Source: Halosegnis longus (lineage in GTDB: Archaea > Halobacteriota > Halobacteria > Halobacteriales > Haloarculaceae). From it: 64,000 bases of DNA. A program made the position numbers and the translations under genes. The notes below the pieces were generated by a model, which was not told the DNA's origin, searched no databases, and saw only the letters and a list, made by a program, of their open reading frames with translations. The DNA is taken from NCBI RefSeq assembly GCF_009663395.1, contig NZ_QKNW01000001.1, forward strand, positions 868,001 to 932,000, read 5' to 3'. Shown here one piece after another: positions 1 through 64,000 of the stretch (position 1 is its first letter; each line of letters opens with the position of its first letter).

Positions 1-570
1 CTCCAGCAGGTCGCGTTCGACGCGGCCGGCGGGACGGAGTGGAACGGCGTCAGCGTGCGCGAGTACGAGGCGACCGGCTTCCGCGTCGCCGGCGTCAACG
101 GCACCGTCGACGGCCGGATGCTCGTCGACGCCGAGGGCCGCGTCCGCCACATCGACATGGACCTGACCCAACAGACGCAGGGACAGGAGCTGGCGGTGGA
201 TATCGAGACGAGCCTGACCGAGGTCGGCTCCGCCACCGCGAGCGAACCGGACTGGACCGGCGATGCCCCCTCCGTTTCGGTCGTCAACGAGGGCGGTGTC
301 CTCGAAGTGACCAACACCGGGAGCGCGAGCATCAACGCGACGTTCGCGGGACTGGAGGCGGGACTCGATAGCCCGCTCGCTCCCGACGAGACGATGTACG
401 TCGCCCCGGGGAACAACACCGTCAGCGTGAGCCGCGAGCGACCCGACTCCGTCGAGTATAACTGGCCGCGCCCGGAGATTGCGCTCCGCTTCGGCACGGA
501 CCGCACGGTGACGATCGGCGCGTACTTCAGCCCGGAGTACGCCGACGAGCCGGTGACGCTGGGCGCGTAG
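1..570 (+). CDS. C-terminal part of a haloarchaeal surface or lipoprotein (5' truncated by window)
   Basis: The reading frame is open from the first base and ends at TAG 568-570, so 189 residues of the C-terminus are visible and the start lies outside. It has no obvious catalytic motif. The composition (Ser/Thr/Val-rich, acidic, short beta-strand-like stretches, several NxT/NxS sequons) fits an exported haloarchaeal protein. The central part alternates residues as in an Ig-like or outer-domain fold. It resembles the C-terminal half of haloarchaeal lipoproteins of unknown function, but this is a family-level impression only. The next gene starts 44 bp downstream on the same strand. Confidence 0.6.
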   Translation, partial: LQQVAFDAAGGTEWNGVSVREYEATGFRVAGVNGTVDGRMLVDAEGRVRHIDMDLTQQTQGQELAVDIETSLTEVGSATASEPDWTGDAPSVSVVNEGGVLEVTNTGSASINATFAGLEAGLDSPLAPDETMYVAPGNNTVSVSRERPDSVEYNWPRPEIALRFGTDRTVTIGAYFSPEYADEPVTLGA

Positions 571-614
571 CGTCGGCTGGATAACTTAAGTTGGATGCCG
601 TCGTTTTCTCGCGT

Positions 615-1298
615 ATGAGCACGGCTGTCGATGACGAGACGATTCTCGAGGTGTTGCGGTCGAACAGCGCGCCACAGATGACGACCACCGAGGTCGCGAA
701 CCACCTGCCGGTGACGCGCGGGACGACCCGGACCCGGCTCCAGCGACTCGTCGACGACGACCTCATCAACCGCGAGACGGAGGGGAACAACGTCGTCTGG
801 TGGCTCCCCGAGCGCGGCGAGGAACGCGAGGCGTGGGAGCCAGACGCCGAAGAGGAGGCGTCCGAACCGGAGGAAACAGACGCCGAGGAGGAACCGGAAG
901 TCGAGGAGGGAGAAGAAGCCGAAGAAGAGCCTGAGGAAGAAGAAGAAGCCGAAGAAGAAGAGTCCGAGGCCGAGGAAACAGAGGGCGAAGCGGCCGAGGA
1001 TGCGGAGACCGAGGACGGCGAAAGCGAGGACGGCGACGAGACCGAAATCGCGGTGACGGCGACCGAGCAGTCGAAGTCCGAGAGCGAGGAGGGAACCGAA
1101 GTCGAGGTCGAGGCGGTCGAGTCGGAGCCGGACGTCGAGACGCCCGACGAGGCGACCGAGACGCGAACCGCCGCGGAGCGCGAGGAGGCGGCCGAACTCT
1201 CCGACGACGACGAGGGGCTGCGCGTGCTGGCCGGCGTGGCGGTCGGGCTCGTGGCCGTCATCCTGCTGCGCCGGCTGCTGGGCGACGACGAGGAGTAG
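615..1298 (+). CDS. Membrane-anchored winged-helix DNA-binding protein with a long acidic linker
   Basis: It has 227 residues from ATG 615; an in-frame TTG lies 24 bp upstream but the ATG is the better start. Residues 1-70 form a MarR/ArsR-like winged helix (TTTEVANHLPVTRGTTRTRL, then a wing ending in VVWWLPE). Residues 80-190 are almost entirely Glu/Asp/Ala/Ser (low complexity, very acidic). The C-terminus (LRVLAGVAVGLVAVILLRRL) is one transmembrane helix followed by a short charged tail. The expected topology is a cytoplasmic DNA-binding head tethered to the membrane by an acidic spacer. The target is unknown. Similar HTH-linker-TM proteins exist in haloarchaea without assigned function. 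Confidence 0.75.
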   Translation: MSTAVDDETILEVLRSNSAPQMTTTEVANHLPVTRGTTRTRLQRLVDDDLINRETEGNNVVWWLPERGEEREAWEPDAEEEASEPEETDAEEEPEVEEGEEAEEEPEEEEEAEEEESEAEETEGEAAEDAETEDGESEDGDETEIAVTATEQSKSESEEGTEVEVEAVESEPDVETPDEATETRTAAEREEAAELSDDDEGLRVLAGVAVGLVAVILLRRLLGDDEE

Positions 1299-1341
1299 GG
1301 CGCGACTGAAAGGCATTTACTCGCGCTCGCGAACAGGGCGT

Positions 1342-2418
1342 ATGCACGATTTTATCGTCGTGGGTGCCGGCCCCGCCGGCTCGCGGTTCGCTCGGAGCGC
1401 GAGCGAGCGCGGCCACGACGTGCTCGTCTTCGAACAGGGAGCGATTGGCGAGCCGTTGGCCTGTTCGGGCCACGTGTCGCTGGACGTGTGGGAGTACGTC
1501 CCCGACGGCGCACGCGAGGAGCTGTTCCAAAACGAGATTCGAGGGGCGCGGTTCCACCTCGGCGGGCCGGAGTCGCGAGCGTATCCGTTCTACCGCGACG
1601 GCGCGATCTCGAACGCGGTCGACCGCGTCGGGCTCGACCGCGCGCTCGCGGGGGCAGCGAGCGATGCAGGCGCGGACGTACGCGACGGCCACACCGTCAC
1701 GGCCGTCGACGAGGGTCGCGAGTCGGTGACTGTGACGGTACGCGGGCCGAATGGGACCGAGACCCACGAGACGCGGCTGGTCGTCGGCGCGGACGGGCCG
1801 CGCTCGCGCGTCCGCGAGCAGTGTTCGATTCCCGAGCCGGACGAGTTCCTCCACGGCGTGCTCGGCTTCGACCCCGAGCCGGACCACGAGGCGTTCGTCG
1901 ACGTTCACCTGACCGTCCCCGGCTTCTTCGCGTGGCACATCCCGCGGGGCGAGGACGGCGTCGAGTACGGGCTGGCGGTGTCACCGGGCGATGACCTCAA
2001 CGCCCGGTTCGACCGGCTCGTATCGGGGTACGACGCGACCATCGACCGCCGGTGTTCCGGGCTGATTCCCGTCGGACCCGCCTCCCGGACCATCGGTCGC
2101 CGGTCGCTGCTCGTCGGTGACGCCGCCGGCCAGACGAAACCGTTCACCGGCGGCGGCATCCTCTACGGGATGCGCAGCGCCGACCACGCCGCCCGCACCG
2201 TCGACCCGACCGACCCGACGACCCTCTCCGAGTACGAGTCGGCGTGGCGCGAGGAGCTGCGCGCCGAGATTCGACTCGGTCACGCCATTCGGGCCGGCTA
2301 CTCGGTGCCAGCGCCGCTCCAGCGGCTCGGTCTCCGGGCTTTCTCCGGGGAAATCGGCGTCCACATGGACGAGCCGTCGAGTCTCTTCTCCCGCGAGCAG
2401 CTGCGTGCGATGTTGTGA
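1342..2418 (+). CDS. Geranylgeranyl reductase family FAD-dependent oxidoreductase
   Basis: A 358-residue flavoprotein of the GGR/digeranylgeranylglycerophospholipid reductase family. The N-terminal Rossmann fingerprint GAGPAGSRFA (residues 8-17) binds the ADP part of FAD. The family's PxxCSGHVS-like stretch (LACSGHVS) follows near residue 40, and the second FAD motif LLVGDAAGQTKPFTGGGI lies near residue 260. Members reduce isoprenoid double bonds, such as archaeal lipid chains or quinone side chains, so the likely substrate is a polyprenyl group. The exact substrate cannot be told from sequence. The start ATG 1342 lies about 20 bp after an A/T-rich stretch (CATTTAC) that may serve as a promoter. 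Confidence 0.8.
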   Translation: MHDFIVVGAGPAGSRFARSASERGHDVLVFEQGAIGEPLACSGHVSLDVWEYVPDGAREELFQNEIRGARFHLGGPESRAYPFYRDGAISNAVDRVGLDRALAGAASDAGADVRDGHTVTAVDEGRESVTVTVRGPNGTETHETRLVVGADGPRSRVREQCSIPEPDEFLHGVLGFDPEPDHEAFVDVHLTVPGFFAWHIPRGEDGVEYGLAVSPGDDLNARFDRLVSGYDATIDRRCSGLIPVGPASRTIGRRSLLVGDAAGQTKPFTGGGILYGMRSADHAARTVDPTDPTTLSEYESAWREELRAEIRLGHAIRAGYSVPAPLQRLGLRAFSGEIGVHMDEPSSLFSREQLRAML

Positions 2419-2463
2419 CGCGAGCACAGAAAGCCTATCACGGACTCCCGACTCGCCAAGCGT

Positions 2464-3270
2464 ATGTCTGAGGAACTGGTCGCAGCGAGCGACGCGCCAG
2501 TCACCCCCGACCGCATCGCCGAGGACCTCCGCGCGCTGGGCGTCGAGACCGACGACACGCTGTTCGTCCACTCGTCGCTCTCCGCGCTCGGGTGGGTGCC
2601 CGGCCGGGCGCAGGGTGCAGTCGAGGGGGTTCGCCGTGCCGTGTCCGAGGGGACCATCGTCGTGCCGACCCACTCGACCGACCTCTCCGACCCGAGCGGG
2701 TGGGAGAATCCGCCCGTCCCGGAGTCGTGGTACGGGCCGATTCGGGATGCTACCCCCGCGTATCGGCCCGACGCGACGCCGACACGCGGGATGGGCGCGA
2801 TTGCTGACTGTCTGCGGAGCTACGACGACGCCGTCCGGAGCGGGCACCCGCTCTACTCCGTCGCCGCGCTCGGCCCGGACGCCGACCGAATCGTCGCCGA
2901 TCACCCGCTCGAAGACGGGATGGGCCCGGAGTCACCGCTCGCAACCGTGCGCGACCTCGGCGGAAAGGTGCTGATGGTCGGCTGCGACTGGGGGCGCAAC
3001 ACCTCGCTCCATCTCGCGGAACACCTCGCCGACATCGACGCCGGTCGCGTCGAGGCCGGCGCACCGATGCTCGTCGACGGGAGTCAGGAGTGGGTCACGT
3101 TCACCGAACCCGACTACGACGACAGCGACTTCGCTGCCTGCGGGGAGGCGTTCGTGGAGGCACGACCCGAGGACGCTGCGACGGGAACGGTCGGCAACGC
3201 CGACGCCGTGCTGTTCGACCAGCCGGCGCTGCTCGAGTTCGCGACCGAGTGGCTCGAAGCGAACCGTTAG
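2464..3270 (+). CDS. AAC(3)-family aminoglycoside N3-acetyltransferase-like protein
   Basis: 268 residues, close to the usual length of the AAC(3) family. Family features are the N-terminal DTLFVHSSLSALGWV block, the IVVPTHSTDLSDP segment and, near residue 175, LMVGCDWGRNTSLHLAEH, which carries the conserved His. Relatives transfer acetyl from acetyl-CoA to the 3-amino group of aminoglycosides. In haloarchaea, whose cells do not face such drugs at relevant salt, the true acceptor is unknown and need not be an antibiotic. Its stop codon overlaps the stop of the convergent gene (TTAG at 3267-3270). Confidence 0.75.
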   Translation: MSEELVAASDAPVTPDRIAEDLRALGVETDDTLFVHSSLSALGWVPGRAQGAVEGVRRAVSEGTIVVPTHSTDLSDPSGWENPPVPESWYGPIRDATPAYRPDATPTRGMGAIADCLRSYDDAVRSGHPLYSVAALGPDADRIVADHPLEDGMGPESPLATVRDLGGKVLMVGCDWGRNTSLHLAEHLADIDAGRVEAGAPMLVDGSQEWVTFTEPDYDDSDFAACGEAFVEARPEDAATGTVGNADAVLFDQPALLEFATEWLEANR

Positions 3271-3857
3271 AGTCCGACGCCGAGACCGAGCGTCTCCAGT
3301 CCGAGGAGGAGGCCGACGACGACGCTGGCGAGCCCGGCGACGAGCCGGAGGGGGCGCAGTCGCCCGACCGCGTGGCCGACACCCCACGAGGCGAGGCCCA
3401 TCCCGACGACGGTCGCGACCGAGAAGCCGGCGAGGAAGCCAGCGCCCGCGAGAGAGCTCCCCGCCGCGGCGGCGAGCGCGACCACGACACCGCCGCTGCC
3501 GGCGAAGCCGTGGACGATACCGACGAGGAAGGAGGCCTCGTCCGTGTGGTCGTGGTCGAAGAGCCGCGAGCCGATTGGCGGCCGGTCGAGCAGGACGCGC
3601 ACGCCCAGCAGGACGAGCAGGGCGGCGACGGCGAACTCGACGACGCGGTTCGCGAGTGCCGGCAGTTCGACCCCGAGCGCGAGAAACAGGCCGCCGAGCG
3701 CGAGGACCGGGAGACAGTGGCCGACACCCCACGCGAGGCCGGCGGTCACGGGGCGGTCGTCGTCCTCGACGAGGGTGGCGACGGCGGCGACGTGGTCGGC
3801 CTCGAACGTGTGGCGCACGCCGAACAGCCCACCGACGAGGAAGGGGAGTTCGAGCAT
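3267..3857 (-). CDS. NiCoT/UreH-like membrane protein, possible cobalt or nickel transporter
   Basis: 196 residues starting at the ATG complementary to 3855-3857. The sequence is about six hydrophobic segments. The first carries the HX4DH signature of Ni2+/Co2+ transporters (RHTFEADHVAAVATLVE), and a short His/Asp-rich loop (DHDHTDEA) sits mid-protein. Both features are typical of HoxN/NicO/UreH-type metal permeases. It directly neighbours, head to head, the cobalamin operon that begins with cobY 79 bp away, which favours cobalt as substrate (inference). The 3' end overlaps the convergent acetyltransferase gene by 4 bp. It could also be a UreH-type permease of another function. Confidence 0.7.
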   Translation of the reverse strand: MLELPFLVGGLFGVRHTFEADHVAAVATLVEDDDRPVTAGLAWGVGHCLPVLALGGLFLALGVELPALANRVVEFAVAALLVLLGVRVLLDRPPIGSRLFDHDHTDEASFLVGIVHGFAGSGGVVVALAAAAGSSLAGAGFLAGFSVATVVGMGLASWGVGHAVGRLRPLRLVAGLASVVVGLLLGLETLGLGVGL

Positions 3858-3936
3858 ACCCCGACCACTCTCCCGCCGCCGAAAGCGCTGTCTATTCGGG
3901 CGAAACACCGAACAGCCGGCCCCCCAAATTCCCGGT

Positions 3937-4482
3937 ATGGACGCACTCGTGTTGTGTGGCGGCGAGGGGACGCGGCTCGACGCCGGCGAGAAGCCGCTGT
4001 ACGAGGTGGCCGGCGAGCCGATGGTCGGGCGCGTGCTCGACGCGCTCGACGGTTCGGGCGTCGACACCGTCTATGCTGCCGTCACGCCACAGACACCCGA
4101 CACCCGCACGTACGTTCGCGACCGCGCGACCGTCATCGACACCGCTGGCGAGGGGTACGTCGCCGACCTGACGCGCGCACTCGAAACGGTGGGGACGCCC
4201 GCCGTCACCGCCGTCGCCGACCTGCCCTTACTCACTGCTGAACACGTCGACAGCCTGTTGAATCGTGAGCGCTCGACGAGCGTCTGCGTGCCGACGCGAC
4301 TCCAGCGCGCACTCGACGTGCGTCCCGACCGGACGCAGACGGTCGCGGGCGAGGAGCTGTCGCCCTCGGGGCTGAATCTGGTCGGCGACGGCGAGGATGA
4401 AATCGACCGCCGGTGGGACGCCCGGCTGGCCGTGAACGTGAACTACGCGAGCGACGCGACCGTCGCGGAGCGGCTCTGCTGA
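3937..4482 (+). CDS. cobY: Adenosylcobinamide-phosphate guanylyltransferase (archaeal CobY)
   Basis: 181 residues. The N-terminus MDALVLCGGEGTRLDAGEKP is the nucleotidyltransferase signature (LxxGGxGxR...EKP). The AVADLPLL segment near residue 90 is the D-containing metal/nucleotide site, as in MobA-like enzymes. CobY transfers GMP from GTP to adenosylcobinamide phosphate, giving AdoCbi-GDP for CobS. It replaces bacterial CobU in archaea. It is the first gene of the operon. Its stop overlaps the cobD start (TGATG at 4480-4484). The surrounding cobD, cbiZ, cbiB and cobS make the assignment strong. Confidence 0.9.
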   Translation: MDALVLCGGEGTRLDAGEKPLYEVAGEPMVGRVLDALDGSGVDTVYAAVTPQTPDTRTYVRDRATVIDTAGEGYVADLTRALETVGTPAVTAVADLPLLTAEHVDSLLNRERSTSVCVPTRLQRALDVRPDRTQTVAGEELSPSGLNLVGDGEDEIDRRWDARLAVNVNYASDATVAERLC

Positions 4483-5492
4483 TGGACCCCGACAGCGTCG
4501 ATTCGGTCGACCGGGTCCCCCACGGCTCCAGCGACGACCCCGACGTGCTCGACTTCTCGGCCAACATCAACACCCGCGTGCCCGACGGGGCGCGCACGGC
4601 CTACGACGCCGCCTTCGCCGAGTCGCGCTCGTATCCGCCCGACGACTACTCCGAGTTCCGGGCCGCGGCCGCAGCGTACGTCGATTGTGACCCCGAGCAG
4701 GTCGTCCCGACGGCCGGCGGGTTGGCCGCGCTCCGGCTCGCGGTTGCGACCGCGATACGACCGGGCGAGTCGGCGCTCGTCCCGTATCCGAGCTTCGGGG
4801 AGTACGCCCGCGAAGTCGAGCTACAGGGCGGGGAGCCGTCGCTGGTCCCCCACGACGACCTGCTCGACAGCGACCCCGAACCCCACGCCCTCGCTGTCGT
4901 CTGTAACCCGAACAATCCGACCGGCGACAGCTACGACCCCGCCCGGCTCCGGGAGTTCGCTGCCCGCTGTCGAGAGAGCGACACCCTGCTCGTCGCCGAC
5001 GAGGCGTTTCTCGGCTTCACCGACGAGCCGTCGCTCGCGGGCGAGCCGGGCGTGGTCGTCGCGCGCTCGCTGACGAAGCTGTTCGGCTTTCCCGGACTCA
5101 GGGCCGGCTTTGCCGTCGACGGACGGGAATCGGAGCGACTGGAAACTGCCCGGCGCGCGTGGTCGCTCGGCTGGCCCGCCGCCCGCGTCGGGACCGTCTC
5201 GATGCGCGAGACGGCGTTCATCCGGGCAACGCGCGAGCGCGTGGCCCGGGAACGCGCCTTCCTCGAACGCGCACTCGCCACGGAGTTCACCGTCGCGCCG
5301 AGTGACTCGCCGTTCCTGCTCGTGGCGGTCCCCGACCACGAACGGCTCGTCGAGCGGGCGCGAGAATCGGGCGTCGTCGTTCGCGACGCCACCACCTTCC
5401 GGGGGCTGGACTCACACATGCGCGTGGCGGTGCGCGAACGTGGCGAGAACGAACGACTGCTCGCCGCACTTGGGGTCGATGTACCGGAGTGA
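4482..5492 (+). CDS. cobD: L-threonine-O-3-phosphate decarboxylase (CobD), PLP aminotransferase fold
   Basis: 336 residues, fold type I. Visible class-I/II aminotransferase elements are FSANINT at the N-terminus, VVCNPNNPTGD near residue 145, the PLP-ring Asp in LLVADEAFLGF, the Schiff-base Lys in ARSLTKLFGFPGLRAGF, and the C-terminal Arg in SHMRVAVRERGEN. The family includes HisC, but the FSxNIN start and the operon context point to CobD. CobD makes (R)-1-amino-2-propanol phosphate, which CbiB attaches to adenosylcobyric acid. The start ATG overlaps the cobY stop by one base, implying translational coupling. Confidence 0.88.
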   Translation: MDPDSVDSVDRVPHGSSDDPDVLDFSANINTRVPDGARTAYDAAFAESRSYPPDDYSEFRAAAAAYVDCDPEQVVPTAGGLAALRLAVATAIRPGESALVPYPSFGEYAREVELQGGEPSLVPHDDLLDSDPEPHALAVVCNPNNPTGDSYDPARLREFAARCRESDTLLVADEAFLGFTDEPSLAGEPGVVVARSLTKLFGFPGLRAGFAVDGRESERLETARRAWSLGWPAARVGTVSMRETAFIRATRERVARERAFLERALATEFTVAPSDSPFLLVAVPDHERLVERARESGVVVRDATTFRGLDSHMRVAVRERGENERLLAALGVDVPE

Positions 5493-6195
5493 CCGCCGGG
5501 CAGGCGTCTGTCGACTTCACGGTCCGGCGACGCGGTGGCTGTCGGCCGGCTTCGACGGCGGCTACGCCGAGGGAACGAGCGCGTACAACGTCACCGTCCC
5601 GGAGGGGTTCGACCGGACCGACCTCGCGACCTACGCCCGCGAGCGCCGCCGCGAAGCCGAGTTCGACGACGGCCCGACTCTGCTGACCGGGGTGGAACAG
5701 CAGCACGCGAGGGGGACGCGACTCGACTCCGTCACGGCGGTCGCGACGGCCGGCGTCTCGAACCCCGCGGGGTTACCGATGGACCCCGACGGCGAGCCGG
5801 CGGAGCCGAACGCCGGGGATACGCCACCGAATCCTGGGACCGTGAATGTCCTGCTGGCGACGACACGCCGACTCCCCGATGGTGCGCTCGCGAGTCTGCT
5901 CGCGCTCGTCGCCGAGACGAAGGCCGCCACGCTGCTCCACGAGACGGGGGTTCCGGGGACGACCTCCGACGCCGTCATCGTCGGGAGCGCGCGCGACGGC
6001 GACCCGGCGCAGTTCGCAGGAAGTGCGACCGCGGTGGGCCGGGCGGCCCGTGCTTGTGTGCGCGAGGCGGTGCGCGAGAGTCTCGCCTCGCGGTACGCCG
6101 ACACGGCGCTCCCGAAGTCGGTCGCTGATGCGGAGTACGGCGTCGAGACGACGGTCCGGGCCGCGGTGTTCGATCCGAGCGATACGCCGAAGTAG
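5479..6195 (+). CDS. cbiZ: Adenosylcobinamide amidohydrolase (CbiZ)
   Basis: About 238 residues from ATG 5479, which overlaps the end of cobD by 14 bp. CbiZ features are the N-terminal RWLSAGFDGGYAEGTSAYNV block, the GVEQQHARGTR motif, VTAVATAGVSNP and the Asn-rich NVLLATT stretch. CbiZ hydrolyses (pseudo)coenzyme B12 or adenosylcobinamide to adenosylcobyric acid, letting archaea re-make the lower ligand after corrinoid import. With cobY, cobD, cbiB and cobS this forms the archaeal cobinamide salvage route. No alternative start with a better context is visible. Confidence 0.88.
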   Translation: MYRSDRRAGVCRLHGPATRWLSAGFDGGYAEGTSAYNVTVPEGFDRTDLATYARERRREAEFDDGPTLLTGVEQQHARGTRLDSVTAVATAGVSNPAGLPMDPDGEPAEPNAGDTPPNPGTVNVLLATTRRLPDGALASLLALVAETKAATLLHETGVPGTTSDAVIVGSARDGDPAQFAGSATAVGRAARACVREAVRESLASRYADTALPKSVADAEYGVETTVRAAVFDPSDTPK

Positions 6196-6215
6196 ACCGG
6201 TGTCGTTCTGCGAGT

Positions 6216-6836
6216 GTGCCCGTTACGTTCGATCTGTTCGGTACGCTCGTCGACGCGGCCCGACCGGCAGACCCCGCGGCGGCCGTCGGACGCGAACTCC
6301 GCGAGCGTGGCGTCGCGGTCCCCGACGACTGGGCCGACGCTTACGCCGAACCACACGTCGACGCGCCCGAGGGTGCCGAGGTGCCACTGCACGCCCACGT
6401 CGCCCGCGCGCTCGACTCGCGGGGCGTCTCGGCCCCGGACAACGCCGCCCGCCGCGCTGTCACCGCCGCCTTCGAACCCGACGTGACAGCCCGCGAGGGT
6501 GCGCGTGCGGCCGTCGAGCGCGCCCGCGAGCGCGGTCCCGTCGGCCTGCTCTCGAACTGTTCTGTCCCCGAACTCGCCCGCCGGAGTCTCCTGTCGGCCG
6601 ACCTCCGCTGGGCGACCGAGGACCGCGACCCACTGTTCGACGTGGTCGCGACGAGTCTCTCCTGCGGCTGGCGAAAGCCCGACAGTCGCGCCTTCGAGGC
6701 GGTCGCACGCCAACTCGACTGTGACGTGAACGAGCTAACCCACGTCGGTGACAGCGACGCCGACGCCGGCATCGAGGCGGTCGGCGGCCGGTTCATCGAC
6801 GTGCGCGAGACGCCGCTGGAGGCGCTGTTCCGATGA
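6216..6836 (+). CDS. HAD-superfamily hydrolase inside the cobalamin operon
   Basis: 206 residues starting at GTG 6216, 20 bp after cbiZ. Motif I is TFDLFGTLVD, in which the second Asp is replaced by Phe as in haloacid-dehalogenase-type members. Motif II is LLSNCS. The motif III Lys is in WRKPDSRAF and motif IV is THVGDSDADAGIEA. The small alpha-helical cap (residues 15-95) is of the C1 type. The last four bases overlap the cbiB start (ATGA at 6833-6836), so it is co-translated with a cobalamin gene. It could supply the phosphatase step of nucleotide-loop assembly, for which no CobC/CobZ gene is seen here. That role is inference. Confidence 0.75.
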   Translation: MPVTFDLFGTLVDAARPADPAAAVGRELRERGVAVPDDWADAYAEPHVDAPEGAEVPLHAHVARALDSRGVSAPDNAARRAVTAAFEPDVTAREGARAAVERARERGPVGLLSNCSVPELARRSLLSADLRWATEDRDPLFDVVATSLSCGWRKPDSRAFEAVARQLDCDVNELTHVGDSDADAGIEAVGGRFIDVRETPLEALFR

Positions 6837-7747
6837 GCGTCGCCGCCGCGGGCGCGGTCGTGCTCGCCGCCTTCCTCGACCGACTGGTCGGCGAGCCACC
6901 GAACCGCGTCCACCCGGTCGCGCTCCTCGGGCGGGCGATTTCACCCCTCGACCGGGAGTGGAACAGCCCCTTCGAGATGGGCGTCTCCATCGCCGTCGTG
7001 CTCCCGGTGCTCGTCGGCGCGGGCGTCGGAGCAGTCGTCGCCGTGCTGGTCCCGGTGTCGGTACCGGCCGCGGCGGTGGTGGCCGGACTCGCGCTCTTCT
7101 CGGCGACGAGTCTCCGGATGCTGTTGGACGAAGCGCGCGCCGTCGAGCGCCTGCTCGGAGAGGACATCGACGCGGCGCGCGACCGGCTTCGGTCGCTGGC
7201 CGGGCGCGACAGCAGCGACCTCGACGCGAGTGAGATTCGCTCTGCTGCCATCGAGAGCATCGCCGAGAACCTCGCCGACGGGCTGGTCGCACCCGTACTC
7301 GCGTTCGGCCTTGGGGCGCTCGTCTCTCTGCCCGTGGCGGCCGGCGCGGCCGCGTTCGTCAAGACGGTCAACACGCTCGACTCGATGCTCGGCTACCCGG
7401 ACAAGCGCCACGGGACGGCGAGCGCCCGCCTCGACGACATCGTGATGTGGCTCCCGGCGCGGCTGTCGGCGCTGGCACTCGCGGTCGCTGCCGTCGACCC
7501 CGAGACGCCGTGGCGCGCCCGCGGCTGGGTCGACCGCGTCTCCTCGCCCAACTCCGGCTGGCCGATGGGGACCGTCGCCTCGGCGCTCGCCGTTCGACTC
7601 GAAAAGCCGGGGGCCTACGTCCTCAACGACGTGGCCCGGCCGCCCGAATCGGGGGACGTGGACCGAGGGATTCGGCTCGTCGCGCGGGCCGGCTGGCTCA
7701 CGTGGGGACTTGCCGCGCTCCTGCTCGCGTACGCGGGGTGGCTCTGA
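6833..7747 (+). CDS. cbiB: Adenosylcobinamide-phosphate synthase (CbiB)
   Basis: 304 residues, an integral membrane protein. CbiB hallmarks are the N-terminal DRLVGEPPNRVHPVALLGRA (residues 16-35), ESIAENLADGLVAPVLAF near residue 145, VKTVNTLDSMLGYPDKRH near residue 180, and SPNSGWPMG near residue 235. It condenses adenosylcobyric acid with aminopropanol (phosphate) made by CobD. Five or so hydrophobic segments place it in the membrane beside CobS. It overlaps both the upstream HAD gene (4 bp) and the downstream cobS (1 bp). Confidence 0.93.
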   Translation: MSVAAAGAVVLAAFLDRLVGEPPNRVHPVALLGRAISPLDREWNSPFEMGVSIAVVLPVLVGAGVGAVVAVLVPVSVPAAAVVAGLALFSATSLRMLLDEARAVERLLGEDIDAARDRLRSLAGRDSSDLDASEIRSAAIESIAENLADGLVAPVLAFGLGALVSLPVAAGAAAFVKTVNTLDSMLGYPDKRHGTASARLDDIVMWLPARLSALALAVAAVDPETPWRARGWVDRVSSPNSGWPMGTVASALAVRLEKPGAYVLNDVARPPESGDVDRGIRLVARAGWLTWGLAALLLAYAGWL

Positions 7748-8475
7748 TGGGCGCACTCGGTGGCGCAGTCGGCTTCCTCACCCGAATTCCGGTCAGCGCC
7801 GACGGGGACGACTGGGACGCCTTCGCTCGCGCGCCGTGGACCTTCCCGGTCGTCGGCTGGCTCGTCGGCGGGCTGGCGGCGCTCGCGCTCCTGTTTCCGC
7901 CGACACTCGTTCCGTTCGCGTATCTGGTCGCGCTCGTTCTCCTGACCGGCGTGAACCACGTCGACGGGCTGGCCGACCTCGGCGATGCGATGGTGGTCCA
8001 CGGGGACAGCGAGCGGCGACGCGCCGTGTTGAAAGACAGCGAGGTCGGCGTCGGTGCAGTGCTCGCGCTCGGGGTCGCACTCGTCGGACTGGCCGTCGCC
8101 GGGCTGGGACTGGCTCGGCTCCCGCTCCGGGTCGGGGTCGCGCTCGTCGTCGCGAGCGAGGTCGGCGCGAAGCTGGCGATGGCGACACTCGTCTGCACCG
8201 GGCGGGCGAGCCACGAAGGGTTCGCGAGCGCGTTCACGGAGCAGTGTGAACCCGAGGATATGCTTGGACCGCTCGTCGTCGCGGTGCCGGCAGTCGGTCT
8301 CGCCGCGTTCGGCGGATTCGCAATGTCGGCCGCGCTCGTCGCGCCGCTCGCGGTCGCGTGGTGGCTCCGCCGGTGGGCGACGGAGAATCTCGGCGGCGTC
8401 AACGGTGACGTGTTCGGCGCGACGAACGAACTCGGGCGACTGGCCGGAGTGTATGCCGGTCTGCTGCTCGTTTAG
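7747..8475 (+). CDS. cobS: Adenosylcobinamide-GDP ribazoletransferase (CobS)
   Basis: 242 residues, multi-spanning membrane enzyme. Family motifs are the N-terminal GGAVGFLTRIPV, the metal-binding LTGVNHVDGLADLGDAMV near residue 70, and the C-terminal NLGGVNGDVFGATNELGRL, the last being the most conserved CobS block. CobS joins AdoCbi-GDP to alpha-ribazole (phosphate), the penultimate or last step of cobamide synthesis. The ATG overlaps the cbiB stop (TGATG). It is the last gene of the plus-strand operon and converges on the hydroxyacid oxidase, with a 4-bp overlap at 8472-8475. Confidence 0.93.
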   Translation: MGALGGAVGFLTRIPVSADGDDWDAFARAPWTFPVVGWLVGGLAALALLFPPTLVPFAYLVALVLLTGVNHVDGLADLGDAMVVHGDSERRRAVLKDSEVGVGAVLALGVALVGLAVAGLGLARLPLRVGVALVVASEVGAKLAMATLVCTGRASHEGFASAFTEQCEPEDMLGPLVVAVPAVGLAAFGGFAMSAALVAPLAVAWWLRRWATENLGGVNGDVFGATNELGRLAGVYAGLLLV

Positions 8476-9665
8476 AGAGTCTTCTCGTCGCGCACGGCGT
8501 CGGCGTCGATATCGCTCGCGGCGTCGATACCCGCAAGCCCCATCGTGAGGTCGAGCTGCGAGAGCGTGTTTCTGAGCACCTGCTCGACGCCGTCCTGGCC
8601 GGAGTGAGCGAGTCCGTAGACGAACGGGCGACCCAACATCACGGAGTCGGCCCCGAGCGCGAGGGCTTTGAACGCGTGTTCGCCGCGGCGAATCCCCGAG
8701 TCGAACAGCACCGTCGTCTCGTCGCCGACTTCCTCGACGATGTCCGGGAGCGCCTCGATGGCGGAGATGGAGCCGTCGATCTGTCTGCCGCCGTGGGTGG
8801 AGACCTGCACGCCGGCCGCGCCCGCCTCGACCGCCTTGCGGGCGTCGTCGGGGTGGAGGATTCCCTTGATGATGACCGGGAGGTCGGTGCGCTCGAAGAC
8901 GAACTCCAGGTCGTCCCACGTGAGCGAGGCGTCGCCGAAGACGGAGAGGAAGCGGTCGACGGCGGCCTCCGGATTCTCCTCGGGCGGCTCGTCGAGCGAT
9001 TCGCGGAAGGCCGGGTCCGAGAAGTAGTTGCCCATCCCCTCGCCGTCGAGGAACGGGTAGTACCCCTTCGAGAGGAGCCGTTCGCGCCAGCCGAGCGTCG
9101 GCGCGTCGACGGTGAGCACGATCGCCTCGTAGCCGGCTTCCTCGGCGCGGTCGAGGAACGACGCCGCCACGTCGCGGTCTGCAGACCAGTAGTACTGGAA
9201 CCACTTCGGCGTGTCACCGAGGGCGTCTGCCACCTCCTCCATCGACCGGGTGGACAGCGACGAGAGCACGAAGGGCACGTCGAGGTCGGCGGCCGCGCGC
9301 GCGGTCGCGAGTTCGCCCTCCTCGTGGACGAGTCCCTGCACTCCGAGCGGAGTAATCATCAGCGGGTAGGCGTGTTCCTCGCCGAGAACGTCCACCGAGA
9401 GGTCGCGGTCGGCGACGCCACGCAGCATTCGGGGGACGATGCGCCAGCGCGAGAACTCCTTGTTGCGCTCGAACGTCTCCTCCGTGCCGGCCCCGCCGTG
9501 GATGTACGCCTGCGCCTGCCACGACATCCGTTCGGTGGCCTCCTCGCGGAGCGTCTCGAAGGAGACGGGAAAGTCGGGCGTCTCGCCGTCGAACATCCCG
9601 CGTCGGTACACCTCGCGAATCTGCTTCACGCCGAACTGCTCGCCGTGGGTGTCGTCGTCTGACAT
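8472..9665 (-). CDS. FMN-dependent alpha-hydroxy-acid oxidase / lactate 2-monooxygenase-like protein
   Basis: 397 residues, TIM-barrel family of glycolate oxidase and lactate monooxygenase. The characteristic pieces are the N-terminal SWQAQAYIHGGAGTEET, the FMN-binding MITPLGVQGLVHEEGE, the LTVDAPTLGWRERLL block with an Arg, the Lys in VIIKGILHPDDARKA, the active-site His in VQVSTHGGRQIDG, and the phosphate-binding DSGIRRGEHAFKALALGA. The insert of about 50 residues after the WRER motif resembles lactate 2-monooxygenases. The exact hydroxyacid is unknown. It ends 4 bp inside the convergent cobS. Confidence 0.82.
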   Translation of the reverse strand: MSDDDTHGEQFGVKQIREVYRRGMFDGETPDFPVSFETLREEATERMSWQAQAYIHGGAGTEETFERNKEFSRWRIVPRMLRGVADRDLSVDVLGEEHAYPLMITPLGVQGLVHEEGELATARAAADLDVPFVLSSLSTRSMEEVADALGDTPKWFQYYWSADRDVAASFLDRAEEAGYEAIVLTVDAPTLGWRERLLSKGYYPFLDGEGMGNYFSDPAFRESLDEPPEENPEAAVDRFLSVFGDASLTWDDLEFVFERTDLPVIIKGILHPDDARKAVEAGAAGVQVSTHGGRQIDGSISAIEALPDIVEEVGDETTVLFDSGIRRGEHAFKALALGADSVMLGRPFVYGLAHSGQDGVEQVLRNTLSQLDLTMGLAGIDAASDIDADAVRDEKTL

Positions 9666-9833
9666 ACAGGGGGTGGCGGGGCCGGCGGCATAACTCTACG
9701 GCTCGACCGAACGAAACGGGAAGGAGCGTGAGAGGCCGTGGACGACCTCCGTTCGCGGCTGAATCCGGCCGCCGTATAGCTGTTTCGTCGCGTCCGACGC
9801 CCGTTTGCCGCCCGTCTGCGCTGCGTCGGACGC

Positions 9834-10496
9834 TCAGTACTCGGTGCCGCGGCGCGCCCGGATTCCGGCGTCGAACGGGTGAGCCACCTTCCGGACGTTG
9901 GAGACGAGGTCGGCGGTCCCGTCGAGATACTCCGGCGACGAGTGCGAGCCGGTGAGGACGAGTTCGAGATTCGCCGGCTTCGACGCCACGAACTCGACGA
10001 CGGCGTCCGACGAGACGAGGTCGCGGTCGACGGCGTACAGCAGTTCGTCCACGATGAGCATGTGGACCCCCTCGTCCGCGGCCCCGTCCGGGTCGAAGTG
10101 CGTCGTGAGGTCGGCGTCGTGACACCCATCGACGACCTCGCGGGCGCGCTCGAAGCCGGCGGCCGCCTCCTGTTCGTGGTCGCGGTCGTCGCTCCCGTCG
10201 TTGAGCGCGTGCCAGCCGTAGTGGCCGAGGTTCTCGTAGCTGTAGCCGGGGAGGGCGGCGATGGCGTTGTACTCGCCGCGGGTCGCTTCGACGCTGTCTG
10301 CACCACCCTTCATGAGCTGGAGCAGGTGGACGCGGTAGCCGTGACCGGCCGCGCGCATCCCCATCCCGATGGCGGCGGTCGTCTTCCCCTTCCCGTCGCC
10401 CCACCACGCCTGGGTGCAGCCGAACTCCTCGGGGGCGCTCGGCTCGATTGGCTCCGCGGTCGGTTTCTCTCCACCGCCCGGTGTCCGGTCGTACAT
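9834..10496 (-). CDS. cobA: Cob(I)alamin / cobyrinic acid a,c-diamide adenosyltransferase (CobA/CobO type)
   Basis: 220 residues. The P-loop is unusual for the family in lying at the start of the domain (WWGDGKGKTTAAIGMGMRA, residues 32-50). It is followed by VHLLQLMKGG and the DELLYAVD motif (Walker B-like). This is the ATP:corrinoid adenosyltransferase that attaches the 5'-deoxyadenosyl ligand to the reduced corrinoid. It sits next to the cobinamide operon on the opposite strand, separated from the hydroxyacid oxidase by 168 bp. The N-terminal 25 residues are Pro/Glu-rich and poorly conserved-looking, as in other haloarchaeal copies. Confidence 0.88.
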   Translation of the reverse strand: MYDRTPGGGEKPTAEPIEPSAPEEFGCTQAWWGDGKGKTTAAIGMGMRAAGHGYRVHLLQLMKGGADSVEATRGEYNAIAALPGYSYENLGHYGWHALNDGSDDRDHEQEAAAGFERAREVVDGCHDADLTTHFDPDGAADEGVHMLIVDELLYAVDRDLVSSDAVVEFVASKPANLELVLTGSHSSPEYLDGTADLVSNVRKVAHPFDAGIRARRGTEY

Positions 10497-10532
10497 ACCG
10501 GCGAGAGGAGTGTCACCACGAAAGTCGTGTCG

Positions 10533-12626
10533 TCACTCGACGAACTCGACGCCGGTGAACTCGAAGCGCGCGCCGCCCGACTCGCTGTCCGTGAGCGACA
10601 CCGCCCAGTCGTGCGCCTCGGCGATGGAGCGAACGATGGCGAGCCCGAAGCCGGTGCCGTCGCCGCCGGAGTGGCCGAACTCGAACACCTGGTCGCGCTC
10701 GTCGGCCGGCACGCCCGGTCCGTCGTCGGCGACGTAGAAGCCGGTCGGGAGGGGGCCGACGGTCACGGTCGGCCGGTCGCCGTGTTCGACGGCGTTGCGA
10801 AAGAGGTTCTCGAACAGCTGTGAGAGCCGCTCGGGGTCGGCGCGGATGGTCGGCGTCGCCTCGATAGCCAGCGTGGCGTCGCCGGGGACGCTTCCCCACG
10901 CCGCGTGTACGACCGAGTCGAGGTCGACGGCCTCGGGTTCGCCGACGCTCTGGCCGTGGCGAGCGAGCGACAACAGCCCGCTGACGAGCCGCTCCATCCG
11001 GTCGAGCGCGGCAATCGACTTCTCGAACTGCTCGGGTTCGCCGGTCTCGCGCGCGAGTTCGAGCCGACCGCGGGCGACGTTCAGCGGGTTCCGCAGGTCG
11101 TGGCTCACGACGGCGGCGAACTCGTCGAGCCGTTCGTTCTGGCGTTCGAGTTCGCGCTCGCGGCGCTTCTGTTCCGTGATGTCGGTGTAGACGGCGAAGC
11201 CGCGGGTCGACTCGGAGCCGATCTCGTACGGGACGACGTGGAGCAGGAAATCGCGCGGCCCCTCGCTGGTGAGCCGGCGCACCTCGCCGTGGAAGCTCTC
11301 GCCGGCCCGGATGTTGGCGTTGTACTGCTCGGCGTCGTGGCGGTTCGACTCGGGGATGATATGCTTGTCGAGCGACTCGTCGAGCACCAGCTCGCGGTCG
11401 TAGCCGAACACCGACTCGAAGGCCGGATTCACGTCGCGGGCGATCGGCTCGTCACCCTCGAACTCGACGTACACCGCCGGGTCGGGGACGTTCTCGAACA
11501 GCGCGGCGAACCGGTCGCGCTCGGCCGCGAGCACGTTCGCGAGCGTCCGGTCGGAGTCACCGAGCCCGTCCGGGTCGGTGATACCGATACTGAGCACGCC
11601 GTACGAGCCGAGCGGGACGTAGTAGCTCCCCTCGAGCGGGAGGTCGTCGGGGTCGTCGCCGTCGAAGTACACCGACTCACCGCTGCGGAACGCCCGCGCG
11701 ACGGACCGGTCGGCGTCGACCGCGACGGGGCCACGCTCGCCCAGCCGGTCGACGACACTCTGTGGCGTGCTCGCCGGGACGAGGTGGTCCTCCTCGCGGA
11801 GCCGAACCATCGAAATCTCGTGACCGAGCACGTCGCCCGCCGCGTCGACGACCCGGTCTGCAATCGTCTCGGGGTCGCTTGCGGCAAACAGCTGTCTGGT
11901 CGTGTCGTGGAGCCCGTGGAGCCGCTGGTCGCGACGGTGGCGGTCGGTCACGTCGCGCAACACGCCGACCGTCCCGCGGAACTCACCCTCGGGAGCCGGC
12001 AGCAGCGCGACGTGGTTCTCGACGTATCGCTGCTCGCCGTGTTTCGTCTGGACGGACATCTCGTAGGTGACGGTGTCGGCACCGTCGAGCAGTTCCCGAA
12101 TCTTCTCTTGTCCCCGGCGGACGTCCGTCTCGTCCATCAGCACCGAGACGTGTTCACCGACGAGTTCCTCCCGCTCGTAGCCGGAGAGTTCGACCGCGGC
12201 GTCGTTGATGGCGAGGAAGGTCCCGTCCTCGCCCATCACGTAGACGAAGTCGCCGAGCGTGTCGAACAGCTGTCGGTACTGCTGTTCGGGGGCCATCGCA
12301 ACCGACCCGTCCAGCCGGTCGGGAAGCGACGCCGGCGGACACTCGTCGCTGAGAACGTAGTCGTCGGCACCGGCAGCAAACAGCTCACTCGCGAAGGAGG
12401 CGTCGCCCTCGTCGGCGTAGACGACGACCGACACGTTCTGTCGACACAACGAGAGCGTTTCCTCGGGTGAGATGGTCGACCCGACGACGAGCGCGGCCGC
12501 ACCGGGCAGCCGCTCGCGAGCATCGGCCGGCGTGGCAACTGTCTCCACCGTGTAGCCGGCGGCCGACAGCGCGTCTCCAACTGCCCCGTCACACGTCTGA
12601 CCGAGGCAGATCACCCGGGCTGTCAC
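10533..12626 (-). CDS. PAS/GAF sensor histidine kinase with degenerate receiver at the N-terminus
   Basis: 697 residues from a GTG start complementary to 12624-12626. This start is preferred because a TATA box (TTTTAAATA, minus strand, 12649-12658) lies about 27 bp upstream, giving a leaderless transcript. Domain order: a receiver-like fold (1-120) in which the phospho-Asp strand reads LVVGST and so lacks the acceptor Asp; PAS (about 130-245); GAF (255-395); PAS (400-515); HisKA with VSHDLRNPL; and HATPase with N-box NLFRNAVEHG, G1 DDGPGVP and G2 GTGFGLAIV. No membrane segment is seen, so it is a soluble sensor. The signal is unknown. No response regulator is adjacent. Confidence 0.9.
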   Translation of the reverse strand: MTARVICLGQTCDGAVGDALSAAGYTVETVATPADARERLPGAAALVVGSTISPEETLSLCRQNVSVVVYADEGDASFASELFAAGADDYVLSDECPPASLPDRLDGSVAMAPEQQYRQLFDTLGDFVYVMGEDGTFLAINDAAVELSGYEREELVGEHVSVLMDETDVRRGQEKIRELLDGADTVTYEMSVQTKHGEQRYVENHVALLPAPEGEFRGTVGVLRDVTDRHRRDQRLHGLHDTTRQLFAASDPETIADRVVDAAGDVLGHEISMVRLREEDHLVPASTPQSVVDRLGERGPVAVDADRSVARAFRSGESVYFDGDDPDDLPLEGSYYVPLGSYGVLSIGITDPDGLGDSDRTLANVLAAERDRFAALFENVPDPAVYVEFEGDEPIARDVNPAFESVFGYDRELVLDESLDKHIIPESNRHDAEQYNANIRAGESFHGEVRRLTSEGPRDFLLHVVPYEIGSESTRGFAVYTDITEQKRRERELERQNERLDEFAAVVSHDLRNPLNVARGRLELARETGEPEQFEKSIAALDRMERLVSGLLSLARHGQSVGEPEAVDLDSVVHAAWGSVPGDATLAIEATPTIRADPERLSQLFENLFRNAVEHGDRPTVTVGPLPTGFYVADDGPGVPADERDQVFEFGHSGGDGTGFGLAIVRSIAEAHDWAVSLTDSESGGARFEFTGVEFVE

Positions 12627-12648
12627 ACCGTACTGTGGAACCCAGCCG

Positions 12649-12658
12649 TATTTAAAAG
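12649..12658 (-). promoter_or_regulatory. TATA box of the PAS/GAF kinase gene
   Basis: On the minus strand the sequence TTTTAAATAC is centred 27 bp upstream of the GTG start at 12626. This is the normal archaeal spacing from TATA box to transcription start, so the message is probably leaderless. Confidence 0.6.
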
Positions 12659-12663
12659 GTGCG

Positions 12664-12900
12664 TCAAGTCGGCTGAACGCCCGGGCATGGTCCGTAGCTC
12701 GTGGATGCTTCGCCGCCGCACCGTCGTGCAGGATGTCGGTATGGGCGTAGAGTTCTGTTGGGGACGCTGTCGATTTCTTCCTGTTCCAAACTCGAATCGC
12801 CGGCGTGCATCGCTTTGACAGCGAACGTAGTCGCAGAAAGAACACTCGACGCCACCGTCAGGATGACCCCGACGACAGGAAAGACCGCCCTCCAGCCCAC
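12664..12900 (-). CDS. Candidate small membrane protein (hypothetical)
   Basis: A 78-codon frame starts with GTG complementary to 12898-12900. Residues 5-32 (AVFPVVGVILTVASSVLSAT and onward) look like one transmembrane helix, followed by an acidic then basic tail with no recognised motif. Support for a real gene is a TATA-like element (minus strand TATACT at about 12925-12930) placed 25-30 bp upstream, which would give a leaderless message. Against it, there is no family recognised and the C-terminus is rich in Arg/Pro as in chance frames. Apart from this frame nothing else is seen between the kinase and tRNA-Tyr. Confidence 0.3.
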   Translation of the reverse strand: MGWRAVFPVVGVILTVASSVLSATTFAVKAMHAGDSSLEQEEIDSVPNRTLRPYRHPARRCGGEASTSYGPCPGVQPT

Positions 12901-13103
12901 TGTACGCTGTTACTTCTTCGAGAGTATAGAAGGGCCAGCGGTGTCAGAACGCGAAATATCAGTTTCAGCTACGGAAACCGCCCGACGGCGAAGGGGGCCG
13001 TTAGGTAGCCCGTTCGACTCTAAATTTTCCGGGGTCGATTGACCGCCGAAATCGCAAGACGGCGTTGGAACTGTCGGATGCTCTGATACGGCGTGAGAAG
13101 CAG

Positions 13104-13177
13104 TCCGCCCTCCCCGATTTGAACGGGGGACAAGTCGATCTACAGTCGACTGCTCTACCAGTCTGAGCTAAGGGCGG
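13104..13177 (-). tRNA. tRNA-Tyr (GTA anticodon)
   Basis: On the minus strand a full cloverleaf folds. The acceptor stem is CCGCCCT/AGGGCGG with discriminator A; the D arm is TAGCTCAGACTGGTAGAGCA; the anticodon arm is GTCGA-CTGTAGA-TCGAC with anticodon GTA; the T arm is CCCCG-TTCAAAT-CGGGG. The C1:G72 pair is the archaeal/eukaryal tyrosine identity element. There is no intron and no encoded CCA. Confidence 0.97.
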
Positions 13178-13233
13178 GCGTACCAGAATCCAGTCGGGTG
13201 TCGGACTTAACGGTTATCATCGGACACTGCACG

Positions 13234-13271
13234 ACGGCTGACAGACACGAGTGAGACGGCTGTCAGACACG
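13234..13271 (+). repeat. Direct repeat upstream of cdrL, 22-bp period
   Basis: Two 16-base copies, ACGGCTGACAGACACG at 13234 and ACGGCTGTCAGACACG at 13256, differ at one base and are spaced 22 bp start to start, two helical turns. They lie about 20-50 bp upstream of the likely TATA element (TGAAATA, about 13281-13287) of cdrL, the position of an archaeal activator or repressor site. Confidence 0.55.
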
Positions 13272-13313
13272 CGGGAAGATTGAAATACTGCGCCACACAA
13301 GCAGAGACGACTG

Positions 13314-13844
13314 ATGAGTAAGATAACGTTCCGGGCGGACGACGATCTCGTCCGACAGCTCGACGAGTTCGACGCCTCGAAGAGCGAGGTGATGCGCGAG
13401 GCGCTGCGCGAGTACCTCGACGAGCCCGGAACGTCGGACACGGAAGCGAGCGCGGAGTCGGGAACGGTCGATGCGATGTTGGCAGACCGCATCGACACGC
13501 TCATCGAGGAGCGACTCGGTGGCGTCCGACGCTCCCCACAGGACGTAAACGTCAATATCACGCTCGAAGGGGCCGCAAACGCCGTCGAGACCGAGGCGTC
13601 GACGGACGGTGAGACGCGTAAGACAGCAGAGCCGTCGGACGCAAACGCGCCGGAATCGGAGCCGGAGACGTGCAAACAGTGTGGCGACGAACTGCCGCCG
13701 TCTGCCGTTTACTGCGCCAACTGCGGGGAGAAAGCCACCCACCGCGTCTTCTGTGAGTGTGGCGACGAGCTCCGCTCGGACTGGGCGTTCTGTCCGGCCT
13801 GTGGCCGTCGGACGACCGCAGCCGACGTGCTGAACGACTCGTAA
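13314..13844 (+). CDS. cdrL: CdrL-like regulator: ribbon-helix-helix protein with two zinc ribbons
   Basis: 176 residues. Residues 1-42 are a ribbon-helix-helix DNA-binding domain (KITFRADDDLVRQLDEFD... MREALREYLDE). The middle is a Glu/Ala/Thr-rich linker. The C-terminus has CxxC pairs of a double zinc ribbon (CKQCGDELPP, YCANCGE, FCECGDEL, FCPACGRR). In haloarchaea the gene upstream of cdrS-ftsZ2 with this layout has been called cdrL (cell division regulator long). The name rests on synteny and domain layout. The TATA-like TGAAATA about 30 bp upstream suggests a leaderless message. The end of the gene runs into a GTAAGAC half-site at 13841. Confidence 0.85.
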   Translation: MSKITFRADDDLVRQLDEFDASKSEVMREALREYLDEPGTSDTEASAESGTVDAMLADRIDTLIEERLGGVRRSPQDVNVNITLEGAANAVETEASTDGETRKTAEPSDANAPESEPETCKQCGDELPPSAVYCANCGEKATHRVFCECGDELRSDWAFCPACGRRTTAADVLNDS

Positions 13845-14053
13845 GACACCGTAATCACGCGTTTCGTGGCCGTATACGACGCTTTGACACCGTTGTCTTA
13901 CGACCCGTGCAAACGTTTATAACCCCACAGTCTGTGCATACGGTTGCGTAAGACGGTCGTCTTACAGAACGGACGGGGTCGGACGTACCCCGGCGCTATC
14001 GGGCGTTTCCGGGCTGTAAACGTGTTGCGGGTGTGCACCGCACGCCGTCTTAC
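13841..14053 (+). promoter_or_regulatory. cdrS-ftsZ2 control region with repeated GTAAGAC half-sites
   Basis: Five copies of the heptamer occur in 213 bp: GTAAGAC at 13841 and 13948, and its complement GTCTTAC at 13895, 13959 and 14047. Two of them form a perfect inverted repeat GTAAGAC-GGTC-GTCTTAC (13948-13965). A TATA box, GTTTATAA (13915-13922), predicts transcription start near 13945. The inverted repeat therefore sits at the start site, where a bound protein would block initiation, and the leader to cdrS is about 125 nt. The flanking genes encode ribbon-helix-helix proteins, which bind such short inverted sites, so CdrL and/or CdrS are the obvious candidates. Confidence 0.6.
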
Positions 14054-14068
14054 TCAGGGAATACAACA

Positions 14069-14239
14069 ATGGAGCGTGTGACACTACGAATTCCGGAACA
14101 GCAGATCGCCGGCGTCGAACAGATGGTCGATACGGGAGAGTTCCCGAATCGCAGCGAAGCGATTCGCTCGGCCGTCCGTGAGATGCTGAATGAACAGGAA
14201 GACCACGAGGACGAGACGCGCCCGTGGGCGAAGGTCTGA
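14069..14239 (+). CDS. cdrS: CdrS, short ribbon-helix-helix regulator of ftsZ2
   Basis: 56 residues from ATG 14069. It is an entire ribbon-helix-helix protein: beta strand [20 protein letters not shown], helix 1, then [17 protein letters not shown] (helix 2) and a short acidic tail. It is cotranscribed with ftsZ2, whose ATG overlaps this stop (TGATG at 14237-14241). In Halobacterium and Haloferax the gene in this position controls ftsZ2 and the switch to division (established for those organisms). The synteny cdrL-cdrS-ftsZ2-(ncsA) is kept here. Confidence 0.9.
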
Positions 14240-15444
14240 TGCAGGACCTCGTCAACTCCGCGCTGGAGAACGCAGAAGCGGAAAACCGCGACCTCTCGGA
14301 GGCCGGCGACGACGTCGACGGCTTCGGTGACCCGCGGATCGCCATCATCGGCTGTGGTGGTGCGGGCAACAACACCGTCAACCGACTGTACAACATCGGC
14401 GTCGACGGTGCCGACACCATCGCCGTCAACACGGACAAACAGCACCTACAGATGATCGAAGCCGACACCAAGATTCTGGTCGGCAAGTCCCTCACCGAGG
14501 GGCTCGGTGCTGGCGGTGAGCCGTCCGTCGGTGCCCGCGCCACGGAGATGGCACAGGGCACCATCAAGGAGGTCCTCGGCGACGCGGACCTCGTCTTCGT
14601 CACCGCCGGCATGGGTGGCGGGACCGGAACCGGTGCCGCGCCGGTCGTCTCGAAGATCGCCAAAGAGCAGGGCGCCATCGTCGTGGGCATGGTCTCGACG
14701 CCGTTCAACGTCGAGCGCGCCCGCACGGTGAAAGCCGAGGAGGGACTGGAGAAGCTCCGCAACGAAGCGGACTCGATCATCGTCCTCGACAACAACCGCC
14801 TGCTGGATTACGTGCCGAACCTTCCCATCGGGAAGGCGTTCTCGGTGATGGACCAGATCATCGCCGAGACGGTGAAGGGCATCTCGGAGACGATTACCCA
14901 GCCGTCGCTCATCAACCTCGACTACGCCGATATGACCTCTATCATGGGACAAGGCGGGGTCGCGGTCATGCTCGTCGGCGAGACGCAGGACAAGAACAAG
15001 ACGCAGGAAGTGGTGAAAGACGCGATGAACCACCCGCTGCTGGACGTGGATTACCGCGGCGCGACGGGCGGGCTCGTCCACATCACCGGCGGTCCGGACC
15101 TCACGCTCAAAGAGGCCGAGGGCATCGCCCAGAACATCACCGAGCGACTCGAGGCCAACGCGAACGTCATCTGGGGCGCGCGCATCGAGGACGAGTACAA
15201 GGGGAAAGTGCGCGTCATGGCCATCATGACGGGCGTCCAGTCGGCCCAGATTCTCGGCCCGTCGACACAAAAGCAGGCCGACGCCTCGCGTGAAGCCATC
15301 GACGCCGACGTCGACGGCATCAACGAAGTCGACTCGGACTCCTCGCGGGCGGCGGAGTCGTCCAGCTCGGAGTTCGGCACCGGCCACACTGACGGCGGCG
15401 AATCGCCGACCGAGACGAACAACGGTCTCGACGTTATCCGATAG
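14239..15444 (+). CDS. ftsZ2: Cell division protein FtsZ2
   Basis: 401 residues, tubulin/FtsZ family. GTP-binding motifs are [15 protein letters not shown] near residue 35, the tubulin signature [12 protein letters not shown] near residue 122, and the T7 catalytic loop NLDYADM near residue 225. The N-terminal [16 protein letters not shown] and the absence of the FtsZ1-type extensions mark it as the second archaeal FtsZ (FtsZ2), which drives constriction of the division ring. The C-terminal 45 residues are Ser/Asp/Glu-rich tail. The start overlaps the cdrS stop. A T-run after the stop (about 15461-15467) may end transcription. Confidence 0.96.
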
Positions 15445-15458
15445 GTCAGATTTCGTAT

Positions 15459-15467
15459 CTGATTTTT
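15459..15467 (+). terminator. T-rich terminator after ftsZ2
   Basis: A run of six T (CTGATTTTTTG) lies 15-23 bp after the ftsZ2 stop. Archaeal transcription commonly ends in such T-tracts without a hairpin. Confidence 0.4.
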
Positions 15468-15601
15468 TGCTCTGCTGTGTTGTGGTTTGAGCTGTAGCTA
15501 TACCACTATCTGTTCTGATATATCTTCGATAGCCGGTACGGTACACTGCGTATTACAGACGGCTGACGCGCGTATGACGCACGACAGCCACAGGACAGAC
15601 G

Positions 15602-16576
15602 CTACCGCGCGGGAACCTCGCCGTCGACCGCCTCCACGAGGTAGCACTTGCGACACACGTCGCGGTCGGTCGGCGCGCCACAGCGGTCACACTCCCCGAG
15701 GTCGTCGACGCCGTCGCGCAGCGAGTCGGCCGCGGTCTCGGCGAGCTGTTCGTAGCCGGCCATGATGGAGTGGCGCGTCCCCGGATGGTTCGATTCGAGC
15801 TTGAGAAGCAGTTCCTGAATCTCGCCGCGGTACGCCTCGCTGGCGTGGGGGCACTCGGTGATGTGGGCGGGGAGGTTCTCGACGTGCGCGTAGAGCGCGA
15901 CCTCCTTTTCGGGCACGTCACGCAGCGGCTTCGCCCGCGGGACGAACGTCTCCTGGGTCTCGCGGTCGTCGAAGCCGCCGAGCGAAGCGTCGAAGTGTTT
16001 CGCAATCTGGCGGGGGTTCCCTTCGAGGAAGTTCATCAGGGCGGTCTGGGCCTCGTCGTCGAGGTTGTGACCCGTCAGCAGTTTGTCCGCGCCGAGGTCG
16101 TCGGCGTACCGTTCGAGGATGTCCCGGCGGAATACGCCACAGTACGCGCAGGGGGCCATCCCCTCGGGGTCGTCCTCGGCTACGTCGTCCATCTGGACGC
16201 CGAACTCATCCTCGTAGGTAACGAGTTCGTGGCGAAGGTCGAGGTCGTCGGCGAGTTCGACGCAGGCGTCGACGCTCTCGTCGCGGTACCCCTCGATACC
16301 CTCGTGGATAGTGAGTCCGATAAGTTCGATACGCGGGTCCTGCTCGAAGGTGTCGTGGAGAATCTTCGTGAGGACGACGCTGTCTTTCCCCCCGGAGAGA
16401 CCGATAACCCACGTGTCGGGGTCCTCGGGCGTGGCGTCGTCGGGGACGACCCCGTCCTCGCGGATGCGCTTTCGGACGCGCTTCTCGACCGACTGGGTGA
16501 AACACCCCTCACAGAGATGCAGACCAGAGTAGGCGAGATGCGTGACCGCGTCCGTCCCGCACTTGTCGCAGTCCAT
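15602..16576 (-). CDS. ncsA: tRNA 2-thiouridine synthetase NcsA (Ncs6/TtuA family)
   Basis: 324 residues. An N-terminal zinc knuckle (CDKCG... CEGCF) is followed by the PP-loop ATP pyrophosphatase motif GLSGGKDSVV (near residue 58), the CAYCGVFRRD cysteine site, GHNLDDEAQT, and a C-terminal zinc ribbon (CDRCGAPTDRDVCRKC). The enzyme adenylates wobble U34 of certain tRNAs for thiolation with sulfur from ubiquitin-like SAMP proteins (known for Haloferax). It is convergent with ftsZ2, the same neighbourhood as in Haloferax volcanii. Confidence 0.92.
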   Translation of the reverse strand: MDCDKCGTDAVTHLAYSGLHLCEGCFTQSVEKRVRKRIREDGVVPDDATPEDPDTWVIGLSGGKDSVVLTKILHDTFEQDPRIELIGLTIHEGIEGYRDESVDACVELADDLDLRHELVTYEDEFGVQMDDVAEDDPEGMAPCAYCGVFRRDILERYADDLGADKLLTGHNLDDEAQTALMNFLEGNPRQIAKHFDASLGGFDDRETQETFVPRAKPLRDVPEKEVALYAHVENLPAHITECPHASEAYRGEIQELLLKLESNHPGTRHSIMAGYEQLAETAADSLRDGVDDLGECDRCGAPTDRDVCRKCYLVEAVDGEVPAR

Positions 16577-16599
16577 ACGCAGGATTCGTCGCGAGCCGA

Positions 16600-17304
16600 T
16601 TACGGCTTTCGCTCACCTGCCAACGCCTCCGGCCCGGAGTCGAGCGCCGCCCGCACCGTCTCGATGTGGTCGCCGCGACACCGCGAGGCGAACAGTTCGT
16701 GTCCCCCGTCGTAGGCGACCCGGTGGGATTCGGGGACGCGTTCCTCGATTGCGCCCGCGCTGACGACCGCGTCGGTCGGCGTGTAGAACACGCTCGCGCG
16801 CTCGGTGTCGAACGGCGGGAGCCGCTGTTGGGCGCGGTGTGCCTCTCGCAGGAACGTCGGCGCGGCCCGCTTCGGATTCTCCGCGTACCGCTCGTCGGTC
16901 GTCAGCTCCCCGAGCAGGTCCTGCTCGATGCCCGCCGGGAGAATGGGCGTCGCAATCGGCAGTCGCATCGCCAGCGAGACGATTGGATTGTCGAGGTCAT
17001 CGTGAAAGCCCCACCACGGGCTACAGTGGACGGCGGTCTCGTAGTCGTCGAGGAACGCGCCGATGAGACCGCCCGTCGAGTGGGTGAGCAGTCGGTACTC
17101 GTCGAGTCCGTTCGTCACCGCCCGCACCGGGTCGAGATACTCCGCGTCGAAGTCACGTATCGTAATCGGAAGCTGGAAGCCGTGAATCGTGTACTCCTCG
17201 AACTGGTCGGTGAGCCACTCCACGCCGGGGTGTTCGAACCGGTTCCCCCACCCGAGCACGAGCACGAGGTCGTCGTCGCCGTCGCCGAAGGTCGCGGTGC
17301 GCAT
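16600..17304 (-). CDS. Alpha/beta hydrolase
   Basis: 234 residues from the ATG complementary to 17302-17304. The N-terminal LVLVLGWGNRFEHPGVEWL is the oxyanion-hole segment. The nucleophile elbow is LLTHSTGGLIG (Ser near residue 90), and a late Asp/His pair (YTPTDAVVSA, YDGGHELF) completes the triad. No lid domain or signal sequence is seen, so it is a cytoplasmic esterase-like enzyme of unknown substrate. It lies head to head with the next gene, with 73 bp between. Confidence 0.75.
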   Translation of the reverse strand: MRTATFGDGDDDLVLVLGWGNRFEHPGVEWLTDQFEEYTIHGFQLPITIRDFDAEYLDPVRAVTNGLDEYRLLTHSTGGLIGAFLDDYETAVHCSPWWGFHDDLDNPIVSLAMRLPIATPILPAGIEQDLLGELTTDERYAENPKRAAPTFLREAHRAQQRLPPFDTERASVFYTPTDAVVSAGAIEERVPESHRVAYDGGHELFASRCRGDHIETVRAALDSGPEALAGERKP

Positions 17305-17377
17305 ACCCCGAGTACGGCAGGTCGTCGCTTGTATCCTCGGGCGCAAGCGGTTTGTCCGACACCCTCCACCTCCGAGT

Positions 17378-18046
17378 ATGACAGACGTGACCGCCGGCAT
17401 CGACCGCGAGCGGGCCGTCGCGACCATCGAGCGCATGCTCGAGCGCGCGAGCGACCCGCTGCCCGTACCGCTGCGTGAAATCTGGGTCGCCGGCGACGTC
17501 GTCGTCGGACTCGACCCCGTCCCGCGCGTCGACATCTACCTCACCAAGGACCTGCTGTTCAAGGACAGCCCCGAGCGCGAAGCCGAGTTCGAAGACGAGT
17601 ACGGCGTCGCGGGCGTCGGCAAGAGCGTCCGGGCCGAGTGGGCCGACGACCACCCGGACCTGCTTCGCGCCGACGAGTCGGGGTACGTCGACCCCGCGGC
17701 CTGTCTCGTCGCACATCTACTACCCGACACCGACGACCTCCCGATTCGCGTGACGGTCTCGAACACCGGCTTCGAGCGCGCCGTCCCGAAGCGCCTCGGG
17801 AAGTTCGACGACGGCGACGACACGCTCCCACTGGACCCGCGGGCCGCCCTGCTGTGGGCCGACGAAGGCGACGGCGGAACGGTCAGTTCGTCTGCACTCG
17901 AAAAGCTCCGCGACAACGAGTTCGTCTTCGCCACGCTGGAGCAGGCGCTCGCGATGGTGGACGAAGACGCCGATACGGAGGCCGCGGCCGACGCAATCGG
18001 GACGTTCGATACCGACGGGCGAACAATCGAAAGCGACGTGGTGTGA
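17378..18046 (+). CDS. Conserved haloarchaeal protein of unknown function
   Basis: 222 residues, acidic, soluble. I do not recognise a catalytic motif. Notable stretches are a nucleotidyltransferase-like start LREIWVAGDVVVGLDPVPRVDIYLTKDLL (residues 33-61) and a C-terminal Asp/Glu/Ala-rich tail. The strand-turn pattern DPVPRVDIYLT faintly recalls polymerase-beta-like folds, but the GS motif is missing. It probably belongs to one of the DUF70xx-type haloarchaeal families. A TATA-like box is not clear in the 73-bp gap upstream. Downstream, TTCAGCC/GGCTGAA (18107-18129) can form a hairpin before the convergent aminopeptidase gene. Confidence 0.7.
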   Translation: MTDVTAGIDRERAVATIERMLERASDPLPVPLREIWVAGDVVVGLDPVPRVDIYLTKDLLFKDSPEREAEFEDEYGVAGVGKSVRAEWADDHPDLLRADESGYVDPAACLVAHLLPDTDDLPIRVTVSNTGFERAVPKRLGKFDDGDDTLPLDPRAALLWADEGDGGTVSSSALEKLRDNEFVFATLEQALAMVDEDADTEAAADAIGTFDTDGRTIESDVV

Positions 18047-18130
18047 GTACCGGGAGCGCGTCGGTGCTATTCGGTCTCGCGCCGTTCGCTCCCGCTCTGG
18101 TTCTGTTCAGCCTCGCTACGCTCGGCTGAA

Positions 18131-19210
18131 CTACTCTTCGAAGATGAACGTCCCGTCCGTCTGGATGCGCTCGCCGTCCACCTCGATGAACGAGTCCTCG
18201 CTCATGTCGACAATCATGTCGGTGTGGACGGCCGAGTCGTTGCGCTCGTTCTCTTCGCTGACGGTGTCCTCGTAGGCCATCCCGATGGCCATGTGGACGG
18301 TGTCGCCCATCTTCTCGTCGAACAGCATGTTGTACGTGAACTCGTCGATGTCGCGGTTCATCCCGATGCCGAGTTCGCCGAGCCGCTTGGCTCCCTCGTC
18401 GGTTTCGAGCAGCGAGGTGAGCATCTCCTCGTTCTTCTCGGCGTCGTGTTCGACTACCTCGCCGTCTTCGAAGACGAGTCGAGCACCGAGCACCTCGCGG
18501 CCGTGGACCATCACGGGCTTGTCGAACAGCACCTCGCCCTCGACGCTGTCGGCGATGGGCGCGGTGAACACCTCGCCGCCCGGCATGTTGTGTTTCCCGC
18601 AGTCGTTTTTCACGATGTTGCCCTCGATGGACATGCGCACGTCCGTCGTCTCGCCCGACTTGATGTGCACCTCGTCGGCGTCTTCGAGGATGTCGACCAG
18701 CTGCGACTGGTACTCCTCGACGGCGTCCCAGTCCTTGTTGACGGCGCTCCAGACGAACTCCTCGTAGGCTTCCGTCGACATTTCCGCCTTCTGTGCGCCC
18801 GACGGCGTCGGGAACTGCGTCCCGTTCCACCGCTTTTCGAGATACTCCTGCTGGATTGGCTTGTTCTCCGCCGACTGCTTCTGTCGAATCTCCGGGGGAA
18901 CGTCGCTCTGTTCGGACATGTTCTGTTGGCCCCGGATGGAAATCATCGCGTCGGCGGCCTCGATTGGGGCCAGCGCCATCTCGTTGAGTTCGATGTCGTC
19001 CTCGTCGACGGCGCGCATGTAGGCGCGACTCGCGCGTGAGGACCCCATCGAGACGGAGGTGGTGGCACCGCGTTCGGCACACAGTTCGTTGACCGCGACG
19101 ATGAGGTCCTCTGCGGCCGGTTGCCCGCGGATGAGAACGTTATCGCCCTGCTGGATATCGGTACTGTGGTCAACGAGCACCTCGGCGTGCTCGCGGATAC
19201 GTGGGTCCAT
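18131..19210 (-). CDS. M29-family thermophilic aminopeptidase
   Basis: 359 residues, typical length for AmpS/AmpII-like metalloaminopeptidases. The N-terminal part (residues 1-100) is the Rossmann-like domain (VLIRGQPAAEDLIVAVNELC). The metal-binding C-terminal half shows the conserved Glu in NMPGGEVFTAP, H-x-G-like VHGREV, and the late GIGMNRDIDEFTYNMLFDEKMGDTVHMAIG block that contains metal ligands. It removes N-terminal residues from peptides in the cytoplasm. The gene stands alone on the minus strand. Confidence 0.85.
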   Translation of the reverse strand: MDPRIREHAEVLVDHSTDIQQGDNVLIRGQPAAEDLIVAVNELCAERGATTSVSMGSSRASRAYMRAVDEDDIELNEMALAPIEAADAMISIRGQQNMSEQSDVPPEIRQKQSAENKPIQQEYLEKRWNGTQFPTPSGAQKAEMSTEAYEEFVWSAVNKDWDAVEEYQSQLVDILEDADEVHIKSGETTDVRMSIEGNIVKNDCGKHNMPGGEVFTAPIADSVEGEVLFDKPVMVHGREVLGARLVFEDGEVVEHDAEKNEEMLTSLLETDEGAKRLGELGIGMNRDIDEFTYNMLFDEKMGDTVHMAIGMAYEDTVSEENERNDSAVHTDMIVDMSEDSFIEVDGERIQTDGTFIFEE

Positions 19211-19270
19211 ACCCTTCCTTGTGGGGGTAGACAGTTAGTTTTCCGCAGAAACCGGTTTCTGTTCGGATTC

Positions 19271-20053
19271 TTATACGTCGCCGACGGCGACGTGGAATGG
19301 AATCGTCTCCCGACGCTCGTACTCGCCGGCCTGCGTCTGTTCGAGTGCCGTGCGGCCCATCTCGCGCCACGCCGCGCGCAGGCGGTCGAGCGCGTCGGCG
19401 TCGCCGGCGAGGTCGCCCCGCTGGGTGTGAATCGCGTCGCCGCGCGCCTTCCGGCCCACGGCTTCGAGGTCGGCCTCAGAGTACGGCGGTTCGACCGTCT
19501 GTGTCTGGTCGCGACGGGCCGTCTCGACGTTCGCGAATCCGGCCTCCTCGAACAGGTCGACGAGTCGGTTTCCGAGGGTTACGTCGGTGTCGACGCCGGC
19601 GATGTAGCGGTCGCGCGCCTCCCCCGCCAGTCGCGACTCGCTCGCGACGGTGGACTCGACGGTGACGGCTTCGTTGTCGGGTTCGACGGCCGCGACCGAC
19701 TCGCTCGCGACGCGGGCAAACTCACCGAGCGCGCGCTCGGGGTCGGGGAGGTTGATGAGCAGCGCCTGACAGACGACGATGTCGAAGCTGTCGTCCGGGA
19801 ACGGGAGCTGGTAGGCGTCGGCGCGCACCCCCGGCACGGCTCGGGGGAGATGCGCCAGCAGGTCGGCGTCGCGGTCCGCGCCGACGATGCGGGCGTCCGT
19901 CTCTTCTCGGAGGGCCGCCGCGAGTTCGCCGGTCCCGCAGCCGACGTCGAGCACGGAGTCGCGGCTGGCGAGTCGGAGAGGCGCGAGGGCGGTCCGGTCG
20001 TCCCACATCCCCTCGCGCGTGCGGTCGAGATACTCGGCGGAAAAGCGGCGCAC
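19271..20053 (-). CDS. Class I SAM-dependent methyltransferase
   Basis: 260 residues. Motif I is VLDVGCGTGELAAAL (residues 34-48), the acidic loop is GADRDADLL, and motif IV is FDIVVCQALLINLPDPERAL, a standard class I fold. The C-terminal half (YIAGVDTDVTLGNRLVDLFEEAGFANVETARRDQT) is the substrate-binding part but gives no clear acceptor. The 45-bp gap upstream separates it from the cupin gene on the same strand, so the two may be cotranscribed. Confidence 0.8.
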   Translation of the reverse strand: MRRFSAEYLDRTREGMWDDRTALAPLRLASRDSVLDVGCGTGELAAALREETDARIVGADRDADLLAHLPRAVPGVRADAYQLPFPDDSFDIVVCQALLINLPDPERALGEFARVASESVAAVEPDNEAVTVESTVASESRLAGEARDRYIAGVDTDVTLGNRLVDLFEEAGFANVETARRDQTQTVEPPYSEADLEAVGRKARGDAIHTQRGDLAGDADALDRLRAAWREMGRTALEQTQAGEYERRETIPFHVAVGDV

Positions 20054-20098
20054 ACCGCGCGTTCGACGCGGTTGGAAAAAACGGCGTCGGCTCTCGCT

Positions 20099-20560
20099 CT
20101 ACGCGTCGAGTTCCGTCCCACACTCGGGACAGACGAGCACCATCCCGTCGTCGCCGAACTGCATCTGCATGTTGTCGCTGTCGCCCTCGGGACACGGCTG
20201 CGGGAGCCGCACGTCTCCGCTCTCGCGGGGGGCACCGAGCGCGATGACGGCCGCCTCGCCGTCGCCGGTGTTCTCGCTGGTCTGGTACTTGCCGGGGGCA
20301 AACCGGATGGCCTCCTCGGCCTCGAGCACGACCGACTCGTCGCCGTCGTAGCCGACGGTGAAGGTCACCTCGCCCTCGATGACGTAGAAAATCTCCTCTT
20401 GGTCCATGTGGGTGTGCAGCCCGCCGGACAGCCCCTCGCCGGGGTCGACTCGGTAGTGATTGATTGCGAGACCGCTCGCGTCGAGGGCGTCGGTCAGCCC
20501 GCGTCGGTCTGCCGCCCCCATCCCGCCCGATTCCACGTCTGCCACGGAGACTTTCTCCAT
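20099..20560 (-). CDS. Cupin-domain protein with C-terminal zinc-ribbon-like tail
   Basis: 153 residues. The single cupin barrel shows motif 1 GGLHTHMDQEEIFYVIEGEV (His, His, Glu metal ligands) and motif 2 AIRFAPGKYQTSEN, in which the usual third His is Tyr/Gln. The last 20 residues carry VCPECGTELDA, half of a zinc ribbon, with a single upstream Cys (LPQPCPEG). No enzymatic assignment is possible. It may be a small sensor or isomerase-type cupin. Confidence 0.7.
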   Translation of the reverse strand: MEKVSVADVESGGMGAADRRGLTDALDASGLAINHYRVDPGEGLSGGLHTHMDQEEIFYVIEGEVTFTVGYDGDESVVLEAEEAIRFAPGKYQTSENTGDGEAAVIALGAPRESGDVRLPQPCPEGDSDNMQMQFGDDGMVLVCPECGTELDA

Positions 20561-20671
20561 ACTCTCCGCTCGGGAGCCAGCCTCAAAAGGGTCGGCTCGC
20601 CGGCTTACCCCTGATACAACTCGCGGACTCGCTCGCGGTTCCCGTCGGTCACCGCTCGCTGGCCCGTCCGG

Positions 20672-21535
20672 TCACTCCGTGTGGAGTTCGCGAACTCGCT
20701 CGATGTTCCACGCGAAGGATTTCCCGTCTTCCGTCGGGGTTTCGAGCGCCATCGGCACGCCGAGGTCGGCGGCGGTGTTGATGAACGCGCGCATCCCCTC
20801 GACGCCGATTTCGCCCTCGCCGATGTGGGCGTGTTCGTCCTTGTTGGTGCCGCAGGCGTGTTTCGAGTCGTTGAGGTGGACGTAGGAGAGCCGGTCGAGT
20901 CCGACGACGTCGTCGAACTCGGCGAACGTCGCCTCGACGCCCTCGGCGGTCGAGAGGTCGTAGCCCGCGGCGAAGACGTGGGCCGTGTCGAGACAGAACT
21001 CGATATCCTCGCTCGTCTCGTCGGCGACGGTCGCGAGATGCTCGAACTGCCCGCCGAGTTTGGTGCCCGACCCCGCGTCGGACTCGATGAGCACCGTCAC
21101 GTCTTCGGGCACGTCGAGGTCATCGAGCACGGAGCCGGCGTTCGCCAGCCCGCCCTCCACGCCCGCGCCGGTGTGTGCCCCGAGGTGGACGTTGACGTAC
21201 GGGATGTCGAGGCGGTCGGCCACGTCGACCTCCTCCTGCATCGACGCCAGTGATTTCCGGCGGAGGTCGTCTTTCGGCGTGCAGAGATTGACGAGATACG
21301 AGGTGTGGATGACCCACGGGCGCACGTCGTTTTCCGCCGCGAGGTCGCGAAACTGCGCGGCGGCCTCGTCGTCGATGCTCGGCGACTGCCACACCTGCGG
21401 GGAGTGGGAGAAGATCTGCCCGCAGTTGCCACCGTAGTCGAGTTGCTGGTGGACGGCGTTCGCCGGCCCGTCGTACGGTCCCGCGCTCTTCGCGATTGAG
21501 GTGTGTGCCCCGATGCGGATGTCGGCTTCGCTCAT
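20672..21535 (-). CDS. nfo: Endonuclease IV (AP endonuclease, Nfo)
   Basis: 287 residues from the ATG complementary to 21533-21535. Family features in order are [38 protein letters not shown] (zinc His), [11 protein letters not shown] (zinc His), [11 protein letters not shown] (zinc Glu), [15 protein letters not shown] (zinc Asp/His), [27 protein letters not shown] and [10 protein letters not shown]. All metal ligands of the three-zinc site are present. The enzyme cuts DNA at abasic sites in base excision repair. A longer in-frame extension upstream runs into the non-coding repeat region and is rejected. Confidence 0.93.
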
Positions 21536-21596
21536 GGTCGTGGTCGGGTGTCGGACACGAAAAGTGGTCTTGTTTGGTCGCTGTTTACCGTTATTT

Positions 21597-21768
21597 TGAC
21601 ACCGTTCTCGCTGTTTGGCACAGGGGAGGACACGGTGCTGTTTGCTCGGCTTTCGACAGCAACAGCACCACTCTCGTTGCTTGGCCCCCGAGGAAACCGC
21701 ACTGGTAGATTTAGCTTCAACAACACCGCAACCACTCTCGTTGCTTGGCTTCGGGGAAGCAGCACCGC
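21597..21768 (+). repeat. Tandem degenerate repeat, about 65-bp units
   Basis: ACCGTTCTCGCTGTTTGGC (21601), ACCACTCTCGTTGCTTGGC (21667) and ACCACTCTCGTTGCTTGGC (21731) begin units spaced 66 and 64 bp. The second and third share the full 19 bases. Each is followed by a G-rich stretch and a CACCGCA-like or CACGGTG-like segment. Confidence 0.55.
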
Positions 21769-22066
21769 ACCAACCTTTCCCCACACCGCACACGCGCCAG
21801 AGGCGCGGTGCGGTAGGCCACCGCCTTGGTTGCCCAATCAAGCGATGCGGTGCGTTGGCGTGAGCCGGCGCGCCTCGTGCGTGCCCGTCGTCGCGAGGGA
21901 CGAGCGAACGCAGTGAGCGAGTCGGCTGGGGAGGCTCGTGGGCGGTGCGGTCGGTGGGACTGAAAGGGGCGGGCGTGTCGCGCGTGTTCGGTCGGCTCCG
22001 TGACCCCTCTCGACGCGAACGCAGTGAGCGGAGAGATGTCACGGGGAGACCGCGACACGCCCGGGG
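21761..22066 (+). repeat. Structured dispersed element, copy 1
   Basis: About 306 bp matching 59389-59731 in order: a hairpin ACCGCA/TGCGGT with inner stem GCGCC/GGCGC (21785-21814), the GGTAGGCCACCGC box, GGTTGCC, the GCGAGGGA and GAGCGA blocks, CGGCTGGGGAGGCTCGTGGG, GGACTGAAA, and a 12-bp closing stem GGGCGTGTCGCG (21971-21982) with CGCGACACGCCC (22051-22062). Inner stems differ between copies but are kept as pairs. It may be a non-coding RNA or a small mobile element. No T-run terminator is seen beyond CTTT. Confidence 0.6.
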
Positions 22067-22132
22067 CTTTCCGGCTGGTCACAACAAGAAAACCAAATTC
22101 AACGATAGACACCTCAAAACATCAGAACCAAT

Positions 22133-22936
22133 CTACGCCGTAGGGTCGTCACGAGACCGCGTCCACGCCTCCGACCCATACTTCTCGCGAGCACGTTGTT
22201 CGGCAAACCGGACCTCGTCGTCCGACCACGCGCCCGCCTCGGCACCGGCCCACTCGGCGAGCGCATCCTCCAGTGCGGTCACCACATCCGCGCGCGACAG
22301 CTCCGGGCGAAGCTCTTTGAGACTCGTCACACGGCCCTCGAACTCGGCGGGCGACACCGCTTCGCTGAAACACCCCAGATGGCGCTCGGGGTCGCTCGCG
22401 AAGGAAATCGAGCCGTGTTGGATGACGGCGTCCTTCCGGCGATACTGGGCGTTGCCCGACAGCTTCCGGCCGTCGCCGGCGACGATATCGTGGGCCGGGT
22501 GGAGCGCGCGGAGATAACAGGCCGGCTCGTGGACGGCGGGCTGCTCCTCGTCGGCAAAGTGGGCGTCGACGCCGAGCGCGTCGAAGGCATCGAAGAGGGG
22601 CTGACAGAACCGCTCGTACGTTTCCATCAGGTCGCCCGGAACCTCGTCTGCGGGAGCGATAATCGAGTAGGAGATGTCGCCGTAGGTGTCGTGGTAGATA
22701 CCGCCGCCGCCGGTGTTGCGCCGAATCACGTCGATGCCCGCCCGCTCGCAGGCGGCCCAGTCGACGCTCTCGGGAGCCTGGCGATAGCCGAGCGAGAGAG
22801 TGCTCGGTTCCCACTGGTACAGCCGGACGGTTCGGGGACCACCGGACGCGGCGGTTCGAGCGGCGGCCTCGTCGTAGGCCATCGCCTCACCGCCCGGCAG
22901 CGTTTGCTCGCGGAGCAGTCGCCACGCGTCGCTCAT
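22133..22936 (-). CDS. lplA: Lipoate-protein ligase A family (LplA/LipM-like)
   Basis: 267 residues of the BPL/LPL fold. Conserved elements are LYQWEPSTLSLGYRQ, VIRRNTGGGGIYHDTYGDISYSI (the RxTGGG motif with the H-x6-D/N part), and the catalytic Lys in GRKLSGNAQYRRKDAVIQHGSI. The family attaches lipoate to the E2 or H-protein lysine from ATP and lipoate, or transfers octanoate. The sequence alone does not distinguish these. The start overlaps the end of the RNase H-like gene by 4 bp (22933-22936), so the two are coupled. Confidence 0.88.
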   Translation of the reverse strand: MSDAWRLLREQTLPGGEAMAYDEAAARTAASGGPRTVRLYQWEPSTLSLGYRQAPESVDWAACERAGIDVIRRNTGGGGIYHDTYGDISYSIIAPADEVPGDLMETYERFCQPLFDAFDALGVDAHFADEEQPAVHEPACYLRALHPAHDIVAGDGRKLSGNAQYRRKDAVIQHGSISFASDPERHLGCFSEAVSPAEFEGRVTSLKELRPELSRADVVTALEDALAEWAGAEAGAWSDDEVRFAEQRAREKYGSEAWTRSRDDPTA

Positions 22937-23667
22937 TCGACGAAGGTCTGGTCGTGGAGGCGGTCGGTGACCTCATCGAGCAGCGTCTGCAGGTGGACCG
23001 TGTCCTCGCGGTTGTAGGAGATGAGCGTCTCCAGCGAGCCGTCCTGGCCGCGCTCGTGTTCGCGCCACAGTCGGACGGCGTCGCGCCCGGAGATGTCGGG
23101 CCGGTCGCGCTCGATACCCACCTCCGGTTCGATGGCTTTCAGCCCGCCGGACAGCCCCACCTTCTTCGCGGCGTACATCGCGTCGATGTGGGGCGTGTCG
23201 ATGTCGAGGTCGAACGACTCTTCGAGGAACGGTACGTCGAATGAGGCTCCGTTGAACGTGACGAGCAGGGAGCCGTCCAACTGCTCGCGGAGGTTCCCGG
23301 CCGTGAGGTCGTCCCCGCGGACGAGGGTCGTGGTGTCGCCGTCCCGGTGGAACGAGACCGTCGTTACGTCGTCGCGTTCGGGGGAGAGCCCGGTCGTCTC
23401 GATATCGAAGAAGACGGTGTCATCACGGAAGTTCTCGTAACAGCGCCACAGCTCGCTCGACGGGAATCGCTCGCCGAAAAAGCGGCTGTCCTCGCGGTCG
23501 AGGCGGTCGCGGGCGGTGTCGATGAACGCCTCGATTCGCTCGCCGGTGGTCGGGCCGACGTGGCTGGGGTCGAAGCTGTCCCAGTCGGTAGCCCCCGCCT
23601 TCCAGAGCTTTCGTTCCGTGGTCTCCCCGACGCCGCTGACGGGGATGAAGCTGTTCTCGATGCGCAT
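22933..23667 (-). CDS. RNase H-like exonuclease-domain protein (YprB type) with N-terminal helix-hairpin-helix
   Basis: 244 residues from the ATG complementary to 23665-23667. The N-terminus NSFIPVSGVGETTERKLWKAG resembles a helix-hairpin-helix DNA-binding segment. From residue 87 a DnaQ/RNase H fold follows, with VFFDIETTGLSPERD (the DxE motif), TFNGASFDVPFLEESF, HIDAMYAAKK and YNREDTVHLQTLL (the last Asp). All acidic active-site residues are kept, so nuclease activity is likely. It is translationally coupled to the lipoate ligase downstream. Confidence 0.83.
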   Translation of the reverse strand: MRIENSFIPVSGVGETTERKLWKAGATDWDSFDPSHVGPTTGERIEAFIDTARDRLDREDSRFFGERFPSSELWRCYENFRDDTVFFDIETTGLSPERDDVTTVSFHRDGDTTTLVRGDDLTAGNLREQLDGSLLVTFNGASFDVPFLEESFDLDIDTPHIDAMYAAKKVGLSGGLKAIEPEVGIERDRPDISGRDAVRLWREHERGQDGSLETLISYNREDTVHLQTLLDEVTDRLHDQTFVE

Positions 23668-23791
23668 ACCGGCAGTACCCGTCCACCGGCTAACGTGTTT
23701 CGCTCGCCGCGGGGGCCAGTCGCCAGCCGACGAGTCCACAGACGGCAACACCGGACGAATCTGCCGACGGCGGCACTCGCGTCGAGACGGC

Positions 23792-24448
23792 TCACGGCGG
23801 CAGCGTCGTCGGCCTCGCACACGGCTCCACGGTCTCGGTGCTCGCGTCCGTCGTCTGCGTGAACCGCCCGGTGTAGCCGAGGATCTCGCCGGCGAGCGGG
23901 TTCGACACCTCTGCACGCACACGAAAGCGGTCCTCGTCGGGGAGAAATCGGTCGCGCACCTCGACGCTTGCTGCCATCGGTCCGGCGAGCGGGAGATACC
24001 GGCCGCCGGCACGGAGCCACTGCTTGCCCCCCTCAACGACGAGTTCGCCCCCCTCGACGCGGGGGTGGAGTTCGCTCACGATGTGGCCATCGCGTCCGAG
24101 GAAGTCGAACAGGCGGTCGCGCGACTCGTCGTAGACGGTCAGGGAGTCGAACCGCCGACGCTTCGAGTCGAAGGTGAACGCGCGCTGGGTGATGAGCGCC
24201 TCCCGACCCGCCACCTCGACACCGGCCGTCGTCACGGTGAACGGAATCGCCGCGCCCTGTTCCGGAAACAGCAGATTCCAGCGGGGCATCACGTACAGTC
24301 CGGGGAGAACGAGCGTGCCACGAGTAATATCCATCTCGCCGCGGCCGACACAGACGCGGTCGTCGGTAGAATCGAGCGCGTAGCGGTCGCGCACGCGCTC
24401 GTGGAGCCGGTCGGTCTCGTCGCCGAGTTTCGCCGCGTACACACCCAT
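23792..24448 (-). CDS. DUF4166-type protein
   Basis: 218 residues from the ATG complementary to 24446-24448. The start MGVYAAKLGDETDRLHERVR and the segment VGRGEMDITRGTLVLPGLY match the pattern of DUF4166 proteins (a VYxxxLG start, then G-x-MxVxRG). The C-terminal half is beta-rich (FDSLTVYDESRDRLFDFLGRDGHI, FRVRAEVSNPLAGEILGYTG). No catalytic site is known for the family. There is no membrane segment. It precedes the ABC exporter genes on the same strand, with 40 bp between. Confidence 0.65.
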   Translation of the reverse strand: MGVYAAKLGDETDRLHERVRDRYALDSTDDRVCVGRGEMDITRGTLVLPGLYVMPRWNLLFPEQGAAIPFTVTTAGVEVAGREALITQRAFTFDSKRRRFDSLTVYDESRDRLFDFLGRDGHIVSELHPRVEGGELVVEGGKQWLRAGGRYLPLAGPMAASVEVRDRFLPDEDRFRVRAEVSNPLAGEILGYTGRFTQTTDASTETVEPCARPTTLPP

Positions 24449-24488
24449 GGTCGTCGATTTCGAGCGAGCGAGCAATGAGCATTGGGGG

Positions 24489-25319
24489 CTACGACACCGA
24501 GGAGCTCGACGCCCGTCCGATGAGATAGACGGCGGCGGCCCCGAACGCGAGGTCGAGAACGGTTAGGATGGCGAGTGCGGGAACGAGCGTGTTCCAGACG
24601 CCGGTGAACTGCGTCACCTCGATGACGGTCATGGTGTCGCGACCAAGCATCACTGCCCGCGCGGCGTCGATGCCGTAGGTGACGGGGTTGTACTTCGCGA
24701 CGGTCTGAACCCATCCCGGCAGCGCGTCGAGGGGGAGAAACCCGGTCGACAAGAAGAGGAGGGGAAACTGCATCACGTTGGAGGCGATAATGGTCGACTC
24801 CTGGTCGCGGGTGACGAGCGCAATCACGTTCGACAGCCCCATGAACCACAGCGAGAAGACGACGCCGATACCGATGATGGCGAGGGCACTCGGAATGCCA
24901 CCAGCGATGGAGGCCCCCAATAGCGTTCCGAGCACGAGGATGATACCGACCTGCACGGCGATACGCAGCAGTTCGGCGGTCGCCTTCCCGAGGAAGACAC
25001 CGCCGCGGTGCATCGGGCTGGCGAGAATCTTCTCGAAGATACCCTCCTCGATATCCTCGACCAAGCCGATACCGGAGGTGACGGCCGCGGCAAGTGCCAC
25101 CTGAATTGCGATGGCCGGGACGAGATACGTCTCGTAGGTGATACTGCCGCCACCACGGTTGATTGCGCCCGTCGCCACCCCGCCGAACACCTGCGTGAAC
25201 AGGACGAGGAAGATGATCGGCTGGGCGAGCGAGACGACGAGCACGAACGGATTGCGCACCGCCTTCAGATTCCAGCGCTTGAAGTTCACCCACACGTCCC
25301 ACAGGAAGCCGTTGCTCAT
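24489..25319 (-). CDS. ABC-2 type exporter permease
   Basis: 276 residues with six predicted membrane helices, typical ABC-2 layout. Notable stretches are an N-terminal amphipathic part with FKRWNLKAVRNPFVLVVSLAQPIIFLVLF, EDIEEGIFEKILASPMHRGGVFLGKA (conserved cytoplasmic loop), FPLLFLSTGFLPLDALPGW, and NPVTYGIDAARAVMLG. It pairs with the ATPase whose stop overlaps this start by 4 bp (25316-25319). Such pairs export drugs, lipids or polysaccharides. The substrate is unknown, and similarity to daunorubicin-type exporters is only general. Confidence 0.88.
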   Translation of the reverse strand: MSNGFLWDVWVNFKRWNLKAVRNPFVLVVSLAQPIIFLVLFTQVFGGVATGAINRGGGSITYETYLVPAIAIQVALAAAVTSGIGLVEDIEEGIFEKILASPMHRGGVFLGKATAELLRIAVQVGIILVLGTLLGASIAGGIPSALAIIGIGVVFSLWFMGLSNVIALVTRDQESTIIASNVMQFPLLFLSTGFLPLDALPGWVQTVAKYNPVTYGIDAARAVMLGRDTMTVIEVTQFTGVWNTLVPALAILTVLDLAFGAAAVYLIGRASSSSVS

Positions 25320-26290
25320 TGAGCCGCCTCCGTGAGCCCGTCCTCGTCGTCGGTGACGGCGAGGAACACGTCATCAAGCGAGGGAGCGCGGACGTTGAAG
25401 CCGGTGACGGCCACGTCACCGTCGCGCAGTGCGACGAGCAGGTCCGGCCCGCGCTCGCGGGCGGTGCGGGCCGTGACAGCCACCCCGTCGTCGGTTCGCT
25501 CGACGGTGGCGTCGGCCGTGAAAAACTCCCGTGCGATATCGAGCGCGCGGTCGGTGTCGGTCTCGTCGGCGAGGTCGATATCGAGCCGTTCACCGCCGAC
25601 GCGGGATTTCAGTTCATCTGGCGAGCCAGTCTCGACAATCTGTCCGTCGAGGATGAGCGAGAGCCGGTCACACAGGTAATCCGCTTCCTCCAGATACTGC
25701 GTCGTCAGGAAGACGGTCGTCCCGCGGTCGTTGATGCGCTGGAAATACTCCCACAGGCGGTTTCGCGCCTTCGGGTCCAGCCCGGTCGTCGGCTCGTCGA
25801 GAAAGACGAGCGGCGGCTCGTGAACGAGGGCGGTCGCGGCGTCGAGTCGTGTCTTCATCCCGCCGGAGAAGCCGTCAGCGGTCTTGTCAGCAACGTCGGC
25901 GAGGTCGACCAAATCGAGCAGGCTGTCGATTCGTTCCTCGCGTTCGCTGCCGGTGACACCGTACGCCTCGCAGGCGAACTTGATGTTCTCGCGGGCGGTG
26001 AGGTCGGTGTCGATTGCCGTCTCCTGTGCCATGTAGCCGACCGACTGACGGACGGACCGCCCCTCAGTCTGGGTGTCGTAGCCGTTGACGGTGACGCTGC
26101 CGGCCGTCGGTGTCAACAGCGTCACCAGCGTCTTGATTGTCGTCGTCTTACCCGCGCCGTTGGCTCCGAGAAAGCCGAAGAACTCCCCTTCGGGTATCTG
26201 GAGGTCAACGCCACGGACGGCCTCGGTTCCGTCGCCGTAGGTCACCTCGACGCCGCGCGCGTCGATGGCGAGTCCGCTGGTCGCTGTCAT
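25316..26290 (-). CDS. ABC transporter ATP-binding protein (DrrA/NodI type)
   Basis: 324 residues from the ATG complementary to 26288-26290. Walker A is LGANGAGKTTTIK (near residue 42), signature FSGGMKTRLDAA, Walker B LVFLDEPTTGLDP, switch His replaced by Gln (VFLTTQYLEEADYL). The replacement of the H-loop His is also seen in other DrrA-like proteins. The C-terminal DUF4162-like part is residues 235-324. With the downstream permease it makes an export system. The gene stands 58 bp from the HxlR-type regulator on the same strand. Confidence 0.9.
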   Translation of the reverse strand: MTATSGLAIDARGVEVTYGDGTEAVRGVDLQIPEGEFFGFLGANGAGKTTTIKTLVTLLTPTAGSVTVNGYDTQTEGRSVRQSVGYMAQETAIDTDLTARENIKFACEAYGVTGSEREERIDSLLDLVDLADVADKTADGFSGGMKTRLDAATALVHEPPLVFLDEPTTGLDPKARNRLWEYFQRINDRGTTVFLTTQYLEEADYLCDRLSLILDGQIVETGSPDELKSRVGGERLDIDLADETDTDRALDIAREFFTADATVERTDDGVAVTARTARERGPDLLVALRDGDVAVTGFNVRAPSLDDVFLAVTDDEDGLTEAAQ

Positions 26291-26348
26291 CAGACCCCTT
26301 TCGGCTGCCACCCGGAAAAACAGGCGAGTGAGCCGACCTGAATCGACT

Positions 26349-26729
26349 TCAGTTTTCGTAGTCGAGTTCGTACTCCATCGCCCACTGGTGGAAGTGACCG
26401 AAGGCGGGAAACAGCGCCTCGGCGCGGTCGGTCGGGCGATACTCCACGCGTGGCGGCATCTCGTCGTACGACTGCCGGTCGAGCAACCCGCGGTCGACCA
26501 GTTCACTCAGCCGCTGTGAGAGCGTGTTCGGCGAGATGTCGAGCCGAGATTCGATATCGGAGAATCGCAACGGACCGTCGGCGAAGGCGAACTCGCGCAA
26601 CAGCGCCATCGTGTGGGCCTTCCCGAGTAAGTCGAGCAGCGACGAGACCCGCTGTTCGACCCGGTCGCGTTCGGCCGCCGACAGCGACGCCCGACGCTCC
26701 AGCGCGCGCTCGCGGTCCTGTGTGTCCAT
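26349..26729 (-). CDS. HxlR-type winged-helix regulator
   Basis: 126 residues from the ATG complementary to 26727-26729. The winged helix is MALLREFAFADGPLRFSDIESRLD-ISPNTLSQRLSELVDRGLLDR, with a C-terminal wing PRVEYRPTDRAEALFPAFGHFHQWAME. HxlR proteins are usually repressors that respond to electrophiles, quinones or other stress. The canonical N-terminal Cys is absent. It is divergent from the NmrA-like gene across a 118-bp region with a large dyad (26793-26819). It lies upstream of the ABC exporter on the same strand. Confidence 0.85.
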   Translation of the reverse strand: MDTQDRERALERRASLSAAERDRVEQRVSSLLDLLGKAHTMALLREFAFADGPLRFSDIESRLDISPNTLSQRLSELVDRGLLDRQSYDEMPPRVEYRPTDRAEALFPAFGHFHQWAMEYELDYEN

Positions 26730-26792
26730 ACCGCGAGGTGTCGACGGCCACCCCTGAAGCTTGTGGCCCGCAAGCCGGCGCGACAGCCCCAT

Positions 26793-26849
26793 TACTCCTA
26801 CACTTCGAAGTTAGGAGTATATGTTCTCTCGCCGCCAGGAGTGTATATG
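26793..26849. promoter_or_regulatory. Candidate HxlR operator and NmrA-gene promoter
   Basis: TACTCCTA (26793-26800) and TAGGAGTA (26812-26819) form a dyad with an inner palindrome ACTTCGAAGT (26802-26811). A further AGGAGTGTATATG half-site lies at 26838-26850, at the ATG of the NmrA gene. The TATA-like AGTATATG (26816-26823) overlaps the right arm and is 24-31 bp upstream of the start at 26847. A protein bound here would block a leaderless NmrA promoter. Confidence 0.55.
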
Positions 26850-27482
26850 AACCTCGCAGTGTTCGGCGCGACGGGACGAACAGGAGAGCCGCTGGTGGCA
26901 CAGGCACTCGACCGCGGTCACGAGGTGACGGCGTTCGCACGCGACCCGGCGGATATCACCCACGAGGACGACCGGCTGACCGTCGTGGCCGGTGACGCCT
27001 ACGAGGGGACAAACGTCGGGGAAGCGGTCGCCGGGACCGACGCCGTGGTGAGCGTCCTCGGGCAGGGGACAGAGAGTCCGGACGACCTGCTCACCGCCGC
27101 TGGCGACCACATCCTCGAGGCGATGGCCGATGCCGGCGTCGAGCGGTTCGTCACGCTGGTCGGGGCCGGCGTCCGGGAGCCGGGCGAGTCGGTGAGTTTC
27201 GGCGGGCGGGTGATGGGCGGGCTGTTGAAGCTCGTTGCGACGGAGGTGTTGGCCGACGCCGAGCGCCACGTCGACCACGTGAAGGCCAGCGACACCGACT
27301 GGACCGTCGTCCGTGCGCCCCGACTCACCGACGGTGCGTACACCGGCAACATCGACCACGGAACCGACCTCGAACTCGGACTCCGGGACGCAGCCACCCG
27401 GGCGAACGTGGCCGCGTTCATGCTCGACTGCGCCGAGGGTGACGACTACCTGCACGAACTCCCGAAGGTGACCGACCGGTGA
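26847..27482 (+). CDS. NmrA/atypical SDR-like NAD(P)-binding protein
   Basis: 211 residues. The Rossmann fingerprint FGATGRTGEPLVAQALDRGH (residues 5-24) is followed by VTLVGAGVREPGE, in the place of the SDR strand 4-5 region, and TDWTVVRAPRLTDGAY, typical of NmrA-like and flavin-reductase-like atypical SDRs. The active-site YxxxK is absent, as in this group. Members act as redox sensors or quinone/flavin oxidoreductases. The start overlaps a candidate HxlR site, and the stop overlaps the second NmrA gene by 4 bp (27479-27482). Confidence 0.82.
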   Translation: MNLAVFGATGRTGEPLVAQALDRGHEVTAFARDPADITHEDDRLTVVAGDAYEGTNVGEAVAGTDAVVSVLGQGTESPDDLLTAAGDHILEAMADAGVERFVTLVGAGVREPGESVSFGGRVMGGLLKLVATEVLADAERHVDHVKASDTDWTVVRAPRLTDGAYTGNIDHGTDLELGLRDAATRANVAAFMLDCAEGDDYLHELPKVTDR

Positions 27483-28318
27483 CGGTGCTCGTGACGGGCG
27501 CGACCGGAACCGTTGGGTCGGCCGTCGTCACGGAGCTCGTCCCGACCGAGTTGCCGGTCCGGGCAGGCGTTCGAGACCCGACGGCGACCGGCCTCAGCGT
27601 CGAGACCGTCGCCTTCGACTACACGAAGCCGGAGACGTGGGGGGATGCACTCGACGGCGTCGAGGCCGTCTTCCTCATGTTTCCGCCGGGCGTCGCGCCG
27701 AGTCGCGTCACCGACTTCGCCGACGCGGCGGTCCGGACTGGCGTCGAGCGACTCGTCTTCCTCTCCGTGCTCGGCGCCGGCAAGCTCCCCGTACTCCCAC
27801 ACCGGCGAATCGAGCGCCACCTCGAACGACTCGACACCGAGACCGCCGCGCTCCGGGCGGCGTACTTCATGCAGAACCTCAGCGGTATCCACAGCCCCGA
27901 GATACGCGAGAAGAGCGAGCTGTTCGTCCCGGCGGGCGAGGGGCGACTCGGATTCGTCGACGCGCGCGACGTGGGGGCAGTCGCGGCTCGACTCCTCAGC
28001 GGTGAACGCTGACTCGACGGGCCGGCGGTGACGCTCACCGGACCGACGGCGCTCAGTTTCGCGGAGGCGGCGACGGTGTTCAGTGCGGAACTCGACCGCG
28101 AAATAACGTATCCGGATCCATCGCGTCGCGCCTTTGTCCGCCGAATGCGCGACCGCGGGCTATCCTCAGGATTCATCCTGTTCATGCTCGCGGAGTATCA
28201 GGCCACTCGGTTCGGGCTGACCGCACGGACAACGGACACAGTTGCGGCCCTGCTCGACCGTGAGCCACGAACGCTGGCGCAGTTCGTCGCGGAGTACCGC
28301 GAGCAGTTCCGCCCGTAG
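27479..28318 (+). pseudogene. Second NmrA-like gene, interrupted by an in-frame stop
   Basis: The frame is VTGATGTVGSAVV-type Rossmann start at residue 5, then YFMQNLSGI near residue 130, typical of NmrA/TMR-type oxidoreductases, up to LLSGER and TGA at 28010-28012. The same frame then continues with LDGPAVTLTGPTALSFAEAA and the normal C-terminal helices to residue 279, ending at 28318. The break is a single codon, TGA where CGA (Arg) would fit. The start is a GTG at 27479. It is either a recent nonsense mutation, a sequencing error, or two expressed pieces. Confidence 0.7.
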
Positions 28319-28510
28319 CTTGGAAGTTGAGACTACAGTGGGTTTAGCGAGGCTGTGATGCGTGAATTTGACCGATGCGATCGTAGAAACTACCTCAGAT
28401 CACTCTCCAAGCGGCCATTCTTGTCACACTTCCGATCGTATGGGTGGATATTCGAGACTTCCAATAGTGTAGCCACTCAGACGGCGCGCTAACCCAGACA
28501 GAGTGCCTAT
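28319..28510. other. Gap between the broken NmrA gene and the transposase
   Basis: No gene is seen. Composition drops to A+T-richer sequence here. The left member of a 12-bp inverted repeat pair, GAAGTTGAGACT (28323-28334), is at the start of the gap. No clear terminal inverted repeat of the IS could be paired with the other side of the transposase gene. Confidence 0.5.
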
Positions 28511-30187
28511 CTACCCGATTCCAGTCTCCTTCTTCAGCAGCGTCAGCGTATTGTCGGCCGTCACGATCGGCGAATGTTCATATTCACCGGTCAACTCAAC
28601 CTGCACCAACAAATCGACTGCTCGCCAAATCGAGTACAGCAGACACGCAAACGCGAAATAAAAGAATCGAAGGCCGAAATTCTTCGACGTCGTGGCGGCC
28701 ATGAATCGCTTTATCGATCTGTAGCCACTCTCGATTTCCCACCTGTAGCCGTACTCGGTGAGGTGGCCACTGGCCCCATTCGTCATGAACACCGAATATT
28801 GCCGGTGATCCTCGTGCTCAGAGTCTTTTTTCCGGCGGTAGATCAGCGTCGTCTCGTGCCACTCGTTCTTCCCAAGATGGAGTTTGCGGTCGGTCTCGTA
28901 CCGGTCTTGATCGCGCTGGAGCAATCGTTTTGCCTGGGCTTTCTCGCTAGTCTGCATCCGCTTCGGCACGACGTAGGAGAGCCCACGTCGGCTGACCATC
29001 TCCAGAACGTGTTGACTATCGAACTCCCGGTCCATCAGGACGTTATCGACGTGAACGAGCTCTTCAGCCGAATCCAGCAAGTCCTCGACGATCTCCTTTC
29101 GTGACTCACCTTTCCGTACCGGGCGGGCATCAAGGACGAGTGGGACAGCGTTGCCGACTAGCTGGACCGTTGCCCACTGGTAGGCGTACTCGTCGCTCTT
29201 CTCCTTCGTTCCGATTATCTCGTCCTCGCGGCCGGTGCGGTCACCGGTAAAGGGGTCGTCCTCGGTGATGTCGATCGCGACGATTCCGGCTCGAAAGAAC
29301 TGCTCTGTCTCCGAAACTTCGTTTAGGAGCCGAGTGATGGCCTGCTGGTACATCGCTCGCACCTGTTCAATCGAGAAATCGCGAATCTGCTCACGATGGG
29401 CGTGACCCAACGGTGTCCGCTCTCGAGTTGACTCGTAGGTGAAGCTACGAGCGCCCTCGTTAGCAGCCAGCCGCTCGCGAAGCCCCAGATACGTCTGTAA
29501 GCCCCAGTAGGCGTTCTCGTGGATCTCGCAGCCGTCCCCACGATCCAGCGAAAATGCCGGGAAGACGACGCGGCTGACGTGGTCGGTAATCTTCTCTGCC
29601 TGCTCCAACGTAGTCTGATCGTCCGGGTCTGACTCACCAGACTCGCTCCCGGGGTATCGGAGCGTTCGTGCCGGTTCACGCGGAGTCTCGACACCCGCAT
29701 TCTGGGCTTTGACGAGGATCGTTCGAGCCGCCGTCATGACTGTCTCCTTGAGGTCAGCGGTAAACCGCTCGTGCCAGCTTCGCCACAGTGTCGACTGGTC
29801 CGGGATCGTCCCGAAACCCAGTTGCTCGCAGAGGTCAGGACGATTCCCGAGATAGTCGACGAGTGCTGTTTCGTGCTCCCACCCGTGGAGTTCTTTCAGT
29901 ACGAACACCCGGAAGAGAGTGGCCATTTGGTAGCCTGTCGGCCCCGCATATCGGTCGTGGGCGCTGAACCGGAAGTAGGCTACCGGGAGAACACAGACGA
30001 ACTCCTCGATGGATTCGTGGCTCTCGTGATCGAACCACGTCTCTGAGACTGTCCGGATATCAGATTCCAGTCCAGCGAGAGACGTTCGATCGTACAGTGG
30101 TGTCGAATTGTACGCCGGCCACTCACTATATTGTCGTTGGGCGATCCGTCGAAACACAGTCCGACAGGACTGACTGGTGTAGGGCAT
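28511..30187 (-). CDS. IS4-superfamily DDE transposase (558 aa)
   Basis: 558 residues. The DDE catalytic triad is visible: first Asp in GIVAIDITEDDPF, second in DNVLMDREFDSQH, and third Glu in YGYRWEIESGYRSIK, which fits the IS4-family Y-(2)-R-(3)-E-(6)-K signature. N-terminal 170 residues are an extra domain of unknown role with a Cys-free start. No frameshift is seen, so the element may be active. I could not match terminal inverted repeats. The gene starts at the ATG complementary to 30185-30187 and is followed upstream by a G-rich run (30240-30260). Confidence 0.9.
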   Translation of the reverse strand: MPYTSQSCRTVFRRIAQRQYSEWPAYNSTPLYDRTSLAGLESDIRTVSETWFDHESHESIEEFVCVLPVAYFRFSAHDRYAGPTGYQMATLFRVFVLKELHGWEHETALVDYLGNRPDLCEQLGFGTIPDQSTLWRSWHERFTADLKETVMTAARTILVKAQNAGVETPREPARTLRYPGSESGESDPDDQTTLEQAEKITDHVSRVVFPAFSLDRGDGCEIHENAYWGLQTYLGLRERLAANEGARSFTYESTRERTPLGHAHREQIRDFSIEQVRAMYQQAITRLLNEVSETEQFFRAGIVAIDITEDDPFTGDRTGREDEIIGTKEKSDEYAYQWATVQLVGNAVPLVLDARPVRKGESRKEIVEDLLDSAEELVHVDNVLMDREFDSQHVLEMVSRRGLSYVVPKRMQTSEKAQAKRLLQRDQDRYETDRKLHLGKNEWHETTLIYRRKKDSEHEDHRQYSVFMTNGASGHLTEYGYRWEIESGYRSIKRFMAATTSKNFGLRFFYFAFACLLYSIWRAVDLLVQVELTGEYEHSPIVTADNTLTLLKKETGIG

Positions 30188-30189
30188 CA

Positions 30190-30645
30190 GTCTATAGAAA
30201 GTAGAACGAACTCAAAACGCGTGTTACATTTAATTAAACGGGGGTGGGGGGTGGGGTGGGTGTGCCTCTGACGCTTCGCTGGATACCAGTTTGAGAGGTA
30301 TCCGGTTCGATTATTATTGAGGAAGAATATAATTCTGAACCCAATAGATATACCTGATCAATATTGTCAACGTCTAAGTATTGGCCTTACTATCTATAAT
30401 CCGGCTTTGAGGGGTGAACGGGGCTATGTATATTGTAACTCGTGGATTGTCTCTGCTAATAGGTGCCAATACTCTATCCAGTTTTAATCCGTGAATTGCC
30501 GCAGGGTTAAGCCATCCTCCTATACCGTTTATAAATGAGGGTTTGGAGCTTCATTGCAGAAATTAAAGCAGAGAAAGCAGCATAGCAAATGATATAATTA
30601 ACACAATTGAAACATATAATAATAAACCGACAAACTCGATCAATC
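30190..30645. other. A+T-rich non-coding stretch (456 bp)
   Basis: No credible gene. It begins with a G-quadruplex-type run (GGGGG-T-GGGGGG-T-GGGG-T-GGG, 30240-30260), then contains much A/T (TTATTATTGAGG). A TATA-like TTTATAAAT (about 30528-30536) could start a short transcript. The rest shows nothing recognisable. Confidence 0.6.
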
Positions 30646-31029
30646 TCATATCCAAATGAGTACCATATTATGAAGCGACACAGCGCTCCATACGATCAAA
30701 ACTGAAAGGTATGCTACATTGCTCCACAGATCGATATTATGTCTCGATTGTGCGACCCAGGGAAGCAGGAATTCACCAAGAAAGAATAATAACACTAGTG
30801 ACACCGACGAGAGAAAGAATAGGCCGGGGATGATTCCGAGAGTCTCAATAATAAGTACGACAATCGGATTGGCTTCTCGCAGTCCGATGCTCAGCCCATA
30901 GTACGTGAGACTCGCATCTATAGCTCGTACGAAGACCAATCCGATGAGCAGCGGATATTTACTTTCTGCGAGTACTTCGATACTGCTGCTGGTAGCACAA
31001 TTAGTGGATGCCACGGCTCCTCGCACCAT
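30646..31029 (-). CDS. Small membrane protein, DUF5658-like
   Basis: 127 residues with four hydrophobic stretches. The segment YYGLSIGLREANPIVVLII is the D/TYYGL...EANPI pattern seen in DUF5658 proteins of haloarchaea. It is the last gene of the minus-strand signalling block and begins one base after the HalX regulator stop (31031), so it is almost certainly cotranscribed. Function unknown. It could be a membrane partner or output of the signalling genes, or a passenger. Confidence 0.75.
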   Translation of the reverse strand: MVRGAVASTNCATSSSIEVLAESKYPLLIGLVFVRAIDASLTYYGLSIGLREANPIVVLIIETLGIIPGLFFLSSVSLVLLFFLGEFLLPWVAQSRHNIDLWSNVAYLSVLIVWSAVSLHNMVLIWI

Positions 31030-31030
31030 A

Positions 31031-31624
31031 TCAGAATTGCTCTACAGGTTGGGATCCGATACGCTGGTCTCTGACCAGCATATCGATCTGATAATCTGTT
31101 TCGAGACGCTGAAGTGTCGTATCAGCTTCCTCCTCCAACTCCCGTATTCTCTGGAGGAGATCGCCGTATCGATCGTCCTGTTCCAGCTCTGTTTTGTCAA
31201 GGTTCGCTTCTAACGTGGCTTTCCTCGCGGTGAGTGAGAGAAGCTCTGTGAGTGAATCTTCGTATGTTAGAATCAGCTCTGCAGCTTCCACAGCTCGAAG
31301 AAGCTTTGTCCGGTCGATTGGTTTGAGAAGATAGTCATCCACATCGATGGACGCTAGGTCTTCCGTTGGCTGAACAGCTGTTACCATAATCACCTGCTGG
31401 GCATCGCCGCCTTCACGAATTGATTGTAGCACTTCCGTGCCAGAGAGGCCCGGCATTCGACGATCTAAAACGACAATATCAATCGGTTCCTCAGCGAAGA
31501 TTTCCAGTGCATCTTCCCCGGAATAGGCTACATGAACCTCGAACTGCTCCTGTAGCCAAATGCCGAACAAGTCAGCGAGATTCTCTTCGTCTTCGACGAT
31601 CAGAACGGTACTGGAATGGGTCAT
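31031..31624 (-). CDS. Response regulator with HalX domain
   Basis: 197 residues. The receiver domain (residues 1-120) shows the acidic pocket (VEDEENL), phospho-Asp at about 54 (IVVLDRRMPGLSG) and the Lys (LLKPIDRTKLLRAVE). The C-terminal HalX module (residues 125-185, coiled-coil-like helices) follows. HalX proteins are haloarchaeal response regulators without a classic DNA-binding domain. The gene starts 10 bp after the HalOD1 gene and ends 1 bp before the membrane protein gene. Confidence 0.9.
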   Translation of the reverse strand: MTHSSTVLIVEDEENLADLFGIWLQEQFEVHVAYSGEDALEIFAEEPIDIVVLDRRMPGLSGTEVLQSIREGGDAQQVIMVTAVQPTEDLASIDVDDYLLKPIDRTKLLRAVEAAELILTYEDSLTELLSLTARKATLEANLDKTELEQDDRYGDLLQRIRELEEEADTTLQRLETDYQIDMLVRDQRIGSQPVEQF

Positions 31625-31634
31625 CTATTATCAC

Positions 31635-31958
31635 TCACGCATCTCGTTCGACGATGACACGCACCGTTGATGCGTACATGACCGTCACAAGTGCGTCCTG
31701 AAAGAGAAACTCCACAGAGGGCATATGACTGGTCTCCTCGACTGTACGAGTTTTGAACAAGCCATCTAATTTGTCTGCATCAACAAATTCGGACACCGGA
31801 GGTGATCTACTGAGTTCCGGCCAGTCTTCGACAGCTTCCATAAGTGTCTCAATGACCGCATCCGAAACACGGACAGGTCTGTCAAATTCACGCACTATTT
31901 GGGAATCTGTACTCCATCCCGTAGGTTCTGACTCTCGGTGCGGAGCGCTTTCGGCCAT
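31635..31958 (-). CDS. HalOD1 output-domain protein
   Basis: 107 residues. The pattern RPVRVSDAVIETLMEAVEDWPELSRSPPVSEFVDADKLDGLF followed by PSVEFLFQDALVTVMYASTVRVIV is that of the HalOD1 domain, a presumed haloarchaeal signalling output of unknown action. No catalytic residues are known. It lies between the Bat-like regulator (158-bp gap) and the HalX regulator (10-bp gap), so it may start a sub-operon. Confidence 0.85.
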   Translation of the reverse strand: MAESAPHRESEPTGWSTDSQIVREFDRPVRVSDAVIETLMEAVEDWPELSRSPPVSEFVDADKLDGLFKTRTVEETSHMPSVEFLFQDALVTVMYASTVRVIVERDA

Positions 31959-32117
31959 ACAGGATATGTCTTATTCTATGATGAAACCTCTTCTACCCTC
32001 TAATATCGGGGTGCCAGATTTAATGCCTATATGGAAAGGCCGACTATTTGGAGCCAGTTTTCCGAATGTCGACAAGCAGGACAGCCCGAGTACTGTAGAA
32101 CGTGATACTGAGGCAGG

Positions 32118-34826
32118 TCACGGCTCGGTTGAATCCTGATAGAGAGTTGTCAGCAGATTAGACTCCGCAGCTCGAAGATGCTGGTTGAACGTTGACTGTG
32201 CGATATCGAGAGTCTTGGCAATCGATGTCGAATCTGCATCCCGCGGCCAATTAAAATATCCTGCGTAGAGCGCCGTCTGTAAGACTTCTTCTTGCCGGGC
32301 GGTAAGAGCTCCATCAAGACGTGCTGAGAGAGAGGTATTAGTTTCTCCTCGCTCACTATCCAGTTTGGATAACAGGGTGAGATCGCTGTAGTCTTCCCGG
32401 AGTGAACTCAGATATTCCCCGACGTCAACGGTGAATGGCACGGTTACTGAAACCACGATCTCGTTGGACTCGGAAGCGTTTGTGATTTGATTTATCGCAA
32501 CTCCTTGGTCGGTCAGTTTCTCGCAAAAGCTGCTGTTCCGCACCGGGACTTTACAGTAGATACCATTTCGAGAGTCGCTCAAAATGACCGTCTCTGGATC
32601 GAAACCAGCGGCTTCGAACGCCTCGGGGGTCACGTTTTCACCGGTCACTCGCGCGAACAGGAGGTGATCTGGACACTCAGTCACTACATTCAACACTTCG
32701 AAATCCGTCTCCATATCCGAAACAAGAGTTGCAAGGCCAGTATCGTCCTCGAACTGAATTTCGAGAATTGTGCCCCCACCGGATAGAAGCGCCGCCTTTT
32801 GCCGGAGTGCTGATATCCCGTGACCTATTATTTGACCGAGCTCTGTGAGGGCTGTCACCTCTTCTTCAGCGAAGGCGTTTGGCAGTTTGGAGTGGACTTC
32901 TAATACGCCAAGGATCGAAGCCTCGCTCTGTAGTGGTACAGCCACAATCGAGTTGGTGCCATTTTTCAGTGCGTCTTGTTCCCACTCCGTTTCGGAGCGA
33001 GCGGTCATTAAGTCGCTCTCCACCACTGAATCTTCAATCCTGTATGCCCGTTCAGCAGGTGGCAATTTAGAGTTACTCCGTTGGGTATTGTCATCTGCTG
33101 AACCGTCGTCCGCTCCCACGTTTTGATATTGGAGCGACTCCGTTTTGGCTCTGACCTCGATCGTATTCGTATTAATATCTTTTTTGCCGATCCAGGCCCC
33201 ACTAACCAGATCCAGGTGAGCTAGAGCATTACAGACCTCTTGCTCCAGTTCTTCTCGTGTATTTGTACTGATAACCGTGGCACTTATCGACCGTATCAGT
33301 GTGTTAATGCGATCCAGTCGTGTCAGCTGTTCGTTTTGCTCGTTTAACCGCTGGTCGCGTTCCCGAAGGGCCGCTTCTTGTGCTGTTCGTTCGAATGCGC
33401 TTGCTGCGTTCGCTGCTAACGTCTTTGCCAATTTGTTCTTTCTTGAGGAAATCTCTGGCGTCGTGGTCATCCCCAGCAAAAGAACCCCCTCTGCTTCTAG
33501 TGAGTAGAGTCGCCACGACGAGAACTCCTCTGTCAACCACTGGCTTGACTGGGAATCTGCAACGTTTTCCTCGTCGGGGGCCAACTGTTCCGTTCGAGTC
33601 ACATAGGTCGTCCAGACTGGTGTGTCTCCTTCGGAGATGGTGGGAAGGTCGATTTCAGTAACATCTTCGGTAGATGCGTGCGCTAGTGGGACCAAGCGCC
33701 CCGTGTGCTCTTCTCGTGTATATATCGCGGCAAACTCGAATCCGAGTTCACTGACTGCGGCAGTCGCCACGGTTTCGCCGATGCTACGTTCCGAGTCGGC
33801 TGTCATTAGATCGCGAGAAACCGCATGCAGATCCTCAAGCTGTTGTTCATACGCGTACCTCTCTGTAATATTGTGGTAGTGTTCAATCCGCCCGCCTGCA
33901 TAAAGACCAGTTTTGATCGGCCCGCTCCAGTACTCCAACCACTGCTGCTCTTTCGAAGCCGTCTCAGGGATTCGGACGATGGCTTCGACTTCGGAATGCA
34001 TATTCTCTAGAGAATGAGTTACGAGGTCAGACAGTGTTTGCTCACCTGAGGGATATTCGTTGTACGATTCAGAAGCAATGCGACTGTAGTCAGACCCTTG
34101 GATATCGTCTCTATCAACGCCGAGTAATTCTTCCGTAGTTTCGTTTGCCCACACCACCTGTCCGTCGCGATTAACTACAACGATCCCTTCCTCTGATGTG
34201 TCCAGGACGTCTTCAGTGAGGGACTGGTACTGCTGTTGTTCCCTGCGCTCTGCTGCTGTTCGTTGCAGGCGCTCAATAGCCACTCGAAAATCCCTGTCTG
34301 GCAGGTTCTGGAGATACCGTTCGACCTTATCCTCGAGTTCTGTGAGTTGGTCCGTGAGTGCCTGGTATTTCGGGCTCGTTTCGAGGGTATCTGTGTCCAT
34401 GACGGCTTCCAAGGTCGATTGGCGTTCTATCAGCGAGAACAGCTCTTGCAGATCTTCGTTGTACTCGGCACGAGTGAGCATCTGGGAGATAACGTCTTCG
34501 AGGTCGTCAGCTTCAACGGGCTTTTCGAGATACGCATCGAATCCCATTTTGACGATATCGAAGTCCGGTGTCACCGCAGAGACGATAACCACCTGGCAGT
34601 TCGACTCATATTGTCTGAGTCGCGTGAGAACCTCTCCGCCGGATAACCCGGGCATCATCCGATCCAGAAGAACGATATCGACAGTCGCATCGAACGCTTC
34701 CAAGGCTTCTTCGCCAGAGTACACAGTTTCGACAACATAGCGGTCTGCGAGCCACTCTGCATACAGCTCAGCCAAACTCTGGTCATCCTCGACGACCAGG
34801 ATTTTTGTGTTTCCGTTTTGGGTCAT
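32118..34826 (-). CDS. REC-HalX-PAS-GAF-GAF-Bat-HTH regulator
   Basis: 902 residues, all domains in one chain. Receiver: residues 1-120, phospho-Asp 55 in IVLLDRMMPGLSG, Lys 102. HalX-like helices: about 120-190. PAS: 200-325. GAF: 340-475. Second GAF: 505-680. Bacterio-opsin-activator (Bat) module: about 685-830. HTH_10: 838-892 (LTARQEEVLQTALYAGYFNWP, then SIAKTLDIAQSTFNQHLRAAE). Classic Bat proteins carry PAS-GAF-Bat-HTH_10 and activate bop. Here a receiver plus HalX is added in front, so the protein can be phosphorylated directly. It lies 3 bp after the kinase gene and is surely its partner by position. Confidence 0.92.
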   Translation of the reverse strand: MTQNGNTKILVVEDDQSLAELYAEWLADRYVVETVYSGEEALEAFDATVDIVLLDRMMPGLSGGEVLTRLRQYESNCQVVIVSAVTPDFDIVKMGFDAYLEKPVEADDLEDVISQMLTRAEYNEDLQELFSLIERQSTLEAVMDTDTLETSPKYQALTDQLTELEDKVERYLQNLPDRDFRVAIERLQRTAAERREQQQYQSLTEDVLDTSEEGIVVVNRDGQVVWANETTEELLGVDRDDIQGSDYSRIASESYNEYPSGEQTLSDLVTHSLENMHSEVEAIVRIPETASKEQQWLEYWSGPIKTGLYAGGRIEHYHNITERYAYEQQLEDLHAVSRDLMTADSERSIGETVATAAVSELGFEFAAIYTREEHTGRLVPLAHASTEDVTEIDLPTISEGDTPVWTTYVTRTEQLAPDEENVADSQSSQWLTEEFSSWRLYSLEAEGVLLLGMTTTPEISSRKNKLAKTLAANAASAFERTAQEAALRERDQRLNEQNEQLTRLDRINTLIRSISATVISTNTREELEQEVCNALAHLDLVSGAWIGKKDINTNTIEVRAKTESLQYQNVGADDGSADDNTQRSNSKLPPAERAYRIEDSVVESDLMTARSETEWEQDALKNGTNSIVAVPLQSEASILGVLEVHSKLPNAFAEEEVTALTELGQIIGHGISALRQKAALLSGGGTILEIQFEDDTGLATLVSDMETDFEVLNVVTECPDHLLFARVTGENVTPEAFEAAGFDPETVILSDSRNGIYCKVPVRNSSFCEKLTDQGVAINQITNASESNEIVVSVTVPFTVDVGEYLSSLREDYSDLTLLSKLDSERGETNTSLSARLDGALTARQEEVLQTALYAGYFNWPRDADSTSIAKTLDIAQSTFNQHLRAAESNLLTTLYQDSTEP

Positions 34827-34829
34827 AGT

Positions 34830-37800
34830 TTACGACACGATACCCGGTTTTTGTGAGTCCTCTTGAGCCGGTTGGGTGGGGACTTCCAGTGTGATCTCAC
34901 TTCCATCGCCCGAGGTGTCGACTGAAATCGATCCCCCAGCACGAGTCACCAGTGCCCGCACCATCCACAATCCGAGTCCCTGCCCGTGACTTAGCGGCGT
35001 TTCTTCCCCAGTTTCGAGGAGATTTTTCTCCATATCTGGGAGTCCAGGCCCAGTATCGGAGACACAAATCTCTACCCACCGTTCATCGGCTTGCGAGACA
35101 CTGATCTGTACGGATGGATGCTCAGTATCGTTCGCTGTGATGGCGTTCTCAACGAGCTCAGAAATCGCCTTCTCAAGGTCACTCGGTATTTGTGATTCTA
35201 TATTGTGGTCGGCTGTGATAGTGATATTCGCATTAGCATGCTCGTCTTCTTTTTTGGCTTGAATATCCTCAGCTATTTGCTGAGCACTCTGGTGGGAAGC
35301 GAGAGCGCTCTCGCTCGTGAGTATATTCTGGAGCTCTTGGGTCTTGTTTGCCATTCTTTCCCACTTGTCGAGAGTGTCTCGGATCGTCGCAGCGTGCTGT
35401 TCACGAGTGTCTGTCTCTGTGTCCGACGCAAGCAGATCGACATACCCTCCCAGTTTCGTCAGATCATTTCGGATATTGTGCCGCATAATCCGGTGTAAGA
35501 CCTGGACGTGTTGCCGACGCTGCTCCTGAGCTGTAATATCTCGTGCCTCGAATACTAGGAAGCTAAGCTCCCCGTGCTGGCTTGAGATCGGCTTGACCGA
35601 GAAGTCGAAGCTGGCGAGTCCACCAACGCCTTCTCCTTCCACGTTGAACCGAACGAATGAACCCGAAGATGCTTGAGTAACTGCCTGTCTGATTTGAGTT
35701 TGTACTTCAGACGAATGCGCGAACAGAGGGCACTCCCAGAGTGGTGTGCCTCTGCTTTCCTCCACACGTATGCCGCCGAACTCCATGAAGGGGTCGTTTA
35801 GCTCGAGGATTTCACCACTCTGGGTCATCAGGCCCGTCAATTGGAACGTTTGATTGAATACGGATTCGAATTTTTTCGTTTGTTCTCTTATATTACTGAT
35901 GTCACGCATATATAACAGAAACCCGCCAATTGCTTCATCGTCAAAGAGATTCCGTCCACGTGCCTCTACGGTAACCCACTCGTCATCCGCATCCATTGCT
36001 TGGAACTCTAGCTGAACGCTTGCATCGGAATCCTCCAGGGCGGGGAAAAACGCTTCCATTACACGTTCCCTATCCTCAGGATGGATAATATCAAAGACGC
36101 TCTCTTGATTTAGCTGAGTTGGACCATATCCAAGTACCCGTTCAGCAGAGCCACTAAGATAGGTGAAACACCCGTCGCGATCTAAGATAGACACGACGTC
36201 GACTGATTCCTCAACGAACCGCTCTGTTCTACGCCGCTGTTGACGCTGGTTCGTAAGATCTCTGATGACTATCCCGTATCCCAGGAACACTCCATCTTCA
36301 GTTTGAAGAGGGACGTATGAGACCTCTGCAGGGAACGAAGATCCATCCTGACGGACTCGCTGTCCTTCGTGAGTACTTTCTCCTGCGAGTGATGCCTGTT
36401 TTAATAACCGATCAGCAATCCCACGTTTTTGATCCTGTTCAGGGTGTAACTCTGCTGCTGGCATACCAATTGCAGCTTCTTCGTCATATCCAAAGATGTC
36501 GGCTGCACCATCGTTCCAGCTGTCGATCTGTCCATCGTCATCGAGAAGGACAAAGGCGTATTCTTCGAGACTTTCCGAGAGGATCTCGAATCGCTTCCGC
36601 TCCTGTTGAATCTGCCGAATCCGTCGTTTTTGATCCGTTATGTCCGTGGCAATCGCGACAAGCCTCTCTCCAGTTTCGTCATCGGGTATCAGAACAGCAT
36701 CTGTGTGTATCCATCGCGTTTGTTCGTTGGCATCAGTAACTCTAAAATCCTCAGACAAGTCGTTGATCTCGCCGACTCGTTCTAGTGAATCACGAACACG
36801 ATCTCTATCTTCCGGCGCGACAATCTGTACGAACTCTTCATACTTGTCCGGATCATGGCCAAGTAAATCGACAAGCGTGTCGTCGAATGATATCTGATCC
36901 GTCTCAAGACTCCACTCTGCAATACCAGTGTCCGTTCCAGAAAGAACCAATTCGAGTTTCCGGTTCTGTTCTGCCAGGCTCCGAGTCCGTTGCCTCCGAC
37001 CTGTTACGTCCTGCTGTATGCCAATAAACTTCGAAAGCGTACCATCTACATCAGTGACTGGCGTGACAGACAATCGATTCCAGTATTCACTCCCGTCTTT
37101 TCGGTAGTTTTTCAATTCTACTGTTACCGGTTCACCGGCCGCAATCGCCTCTCGAAGCTTCGATAGTTCTTCAGGGTCTGTCTCGGGTCCCTGGAGGAAA
37201 CGTGGATTACGGCCTAAGGCGTCGTCCTCTTCGTAGCCAGTAATGTCGGTGAATCCTTTATTTACGTACTCGATCGGGTTGTCCTCTCGCTGTGGGTCGG
37301 TGATCATGACCCCAACATTCGAGGAGTCAATCGCTTGTTCCTTGAGTTCGAGTTCGCGCTTCCGTTCTCGTTGTGCAGTCTGATCGCGCACAGTACAAAC
37401 GAGGGGGCCATCATCGATGATGGTCAGAGAGAGATCAGCCGGGAATGTGGTCCCATCCGGTCGGGATCCGGTTACCTTACCCCGCCAGTGGCCCTCCGAC
37501 TCAAGAACAGGGAAGGCTTCCGACTCAAGACGCTCTACCTCATCTTCGTCATAGAGCATCCGCCATGAGTTGCCGAGGAGTTGGTCAGTATCATCGAATC
37601 CATACATACCCACGTGTGTCTCGTCGATGTAGGTGTATTCTCCATCCTCGAGAATAGCGAAGCCGTCTTTCGCATCCTCGACAGCCTGCTGGAACGTCTC
37701 TAATTCGCGACGGCGCTGCTCACGGGGTGTGATATCCCGACTGGAAATAACGAGCGATTCGACGCCTGATTCCCCTATAACGGGACGGATGGTCCCGGTA

Positions 37801-39302
37801 AAGAACTGAATCTCTCCCTCCGGTGTTGGGTATTTGGATTGGAAACTGACGTACTCACCTGACGCCGCTCGATCGATCCAGTCTTTTAGATCGTCCTGTA
37901 GAGTCTGAGAGTGTGACCACCACTCTCCCTCCCAAATCGGTTCCCCCAAAAGCTCATCTTTAGCGTGCGAAACGTATTCCAGAGCTGTTTCATTCACATC
38001 GATCACTTCACCAGTGGTTTCCAGTAATCCGACCAGCATCTCAGGATCTTCGAACACCGACTCGAAACGCTGCTCATTCTCCCGAAGTTCCGCTTGACGC
38101 CGATATTTTTCAGACACGTCACGGACAACACAGACGATTCGATCGTCTTCCAAGCGTGTCAGCGATAGTTCGGTCGGGAATTCTTCCTTGCCTTCTGGAG
38201 ATGCAGTTACAGTGCCTCTCCACTCTCCATCAGATCGGAGCGCTGAAAGCGCCTCATCCTCTATGCGCTTGATTTCAACGGCATCAGTATACAAATCACG
38301 CCAAGTCTGCCCCAGTAACTCATCTTGGTCCTCGAACCCGTACATTTCGGCATGCGTTTGATCAACGTACGTGTACTCCTCGTTCTCCAGAATAGCAATC
38401 CCATCACTCGCGTTCTCGATAGCCGACTTAAACGACTCTAGGCGACGCCGGCGTTCCCGCTGTTCCGTCACATCTCTCGCAACGGTATGCATATAGGCCG
38501 CCCCATCGCGCTCGATCCGACGGTTCGAGAACTCGACATCAACTTTACTATTGTCGCTCCGAAGTAGTTTCGCTTCAGTGGTTGCTGGTTCGCCGGCTAA
38601 AATTTGGTCGTGGTAATCCTGATAGGCATGTAAGTCGACCTCTTCGTGAAGATCGGGAATACGCATCGAGAGGAGTTCCGCTCGCTCATAGCCAGTTAAC
38701 TGGCAAGCAGCCTGATTCACTTGGACGAAGTTCGCATCTGAATCACTAATGAAAATGGCATCGTTGGAGCCTTCAAACAACGTGTGTGTCCAATCACGCT
38801 CGGCCTGTAGCTCCTCGACGTATCGGATTCGTGAAATTGCGTCTTCGAGATTCGAGGCGACGAGTTTCGCCAGTTCTGCGTCTTTCTGAGTAAAGGCATC
38901 CACTTCAGTAGCTCCGACACTCAAGACGCCGAAGTCCGAGATTGGCACGAGAATTTCGCTCCGAATCGGGGTGTCTGAATTATACGTGCCGTCGGCCTCG
39001 TGGACATCGTCGAACACTTCCGGACGGTTCTGTCTGTACACACGTCCGGCGAGAGAATCAACTGGAAGGATAGGTGCATCGCCAATCACCTCTTGTGCCT
39101 CGGTTGATTCGGCGATTGGGCGGAGTTCGTTTCCCTCTTCATTGTACTCCCAGATCGCCGAAAGAGGCGCATCAAAATTGAGATCCAACATTCGGACAGC
39201 AACGACAGAGACGTCCTCGATAGAACCAGCTTGATTCAGTTCCGAAGACAACTCGAGAAGTCCTGCGGGGGTATGGTCCGTGTACGCGTCTCCATCGCTC
39301 AT
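34830..39302 (-). CDS. Giant soluble histidine kinase: GAF, nine PAS domains, HisKA-like, HATPase
   Basis: 1490 residues without membrane segments. GAF about 10-160; PAS domains about 170-283, 290-400, 410-530, 538-648, 655-770, 780-893, 902-1020, 1026-1140 and 1145-1260. Phospho-His 1275 in HRIMRHNIRNDL. N-box ELVENAITAND, G1 DTGPGLP, G2 GQGLGLWMV. PAS 5 carries GRNPRFLQGPETD, that is a LOV-type motif in which the flavin-binding Cys is Pro. PAS 2 and 4, and PAS 3 and 9, look like internal duplicates. It is the first gene of the signalling operon, 130 bp from a divergent HTH gene. Light, redox or oxygen sensing are possible but not shown. Confidence 0.93.
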   Translation of the reverse strand: MSDGDAYTDHTPAGLLELSSELNQAGSIEDVSVVAVRMLDLNFDAPLSAIWEYNEEGNELRPIAESTEAQEVIGDAPILPVDSLAGRVYRQNRPEVFDDVHEADGTYNSDTPIRSEILVPISDFGVLSVGATEVDAFTQKDAELAKLVASNLEDAISRIRYVEELQAERDWTHTLFEGSNDAIFISDSDANFVQVNQAACQLTGYERAELLSMRIPDLHEEVDLHAYQDYHDQILAGEPATTEAKLLRSDNSKVDVEFSNRRIERDGAAYMHTVARDVTEQRERRRRLESFKSAIENASDGIAILENEEYTYVDQTHAEMYGFEDQDELLGQTWRDLYTDAVEIKRIEDEALSALRSDGEWRGTVTASPEGKEEFPTELSLTRLEDDRIVCVVRDVSEKYRRQAELRENEQRFESVFEDPEMLVGLLETTGEVIDVNETALEYVSHAKDELLGEPIWEGEWWSHSQTLQDDLKDWIDRAASGEYVSFQSKYPTPEGEIQFFTGTIRPVIGESGVESLVISSRDITPREQRRRELETFQQAVEDAKDGFAILEDGEYTYIDETHVGMYGFDDTDQLLGNSWRMLYDEDEVERLESEAFPVLESEGHWRGKVTGSRPDGTTFPADLSLTIIDDGPLVCTVRDQTAQRERKRELELKEQAIDSSNVGVMITDPQREDNPIEYVNKGFTDITGYEEDDALGRNPRFLQGPETDPEELSKLREAIAAGEPVTVELKNYRKDGSEYWNRLSVTPVTDVDGTLSKFIGIQQDVTGRRQRTRSLAEQNRKLELVLSGTDTGIAEWSLETDQISFDDTLVDLLGHDPDKYEEFVQIVAPEDRDRVRDSLERVGEINDLSEDFRVTDANEQTRWIHTDAVLIPDDETGERLVAIATDITDQKRRIRQIQQERKRFEILSESLEEYAFVLLDDDGQIDSWNDGAADIFGYDEEAAIGMPAAELHPEQDQKRGIADRLLKQASLAGESTHEGQRVRQDGSSFPAEVSYVPLQTEDGVFLGYGIVIRDLTNQRQQRRRTERFVEESVDVVSILDRDGCFTYLSGSAERVLGYGPTQLNQESVFDIIHPEDRERVMEAFFPALEDSDASVQLEFQAMDADDEWVTVEARGRNLFDDEAIGGFLLYMRDISNIREQTKKFESVFNQTFQLTGLMTQSGEILELNDPFMEFGGIRVEESRGTPLWECPLFAHSSEVQTQIRQAVTQASSGSFVRFNVEGEGVGGLASFDFSVKPISSQHGELSFLVFEARDITAQEQRRQHVQVLHRIMRHNIRNDLTKLGGYVDLLASDTETDTREQHAATIRDTLDKWERMANKTQELQNILTSESALASHQSAQQIAEDIQAKKEDEHANANITITADHNIESQIPSDLEKAISELVENAITANDTEHPSVQISVSQADERWVEICVSDTGPGLPDMEKNLLETGEETPLSHGQGLGLWMVRALVTRAGGSISVDTSGDGSEITLEVPTQPAQEDSQKPGIVS

Positions 39303-39432
39303 ACATCCGATGTTGTTGTTCCGCTGTATTATGTTTTCGCTTGGAGAACCATTTCATATCGGCCCCAATAGAATTGGTTCGATAAATATAGGGTACAGCT
39401 ATTCAGCCTTGAGAATCAATCGTGGTAACAAG

Positions 39433-40134
39433 ATGTCGACGGAAGCAGTTGCGGTACTCGGGCGGAAATACAGCGTAGATATACTGCGGGCGGCAAGGGA
39501 ACCGCGATCAGTCAGCTGGCTGAGTCAAGAGCTAGATATTCCGATTGCCACTTGTTACAGACGTGTGAAGGAACTCTCTGAGAATATGTATTTAGAAGAG
39601 GTCACTGCGGACGAGAGCAGGGACAGAACACAGTACTGTCGAACGGCGGATAGTATTGAACTCAACCTTGCATCTGACGTATTGCTTAGCGGCTCTCGAT
39701 CTTGGGAAACTCGAGAAGTACCAAGGGATACAATACCGTTAGATTCCGTTACGCTTGATGAGTTCTCCCAGACGATTGATATTGTCGAAGACTACTTCGG
39801 GAGTTTGATCGACGATGTTGCTGTTCATGCATCCATTTCACGCCGGCAACTTGTGGCGGTGCTGGCACGCGCCCAGCTCTCGGGTCACCAACTCGACACC
39901 GAGGGACTGACCGATAACGGCGACATCGTCCACCAGTCGAACGATGAGACACTCTTTTGGCTTGACGGTGATTTCTGGACGGAGCTGGGCGGGCTCCACT
40001 ACTTGAGCCCAGACGAGGGACGAGCTGCCAGAGAAGTTCATCGCCGACTCATCGAGGCGGTCGCCGGAGACGTCGCCGACTACAACCGCGAGCGCGATCC
40101 GTTTATTCTCATCACGCAAACTCCTGGGTGTTGA
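39433..40134 (+). CDS. Winged-helix regulator divergent from the giant kinase
   Basis: 233 residues from ATG 39433; a long upstream extension is possible but poor. Residues 1-75 are a winged helix (LGRKYSVDILRAAREPRSVS-WLSQELDIPIATCYRRVKEL) of the ArsR/PadR-like kind. The middle is linker. Residues 125-233 (SRRQLVAVLARAQLSGHQL... DGDFWTELGGLHYLSPDEGR) are unknown. The 5' two-thirds have the A+T-rich style of the island, while the 3' third from about 39835 is G+C-rich. A TATA-like GATAAATATA lies near 39382. It shares a 130-bp divergent region with the kinase operon and may control it. Confidence 0.75.
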   Translation: MSTEAVAVLGRKYSVDILRAAREPRSVSWLSQELDIPIATCYRRVKELSENMYLEEVTADESRDRTQYCRTADSIELNLASDVLLSGSRSWETREVPRDTIPLDSVTLDEFSQTIDIVEDYFGSLIDDVAVHASISRRQLVAVLARAQLSGHQLDTEGLTDNGDIVHQSNDETLFWLDGDFWTELGGLHYLSPDEGRAAREVHRRLIEAVAGDVADYNRERDPFILITQTPGC

Positions 40135-40571
40135 TATCGTTTTATTTGCTCCGTTCAATATCCAGGTCTATTGTGAGCTTCGGCCGCTACCGACCGTAGT
40201 ATGTCGGACAGAAGAAGTCCTCGGTCGGGTATCATCGTTCTCGCTTCTTGACGGGTTGATTGGCGTTACTTGGGGAAGCGTCGGACTCACTGTTTGAAAA
40301 AAGCCCCTCCGTGCGGCTTGACCAAATTCGAGTCGTGTCTGTCGAGAACTGAATCCATTCGGTGGCTGGCAGTCTCGACGACGCGACAATGGGCGAAATC
40401 GACGACGCGCTCAAGTTAAGTCACGGGTTCGGCTGATCGAGAGACCCTGTACAAAGAAATCAGTGTCAGATCCGTATGCATTGAGACGACCAGTCTCAAC
40501 TTCAGGAATAGTCGGTTGTGACCAGAGACGCAGAATCGGCAACGAAAAGCTTCGAGCGCTACGCTACGGAG
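40135..40571. other. Island edge: 437 bp without an intact gene
   Basis: It contains the toxin-like remnant (40260-40436), a hairpin TTGAGAC-GACCA-GTCTCAA (40481-40499) and the right member of the 12-bp inverted repeat (40492-40503). The remaining sequence shows no coding signal. Confidence 0.6.
40260..40436 (+). pseudogene. Likely C-terminal remnant of a MazF/PemK-type toxin
   Basis: The plus-strand frame reads SVRLDQIRVVSVEN, a TGA stop at 40350-40352, then IHSVAGSLDDATMGEIDDAL and KLSHGFG up to TGA at 40434-40436. The pattern RLDQIRVV...GSLDDATMGEIDDAL resembles the end of PemK/MazF toxins (RLDQLRAVD..., ...LxDxTMxxVDxAL). Only about 50 residues remain, with a stop inside, so it would be inactive. 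The N-terminal toxin core and any antitoxin are not found. Confidence 0.4.
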
Positions 40572-41156
40572 CTATACGACCAGCACGTCGTCGCGCAGTT
40601 CGTACTCCATCTCGCGGGCGACGCGGTCGCGAATCTCGGAGCCGAACGCGCGCTCGACGAGATAGAACCCGGCGTCGAGTCCGGAGGTGACGCCTGCCGC
40701 GGAGACGACACCGTCGTCGACGACGCGCGCGTCCGCGACCTCCACCCCCGAGGCGGCGAGGTCATCGCGCGCGACGGCGTGGGTGGTTCCTTTCTCCCGG
40801 AAGAGACCGGCTTTCGCCGCCAACATCGCCCCGGTGCAGACGGTCGCGACGTTCGTCGCCTCGGGAAGTGCGGCGAGCCGGTCGGGAATCCGGCCGTCGT
40901 CGTACTCCGCGCGCACGCCCGGCCCGGGGTCGCTCCACCCGCCGCCGGGAACGACGAGCAAGTCCGGCTCACCGAGTTCGCCGTCGCTTCCGGCCCGGAG
41001 CCCGTGGCTCGCGGTGACGAAGTCGCGGGCGTCGAGCGTGACCATCCGGACCGAGCCCTCCTCGTCGGCGTATTCGAGCGCGTTCGCCAACACCTCGTAG
41101 GGACCGACCGCGTCGAGTTCGTCGAACCCGTCGTACAGCAGTATCTCTACGTCCAT
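40572..41156 (-). CDS. DJ-1/PfpI family protein
   Basis: 194 residues, class I glutamine amidotransferase-like fold. It opens with VEILLYDGFDELDAVGPYEV (the conserved Asp/Glu stretch). The nucleophile elbow is ATVCTGAMLAAKAGLF, with Cys near residue 105. The glycine-rich VVPGGGWSDPGPG and ASGVTSGLDAGFYLVE segments follow the AraC/PfpI-like pattern. Relatives are proteases, glyoxalase III or chaperones. No C-terminal HTH is present. The activity cannot be decided from sequence. Next gene on the same strand: kynureninase, 66 bp upstream. Confidence 0.82.
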   Translation of the reverse strand: MDVEILLYDGFDELDAVGPYEVLANALEYADEEGSVRMVTLDARDFVTASHGLRAGSDGELGEPDLLVVPGGGWSDPGPGVRAEYDDGRIPDRLAALPEATNVATVCTGAMLAAKAGLFREKGTTHAVARDDLAASGVEVADARVVDDGVVSAAGVTSGLDAGFYLVERAFGSEIRDRVAREMEYELRDDVLVV

Positions 41157-41222
41157 GCCGGCGGTTCGCGGGGTGCGCGATTCAACCTTGCGGCGGGTCG
41201 ATACACCACCGGGAGACGAAAA

Positions 41223-42536
41223 TCAGGTGACGCCGCCGGATCGGGCCTCGAACTCCTCGTGGGCGCGGGTCTCGTAGACCCCACGGAGCGTCTCGATTAC
41301 GTCGAGCACGTCTTCGAAGCCGGTGTACAGCGGGGCCGGCGCGACGCGAATCACGTTCGGCGGGCGGAAGTCGACGACCACGTCGCGGGCTTTGAGCGCC
41401 TCGGTGAGCCGGTACGCCTCGGGGTGCTCGATGGCGACGTGACCGCCGCGACGGGAAGCCGCGCGAGGTGAGCCGACGGCGAACGAGTTGGGGAGCGTCC
41501 CGACGAGGTCGACGAGGTAGTCGGTGAGCGCGACGGATTTCTCGCGAATCCGGTCGATACCGGCCTCCAACGTCACGTCGAGCGCGCCGTCGAGCGGTGC
41601 AGCGGCGAGAATCGGTATCGTGCCGATTTGGAACCGGCCCGCACCCGCAGCGGGGGTGAACTCGTGGCGCATCTCGAACTGCGTCTCCTTCTCGTGGCCC
41701 CACCAGCCCGCGAGCGCGGGATGCAGGTCGGCGTTCGATTCGTGGCAAAACAGCCCGGCTATCGCCCCGGGACCGGCGTTCAGATACTTGTAGTGACACC
41801 AGACGGCGAAATCGACGCCGCGGTCGTGCAGCGAGTGCGGGACGACGCCCGCAGAGTGGGCCAAGTCGAAGCCGGCGTACGCGCCGTGTTCGTGCGCGAG
41901 GTCGGTCAGCCGCTCGATATCGAGCAGCTGCCCGGACCGGTAGAAGACGCTCGGGAGAAAGAGCACGTCCACGTCGTTCTCACGGAGGGCACGCTCGACG
42001 GCGTCGGGGGTAATCGTTCTGCCGTCGTCGGATTCGACGACCGTGAGGTGAGCGTCGGGGTCGAGCCCGCGCTGGCGGAGCTGGGCGCGGATGGCGTAGT
42101 GGTCGGTCGGGAAATCGAGGTCGTTGACGAGAACGGTCCCCGGGTTCGCAGCGTTGGCCGCGCTCCCGTCGTTCGCAGCGTCGTAGAAGGTCGCGATGAG
42201 CGTGTGGATATTCGCCGTCGTGGAGCCACAGACCGCGACCTCACGGTCGCGCGCGCCGACGAGCGGGGCGAGTTTCTCGCCGAGTCGCTCGCCGTAGTGG
42301 AACCAGTCGGGGTCGGCGTCGGTCCACCCTTCGACCGCGTGCTCGCGCCACTGCTCGACGGCGCGGTCTAAACTCGCCTCGGCGTCCGTCGACAGCGCGC
42401 CGAGGGAGTTGCCGTCCATGTACGTCCCCGGTACGTCGAACCGCTCCCGGAACGACGCGAGCGGGTCGGCGTCGTCGGCGGCAGTCGCCGCCACGCGGCG
42501 CGCGTTCGGGCCGGCATCGACCGATGGCGTCTCCAT
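41223..42536 (-). CDS. kynU: Kynureninase
   Basis: 437 residues, PLP fold type I. Typical KynU elements are TYMDGNSLGALS near the N-terminus, GSTTANIHTLIATFY, DFPTDHYAI, VLFLPSVFYRSGQLLDI, AHEHGAYAGFDLAHSAGVVP, and the Schiff-base Lys in FAVWCHYKYLNAGPGA. The enzyme cleaves kynurenine or 3-hydroxykynurenine to (hydroxy)anthranilate and alanine. Tryptophan dioxygenase and kynurenine formamidase genes are not in this window, so only one step of the pathway is seen. Confidence 0.92.
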   Translation of the reverse strand: METPSVDAGPNARRVAATAADDADPLASFRERFDVPGTYMDGNSLGALSTDAEASLDRAVEQWREHAVEGWTDADPDWFHYGERLGEKLAPLVGARDREVAVCGSTTANIHTLIATFYDAANDGSAANAANPGTVLVNDLDFPTDHYAIRAQLRQRGLDPDAHLTVVESDDGRTITPDAVERALRENDVDVLFLPSVFYRSGQLLDIERLTDLAHEHGAYAGFDLAHSAGVVPHSLHDRGVDFAVWCHYKYLNAGPGAIAGLFCHESNADLHPALAGWWGHEKETQFEMRHEFTPAAGAGRFQIGTIPILAAAPLDGALDVTLEAGIDRIREKSVALTDYLVDLVGTLPNSFAVGSPRAASRRGGHVAIEHPEAYRLTEALKARDVVVDFRPPNVIRVAPAPLYTGFEDVLDVIETLRGVYETRAHEEFEARSGGVT

Positions 42537-42582
42537 ACCACCGTGTTCGTGTGCGAGTACAGGGGTCTTTCGGACGCACGGA

Positions 42583-42613
42583 GTAAATCGTATGTTGCGA
42601 TATAGAATCGGCG
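42583..42613 (+). repeat. Recurrent intergenic motif, copy A
   Basis: GTAAATCGTATG then TTGCGATATAGAATCGGCG. It matches copy B at 44983-45014 (opposite strand) in about 26 of 31 positions and copy C at 46031-46062 more loosely. It lies between kynU and a lipoprotein gene. Confidence 0.55.
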
Positions 42614-42721
42614 TTTCGACTACTTGCGTAGCGACGGTTCCACGTCTGAGGACAGCTGTCGAGTGGGAAATGTCTGATAAGTGCCATGGGCTTTGAGTTG
42701 TTCCGGCTTTATAACGCCGAT

Positions 42722-43174
42722 ATGGCCCTCCGACGGCGGATGCTCCTCCTCGGTTCGACCGGCGTACTCACCATGCTTGCCGGCTGTAGTGGTGTTTCGT
42801 CTGTACTCGACTCGACCGGTGAGTCGCCGCCACACTGGGTGACGGTGTATCTCGGCGACCGTGAGGAGACACACGACGTGACGGTTACGGTGCGTGATAG
42901 CGACGACGAGACGCTGTTCGAGCAGTCGTACCAGCTCTCGGACGGGAACGAGGCCGACGAGGACGCCACCTTTCCCGCGTCGACGGGCCCCGAGACGGTG
43001 GTGGTCACCGTGGACGGGACGCGGTTCGAACGCGACTGGCCGGGATTCGAGACGGAACAGCTCCCGTGTGACGGGCCGAACACGTCGGGTATCGAGGTGT
43101 ACATCGAGAACACCGACGGCCGCCCCGGGATTCGAATCGAACCGGATTGTCAGTCGGTGGGTGAGTCACGGTAA
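42722..43174 (+). CDS. Haloarchaeal lipoprotein (hypothetical)
   Basis: 150 residues from ATG 42722. The N-terminus MALRRRMLLLGSTG is twin-Arg-like (RRR), followed by a hydrophobic stretch and the lipobox LAGC at about residues 20-23, predicting Tat export and lipid anchoring of the Cys. The rest is a small beta-rich domain (VTVYLGDREETHDVTVTVRD, TVVVTVDGTRFERDW). Two further Cys (LPCDG, PDCQS) may form a disulfide. No function is known. Confidence 0.8.
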   Translation: MALRRRMLLLGSTGVLTMLAGCSGVSSVLDSTGESPPHWVTVYLGDREETHDVTVTVRDSDDETLFEQSYQLSDGNEADEDATFPASTGPETVVVTVDGTRFERDWPGFETEQLPCDGPNTSGIEVYIENTDGRPGIRIEPDCQSVGESR

Positions 43175-43221
43175 CGTCACGTACCCCGAAGCTTGAGGGG
43201 CGCGCCGGCCGACACTGTTGC

Positions 43222-44142
43222 ATGAGCGAACCGCTGGACAGCGACCTCGCGACGATTGTCGACGCCTTCGCGGCGACCGGCGTCCCCGACTGGCACACCC
43301 TCACGGTCGAGAGCGCGCGCGAGTTGGAAGACGACGTGTTCGCCCCCGACCGAGAGACGACGGTCAGATACACGCGCGATGTCGAAATCGACGGTCCCCA
43401 CGGCTCGGTTCCGATACGCGCCGTTCGGCCGGCCGTCAGCGGTGAACTCCCGACGGTCGTCCTCTACCACGGCGGACTGTGGGCGCTCGGCTCGCTGGAC
43501 TCCGTCGAGGATATCTGCCGAGAGATCGCGGTCCGGGCGCCGGCCGTCGTGGTGGCGGTCGATTACCGGCTCGCGCCCGAACACCCGTTTCCGGCGGGCC
43601 TGGACGACTGTATCGCCGCGTACGCGTGGGCGCGTGACAACGCCGACGCCTTCGGGGGCGACCGCACCCGCGTGAGCGTCGCGGGGACGAGCGCCGGGGC
43701 GAACCTCGCCACCGGCGTCGCCCGCTTCTGTCGCGACGGCGATATCCCGACGCCGGACCGCCAGACCCTGCTGTATCCGATGGTCGACGACGACCGGACG
43801 CGCGAGTCCTACACGGAAAACGAGTCGGGGCCGCTGCTCTCACGGGACGCAATCGAACACTTCTGGGAGGCGTATCTCCGCTCGCCGGTCGACCGCGCGA
43901 ACCCCTACGTCGCGCCGCTCCGCGGCGACCAGTCGGGACTACCGACGACGACCGTCGTCACCGCCGGTCACGACCCCCTCCGCGACGAGGGAGTCGCGTA
44001 CGCGGAAACGCTCGAAACAGCAGGAGTCGAGACGGACCACCACCACTACCCGTCGATGTGTCACGGCTTCCTCTCGCTGACGGACGGGGTCGCGGTCGCG
44101 GACGAGGCGATGGACGCGGTCGCCGACCGTATCGTCGATTAA
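43222..44142 (+). CDS. Alpha/beta hydrolase, hormone-sensitive-lipase-like esterase
   Basis: 306 residues. The HSL family oxyanion motif is LYHGGLWALG (HGG), the substrate-recognition DYRLAPEHPFPAGLDDC is typical of the family, and the nucleophile elbow is VAGTSAGANLA. The Asp (GHDPLRDEG) and His (MCHGFLS) complete the triad. No signal peptide. It is expected to hydrolyse short-chain esters. The gene ends 4 bp inside the convergent SDR (44139-44142). Confidence 0.88.
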   Translation: MSEPLDSDLATIVDAFAATGVPDWHTLTVESARELEDDVFAPDRETTVRYTRDVEIDGPHGSVPIRAVRPAVSGELPTVVLYHGGLWALGSLDSVEDICREIAVRAPAVVVAVDYRLAPEHPFPAGLDDCIAAYAWARDNADAFGGDRTRVSVAGTSAGANLATGVARFCRDGDIPTPDRQTLLYPMVDDDRTRESYTENESGPLLSRDAIEHFWEAYLRSPVDRANPYVAPLRGDQSGLPTTTVVTAGHDPLRDEGVAYAETLETAGVETDHHHYPSMCHGFLSLTDGVAVADEAMDAVADRIVD

Positions 44143-44906
44143 ATCGCGGCGAGCCCGCCGTCAACGACGTGGACCTCGCCGGTGACGTAGCCCGCGGCGT
44201 CGCTCGCCAGATACACGGCGGTGCCGGCGATCTCCTCGGGGTCGGCGAACCTATCTGCCGGAATCCCGTCGAGCAGCTCCTCGCGAATCTCGTCGTTCCC
44301 CCGGACGCCCTCGGTGAACTCCGTGATGACGTAGCCGGGCGCGAGGCAGTTGACCCGAACTTCGGGCGCCCAGTCGGCCGCGAGCGTCTTCGTCATCCCC
44401 GCAATCGCGTGTTTCGAGGCGGTATAGGGAGCCTGTGACGGCAATCCGACGACGCTCCCGACGCTGCCGATGTTGGTGACGGAGCCTTCGCCGTCGCGGT
44501 CGGTGACGCGAGTCGCGAACTCGCGGGTACACCGGAAGGTGCCCGTCGCGTTCACGTCCATGATATGCTCCCACGTCTCGGTGTCGAGGTCGGTCGCGTC
44601 TCCGAAGAAGGGGTTCGTCCCCGCGTTGTTGACGAGCGTGTCGACGGGACCGAACTCGCGTTCTGCCGTGTCGAAGACGCGTTCGATGTCGGCTTCGTCG
44701 GTCACGTCACCGACACAGGCGACGGCGTCTCCGCCGGCGTCGTGGATGCGGTCGACGGTCGCGTCGAGGGCGTCCTCGCTGCGGGCGACCGGGACGACGG
44801 CCGCGCCGGCGTCCGCCATCGCGACGGCGATCGCCTCGCCGATACCGCGGCTCCCGCCCGTGACGACCGCGACCGACCCGTCCAGTGAGAACATATCGAG
44901 TGTCAT
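44139..44906 (-). CDS. Short-chain dehydrogenase/reductase (SDR, FabG-like)
   Basis: 255 residues from the ATG complementary to 44904-44906; a later Met (MFSLDGSVA) is a possible start. NAD(P) motif AVVTGGSRGIGEAIA, NNAGTNPF, catalytic Ser in NIGSVGSVVG, and the YTASK motif (Tyr/Lys) are all present. The C-terminal DPEEIAGTAVYLASDAAGYVTGEVHVVDGG is the classic FabG-like end. Substrate unknown. Confidence 0.88.
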   Translation of the reverse strand: MTLDMFSLDGSVAVVTGGSRGIGEAIAVAMADAGAAVVPVARSEDALDATVDRIHDAGGDAVACVGDVTDEADIERVFDTAEREFGPVDTLVNNAGTNPFFGDATDLDTETWEHIMDVNATGTFRCTREFATRVTDRDGEGSVTNIGSVGSVVGLPSQAPYTASKHAIAGMTKTLAADWAPEVRVNCLAPGYVITEFTEGVRGNDEIREELLDGIPADRFADPEEIAGTAVYLASDAAGYVTGEVHVVDGGLAAI

Positions 44907-44982
44907 GGTCGAACGTGCGCCGGGGACCCCAAGACTGTTTCCTCGGTGAGGGAGCCGACAGCGCAGCTTCGTTCGCACCGGA

Positions 44983-45014
44983 CGCCGATTCTGTATCGCC
45001 ACATGCGATTTATG
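44983..45014 (-). repeat. Recurrent intergenic motif, copy B
   Basis: On the minus strand it reads CATAAATCGCATG then TGGCGATACAGAATCGGCG. It lies between the divergent SDR and Rio2 genes, 53 bp before the Rio2 start. It could carry a regulatory site since ATAAAT resembles a TATA box. Confidence 0.5.
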
Positions 45015-45066
45015 ACTCGCGGCGTGCCACGAGTGGCTTTTGCGTCTCCGGCGGGTAGCAGGCCGC

Positions 45067-45972
45067 ATGGTCCAGAACGTCGCTCCGCTGATGGCGGAGT
45101 TGGAGCCGGAGGATTTCTATCTGCTCTCCGGGCTCGAACAGGGGATGCGGTTCTCGCGGTGGGTCGCACGCGGGAAGATTGCGGAGTTCTCGCGGCTCGA
45201 CGGCGAGGAGATGGAGTACCGGCTCGACCGGTGTGAACAGCGCGAGCTCATCGAGCGCAAAACGATCCAATACACCGGCTTCCGGCTCACCTTCGAGGGG
45301 TACGACGCGCTCGCGCTTCGCACCTTCTCCGAGCGGGAGACCATCGAGGGGGTCGGTGCACCACTCGGCGTCGGCAAGGAGTCGGACGTGTACGAAGCGC
45401 GTTCCTACAAGCCGCTGGCGTTGAAGTTCCACCGCGAGGGGTACACCAACTTCCGCGAGGTGAACCGCGAGCGCGAGTACACGGCCGACAACAACCACAT
45501 CTCGTGGTTCTACACCGCGCGAAAGGCGGCCGAACGCGAACACGAGGCGCTCCGGGCGGTCTATCCGGAAGTGTCGGTCCCCCAGCCCGTGGGCCAGAGC
45601 CGCCACGCGCTCGTGATGGAGAAACTCGACGGCGTGGAGCTGTCGAAGGCGAAGCTCAACCCCGAACAGGCCGTCGGCGTCCTCGATTTGATTTTAGACG
45701 AGATGGCCGAAGCCTACCGACAGGGGTACGTCCACGCCGACATGTCCGAGTACAACGTCTTCGTCGCCAGCGACGGCGTGACGGTGTTCGACTGGCCACA
45801 GGCCGTGCCGACCGACCACGAGAACGCCGGAGAGTTCCTCGAACGCGACTGTGACAACATCGTCGGCTACTTCCAGCGGAAGTATCCGAGCGAACTGCCC
45901 GAAATCGACACCGAACGCCTCGCTGCAACGCTTCGCGACGGTAGCTTCGACGGAATTCGACTGCTCGCGTAA
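45067..45972 (+). CDS. rio2: RIO2-family serine kinase
   Basis: 301 residues from ATG 45067. A winged-helix N-terminus (residues 1-90; LSGLEQGMRFSRWVARGKIAEFSRL...) precedes the RIO kinase domain: glycine loop GVGKESDVYEA, Lys in LALKFHREGYTNF, HRD-like catalytic HADMSEYNVFV and metal-loop VFDWPQAV. This layout defines archaeal Rio2, which acts in maturation of the small ribosomal subunit. A stem-loop is not obvious in the 94 bp upstream. Confidence 0.93.
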   Translation: MVQNVAPLMAELEPEDFYLLSGLEQGMRFSRWVARGKIAEFSRLDGEEMEYRLDRCEQRELIERKTIQYTGFRLTFEGYDALALRTFSERETIEGVGAPLGVGKESDVYEARSYKPLALKFHREGYTNFREVNREREYTADNNHISWFYTARKAAEREHEALRAVYPEVSVPQPVGQSRHALVMEKLDGVELSKAKLNPEQAVGVLDLILDEMAEAYRQGYVHADMSEYNVFVASDGVTVFDWPQAVPTDHENAGEFLERDCDNIVGYFQRKYPSELPEIDTERLAATLRDGSFDGIRLLA

Positions 45973-46353
45973 CTGAGCCGCCGTTTTTGTCCCAATCCCG
46001 TGTCGCGTCGGCAGCCGTCGTATTCGTAGTGATAAACTACATGCCGCGATATCAAATTCGGCCTATCGGTCAAATCGGCGGGCGGAACAAGAGGCCCGAA
46101 ACAGGCAGAGATATTCGTGTTTCCAGAGTCACACCGTTCTCTACTTTGGAATCCAAATCGTACCGGTCGCACAGCGGCGTAAATCATCTGCCGAGGTCAG
46201 ACGCAGCGAGAGAAACACGGACTGGAGGGCAGTACGGACACACTGTTCAGCGAAGCGAGTGACGTGTCGGTTTGGATTCGTAGCTGTGTACTCGTGAGTC
46301 GTGAGGATTCGAAAGGGGAAACCCGGTAAATACGGAGTGCGTAGAAGTAGGTA
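45973..46353. other. Intergenic stretch with recurrent motif copy C and inverted repeats
   Basis: It contains motif copy C (46031-46062), a palindrome TTTGGAATCCAAA (46145-46157), and an inverted copy of GAATCCAAA at 46271-46279 (TTTGGATTC). No gene is supported; a minus-strand frame across 46141-46290 reads VRTALQSVFLSLRLTSADDL, unrecognised and possibly a decayed transposase end. Confidence 0.5.
46031..46062 (+). repeat. Recurrent intergenic motif, copy C
   Basis: GATAAACTACATG then CCGCGATATCAAATTCGGC. It aligns to copies A and B with more mismatches but keeps ATAAA, ATG, GCGATA and AAT-CGGC at the same spacing. Confidence 0.45.
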
Positions 46354-48939
46354 ATGAGTCAACGCACGAGCCACATCAGTATCCGAGGGATGAGCTGTGC
46401 GAACTGCTCGCAAACCGTCGGGGAGGCCGTCGGCTCGCTCGACGGCGTGACAGAGGCAGATGTCAACTACGCCACCGACGAGGGGACCGTGACGTACGAC
46501 CCCGAGCGCACCTCGTTGAGCGAGATATTCGGCGCAATCAAGGACGCCGGCTACACGCCGGTGACCGAATCGACCACGATCGCAATTACCGACATGTCGT
46601 GTGCGAACTGCTCGGAGACGGTGCAGGAGACACTCGAAGCGACGGCCGGCGTCGTCGCTGCCGAGGTGAACTACGCGACGGACGAGGCGCAAGTGACGTA
46701 CAATCCGGCCGAGGTGGACGTGGCGGCGTTTTACGATGCCATCGAGCGAGCCGGCTACAGTCCCGTCCGCGAGGAGGAAGCGGACGGAGAGTCGGACGGC
46801 GACGCCCGCGAGACAGCCAGACAGGAAGAGATGAACCGACAGCTTCGATTGACCCTGTTTGGCGCGGTGTTGTCGCTTCCCCTGCTCGTGTTCATGACCG
46901 ACCACCTGCTGGGGGTGGGTCTCGTCGGCGACGAGGTGGTCGGCGTGTCGACGGGGTGGGTCGCGTTCGCGCTCGCGACGCCCGTCCAACTCGTGCTCGG
47001 GCGACCGTTCTACGAGAACGCCTACCGGGCGCTCGTGCGCAATCGCCGCGCGAACATGGACGTACTCATCGCGTTGGGCTCCTCGACGGCGTACGTCTAC
47101 TCGGTCGCGGTCCTGCTCGACGTGGTTGCCGGCGAGGTGTACTTCGACACCGCCGCGTTCATCCTCGTGTTCATCACGCTGGGTAACTATCTGGAGGCGC
47201 GCTCGAAGGGACAGGCCGGCGAGGCCCTCCGGAAGCTACTGGAGATGGAGGCCGACACCGCGACCCTGCTGGAGGACGACGGCACCGAGCGAGAGGTGCC
47301 ACTCGACGAGGTCGAGGTCGGCGACCGGCTGAAGGTCCGCCCCGGCGAGCAGATTCCGACCGACGGCGTCGTGACGGAGGGACAGAGTGCGGTCGACGAG
47401 TCGATGGTGACCGGCGAGTCCGTTCCCGTCGAGAAGTCCGCCGGCGACGAGGTGGTCGGCTCTACGATTAACGAAAACGGCGTGCTCGTCGTCGAGGCGA
47501 CGAAGGTCGGCAGCGACACCGCCCTCCAGCAGATCGTCCAGACGGTGAAGGAGGCACAGTCACGCCAGCCCGACATCCAGAACCTCGCCGACCGCATCTC
47601 GGCGTACTTCGTCCCGGCGGTCATCGCGAACGCTCTGCTGTGGGGGGTGGTGTGGTTCCTGTTCCCCGAGACGCTGGCAGGGTTCGTCGACGCGCTCCCG
47701 CTGTGGGGGCTCGTCGCGGGCGGGCCGGCAGTGGCGGGCGGGACGATTTCGGTCTTCGAGTTCGCCGTCGTCGTGTTCGCGTCGGCGGTCCTCATCGCCT
47801 GCCCCTGTGCGCTCGGGCTAGCGACGCCCGCCGCCACGATGGTCGGGACGACGCTCGGTGCACAAAACGGCGTCCTGTTCAAAGGCGGTGACGTGCTCGA
47901 ACGGACGAAGGACGTAGACACCGTCGTCTTCGACAAGACGGGGACGCTCACGACCGGCGAGATGGAGCTGACCGACGTGGTCGCCCTCGGTGCCGAAGAC
48001 GACGGGACCGCGGCCGACGGCGGCCAACTCACCGCGCGCGAGCGACTCGACGAGGGCGACGTGCTCCGGCTCGCAGCGAGTGCCGAACGCGGGAGCGAAC
48101 ACCCCCTCGCCCGTGCGATTGTCGACGGCGCGACGGCCCGCGGACTGGACGTGACCGACCCGGAGGCGTTCGAGAACGTCCCCGGACAGGGGGTCGTGGC
48201 GACCGTCGACGGCGAGGAGGTGCTCGTCGGCAACCGGACGCTCCTGCGCGAGAACGACATCGACCCGGAGCCGGCCTTGGAGACGATGGAGCGACTGGAG
48301 CGTGCGGGGAAGACGGCGATGGTAGTCGCTCACGCCGGGGAGGCCGTGGGCGTCGTCGCGAACGCCGACACGGTGAAAGGAAGCGCAGAGAGTGCCGTGA
48401 GCCAGCTTCGCGAGCGCGGTATCGAAGTGAATCTGCTCACCGGCGACAACGAACGCACCGCACGCGCGGTCGCCGAGCAGGTCGGCATCGACCCCGAGAA
48501 CGTCCGGGCCGAGGTGCTCCCCGAAGACAAGTCCGACGCCGTCGAGGCGATTCAGGCCGAGGGCGAGCGTGCGATGATGGTGGGAGACGGGGTGAACGAC
48601 GCGCCGGCGCTCGCGGTCGCGTACGTCGGCACGGCGCTCGGGAGCGGGACGGACGTGGCCATCGAGGCCGCCGACGTGACCCTGATGCGCGACGACCCGG
48701 TCGACGTGGTGAAGGCCGTCCGCATCTCCGAGGCGACGCTCGCGAAGATCAAGCAGAACCTCGTGTGGGCGCTCGGCTACAACACGGCGATGATTCCGCT
48801 GGCTTCCCTCGGGCTGCTCCAGCCGGTGCTCGCGGCTGGCGCGATGGCGATTTCGAGCGTCTCCGTGCTGTCGAATAGCCTGCTGTTCAGACGGTACACG
48901 CCCGACCACGACTACAAACTGCTCGGTCGGCTTCGGTGA
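46354..48939 (+). CDS. copA: Copper-type P1B ATPase (CopA-like) with two HMA domains
   Basis: 861 residues. Two N-terminal heavy-metal-associated domains each with CxxC ([11 protein letters not shown], residues 10-20; [11 protein letters not shown], near 80). Then eight transmembrane helices, the CPCALG metal site (near residue 482), phosphorylation DKTGTLT (near 526), and hinge GDGVND (near 745). The CPC motif and paired HMA domains indicate Cu(I)/Ag(I) export. There is no chaperone (CopZ) gene adjacent in the window. A TATA-like GTAAATAC (46326-46333) lies about 25 bp upstream of the ATG. Confidence 0.95.
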
Positions 48940-48969
48940 GCAAAGAAAGGAGGAAGCTGCCGGCGCGGT

Positions 48970-50445
48970 CTACCGGCCGCGGTCCTTACCCTTGCCCTTG
49001 CTCGCTGCCTTCACGAGCGCTTCGAGGTCGAGGTGGCCCGAGCCGTGGTAGAGTTCGCCCTCGGCTTCCTGTGAGGCGGTGTCGCGGATGAGCTGTTCGA
49101 CCTCCTCGACGCTGGCGTCGGGGTCGAGCGAGCGCACGAGCGCGACGGCTCCCGAGACCTGCGGGGCGGCCATCGAAGTGCCGGCCTTCCAGCCGTAGCT
49201 CGACACGACGTTTCCGTCGGCGTCGACCGTGTTGACGGTCGAGTAGACGAGGTCGTTGTAGGCGTCGGGGTTCGACGCAATCGCCTGTAGGTCGGCGTTG
49301 CCGCCGGCCGCGCTCACGTCGACGGCGCTGCCGTAGTTCGTGTAGAAGGCCGGCTCCGTCGTCGGCTCCTCGAGACGGTTGCCGCGGAGCCACTGCTCTT
49401 CGTTGTCTGACTTCTTGCCGCCCCAGCCGACGCCGATTGGCCCGGTCGCGCTAACGCCGAAGACGCCCTCCGCCTCGGTCGGGAGACTGAGGACTTCACC
49501 GCGCTCGGGGTCGACGCGGTCCATGTTCAGGCTGTCGTTGCCGGCGGAGTTGACGACGACCGTCCCCTGCTCGCGGGCGTAGCTGGCGACCAGTTCTGCG
49601 ATCCGGAGTTCGGCGCGCAGCGACGGCAGTTCCTCCGGGAACACGTACGGGAACGGGAAGCCGACGCTGTAGTTGATGGCGTCGCAGTCGTTCTCTGCCG
49701 CCTTCACCCACGCGGCGTAGCCGTCGCCCTGGTATCCTTCCATTCCGGAGAACATCCGGTAGGCGATGATTTCCGTGTCGGGGGCGGTACCGAGCACGCC
49801 GCCGCCGGGACCGTCGTTGCTGTTCGTCGCGGCGATGGTGCCGGCGACGTGGGTGCCGTGACTGCCAGCACCGTTCGGGCGGAAGTCGTACGGGTCGCCC
49901 GTGACGTTCTCCGAGAGGTCGGCGTTGACGACGTCTTCGAGGTCCGGGTGGCCGTCGTAGACACCGCTGTCGACGACCGCGACGCGAGTCCCCTCGCCGG
50001 TCGCGGTGTCGTGGACGACCTTCCCGTTGCCGGGTTTGTCGGTGAGGTTGTTGCTGAGATTCTGGGCGCGTTTGTCCCACTGGAACTCGGAGTTCGACGG
50101 GGCACCGTCGTGGTTGTGGCTCGCCGACCGCTCGTCGACGCTCGGCCCGTCCTGCGACTCGACTGCACCGGTCGTATCATCGCTCAGGTCGATTTTGATG
50201 TCCGGGACGGTCGCCCCAGGACCGCCGACACGCTCCTGGTCGCCGCGTGCTACCAGTACGTCCGCTTGTGAGAGGTCGTGGATAATCTCTACGTCGTCGG
50301 GGACCTCGCTCCGGGAGACCTCGGTGAGATTAATGAAGAATCGTGCGTTCTCGCCGGTACTTGCGCTCACGTTCCCCGCGAGCGTGAGTCCGCCGAGCGT
50401 TGCACCTGCCGTCTTCAGCATCGACCGTCTGGTATGTCGAACCAT
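48970..50445 (-). CDS. Exported S8 subtilisin-like serine protease (halolysin-like)
   Basis: 491 residues. N-terminal RHTRRSMLKTAGATLGG is a twin-arginine signal (Tat), with a likely cleavage after VSAS. A propeptide (residues 30-120) precedes the catalytic domain. Catalytic Asp in RVAVVDSGVYDGHPDL, His in GAGSHGTHVAGTIA, Asn/oxyanion VVVNSAGNDS and Ser in GTSMAAPQVSGAVALV are all intact. There is a short basic Lys/Gly tail (KGKGKDRGR) and no C-terminal extension of the large halolysins. It is secreted and expected to digest extracellular protein. Next upstream is the divergent RNase P RNA. Confidence 0.92.
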   Translation of the reverse strand: MVRHTRRSMLKTAGATLGGLTLAGNVSASTGENARFFINLTEVSRSEVPDDVEIIHDLSQADVLVARGDQERVGGPGATVPDIKIDLSDDTTGAVESQDGPSVDERSASHNHDGAPSNSEFQWDKRAQNLSNNLTDKPGNGKVVHDTATGEGTRVAVVDSGVYDGHPDLEDVVNADLSENVTGDPYDFRPNGAGSHGTHVAGTIAATNSNDGPGGGVLGTAPDTEIIAYRMFSGMEGYQGDGYAAWVKAAENDCDAINYSVGFPFPYVFPEELPSLRAELRIAELVASYAREQGTVVVNSAGNDSLNMDRVDPERGEVLSLPTEAEGVFGVSATGPIGVGWGGKKSDNEEQWLRGNRLEEPTTEPAFYTNYGSAVDVSAAGGNADLQAIASNPDAYNDLVYSTVNTVDADGNVVSSYGWKAGTSMAAPQVSGAVALVRSLDPDASVEEVEQLIRDTASQEAEGELYHGSGHLDLEALVKAASKGKGKDRGR

Positions 50446-50583
50446 ACAACGGCGTATAAATCGCGATTGATAAATATTGGCATTTTATTTTGTTGCAGAA
50501 ATACCAATTTATTTTTGCGCTAACCTATCACTCGGCGCTGGCGTGGTCCAACGTGTTTAGGGTCGGTGGGGGCAAACGGTCGG

Positions 50584-50920
50584 ATGGCAGAGGGAGTCCG
50601 GCCACCGCCTTACCGGGAGTAGGACCCCGGTGGCGAGGAAAGTCCCCCCACCGACCGGGCAGGCGACTGGACACACGTCCAGAGCGGGAGACCGCTGGCA
50701 CTGGAACAGCAACGACACGTCCACTCCGGAGTGATGATGCGCGCGACCCGACCCGCGAGGGAAGGAAGCTAACCCGCAGAACGCCGATGGAGTGGGAGCG
50801 ATGGAACGGCGAATCCTCGCCGGTGCAAGCCCGTCGTTCATTGGTAGCCCGGCGACCGCGACGGGTGCTCAGCCGAATGCCGGACCGAACAGAAGGGGGC
50901 TTACTCCCCTCAGCCGCACC
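50584..50920 (+). ncRNA. rnpB: RNase P RNA (archaeal type A)
   Basis: The universally conserved blocks are present: GGCGAGGAAAGTCC (CR-I/P4 5' strand, 50632-50645) and AACAGAAGGGGGCTTACT (CR-V/P4 3' strand, near 50888-50905). The 5' GAGGGAGT (50590-50597) pairs with the 3' ACTCCCCTC (50903-50911) as the outer stem. A stem GCCACCG/CGGTGGC encloses the P3 region. AGCAAGCC-like and GGCAGGC blocks lie between. The ends are approximate. A T-run (50921-50925) follows as terminator. A TATA-like element (about 50506-50516) upstream suggests transcription starts near 50540. Confidence 0.88.
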
Positions 50921-51133
50921 TTTTTGCACGACGAGTCTTCGGCTCGTCGGCAAAAATCTGCACCGCGAGACGCTTCGCGTCTCGCCAGCTCTCGTTCGCT
51001 ACACTCACGAGAACATCAAAAAGACATGTCGCCCCTCCCGTTGGTCGGGGCTCGGTCCTGCGGCTCGCGTCGCTCGCTGCAGTGAACCGCTCGCTCGTTC
51101 CTCGCTCGCGGATGCTGGCGTGAGAGGGTGATT
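50921..51133 (+). terminator. T-run and hairpins after RNase P RNA
   Basis: TTTTT at 50921-50925 is followed by hairpins ACGAG-TCTTCGG-CTCGT (near 50930) and GAGACG-CTT-CGCGTCTC (near 50963). They end the RNase P RNA transcript and separate it from the convergent phosphoribosyltransferase gene. No gene is seen in these about 210 bp. Confidence 0.5.
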
Positions 51134-52273
51134 CTATTCTGCTCTGAATCCGACCCGTTCAGCATCCCGCGCACACCGTTCAGTCGCAGCGTCGATATCG
51201 AACTCGCGGACGATGTCGCCGTCCTCGATGAGCGGTTCGAGGAGGGATTCGCCGTTGTCGGGGGCGGGCGCGTCTGCCGGCTGGACGACGTGGTCGCCGT
51301 CGACGCGGTAGACGGATTTCGCGCCCGTTAGCTTCCCGCGCTTGGCTGCGCCCTCGCCGTCGCGCTCCACGATATCGAGTCCGAAATCCGTCGGCGGCGT
51401 GTCGGAGATGGCCGAACCGACGCCGAAGCCGTCGACGTACGGCCGGAGCTGACGGACCGTCTCGGCGGTGATACCGCCGGAGACGAAGATGTCCACGTCT
51501 TCGAAGCCGGCATCGTCGAGCGTCCACCGCACCTCCCGGACGATGTGCTCGAAGTCGCCGCGCCGGGAGCCGGTGGTGTCGAGTCGGACGCCGTCGAGGT
51601 TCTCGACCGCGCGGGCTGCCCGGACCGCCTCCTCCGTCTCGTCGGCGTAGGTGTCGGTGAGCGCGATACGGGGCACGTCCTCGGGGGCGTGCTCGTCGAA
51701 CGCCTGCCACGCCTGCTCCTGCTTGCCGCGGCCGAAGGCGATGACGAGCGCGTGGGGCATCGTCCCGCTGGGCTCTCGGTCGAGTACGTCGCCCGCGCCG
51801 ACGTGTGAGAAGCCGTCCATCCCGCCGACGAGGGCGCTGCGTTCGAGCGCGGCGGCCGTCGATGGGTGAACGTGGCGCGCACCAAACGAGAGGGCAGTCC
51901 GGTCGCGGGCGGCGGTCGCAATCTCTCTCGCGCCCGTCGCCCACGCGCTCGCAGGCGAGAGGAAGCCCAGCAGCGACGTTTCGAGTTCGGCGAACTCCAG
52001 GTAGTTCCCTTCGATGCGCATCACCGGACCGCCGTCGAACAGCTGGCCTTCTCGGAGGGCGTAGGCGTCGAGGTCGTGGCCGGCGAGCAGGTGGGCGGCG
52101 TCCTCAATGCCAGCGAACACCTCGAACTCGCCGGTCGGGAACTGGTCTGCGGTTACCTCACACACGACGTGCGGGTCGCGGCCTGCGCCCTCGAGCGCCT
52201 CGCGGGTGCGCTGGAAGTAGGCGTCCGTCGCCCGGCCGCTCGCGATGGCGTCGGGCGAGACGATATCGAACAT
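51134..52273 (-). CDS. pncB: Nicotinate phosphoribosyltransferase
   Basis: 379 residues, NAPRTase type II fold of the shorter archaeal kind. Recognisable elements are YFQRTREALEG, the LLGFLSPASAWATGAREIATAA stretch, the phosphate/His site FGARHVHPSTAAALE, ALTDTYADETEEA, LDTTGSRRGDFEHI and the PRPP-binding FVSGGITAETVRQLRPYVDGFGVG. It makes nicotinate mononucleotide from nicotinate and PRPP in the NAD salvage route. A nicotinamidase-type gene is 1.6 kb away (53869), which would supply nicotinate. The start is the ATG complementary to 52271-52273. Confidence 0.9.
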   Translation of the reverse strand: MFDIVSPDAIASGRATDAYFQRTREALEGAGRDPHVVCEVTADQFPTGEFEVFAGIEDAAHLLAGHDLDAYALREGQLFDGGPVMRIEGNYLEFAELETSLLGFLSPASAWATGAREIATAARDRTALSFGARHVHPSTAAALERSALVGGMDGFSHVGAGDVLDREPSGTMPHALVIAFGRGKQEQAWQAFDEHAPEDVPRIALTDTYADETEEAVRAARAVENLDGVRLDTTGSRRGDFEHIVREVRWTLDDAGFEDVDIFVSGGITAETVRQLRPYVDGFGVGSAISDTPPTDFGLDIVERDGEGAAKRGKLTGAKSVYRVDGDHVVQPADAPAPDNGESLLEPLIEDGDIVREFDIDAATERCARDAERVGFRAE

Positions 52274-52303
52274 ACCGGACGGTTGATCGGCCCGGCGAAA
52301 AGT

Positions 52304-53788
52304 CTACTCGTGAACGTCCGGCAGGTCGCCGGTCGTCGGCGCGTTCACGATGGTGACGGTGTCACCCTCGACGGTGACGCGGAAGGCGTCGGCGTACGGT
52401 CCGTCGTCGATAGTGTACACCGCACCGGACTGCTGGCTGCCGCCCCAGTAGGCGAGCAGGTCGGCGTAGGCGTCGGCGAACTCCTGGGCGTCCTGTCGGC
52501 TATCCCAGACGGACTTCCAGACGTACGCCGACTCGTTGTCCTTCTGGTAGATGTGCATGCGGTCGCCGTCCCAGCCGCGCACCGGCGCAGCGGTGTATTT
52601 GAACGGCGGCTGGACGATGTTCCCCTCAGCGTCGATGTTCAACAGCTCCTGTGGCTGAAGTACGGGCTGGTTTCCGGTGTCGGCGTACAGCGTGTACCCG
52701 AACATGGCTGTCATCGCCGACTGGCCGAGTCGGGCCGTCGGGTTTCGCTCCGGCGGGTCGACCCGCTCCCAGCCGTTCGTGGTCCGGTCGCGTAAGCTCA
52801 CGTCGGTCGGCGGGTCCGGGTCGATGGCGTACTTCTCGGGGGTGGCGACCTGTTCGGTCGAGGCCGGCAGGTCGTCGTACATCTGGTTGATGCGGTCCCA
52901 GCCGCCACGCTCCTGGTAGAACTCGATGAAGGCCGGTCCCTCGTCGTACGGGAAGTAGTTCATGATGTAGATGCCCAGGTGGATGTCGCCGCCGGAGCCG
53001 GAGCCGGACTGCGGGGCGGAGAGACACTGCCACTCGTCGCCACAGCGGTCCATGTAGCGCTCCTCGGTGAGACTCGCGTCGCCCTCGATGAGCCCGTTCT
53101 GTGCGTTGGACTGCTCGCGAGAGCTTGCGGTGATAGAGGTGAGATCGAACTGCTGGTCTTGGAGGGCGTGGGTGAGTTCGTGGCCGAGGGTGCGCTCGCC
53201 GGGGAGGTCTGCCGTCTCGCCGCCGTAGATGACGACGATGCGGTCGTTGCGCGGGGTGTAGAAGCCGGCGACCGAGGAGCCACGGTTCGACTGCTGGACG
53301 GCGAGGGAGTCGCGGTCCTCGCCGACGAGGAACAGCGCCTCGAACTTCGCGTTATCGAAGGTCGTGAAGGCCGCAGACCGGTTGCCGCCGCCGGCGTACT
53401 GGCTGTCTTGGTACTCCTCGCGGGACATCAGCTCGACGGGCACCGTCGCGTTGAACTCCATCTCGCGGACGACCTCGACGCGAGCCATCGCGCGGGCGAC
53501 GATGCGCTCGCGTTCGGCCTCGCTGAGTCCGTCGCTGCGGTCGACGCTGATGGTCTCGTTGGCCCAGTAGCCGTTCTCCCACCCGAGCACGTCGGTTTCG
53601 GGGTCGGGGAGGTCGGTGACGGGTTCGGCGGTCGCGGTCTGGTTCGCCGACGGCGTCGGCGTCGCAGTCTCCGGTGCGGGGGTCGGCGTCGTCCCGTCGG
53701 TCGGCGTCGGGGTCGAGCCGCTGTAGCCGACGCTACAGCCGGCGAGGGCGACGAGAACGACGAGGAGGACGGTCGAACGTGCTCGCAT
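52304..53788 (-). CDS. Hvo_1808-family surface lipoprotein with a zinc-protease-like HELTH motif
   Basis: 494 residues from the ATG complementary to 53786-53788. Lipoprotein signal: MRARSTVLLVVLVALAGCS with lipobox LAGC. A Thr/Pro/Ala-rich linker follows (residues 25-60). The globular part has GHELTHALQDQQFDLT near residue 200, an HExxH gluzincin motif, with a further Glu in NGLIEGDASLTEERY about 25 residues later that fits a third metal ligand. Resembles the haloarchaeal family named after Hvo_1808. It is anchored outside the cell. Protease activity is inference from the motif. Confidence 0.82.
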   Translation of the reverse strand: MRARSTVLLVVLVALAGCSVGYSGSTPTPTDGTTPTPAPETATPTPSANQTATAEPVTDLPDPETDVLGWENGYWANETISVDRSDGLSEAERERIVARAMARVEVVREMEFNATVPVELMSREEYQDSQYAGGGNRSAAFTTFDNAKFEALFLVGEDRDSLAVQQSNRGSSVAGFYTPRNDRIVVIYGGETADLPGERTLGHELTHALQDQQFDLTSITASSREQSNAQNGLIEGDASLTEERYMDRCGDEWQCLSAPQSGSGSGGDIHLGIYIMNYFPYDEGPAFIEFYQERGGWDRINQMYDDLPASTEQVATPEKYAIDPDPPTDVSLRDRTTNGWERVDPPERNPTARLGQSAMTAMFGYTLYADTGNQPVLQPQELLNIDAEGNIVQPPFKYTAAPVRGWDGDRMHIYQKDNESAYVWKSVWDSRQDAQEFADAYADLLAYWGGSQQSGAVYTIDDGPYADAFRVTVEGDTVTIVNAPTTGDLPDVHE

Positions 53789-53868
53789 ACCGCATACTCG
53801 GCCCCCACGACAAAAAACGGCGGTGTCCACGGGGTGATACTTTTCGGCGTCGCCGCCGTTCGTCCGGT

Positions 53869-54444
53869 ATGGCGATGTTCGACCCGGCGACGACGGCGCT
53901 CGTCGTCGTCGACATGCAACGCGACTTCTGTCACCCGGACGGGGCGCTGTACGCCCCCGGCAGCGAGACGGCAATCGAGCCGTGTGCCGATCTCGCGCAC
54001 GCGGCCCACGACGCCGGTGCGCGCGTCGTCTACACGCGCGACGTCCACCCGCCCGACCAGTTCGACGGAACCCACAGCTACGACGAGTTCGACCGCTGGG
54101 GGGAACACGTCCTCGAAGGCTCGTGGGGAGCCGAGCTGTGTGACGACCTCCCCGTCGAGGACGGCGACCACGTCGTGGAAAAACACACGTACGACGCCTT
54201 CCACGAGACGGAACTCGACGGCTGGCTCTCGGCGCGGGGCATCGACACGCTGCTCATCTGTGGGACGCTCGCGAACGTCTGCGTGCTCCACACGGCCGCG
54301 AGCGCCGGGCTGCGCGACTACCGAGTCGTCCTCGCCGAGGATGCGATCGGCGCAATCGAGGAGGAACACCACGAGTACGCGACCGACCACGTCGAGTGGC
54401 TGGTGGGCGAGCGCACGACCACCGACGAGGTCGCCTTCGCGTGA
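53869..54444 (+). CDS. Isochorismatase-family hydrolase, probable nicotinamidase (PncA)
   Basis: 191 residues. Active-site residues: Asp in VVVDMQRDFC, Lys in VVEKHTYDAF, and the Cys nucleophile in ICGTLANVCVLHTA (residue about 135-145). The metal-binding D-x-H (RDVHPPDQF) is present, as in nicotinamidase. It converts nicotinamide to nicotinate, feeding the phosphoribosyltransferase encoded nearby. The stop overlaps the acetyltransferase start (GTGA, 54441-54444). Confidence 0.82.
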   Translation: MAMFDPATTALVVVDMQRDFCHPDGALYAPGSETAIEPCADLAHAAHDAGARVVYTRDVHPPDQFDGTHSYDEFDRWGEHVLEGSWGAELCDDLPVEDGDHVVEKHTYDAFHETELDGWLSARGIDTLLICGTLANVCVLHTAASAGLRDYRVVLAEDAIGAIEEEHHEYATDHVEWLVGERTTTDEVAFA

Positions 54445-54893
54445 GTATCCGACCCGTCCGGGAAGGGGACCGCGACGAGATACTCGCGCTCCACCGCGCT
54501 GCCATCCGGTCTGCCGGCTCCGACCCCGACGACGTGCCCGGCAACGAGGACCTCGACACGCCGGTCGCCGCCTACCGTGGCGTGGGCGGCGAACTGCTCG
54601 TGCTCGAAGCGGAGGGCGACATCGTCGCGATGGGCGGGTACAAGCCCCGCGACTCCGGCGTCGAACTGCTCCGGATGGCCGTCGCCCCCGACGCACAGGG
54701 CGAGGGGTACGGCTCACGCATCATCGAGGCGCTGGAAGCCCACGCCCGCGAGGCGGGCTACGAGCACGTCGAGTTGGAGACGACGGCGCGACAGGAGCAA
54801 GCGATGGGGTTCTACCCGAGCCACGGCTACCACGAAGCCGGGCGACGACAGGACGGCGAGTACGAGGTCGTCCGGTTCGAGAAGTCGCTCTAG
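54441..54893 (+). CDS. GNAT-family N-acetyltransferase
   Basis: 150 residues from a GTG start that overlaps the nicotinamidase stop by 4 bp, so it is translationally coupled. The acetyl-CoA pyrophosphate-binding motif A is MAVAPDAQGEGYGSRIIEALE, followed by VELETTARQEQAMGFYPSHGYHE. No substrate is known. The end meets the thioesterase gene on the other strand (54890-54893 overlap). Confidence 0.85.
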   Translation: MSIRPVREGDRDEILALHRAAIRSAGSDPDDVPGNEDLDTPVAAYRGVGGELLVLEAEGDIVAMGGYKPRDSGVELLRMAVAPDAQGEGYGSRIIEALEAHAREAGYEHVELETTARQEQAMGFYPSHGYHEAGRRQDGEYEVVRFEKSL

Positions 54894-55360
54894 GCGCGAA
54901 AGAGCCGGTAGGCCCCGGTCGCGAGCGCGACGGGCGTCGTCTCGCCGTCGTGTTCACTTTCGAGGAGAATCTCGCTCACCCCGACCGTCTTGCCCGCGCG
55001 GGTCACCTCGGCGGTCGCGGTGAGGTCGCCGCGGGCGGCCTCCAGATAGTTGACGCTGAGATTGATCGTGGCCATGCCGGCGGTGAGCGGGTTGTCGAGT
55101 TCGCCGCGGAGCGCCATCCCGCCGGCCGTGTCGGTGAGCGTGGCGGCGACCCCGCCCTGAATCGGGTGGCGGGTGTCGTCTTCGGCCCCGGTCCACGGGA
55201 CGTTCGTCAGCTTTCGGTCGTACGGAATCGCCATGACGGCGCGACCGCGTTCGAGTTCCTCGACCGTGACGCCGAGCCACGAGAGAAACTCGTGGTGGGT
55301 GTCGATGTACTCCTGGAGCGCGTCGGCCGAGCCGTCTGGAAGTTCGTCCACGACGAGCAA
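54890..55360 (-). CDS. PaaI-like hotdog-fold thioesterase
   Basis: 156 residues, single hotdog domain. The HPIQGGVAATLTDTAGGMAL segment is the PaaI/YbgC-type catalytic region (His/Gly/Asp in place of HGG...D), and ATINLSVNYLEAARGDLTATAEV is the conserved beta strand. It hydrolyses acyl-CoA thioesters. The specific acyl group is unknown. Twenty-two base pairs separate it from the CBS gene on the same strand. Confidence 0.83.
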   Translation of the reverse strand: MLVVDELPDGSADALQEYIDTHHEFLSWLGVTVEELERGRAVMAIPYDRKLTNVPWTGAEDDTRHPIQGGVAATLTDTAGGMALRGELDNPLTAGMATINLSVNYLEAARGDLTATAEVTRAGKTVGVSEILLESEHDGETTPVALATGAYRLFRA

Positions 55361-55382
55361 AAGAGCGAGCGCGGCTTGTAGC

Positions 55383-55787
55383 CTACGCTGGGACGCTGCG
55401 GTCGAGCCCGGCGATGTGAGCCGCGAGGTCGGTCGTCGTGACGATGCCGATGAGTCCGGCGTCGTCGTCCACGACGGGCAGGTGGTGGACGCCGGACTCG
55501 ACCATCAGGTCGGCGGCGTCGGCGACGCTGGCCTGGGCGGAGATGGTGACCGGCGTGTCGGACATGTACGCCGAAACTGGCGTCTGGTCTTTCGGCTCTT
55601 GGCCCGCGACGATGTGGACGAAGTCCGTCCGGGTGAGAATCCCGGCGAGTTGGTTGTCGTCCTCGACGACGAGCACCGACCCCACCTCGGAGTCGATCAT
55701 CAGCTTCGCCGCCTGCTCGACGAGCGTGTCGGGCGTGACCGTCTTGAGGTCGGTCGACATGAGCCGCGCGACAAAGATATCGTCCAT
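55383..55787 (-). CDS. CBS-domain pair protein
   Basis: 134 residues, two CBS motifs only (residues 1-65 and 66-134: VGSVLVVEDDNQLAGILTRTDFV and VHHLPVVDDDAGLIGIVTTTDLA). Stand-alone CBS pairs bind adenine nucleotides and act as energy sensors. No partner enzyme is in reach. A TATA box on the minus strand (AAGTTTATAG, 55811-55820) lies 28 bp upstream of the start, so the message is probably leaderless. Confidence 0.85.
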   Translation of the reverse strand: MDDIFVARLMSTDLKTVTPDTLVEQAAKLMIDSEVGSVLVVEDDNQLAGILTRTDFVHIVAGQEPKDQTPVSAYMSDTPVTISAQASVADAADLMVESGVHHLPVVDDDAGLIGIVTTTDLAAHIAGLDRSVPA

Positions 55788-55810
55788 GATAATTGAGTAC
55801 ACATGGCAGG

Positions 55811-55820
55811 CTATAAACTT
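55811..55820 (-). promoter_or_regulatory. TATA box of the CBS-pair gene
   Basis: Minus-strand AAGTTTATAG, centred 28 bp upstream of the ATG at 55787. Typical archaeal spacing. Confidence 0.6.
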
Positions 55821-55834
55821 AGCGGCGGTGGCAG

Positions 55835-57214
55835 TCACTGACGCGGATGGCGAGTGGCAAGCGCGGCGACGGCGTCGCGGGCGTACCCCTCGGGGACGTA
55901 GACGAAGGGAATAGTGCGTTCGAACTCGCGGCCGCCGTAGAGACCGTGGTCCGCGACGGACTGGACCCGACCGCGGTGAGCGAGCGGGATGTCCCGCAGT
56001 TCGCCGGGTTCGTACTCGGGCACGTAGGAGTGTTCGACCCACACCTCGTGGTCCGGGAGGTCGAGGTCGTCGGCCAGCGCCGCTTCGAGGCGGTCGTCGT
56101 TGTCGATGAGCCACCGGGCGTACGCGTCGGGGTCGACGCCGTCGGGCACAGCGTCCCCGAATCCGAGCCGGTGTTTCCAGCACGACTCCGCGAAGTCGCG
56201 AGAGCGATACCGGTCGTAGAGGTCACCGAACGCCTCGCTCGGCGGGTCGGCGGCCGCCTCGCGGAACCGTTCGAGCAGCCAGAAGTCGTCGACGCCAGAG
56301 AGGACGGCGTCGGCGGTGATGAGGTCCTCGCGGGCGGCGAGTTCATCCAGCAGTCGCTGGAACAGCATGTTCGCGTACACCGACTTGTGGTGTTGGGTGA
56401 CCCACTGGTACAGGGAGACGCGCCCCTCCAGATAGTTGCCGATGGCCGAGAGTGCCCCCTCCGCGAGCGCGAGGCCGGCTTTCGGGTGGGCGGTGTAGGC
56501 GCTCGTCATCCGGTCGGTGTCGATATCCAGCACGTCCGCGCCGGTCATGTGGTCGTCTCTGACCATGTAGTCGAGCCGGTCCACGTCGACGGGCGAGTGG
56601 AGAATCTCGGGGCCGACGCCGTACTGCCACGCCGCGCCGGTCTCGTAGGCGAGACTCCAGCCGAGCACGTAGCCGGCCACCTCGGTCGGCGAGACGCCGA
56701 GCGCATCCAGCGCGTCGTCGTACACCTCCAGGATGTGGACACACGAGAGCAGTTCGTGGGGGGCAGCGCGCTCGATGGGTTTCGGCCAGCCGTTCACGTC
56801 GGGCGCGACGGCCCGAAACCGGGCGACGAAGCCCGTCTCGGCGAGTCGGTCCCGGAGCGCATCCACGTCGAGGTGGCGCTCGCCGAGATGTGACAGCGGC
56901 GGGTGACCGATGTCGTGGAGCAGACTCGCGCACGCGAGCGTCTGTTCGATTTCGTCCAACTCGGCGGTCGTCGCGCCGTCGGTGAAGTACGACTGCCCGC
57001 GGAGATTGGTGAACACCTCGCTGGCGAGGTGGTAGACGCCGAGCGAGTGTTCAAACCGGGTGTGTGTCGCCCCGGGGTAGACGAGATGGGTGGCCGAGAG
57101 CTGGCGGACACGGCGGAGCCGCTGGAACTCCGGCGTGTCGACCAGTCGCTCGACCAGCGGCTCGGCCAGCTCGATGTAGCCGTGGACGGGGTCTTTGATG
57201 CGGCGCGTGCTCAT
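55835..57214 (-). CDS. HD-domain phosphohydrolase (SAMHD1/dGTPase-like)
   Basis: 459 residues from the ATG complementary to 57212-57214. N-terminal start MSTRRIKDPVHGYIELAEP is characteristic of HD-superfamily dNTP triphosphohydrolases. HD residues: H in THTRFEHSLGVYHLA, HD pair in CASLLHDIGHPPLSHLGER, Asp in VDVDRLDYMVRDDHMTGA. The C-terminal third (FWLLERFREAAADPPSEAFGDLYDRYR) is family-typical. Substrate (dNTP or other nucleotides) is not determined by sequence. Confidence 0.88.
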   Translation of the reverse strand: MSTRRIKDPVHGYIELAEPLVERLVDTPEFQRLRRVRQLSATHLVYPGATHTRFEHSLGVYHLASEVFTNLRGQSYFTDGATTAELDEIEQTLACASLLHDIGHPPLSHLGERHLDVDALRDRLAETGFVARFRAVAPDVNGWPKPIERAAPHELLSCVHILEVYDDALDALGVSPTEVAGYVLGWSLAYETGAAWQYGVGPEILHSPVDVDRLDYMVRDDHMTGADVLDIDTDRMTSAYTAHPKAGLALAEGALSAIGNYLEGRVSLYQWVTQHHKSVYANMLFQRLLDELAAREDLITADAVLSGVDDFWLLERFREAAADPPSEAFGDLYDRYRSRDFAESCWKHRLGFGDAVPDGVDPDAYARWLIDNDDRLEAALADDLDLPDHEVWVEHSYVPEYEPGELRDIPLAHRGRVQSVADHGLYGGREFERTIPFVYVPEGYARDAVAALATRHPRQ

Positions 57215-57254
57215 TTCCAAGGGAAACACGGGGGCCGCCGGAGACGGTTTCGGT

Positions 57255-58133
57255 TCAGAACGGGTAGGTGACTTCGGTTTCAGCCTCCGAGAGCGTCCAC
57301 AGCCGGGTGGCCAGCGTCTCGTCGTACGAGCGGTCGGTCGACTCCTGCGGCTCGGGGGCACCGCGCATCTGGCCGAAGCCGCTCGGGCCGATGTACTGCC
57401 CCCCTTCGGCGTCGCGGTCGGTCGCCGCGTAGAGGGTGGGCAGCGCACCGTCGGCGGCCGACTGTGCGATGACGCGATTGATGACGCCCATGACGACGCG
57501 CATCGGGAGGGAGGTCGCCGCGCCGCTTTGCAGATTCGTCGCGGCGAAGCCGGGGTGACAGGCCAGGCTCGTCACGTCGCTGCGGCGGTCGAGTTCGTAC
57601 GCGAACAGGAGGTTCGCGAGCTTCGACTGGCCGTAGGCTTCCCAGCGGTCGTAGCCCGCGCGCGAGTGTGGGTCGTCGAAGTCGATGTCACCGTTCTCGT
57701 GGGCGCGCGAGGAGACGGTGACGACGCGGTCGCGTATCTGGTCGACCAACAGACCGGTGAGCGCGAAGTGGCCGAGATGGTTCACGCCGAACTGCATCTC
57801 GAAGCCGTCGTCGGTTTCGGCGCGGGGAATCGCCATCACGCCGGCGTTGTTGACGAGCACGTCTATCGGACCGTCGAGCCGGTGGGCGAAGTCACGGACC
57901 GAGTCGAGATTCGCCAAGTCGAGCGGCTCGACCCGAAGGCTCGCGCCGGGGATTTCCTCGCGAATCTCGTCTCGGGCGGTCTCCCCGCGGTCGAGCGAGC
58001 GACAGGCCATCACGACCGTGCCGCCGGCGCGGGCGAGTTCGCGCGCCGCCTCCTTGCCGATGCCGCTGTTCGCACCGGTGATCACGAATCGGCGGTCGCT
58101 CTGGTCGGGAATATCGTCCGTGCTCCAAGTCAT
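57255..58133 (-). CDS. SDR-family oxidoreductase (retinol-dehydrogenase-like)
   Basis: 292 residues from the ATG complementary to 58131-58133. NAD(P) motif FVITGANSGIGKEAARELA, NNAGVMAIPRAE, FGVNHLGHFALTGLL, Ser in VVTVSSRAHENG, catalytic YGQSKLANLLFAYEL. Similar to RDH/WWOX-type SDRs acting on lipid or retinoid-like alcohols. The substrate is unknown. It diverges from cobT with 79 bp between. Confidence 0.88.
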   Translation of the reverse strand: MTWSTDDIPDQSDRRFVITGANSGIGKEAARELARAGGTVVMACRSLDRGETARDEIREEIPGASLRVEPLDLANLDSVRDFAHRLDGPIDVLVNNAGVMAIPRAETDDGFEMQFGVNHLGHFALTGLLVDQIRDRVVTVSSRAHENGDIDFDDPHSRAGYDRWEAYGQSKLANLLFAYELDRRSDVTSLACHPGFAATNLQSGAATSLPMRVVMGVINRVIAQSAADGALPTLYAATDRDAEGGQYIGPSGFGQMRGAPEPQESTDRSYDETLATRLWTLSEAETEVTYPF

Positions 58134-58212
58134 ACCGGACGGAGGGTCGCCGCGAGCAAAAGCGCTCGCTCCAGACCGGACGACACAAGCGTCGGCTCTC
58201 CCCACGACGGGT

Positions 58213-59202
58213 ATGACGCGACTCGTACTTGCGGCCGGGACGACCGAGACCGCGGCCATCGAGGGACTGAGTGCGGCGGGGACGGACGGCGACCTGCTCG
58301 TCCACACGCCGAGTGCCGACGCCGAGATACTGGAGTACGGAAAGCCGGTGCGCGCGCCGGTGACGCCCGTCTCGCCGGCCGGCTGTCCGACGCCGGCGGT
58401 CGTGACCCGCGCCGTGCGCGAACGGCTCGACCTGCCGCTGACGGTCGTTGACGCCGGCCTCGCGAAGCCGACGGCTGCCGGCACCGTCACCGTCGGCGCG
58501 ACGCCGGGTCGCGACATCCGCGAGGAGGAACCGGTCCCGACGGCCTACGGCGTATGGGAAGCGGCCCGGCAGTTCGGGCGCGCGCTCGACGAGGACCTGC
58601 TGCTCGCCGAGACGGTTCCCGGCGGGACGACGACCGCGCTCGGGGTGTTGACGGCGCTCGGTGAGACGGACGCGACCGGCGTCTCCTCGTCGCTCGCGGC
58701 GAACCCGCTCGACCTGAAACGGGAGGTGGTGGCGGCGGGACTGGACGCCAGCGACCTCAACGCCGGCTCGTGTGCGGGCCAGCCGCGACGCGCCGTCCGT
58801 CGGATGGGCGACCCGACGGCCGCGGTGCTGGGCGGACTGACCGTCGGCGCGCTGGAGACGGACACGCCGGTGACGCTGGCCGGCGGGACGCAGTTGCTCG
58901 CCGTCGCCGCGCTGGCTCGCCACGCCGACGCCGACGGCCGGCTCTCCCTCGCCACCACCTCCTTCATCGACGCCGACCCGAACGTGGACCTGTCTGCCGC
59001 CGCCGACGCCTTCGAGTTGGACGTGACCGTCACCGACCCCGGCTTCGATGAGAGCCACGTCGCCTTCGAGCGATACCTCGCCGGCGAGGCGAAGGAGGGT
59101 GTCGGGATGGGCGGTGCGCTCGCGGTGGCCGACGCTGCCGGCGTCCCAATGGCCGACGTGCGCGACGGCGTTATCTCGACCTACGAGCGGCTCCTCGGAT
59201 AG
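58213..59202 (+). CDS. cobT: Nicotinate-nucleotide--dimethylbenzimidazole phosphoribosyltransferase (archaeal CobT)
   Basis: 329 residues from ATG 58213. Characteristic parts: VVDAGLAKPTAAGTVTVGAT, AETVPGGTTTALGVLTALG and, at the end, GEAKEGVGMGGALAVADAAG, the most conserved CobT block. It makes alpha-ribazole phosphate from nicotinate mononucleotide and the lower-ligand base, supplying CobS. The rest of the cobalamin operon is 50 kb away in the same window. The neighbouring nicotinate phosphoribosyltransferase could supply the nucleotide. Confidence 0.86.
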   Translation: MTRLVLAAGTTETAAIEGLSAAGTDGDLLVHTPSADAEILEYGKPVRAPVTPVSPAGCPTPAVVTRAVRERLDLPLTVVDAGLAKPTAAGTVTVGATPGRDIREEEPVPTAYGVWEAARQFGRALDEDLLLAETVPGGTTTALGVLTALGETDATGVSSSLAANPLDLKREVVAAGLDASDLNAGSCAGQPRRAVRRMGDPTAAVLGGLTVGALETDTPVTLAGGTQLLAVAALARHADADGRLSLATTSFIDADPNVDLSAAADAFELDVTVTDPGFDESHVAFERYLAGEAKEGVGMGGALAVADAAGVPMADVRDGVISTYERLLG

Positions 59203-59806
59203 CGAACAGCCGGCTGGGTACGCGCGACGCTACGCCGGGCTCCCGTCTCGGGCGTCGCGGGCGACTCGTTACATGGGGTCGCTGGCCTCGGCTTCTGATT
59301 TGAACCTTCGTGCAGTTGTTGTGTCTTCAGCGTCAGAGCCGTCAACTGAAGCCGACGCGATGTTGACACGCCTCTATTTGATGTTGCCAGCACCGCGACC
59401 GCTCGCTAGCCCGCGGCCTCCGGCCGCTCTCCCAACCCTCCCCCGGACCGCACACGCTCGCACGGCGAGCGGTGCGGTAGGCCACCGCAACGGTTGCCTG
59501 TGCGGTTGGCGTGGTCCGAGCGCGCCCTGTGCGCGAGAGTCAGCGCGAGGGATGAGCGACCGCAGGGAGCGAATCGGCTGGGGAGGCTCGTGGGCTGTGC
59601 CATCGGGTAGGACTGAAACGGGCGGGCGTGTCGCGCTTGCGTGGTTGACTCCGTGACCACTACCGGGAGAGCGACGCGCTCCCAGGCAGCCGGCGGTGGA
59701 ACCGCCGGCACGCCCGCGACACGCCCGGGGTTTTCGATCCCGAAATGACAGAGCAGTCAGAGCAATCAGAGCCAGCAAACGAGACACCACACTCACATAA
59801 ACAGAC
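59203..59806. other. Gene-free stretch of 604 bp after cobT
   Basis: Contains the second copy of the structured element (59389-59731) and about 185 bp before it with no clear signal. Convergent ends of cobT and the UPF0104 gene border it. Frames here are Arg-rich chance products. Confidence 0.6.
59389..59731 (+). repeat. Structured dispersed element, copy 2
   Basis: 343 bp, collinear with 21761-22066: hairpin ACCGCA/TGCGGT with inner stem CGCTCG/CGAGCG (59447-59478), GGTAGGCCACCGC, GGTTGCC, GAGCGA block, CGGCTGGGGAGGCTCGTGGG, GGACTGAAA, and closing stem GGGCGTGTCGCG (59624-59635) with CGCGACACGCCC (59715-59726). Inner hairpins are GGGAG/CTCCC and GCCGGCGGT/ACCGCCGGC. Confidence 0.6.
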
Positions 59807-60823
59807 TCACGACCGAGCCACGACAGCCACGGCCGCAACGCCTCCAACCACGAGCGCGAACCAGTAGCTCATCACGCGATACACGAGCGCAATCGAGAGC
59901 GCGACAGCGTTCGACACCGGCGTGAGCGCGACCAACAGCGCGACGAGCGCGAGTTCGACGCCGCCCGTCCCGCCCGGCGACGGGGTCAGGCCGGCGAGCG
60001 TCGAGGCCGGAACGACGAACAGCACGAGCAGCGGGTCGATACCCGGGACAGCAAGCGTCTTGCCCGCGAAGTACAGCGGCAGGGCGAAGAACACCCAGCC
60101 GGCGTACGCGAAGACGACCGCGACGACGAGCGCGCGGCGGTCCTGTGCAATCCGGCCGAACGACTCGTACAGCTCGTCGATGCGGCGGGCGACCCCGTCG
60201 ACGGAGAGCCGGCTCGTGATTCGAGTCACGGGCCGGACGAGTCTGAGCACGCCACCTCGGACGCGCTCGCGATATCGCCACGCCAGCCCGACGAGGACGG
60301 GAACGCCGACGGCCATCGCGAGTAGCCCCCACGCGAGTGACTGGGCCGCACCCGGGAGCGACGACTGTGCGAGCAGGACCGAGAGCCCGATAGCCGAGAA
60401 GGAGAAGAACGGGAGCAGATTCAGCAGGTCGGCGGTGACGACCGACGCGAGCGACTCCTCGTAGCTGGCCTCGGTGTCGCGCGAGAGCACGTACGCGATG
60501 AACGGCTCGCCGCCCGCCTGCCCGAGCGGGGTGACGTAGTTGGCGAACGTGGCGGCGAAGTAGGTCCCCACGAGCTTGCGGAAGGGCACGTCGATGCCGG
60601 CGACACGGAGCACGACGTGCCACGCCTTCCCCCAGAGGACGAGACAGACCGTGGTGGAGAGACAGCCGACGGCGAGCCACCGGAGGTCAGCGCCCGCGAG
60701 CGTGTCAACGACCTCGTCCAGTCCGAACTGGGAGGCGACGACGTAGAGGACGATGCCGGCGACGGCGAAGCCCGCGAGAATCTTCCAGCCCGTCTCGCGG
60801 TCGACCGGGAGCGAGCGGTCCAC
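59807..60823 (-). CDS. UPF0104/LPG-synthetase-like membrane protein (AglD-related)
   Basis: 338 residues from a GTG complementary to 60821-60823 that overlaps the stop of the sulfatase (TAGTG), so translation is coupled. Eight or so transmembrane segments. The lysylphosphatidylglycerol synthetase TM region shows in YFAATFANYVTPLGQAGGEPFIAYVLSRDT and VPASTLAGLTPSPGGTGGVELALVALLV (the conserved GGxGxxE). The family includes the membrane part of MprF and of archaeal AglD. No catalytic domain is attached. It may transport or flip a lipid or glycolipid. Confidence 0.85.
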   Translation of the reverse strand: MDRSLPVDRETGWKILAGFAVAGIVLYVVASQFGLDEVVDTLAGADLRWLAVGCLSTTVCLVLWGKAWHVVLRVAGIDVPFRKLVGTYFAATFANYVTPLGQAGGEPFIAYVLSRDTEASYEESLASVVTADLLNLLPFFSFSAIGLSVLLAQSSLPGAAQSLAWGLLAMAVGVPVLVGLAWRYRERVRGGVLRLVRPVTRITSRLSVDGVARRIDELYESFGRIAQDRRALVVAVVFAYAGWVFFALPLYFAGKTLAVPGIDPLLVLFVVPASTLAGLTPSPGGTGGVELALVALLVALTPVSNAVALSIALVYRVMSYWFALVVGGVAAVAVVARS

Positions 60824-62301
60824 TACTCCAGGTAGCCGAGGTCCTGCAGGCGGTCCTTCGCGGTGCCGTCCATCTCCCCGAGCACGTCGGCGTCGGGGTC
60901 GTAGTCGTCGTCCCACGTCTCCCCGACGCGCGTCTCGAACTCGCGCAGCGTCGCCTCGATTTCCTCGACGACCTCGTCGGGGTCGTCGATGCGGTCGTCC
61001 CGCTCCTCGGGGTCGGTGTCGATGCGGTAGGCCTCGTCGGTGATGCGCTCGTTGCGGATGTACTTTCCATCGACCCGGCGAGCCGCCCGCATCCGGGAGT
61101 AGTAGCGCGACTCCTCGTCGAGGGTGATGCCGGCCTCCTCGGCCTTCGTCTCCAGCTGCTTGAGTTCGACCACCGGGCGGTGGTACTCGACGAAGGCGTA
61201 CTCGCCGTCGGCGAAGTCGCGGTAGTCGGCCGACAACAGCGAACGGGTCGAATCCAGGGGTTCACCGCGACCGGCCGAGACGCCGGTGAAGTCGAGCACC
61301 GTGTGATAGAGGTCCTGCATCTCGACCTGCGTGTCGTCGCGTCTCCCTTCCTCGCCGGGGGTCTTGACCACGAGCGGGACGTTGACGAGCGGGTCGTAGA
61401 TGCCGAACTCGTGGCCGTACAGTCCGTGTTCCCCGTGGAGTTCCCCGTGGTCGGCACACACGACGACGAGCGTGTCCTCCCACTGGTCGGTCTCCTTGAG
61501 ATGCGAGAAGAGGCGGTCGAGTTCCGCGTCCATGTGGCGAATCTCGGCGTCGTAGAGCCCGCGGATGTCCTCGAACTCCGACTCGGAGATGTCGCGGGCA
61601 CCGGAGTTGTACTCCTTCGAGTTCTGACACACCTCGGTGGCGTCGACGCCGGGGGCGAACTGCTGGGCGTACTCCTCGGGCGGGTAGACAGGGAGGTGGG
61701 CGTCCATCAGATTGACGAACGTGAACCACTCGTCGGCGTCGTCGGTGAAGTCGATGGCGTTGTCGATGACCTCCGGCGTCTTGGAGTCGGCCCCCTCCGC
61801 GCCGGCGAAGTACTCGTGGATGTCGTTGCCGACCTCGACGAGTTTGTTGGCGACGCTGCGGAGCGTGTCGTTGTCGTTGACCTTCTGCCAGAGGTCCGCG
61901 AGCGTCCCCGAGAGGAACTCGCCGGGCATCACCTCGAAGAAGTTGTCCTGCTCGTCGAAGCCCGCGGTCAGCCGGGTGTAGGGCGTAATCCACGCGTTCG
62001 AGGAGTAACACGCGGTGTCGTACCCCGCCGACTGGAGCGCCTCCGCGAGCGTGCCGATTGACTCGTCGAGATACGGCTGCTCCTGGCTCGCGCCGTGTTG
62101 ACTCGGGTACAGGCCGGTGAACATGGAGGCGTGGACGGGGAGGGTCCACGGGGCGGGCGAGACGGCCTGCTCGTAGACGGTCGCCTCCGCGGCGAGCGAC
62201 TCGAGCGTCGGCGTCGTCTCACGGTCGTAGCCGTACGGGGTGAGATGGTCCTTCCGGACGGTGTCCAGCACGACGAAGAGGACGTTGTCCGCGTCTGTCA
62301 T
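60823..62301 (-). CDS. Sulfatase-superfamily hydrolase/phosphotransferase
   Basis: 492 residues from the ATG complementary to 62299-62301. Alkaline-phosphatase/sulfatase fold: VLFVVLDTVRKDHLTPYGY near the N-terminus, the active-site region PAPWTLPVHASMFTGLYPSQHG (T/S-x-P; no CxPxR, so no formylglycine Cys is visible), metal-binding VVVCADHGELHGEHGLYGHEFGIYDPLVNVPLVV. The enzyme type could be a phosphoethanolamine transferase or sulfatase. Predicted cytoplasmic, since no signal sequence is present. TATA TTTATTCG (minus, 62324-62332) lies 27 bp upstream. Coupled to the UPF0104 gene downstream. Confidence 0.85.
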   Translation of the reverse strand: MTDADNVLFVVLDTVRKDHLTPYGYDRETTPTLESLAAEATVYEQAVSPAPWTLPVHASMFTGLYPSQHGASQEQPYLDESIGTLAEALQSAGYDTACYSSNAWITPYTRLTAGFDEQDNFFEVMPGEFLSGTLADLWQKVNDNDTLRSVANKLVEVGNDIHEYFAGAEGADSKTPEVIDNAIDFTDDADEWFTFVNLMDAHLPVYPPEEYAQQFAPGVDATEVCQNSKEYNSGARDISESEFEDIRGLYDAEIRHMDAELDRLFSHLKETDQWEDTLVVVCADHGELHGEHGLYGHEFGIYDPLVNVPLVVKTPGEEGRRDDTQVEMQDLYHTVLDFTGVSAGRGEPLDSTRSLLSADYRDFADGEYAFVEYHRPVVELKQLETKAEEAGITLDEESRYYSRMRAARRVDGKYIRNERITDEAYRIDTDPEERDDRIDDPDEVVEEIEATLREFETRVGETWDDDYDPDADVLGEMDGTAKDRLQDLGYLE

Positions 62302-62323
62302 ACCCGTCTCGTGTCCTGTGACG

Positions 62324-62332
62324 CGAATAAAC
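62324..62332 (-). promoter_or_regulatory. TATA box of the sulfatase gene
   Basis: Minus-strand GTTTATTCG centred 27 bp upstream of the ATG at 62301, suggesting a leaderless message. Confidence 0.5.
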
Positions 62333-62373
62333 CTCGTGGTCTCCCGCTGCCGGCAAGCGTTGCCGTAACTGAG

Positions 62374-62408
62374 AGTTATACGAGTCTTGAAGAATATGCA
62401 TACTGTAC
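62374..62408 (+). promoter_or_regulatory. metY promoter with a small palindrome
   Basis: AGTTATACG (62374-62382) is a TATA-like box 27-35 bp upstream of ATG 62409. TATGCATA (62395-62402) is an 8-bp palindrome between box and start. No methionine-specific riboswitch structure is seen. Confidence 0.45.
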
Positions 62409-63668
62409 ATGAACACGCTCGGTTTTGATACGCGAGCGCTCCACGCCGGCGACGAGGGCGACCCGGCGACCGGGGCGGCGTCGCTCCCGATTCACCAGAC
62501 CACCTCCTACGAGTTCGAGAGCGCCGAGCAGGCCGCCGAACTGTACGCGCTCGAACGCGACGACCACATGTACTCGCGCATTTCGAACCCGACGACGGGT
62601 GTCTTGGAGCGCCGGCTCGCCTCCCTCCACGGCGGGACGGGAGCCTGCGCCACCGCCTCGGGGATGGCCGCCTTCGACGCCGCCACGCTCGTGCTCGCGG
62701 AATCGGGCGACAACGTCGTCTCCGCCTCCTCGATTTACGGAGGTACCCATGCTTATCTGAGCCACACCGCCGCGCGCCGGGGTATCGAAGCCCGGTTCGT
62801 GGACACGCTCGATCCCGACGCCTACGCCGAGGCGATTGACGAGAACACGGCGTACGTCCACCTCGAAACCATCGGCAATCCGTCGCTCGTGACACCGCCA
62901 ATCGAGGAGATCGCCGCGGTCGCGCACGACCACGACGTGCCGCTGTTCGTCGACAACACGTTCGCGACGCCGGCGCTGTGTCGCCCGCTCGAACACGGGG
63001 CCGACCTCATCTGGGAGTCCACGACGAAGTGGATTCACGGCTCGGGCACGACCGTCGGGGGGATTCTCGTCGACGGGGGGGAGTTCGACTGGCACGCCGG
63101 CGACTACCCCGAGGTGACCGCAAACACCGCGTTCGACGGGCTGGACTTCACCGAGCGGTACGGCGACCGGGCCTTCGAGTACGCCGTCCGCCAGCGCAGC
63201 CTCCGGTCGCTGGGCGACCAGCAGTCGCCGTTCGACGCGTGGTCCACCTTACAGGGCGTCCAGACGCTCGGGCTTCGGATGGAGCGCCACTGCGAGAACG
63301 CGCTCGCCGTCGCCGAGTATCTCGACGACAACGACGACGTGGCGTGGGTGAACTATCCTGGTCTCGACGACCACGAGACCCACGACCTCGCGACCGAGTA
63401 TCTCGACGGCTACGGCGGGATGGTCACCTTCGGACTCGAAGACGGCTACGAGGGCGGCACCCGCGTCTGTGAGTCGGTCGAGGTGGCGACGTTCCTCGCC
63501 AACATCGGCGACTCGCGCACGCTCGTCATCCACCCGGCGAGCACGACCCACGCCCAACTCTCCGAGGGAGAACAGCGCGCCTCCGGCGTCACGCCCGACC
63601 TGCTCCGGCTCTCGGTCGGTATCGAGAACAGCGAGGACATCATCGCCGACCTGGAGGCGGCGATATGA
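62409..63668 (+). CDS. metY: O-acetylhomoserine aminocarboxypropyltransferase (MetY)
   Basis: 419 residues, Cys/Met-metabolism PLP family. [18 protein letters not shown] start, PLP-ring region [25 protein letters not shown], and the Schiff-base Lys in [18 protein letters not shown]. The [26 protein letters not shown] and [18 protein letters not shown] parts favour O-acetylhomoserine sulfhydrylase (MetY) over cystathionine synthases. It makes homocysteine from O-acetylhomoserine and sulfide. The stop overlaps the metX start by 4 bp. Confidence 0.92.
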
Positions 63669-64000
63669 GCGACACCGTCTCGCTGGGCGAGTTCGAGTTC
63701 GACTGCGGGGAGTCGATTCCCGACCTCACGGTCGCGTACGAGACGTACGGCGAGTTCACGGGCGACAACGCCGTCCTCGTCTGTCACGCCCTCACCGGCT
63801 CCCAACACGTCGCCGGTCGCCGCCGGCGCGGTGACACGGCCGGCCAGGCCGCCGCGTGGTGGGACGACATCGTCGGTCCGGGGAAGGCCGTCGACACGAA
63901 CGACTACTTCGTCGTCTGTGCGAACGTCCCCGGCTCCTGTTACGGCTCCTCCGGCCCGCCGTCGGAGGGACCGGACGGGGAGCCGTGGGGGACGCGGTTT
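63665..64000 (+). CDS. metX: Homoserine O-acetyltransferase (MetX), 3' truncated by window
   Basis: 112 residues of the N-terminus are visible from ATG 63665, which overlaps the metY stop (ATGA, 63665-63668). The pattern [37 protein letters not shown], and [19 protein letters not shown] matches MetX of the alpha/beta-hydrolase fold. The nucleophile and the rest lie outside the window. It acetylates homoserine to feed MetY. Confidence 0.88.

Follow-up and report, generated by a model that had tools for sequence, protein, structure and literature searches.

The window analysed here, a stretch of 64,000 nucleotides from Halosegnis longus, contains two hairpin-rich intergenic sequences whose letters differ while their pairing is kept, which raises the question of what they are and of what holds their shape. 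The initial annotation had described two collinear copies 37.6 kb apart and had proposed that they are a non-coding RNA or a small mobile element. Alignment of the two window copies bears out the collinearity, and both copies are real, yet many more exist in the genome. The observation holds, and in fact goes less far than the evidence does: the window copies are members of a large, apparently undescribed family of folded repeats, intergenic and haloarchaea-wide.

The anatomy was read from an alignment of 14 copies with their flanks. A repeated leader is followed by CCAACC, hairpin 1, hairpin 2, hairpin B, the words TCGGYTGGGGAGG and ACTGAAAGGGGC, a 13-bp stem round hairpin C and a tail, CGCGACACGCCCGGGGCTTTC. 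With this leader the element reaches upstream to about 21715, beyond the start first given for it (21761). In window coordinates, the features are as follows:

21661..21769, forward strand: leader of two diverged units, (C)GACAGCACCGCGACCACTCTCGTTGCTTGGC..GGGGAAACAGCACCGC, which precedes most copies (14-copy alignment with flanks)
21770..22080, forward strand: copy 1, full structured element (5' domain, core and 3' domain)
21785..21815, forward strand: hairpin 1 of copy 1, with a constant frame ACCGCAC/GTGCGGT and a swapped apex (here CGCGCC AGA GGCGCG)
21857..21895, forward strand: hairpin 2, found in two co-varying forms, GCCGGCGCGC.. or TCCGAGCGCGC..
21898..21924, forward strand: hairpin B, alternating 2-bp blocks and tandem G.A steps (GGAC GA GC GA AC GCA GT GA GC GA GTC)
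21922..21934, forward strand: core word TCGGYTGGGGAGG, conserved across haloarchaea
21959..21970, forward strand: second conserved word, ACTGAAAGGGGC
21970..22063, forward strand: 3' domain, closing stem CGGGCGTGTCGCG/CGCGACACGCCCG round hairpin C (21998-22044)
22051..22086, forward strand: tail word CGCGACACGCCCGGGGCTTTC..GGTC, which repeats downstream in several copies
59399..59745, forward strand: copy 2, element with variant modules
59447..59479, forward strand: hairpin 1 of copy 2, apex CGCTCG CACGG CGAGCG
59550..59586, forward strand: hairpin B of copy 2 (GGAT GA GC GA CC GCA GG GA GC GA ATC) and core word
59623..59727, forward strand: 3' domain of copy 2, closing stem retained

Hairpin 1 had been said to carry a swapped inner stem in a constant frame, and indeed CGCGCC/GGCGCG of copy 1 is replaced by CGCTCG/CGAGCG in copy 2 within ACCGCAC...GTGCGGT; in some copies the frame itself takes a compensated form, GACGCAC/GTGCGTC. 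The closing stem CGGGCGTGTCGCG/CGCGACACGCCCG, described earlier as identical in both copies, is so over 13 bp (21970-21982 with 22051-22063; 59623-59635 with 59715-59727). Copy 2 lacks the 3' arm of hairpin C and has a double-palindrome module instead (GGGAGAGCGACGCGCTCCC, GCCGGCGGTGGAACCGCCGGC, 59665-59709), and the optional inserts seen in the copies are pairs of small palindromes. The GAAAGG of ACTGAAAGGGGC is predicted to pair with a CCTTTC of the 5' end, which would close the 5' domain. At Natrialbaceae loci such as L176, L186 and L222 the core runs on into a conserved tail, GTGTGGCnATCCCnGTTGCCACGATAGCAGrACGCT, which could form a pseudoknot (GGGGA/TCCCC with GTGGC/GCCAC). At the Halosimplex loci L288 and L312, the two conserved words are separated by short GC-rich repeats (GCGGTCGCTGTGCGGG and the like), in a run that varies in length.

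The Halosegnis longus genome (2.77 Mb) holds about 15 strong copies together with degraded ones. A nucleotide search of the genome with the element matched 31 places, and a covariance model of the 5' half gave 22 matches, of which 15 score above 90 bits; every one of the 22 lies on the main chromosome. Low-complexity composition as the source of the likeness, for which the initial annotation had allowed, is excluded: E-values reach 1e-116 for other copies, and the folded strand is more stable than 100 of 100 dinucleotide shuffles (z -3.1 as RNA, -3.9 as DNA). The central block is present across haloarchaea. In eleven genomes the core word occurs about 3-62 times per genome, with zero matches for a reversed-pattern control, and a scan with the right-arm pattern placed cores, among the matches listed, in Natrinema, Natronococcus, Halococcus, Halosimplex, Halolamina, Halobium and others. 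The viral contigs and phages searched contained no family match and only partial matches occur on seven haloarchaeal plasmids; a virus-borne repeat was rejected on these grounds. A covariance-model search of Rfam found no family match at the curated score, and the literature, covered mostly as open-access text without supplementary files, held no match for the sequence words and no description of such a repeat. Together with the lack of a resident IS605-type match, this supports, as far as tested, the earlier impression of an element unlike any recognised one.

Evolution seems to preserve the fold of this family while its letters change. Selection on structure had been claimed from the two window copies; the compensatory change is strong, and its support exceeds what could be known from them. 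Pairing is kept through changes on both sides, across and within the genus. In the Halosegnis alignment, 97% of the cells of the 5' half and 99% of those of the 3' half are paired, which falls to 36-50% and 30-50% once the partner columns are slid; cells changed on both sides number 26 and 12, against shuffle means of 9.2 and 4.2. For the haloarchaea-wide core search, the pattern fixed the right arm only and the left arm was unused. Among the matches listed, the left and right dinucleotide blocks are nevertheless complementary in 52 and 53 of 62 distinct cores (shuffle means 25.6 and 16.4, maxima 37 and 27, 2000 shuffles), and the left GA spacer is retained in 61 of the 62.

These shuffle controls leave relatedness in, which a comparison of orthologous sites removes partly; since related sequences can inflate the shuffles, the comparison at fixed sites carries more weight. 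It was made with the sister genome, that of Halosegnis rubeus (G002). Hairpin B differs in sequence between the two species at ten of ten orthologous sites, where 18 pairs are changed on both sides and still paired, 3 are changed on one side and 2 are unpaired; all four GA steps are intact in 19 of these 20 hairpins. The tips have thus been exchanged or have mutated in concert within a frame that is kept. With tips exchanged, not all of the changes are independent point mutations.

Hairpin B has the general form GGAY-GA-NN-GA-XY-GNA-Y'X'-GA-N'N'-GA-RTC, in which two-base Watson-Crick blocks alternate with 5'-GA opposite 5'-GA and a GNA-type loop sits on top. In DNA and RNA alike, stable sheared pairs arise from tandem GA steps that stand in a Y-GA-R context, and GNA loops are notably stable in DNA. 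About 1 Mb of the genome contains 27 hairpins of the GA..GNA..GA design, where a third-order random sequence gave 1; designs with a different mismatch step or loop are much less common in the genomic sequence. GNA loops were not in excess among genomic hairpins in general, the excess being specific to the GA-flanked design.

As for the strand that folds, the written strand shows 28 G.T wobbles against 10 A.C mismatches, and it is therefore the one whose folding is kept; its RNA fold energy is -166.8 kcal/mol, that of the complement -147.2 kcal/mol. Tolerance of G.T is equally expected of RNA, and the strand bias does not separate RNA from DNA.

The genomic setting is independent of gene direction. 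Cores from many genera were placed relative to genes, and 62 of 64 are intergenic; the counts for the four possible orientations of the two flanking genes are 17, 16, 15 and 15, and the arrangements round the Halosegnis copies are likewise mixed. Given these random orientations, a cis-regulatory UTR element was rejected. No promoter-like AT peak was seen at a fixed distance from the copies, and an autonomous promoter was rejected for want of it. Moreover, no protein family is shared near 80 core loci, and the few clusters that do recur resemble ordinary syntenic neighbours, so that an accessory or transposase gene at the loci was also rejected. In Natronococcus sp. A-GB1 a distant TnpB gene (L216, 1234-2313) is found about 500 bp or less from a core, the sole case in the 80 loci.

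The copies are mostly inherited in place. Each of the four copies in the 808-972 kb interval is matched in H. rubeus by one at the same place and in the same orientation, nearly all strong copies, mapped singly, are orthologous there, and the blocks round orthologous sites mostly align at about 88-94% identity between the species. Two H. rubeus copies are without a counterpart, one through an internal deletion in H. longus and one at an inversion breakpoint. At the deleted site, the flanks and the GGGGAGG side are intact and only the structured block is gone. In the flanks of 13 copies, no inverted or direct repeats above chance were found, save one 13-base direct match, and the terminal inverted repeats that would mark a MITE are absent. 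As far as the sites allowed, the check for insertion polymorphism and target duplications that had been proposed gave mostly negative results, with orthologous sites, no reproducible direct repeats and no clean empty site from which to read a target. From the orthologous positions, the lack of terminal inverted or direct repeats and the one absence that is an internal deletion, it follows that current mobility is not supported. The small mobile element of the initial annotation is therefore hardly to be seen as active at present, and the dispersal of the family is obviously ancient.

Several further differences between genomes were observed. The inversion, of about 6.5 kb, sets H. longus C1 at about 1331700-1338200 against H. 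rubeus C8 at about 318500-321000, with a family copy at the H. rubeus breakpoint and none in H. longus. Orthologues of the copy at 2194k (L013 compared with L333) carry the tip of hairpin C in opposite orientations at the same place, which points to a hairpin-mediated inversion at the DNA level. In another genome (G004), the site corresponding to the window has a weak core in the opposite orientation. Between the two window copies, a lower-GC segment (about 28300-40160; C1 about 896320-908528) is missing from the otherwise collinear H. rubeus. It carries genes for a DDE transposase (28511-30187), HalX response regulators, a HalOD1 protein and a multi-PAS histidine kinase of 1490 aa, and looks like a recently gained sensor-gene island.

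The orientation of the copies follows replication in Halosegnis. The main Orc1/Cdc6 gene lies at 1.114 Mb, where the GC skew of the sampled stretches changes sign, and the strong copies switch orientation at this origin (14 of 14, two-sided p about 1e-4, one copy being omitted because the skew of its region is unclear). Adding the weak copies gives 15 of 17 (p about 0.002), both exceptions being weak ones. Cores of G004 and of Halosimplex show no replication polarity, and a general polarity across haloarchaea was looked for, not found and rejected. The pattern was noticed after the fact and rests on one genus, within which H. rubeus offers no independent test because it shares the same sites; replication polarity is a lead, not a result.

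The element is, then, a chain of hairpins on the written strand, with compensated pairing and with tips exchanged at fixed sites, mostly inherited in place and indifferent to gene direction. It is dispersed, intergenic, hairpin-forming and multi-copy and has no gene of its own, as ERIC/BOX-like repeats are, a likeness of kind and not of homology. We infer that the folded form is more likely single-stranded DNA than autonomous RNA, because of the random gene orientation, the lack of a promoter peak, the replication polarity in Halosegnis, the one inverted tip and the hairpin-type deletions. Our best explanation, held tentatively and at a little under even chances, is that of an old non-coding intergenic repeat of ERIC/BOX-like kind, kept as a folded single strand, most likely of DNA, and read by a putative hairpin-binding host factor. 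The hairpins would be exposed as single-stranded DNA during replication or recombination, and the folded strand might be read there by that putative factor. Tips may be replaced by gene conversion or template switching between copies, with the frame kept, and the single orientation to the fork in Halosegnis would fit either a DNA-level role or past insertion into fork DNA. A broader form of the proposal, in which a haloarchaea-wide hairpin system of folded single strands (fork DNA or RNA) with a selected GA-mismatch design is recognised by a host factor and is fork-oriented in at least one genus, is possible but rather doubtful.

The main rival is an RNA reading, in which transcripts of the written strand fold and are functional in that form, either as a multi-copy structured non-coding RNA or as an RNA processing element in read-through transcripts. 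In its favour, the written strand has the best fold and accepts G.U in place of pairs more readily than A.C, and there are several hairpin domains, whose joining words TCGGYTGGGGAGG and ACTGAAAGGGGC are near-invariant across families; intergenic sRNAs are, moreover, common in Haloferax (PMC5852579). Copies of a functional RNA gene would be unusual in numbering 15 to 60 and being near-redundant, however, and these lack an AT-rich peak at a set distance that would mark a promoter, stand at random to neighbouring genes (divergent and convergent gaps included) and match no Rfam family. Covariation of paired positions, expected of a structured non-coding RNA, was found, and a folded DNA strand predicts the same. 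The absent promoter peak and the random orientation speak against the non-coding RNA first proposed, which we consider an unlikely but serious account.

Less probable again is descent from an IS200/IS605-type element: the family would be a relic of a palindrome-associated transposable element (PATE) that a TnpA transposase moved as single-stranded DNA. The family copies likewise have neither terminal inverted repeats nor direct repeats, small double palindromes occur among them as optional inserts, and their orientation is biased in Halosegnis; a PATE relic would explain the palindromes, the lack of inverted terminal repeats and the bias to one replication strand. Nevertheless, a Y1 TnpA gene is absent from the genome (no PF01797 match), the ends of the three resident TnpB genes show no meaningful match to 14 copies, and a single distant TnpB lies near the 80 core loci. 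In addition, positions are conserved between species and polarity is absent in other genera. With the resident TnpB ends and the TnpA search both negative, an IS605/PATE origin was rejected and we regard it as improbable. Least probable of all is an old repeat of no present function, its arms kept matching by template switching or gene conversion alone, which would suit the tips swapped as cassettes at orthologous sites, the tip inverted in place and the internal deletions, but not joining words that are near-invariant across many genera, nor GA/GA mismatches kept at fixed spacing (61/62; 19/20), since template switching should perfect the arms.

To our knowledge, structured repeats scattered through the genome have received much study in bacteria and hardly any in archaea. 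Here, a single fold can be traced haloarchaea-wide by compensatory change, at fixed sites, in tens of copies and with an unusual hairpin design. The family offers a way to look for the protein or process by which it is read and to ask whether it acts as DNA or RNA, and its covariance model offers annotators a label for a presently unlabelled share of haloarchaeal intergenic sequence. Like the ERIC, BOX and MITE-like repeats of bacteria (PMC10969869), it is dispersed between genes in tens of copies, hairpin-forming, modular, family-wide and of unclear function; in contrast to them, it is archaeal, has no terminal inverted repeats or target duplications that we found, uses a 2-bp/tandem-GA hairpin and has no known parent transposon. 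Streptomyces telomeres (PMC7205883) share with it chains of DNA hairpins, GNA loop caps and sheared purine pairs, whereas the family lies at internal archaeal chromosomal loci and not at linear ends, with its tandem GA within the stem. The rolling-circle origin hairpins of Rep-Arvir viruses and plasmids (PMC13107129) are also haloarchaeal, stand beside variable inverted repeats and keep structure more than sequence, but our family has tens of chromosomal copies, no recurring neighbour gene and no viral or phage match. PATEs are abundant in Haloquadratum, have neither inverted repeats nor target duplications and serve as insertion sites for small palindromic repeats (PMC3119063). Those of Haloquadratum walsbyi are like our family in being haloarchaeal elements of hundreds of bases with palindromes, palindromic-repeat invasion and no inverted terminal repeats. 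Unlike PATEs, the copies are positionally conserved, and the family spans many haloarchaeal genera with a conserved core word and without a detected relation to IS605 ends or TnpA. Among haloarchaeal elements it is thus PATEs that the family most resembles, although it lacks the two PATE features tested, IS605 ends and TnpA.
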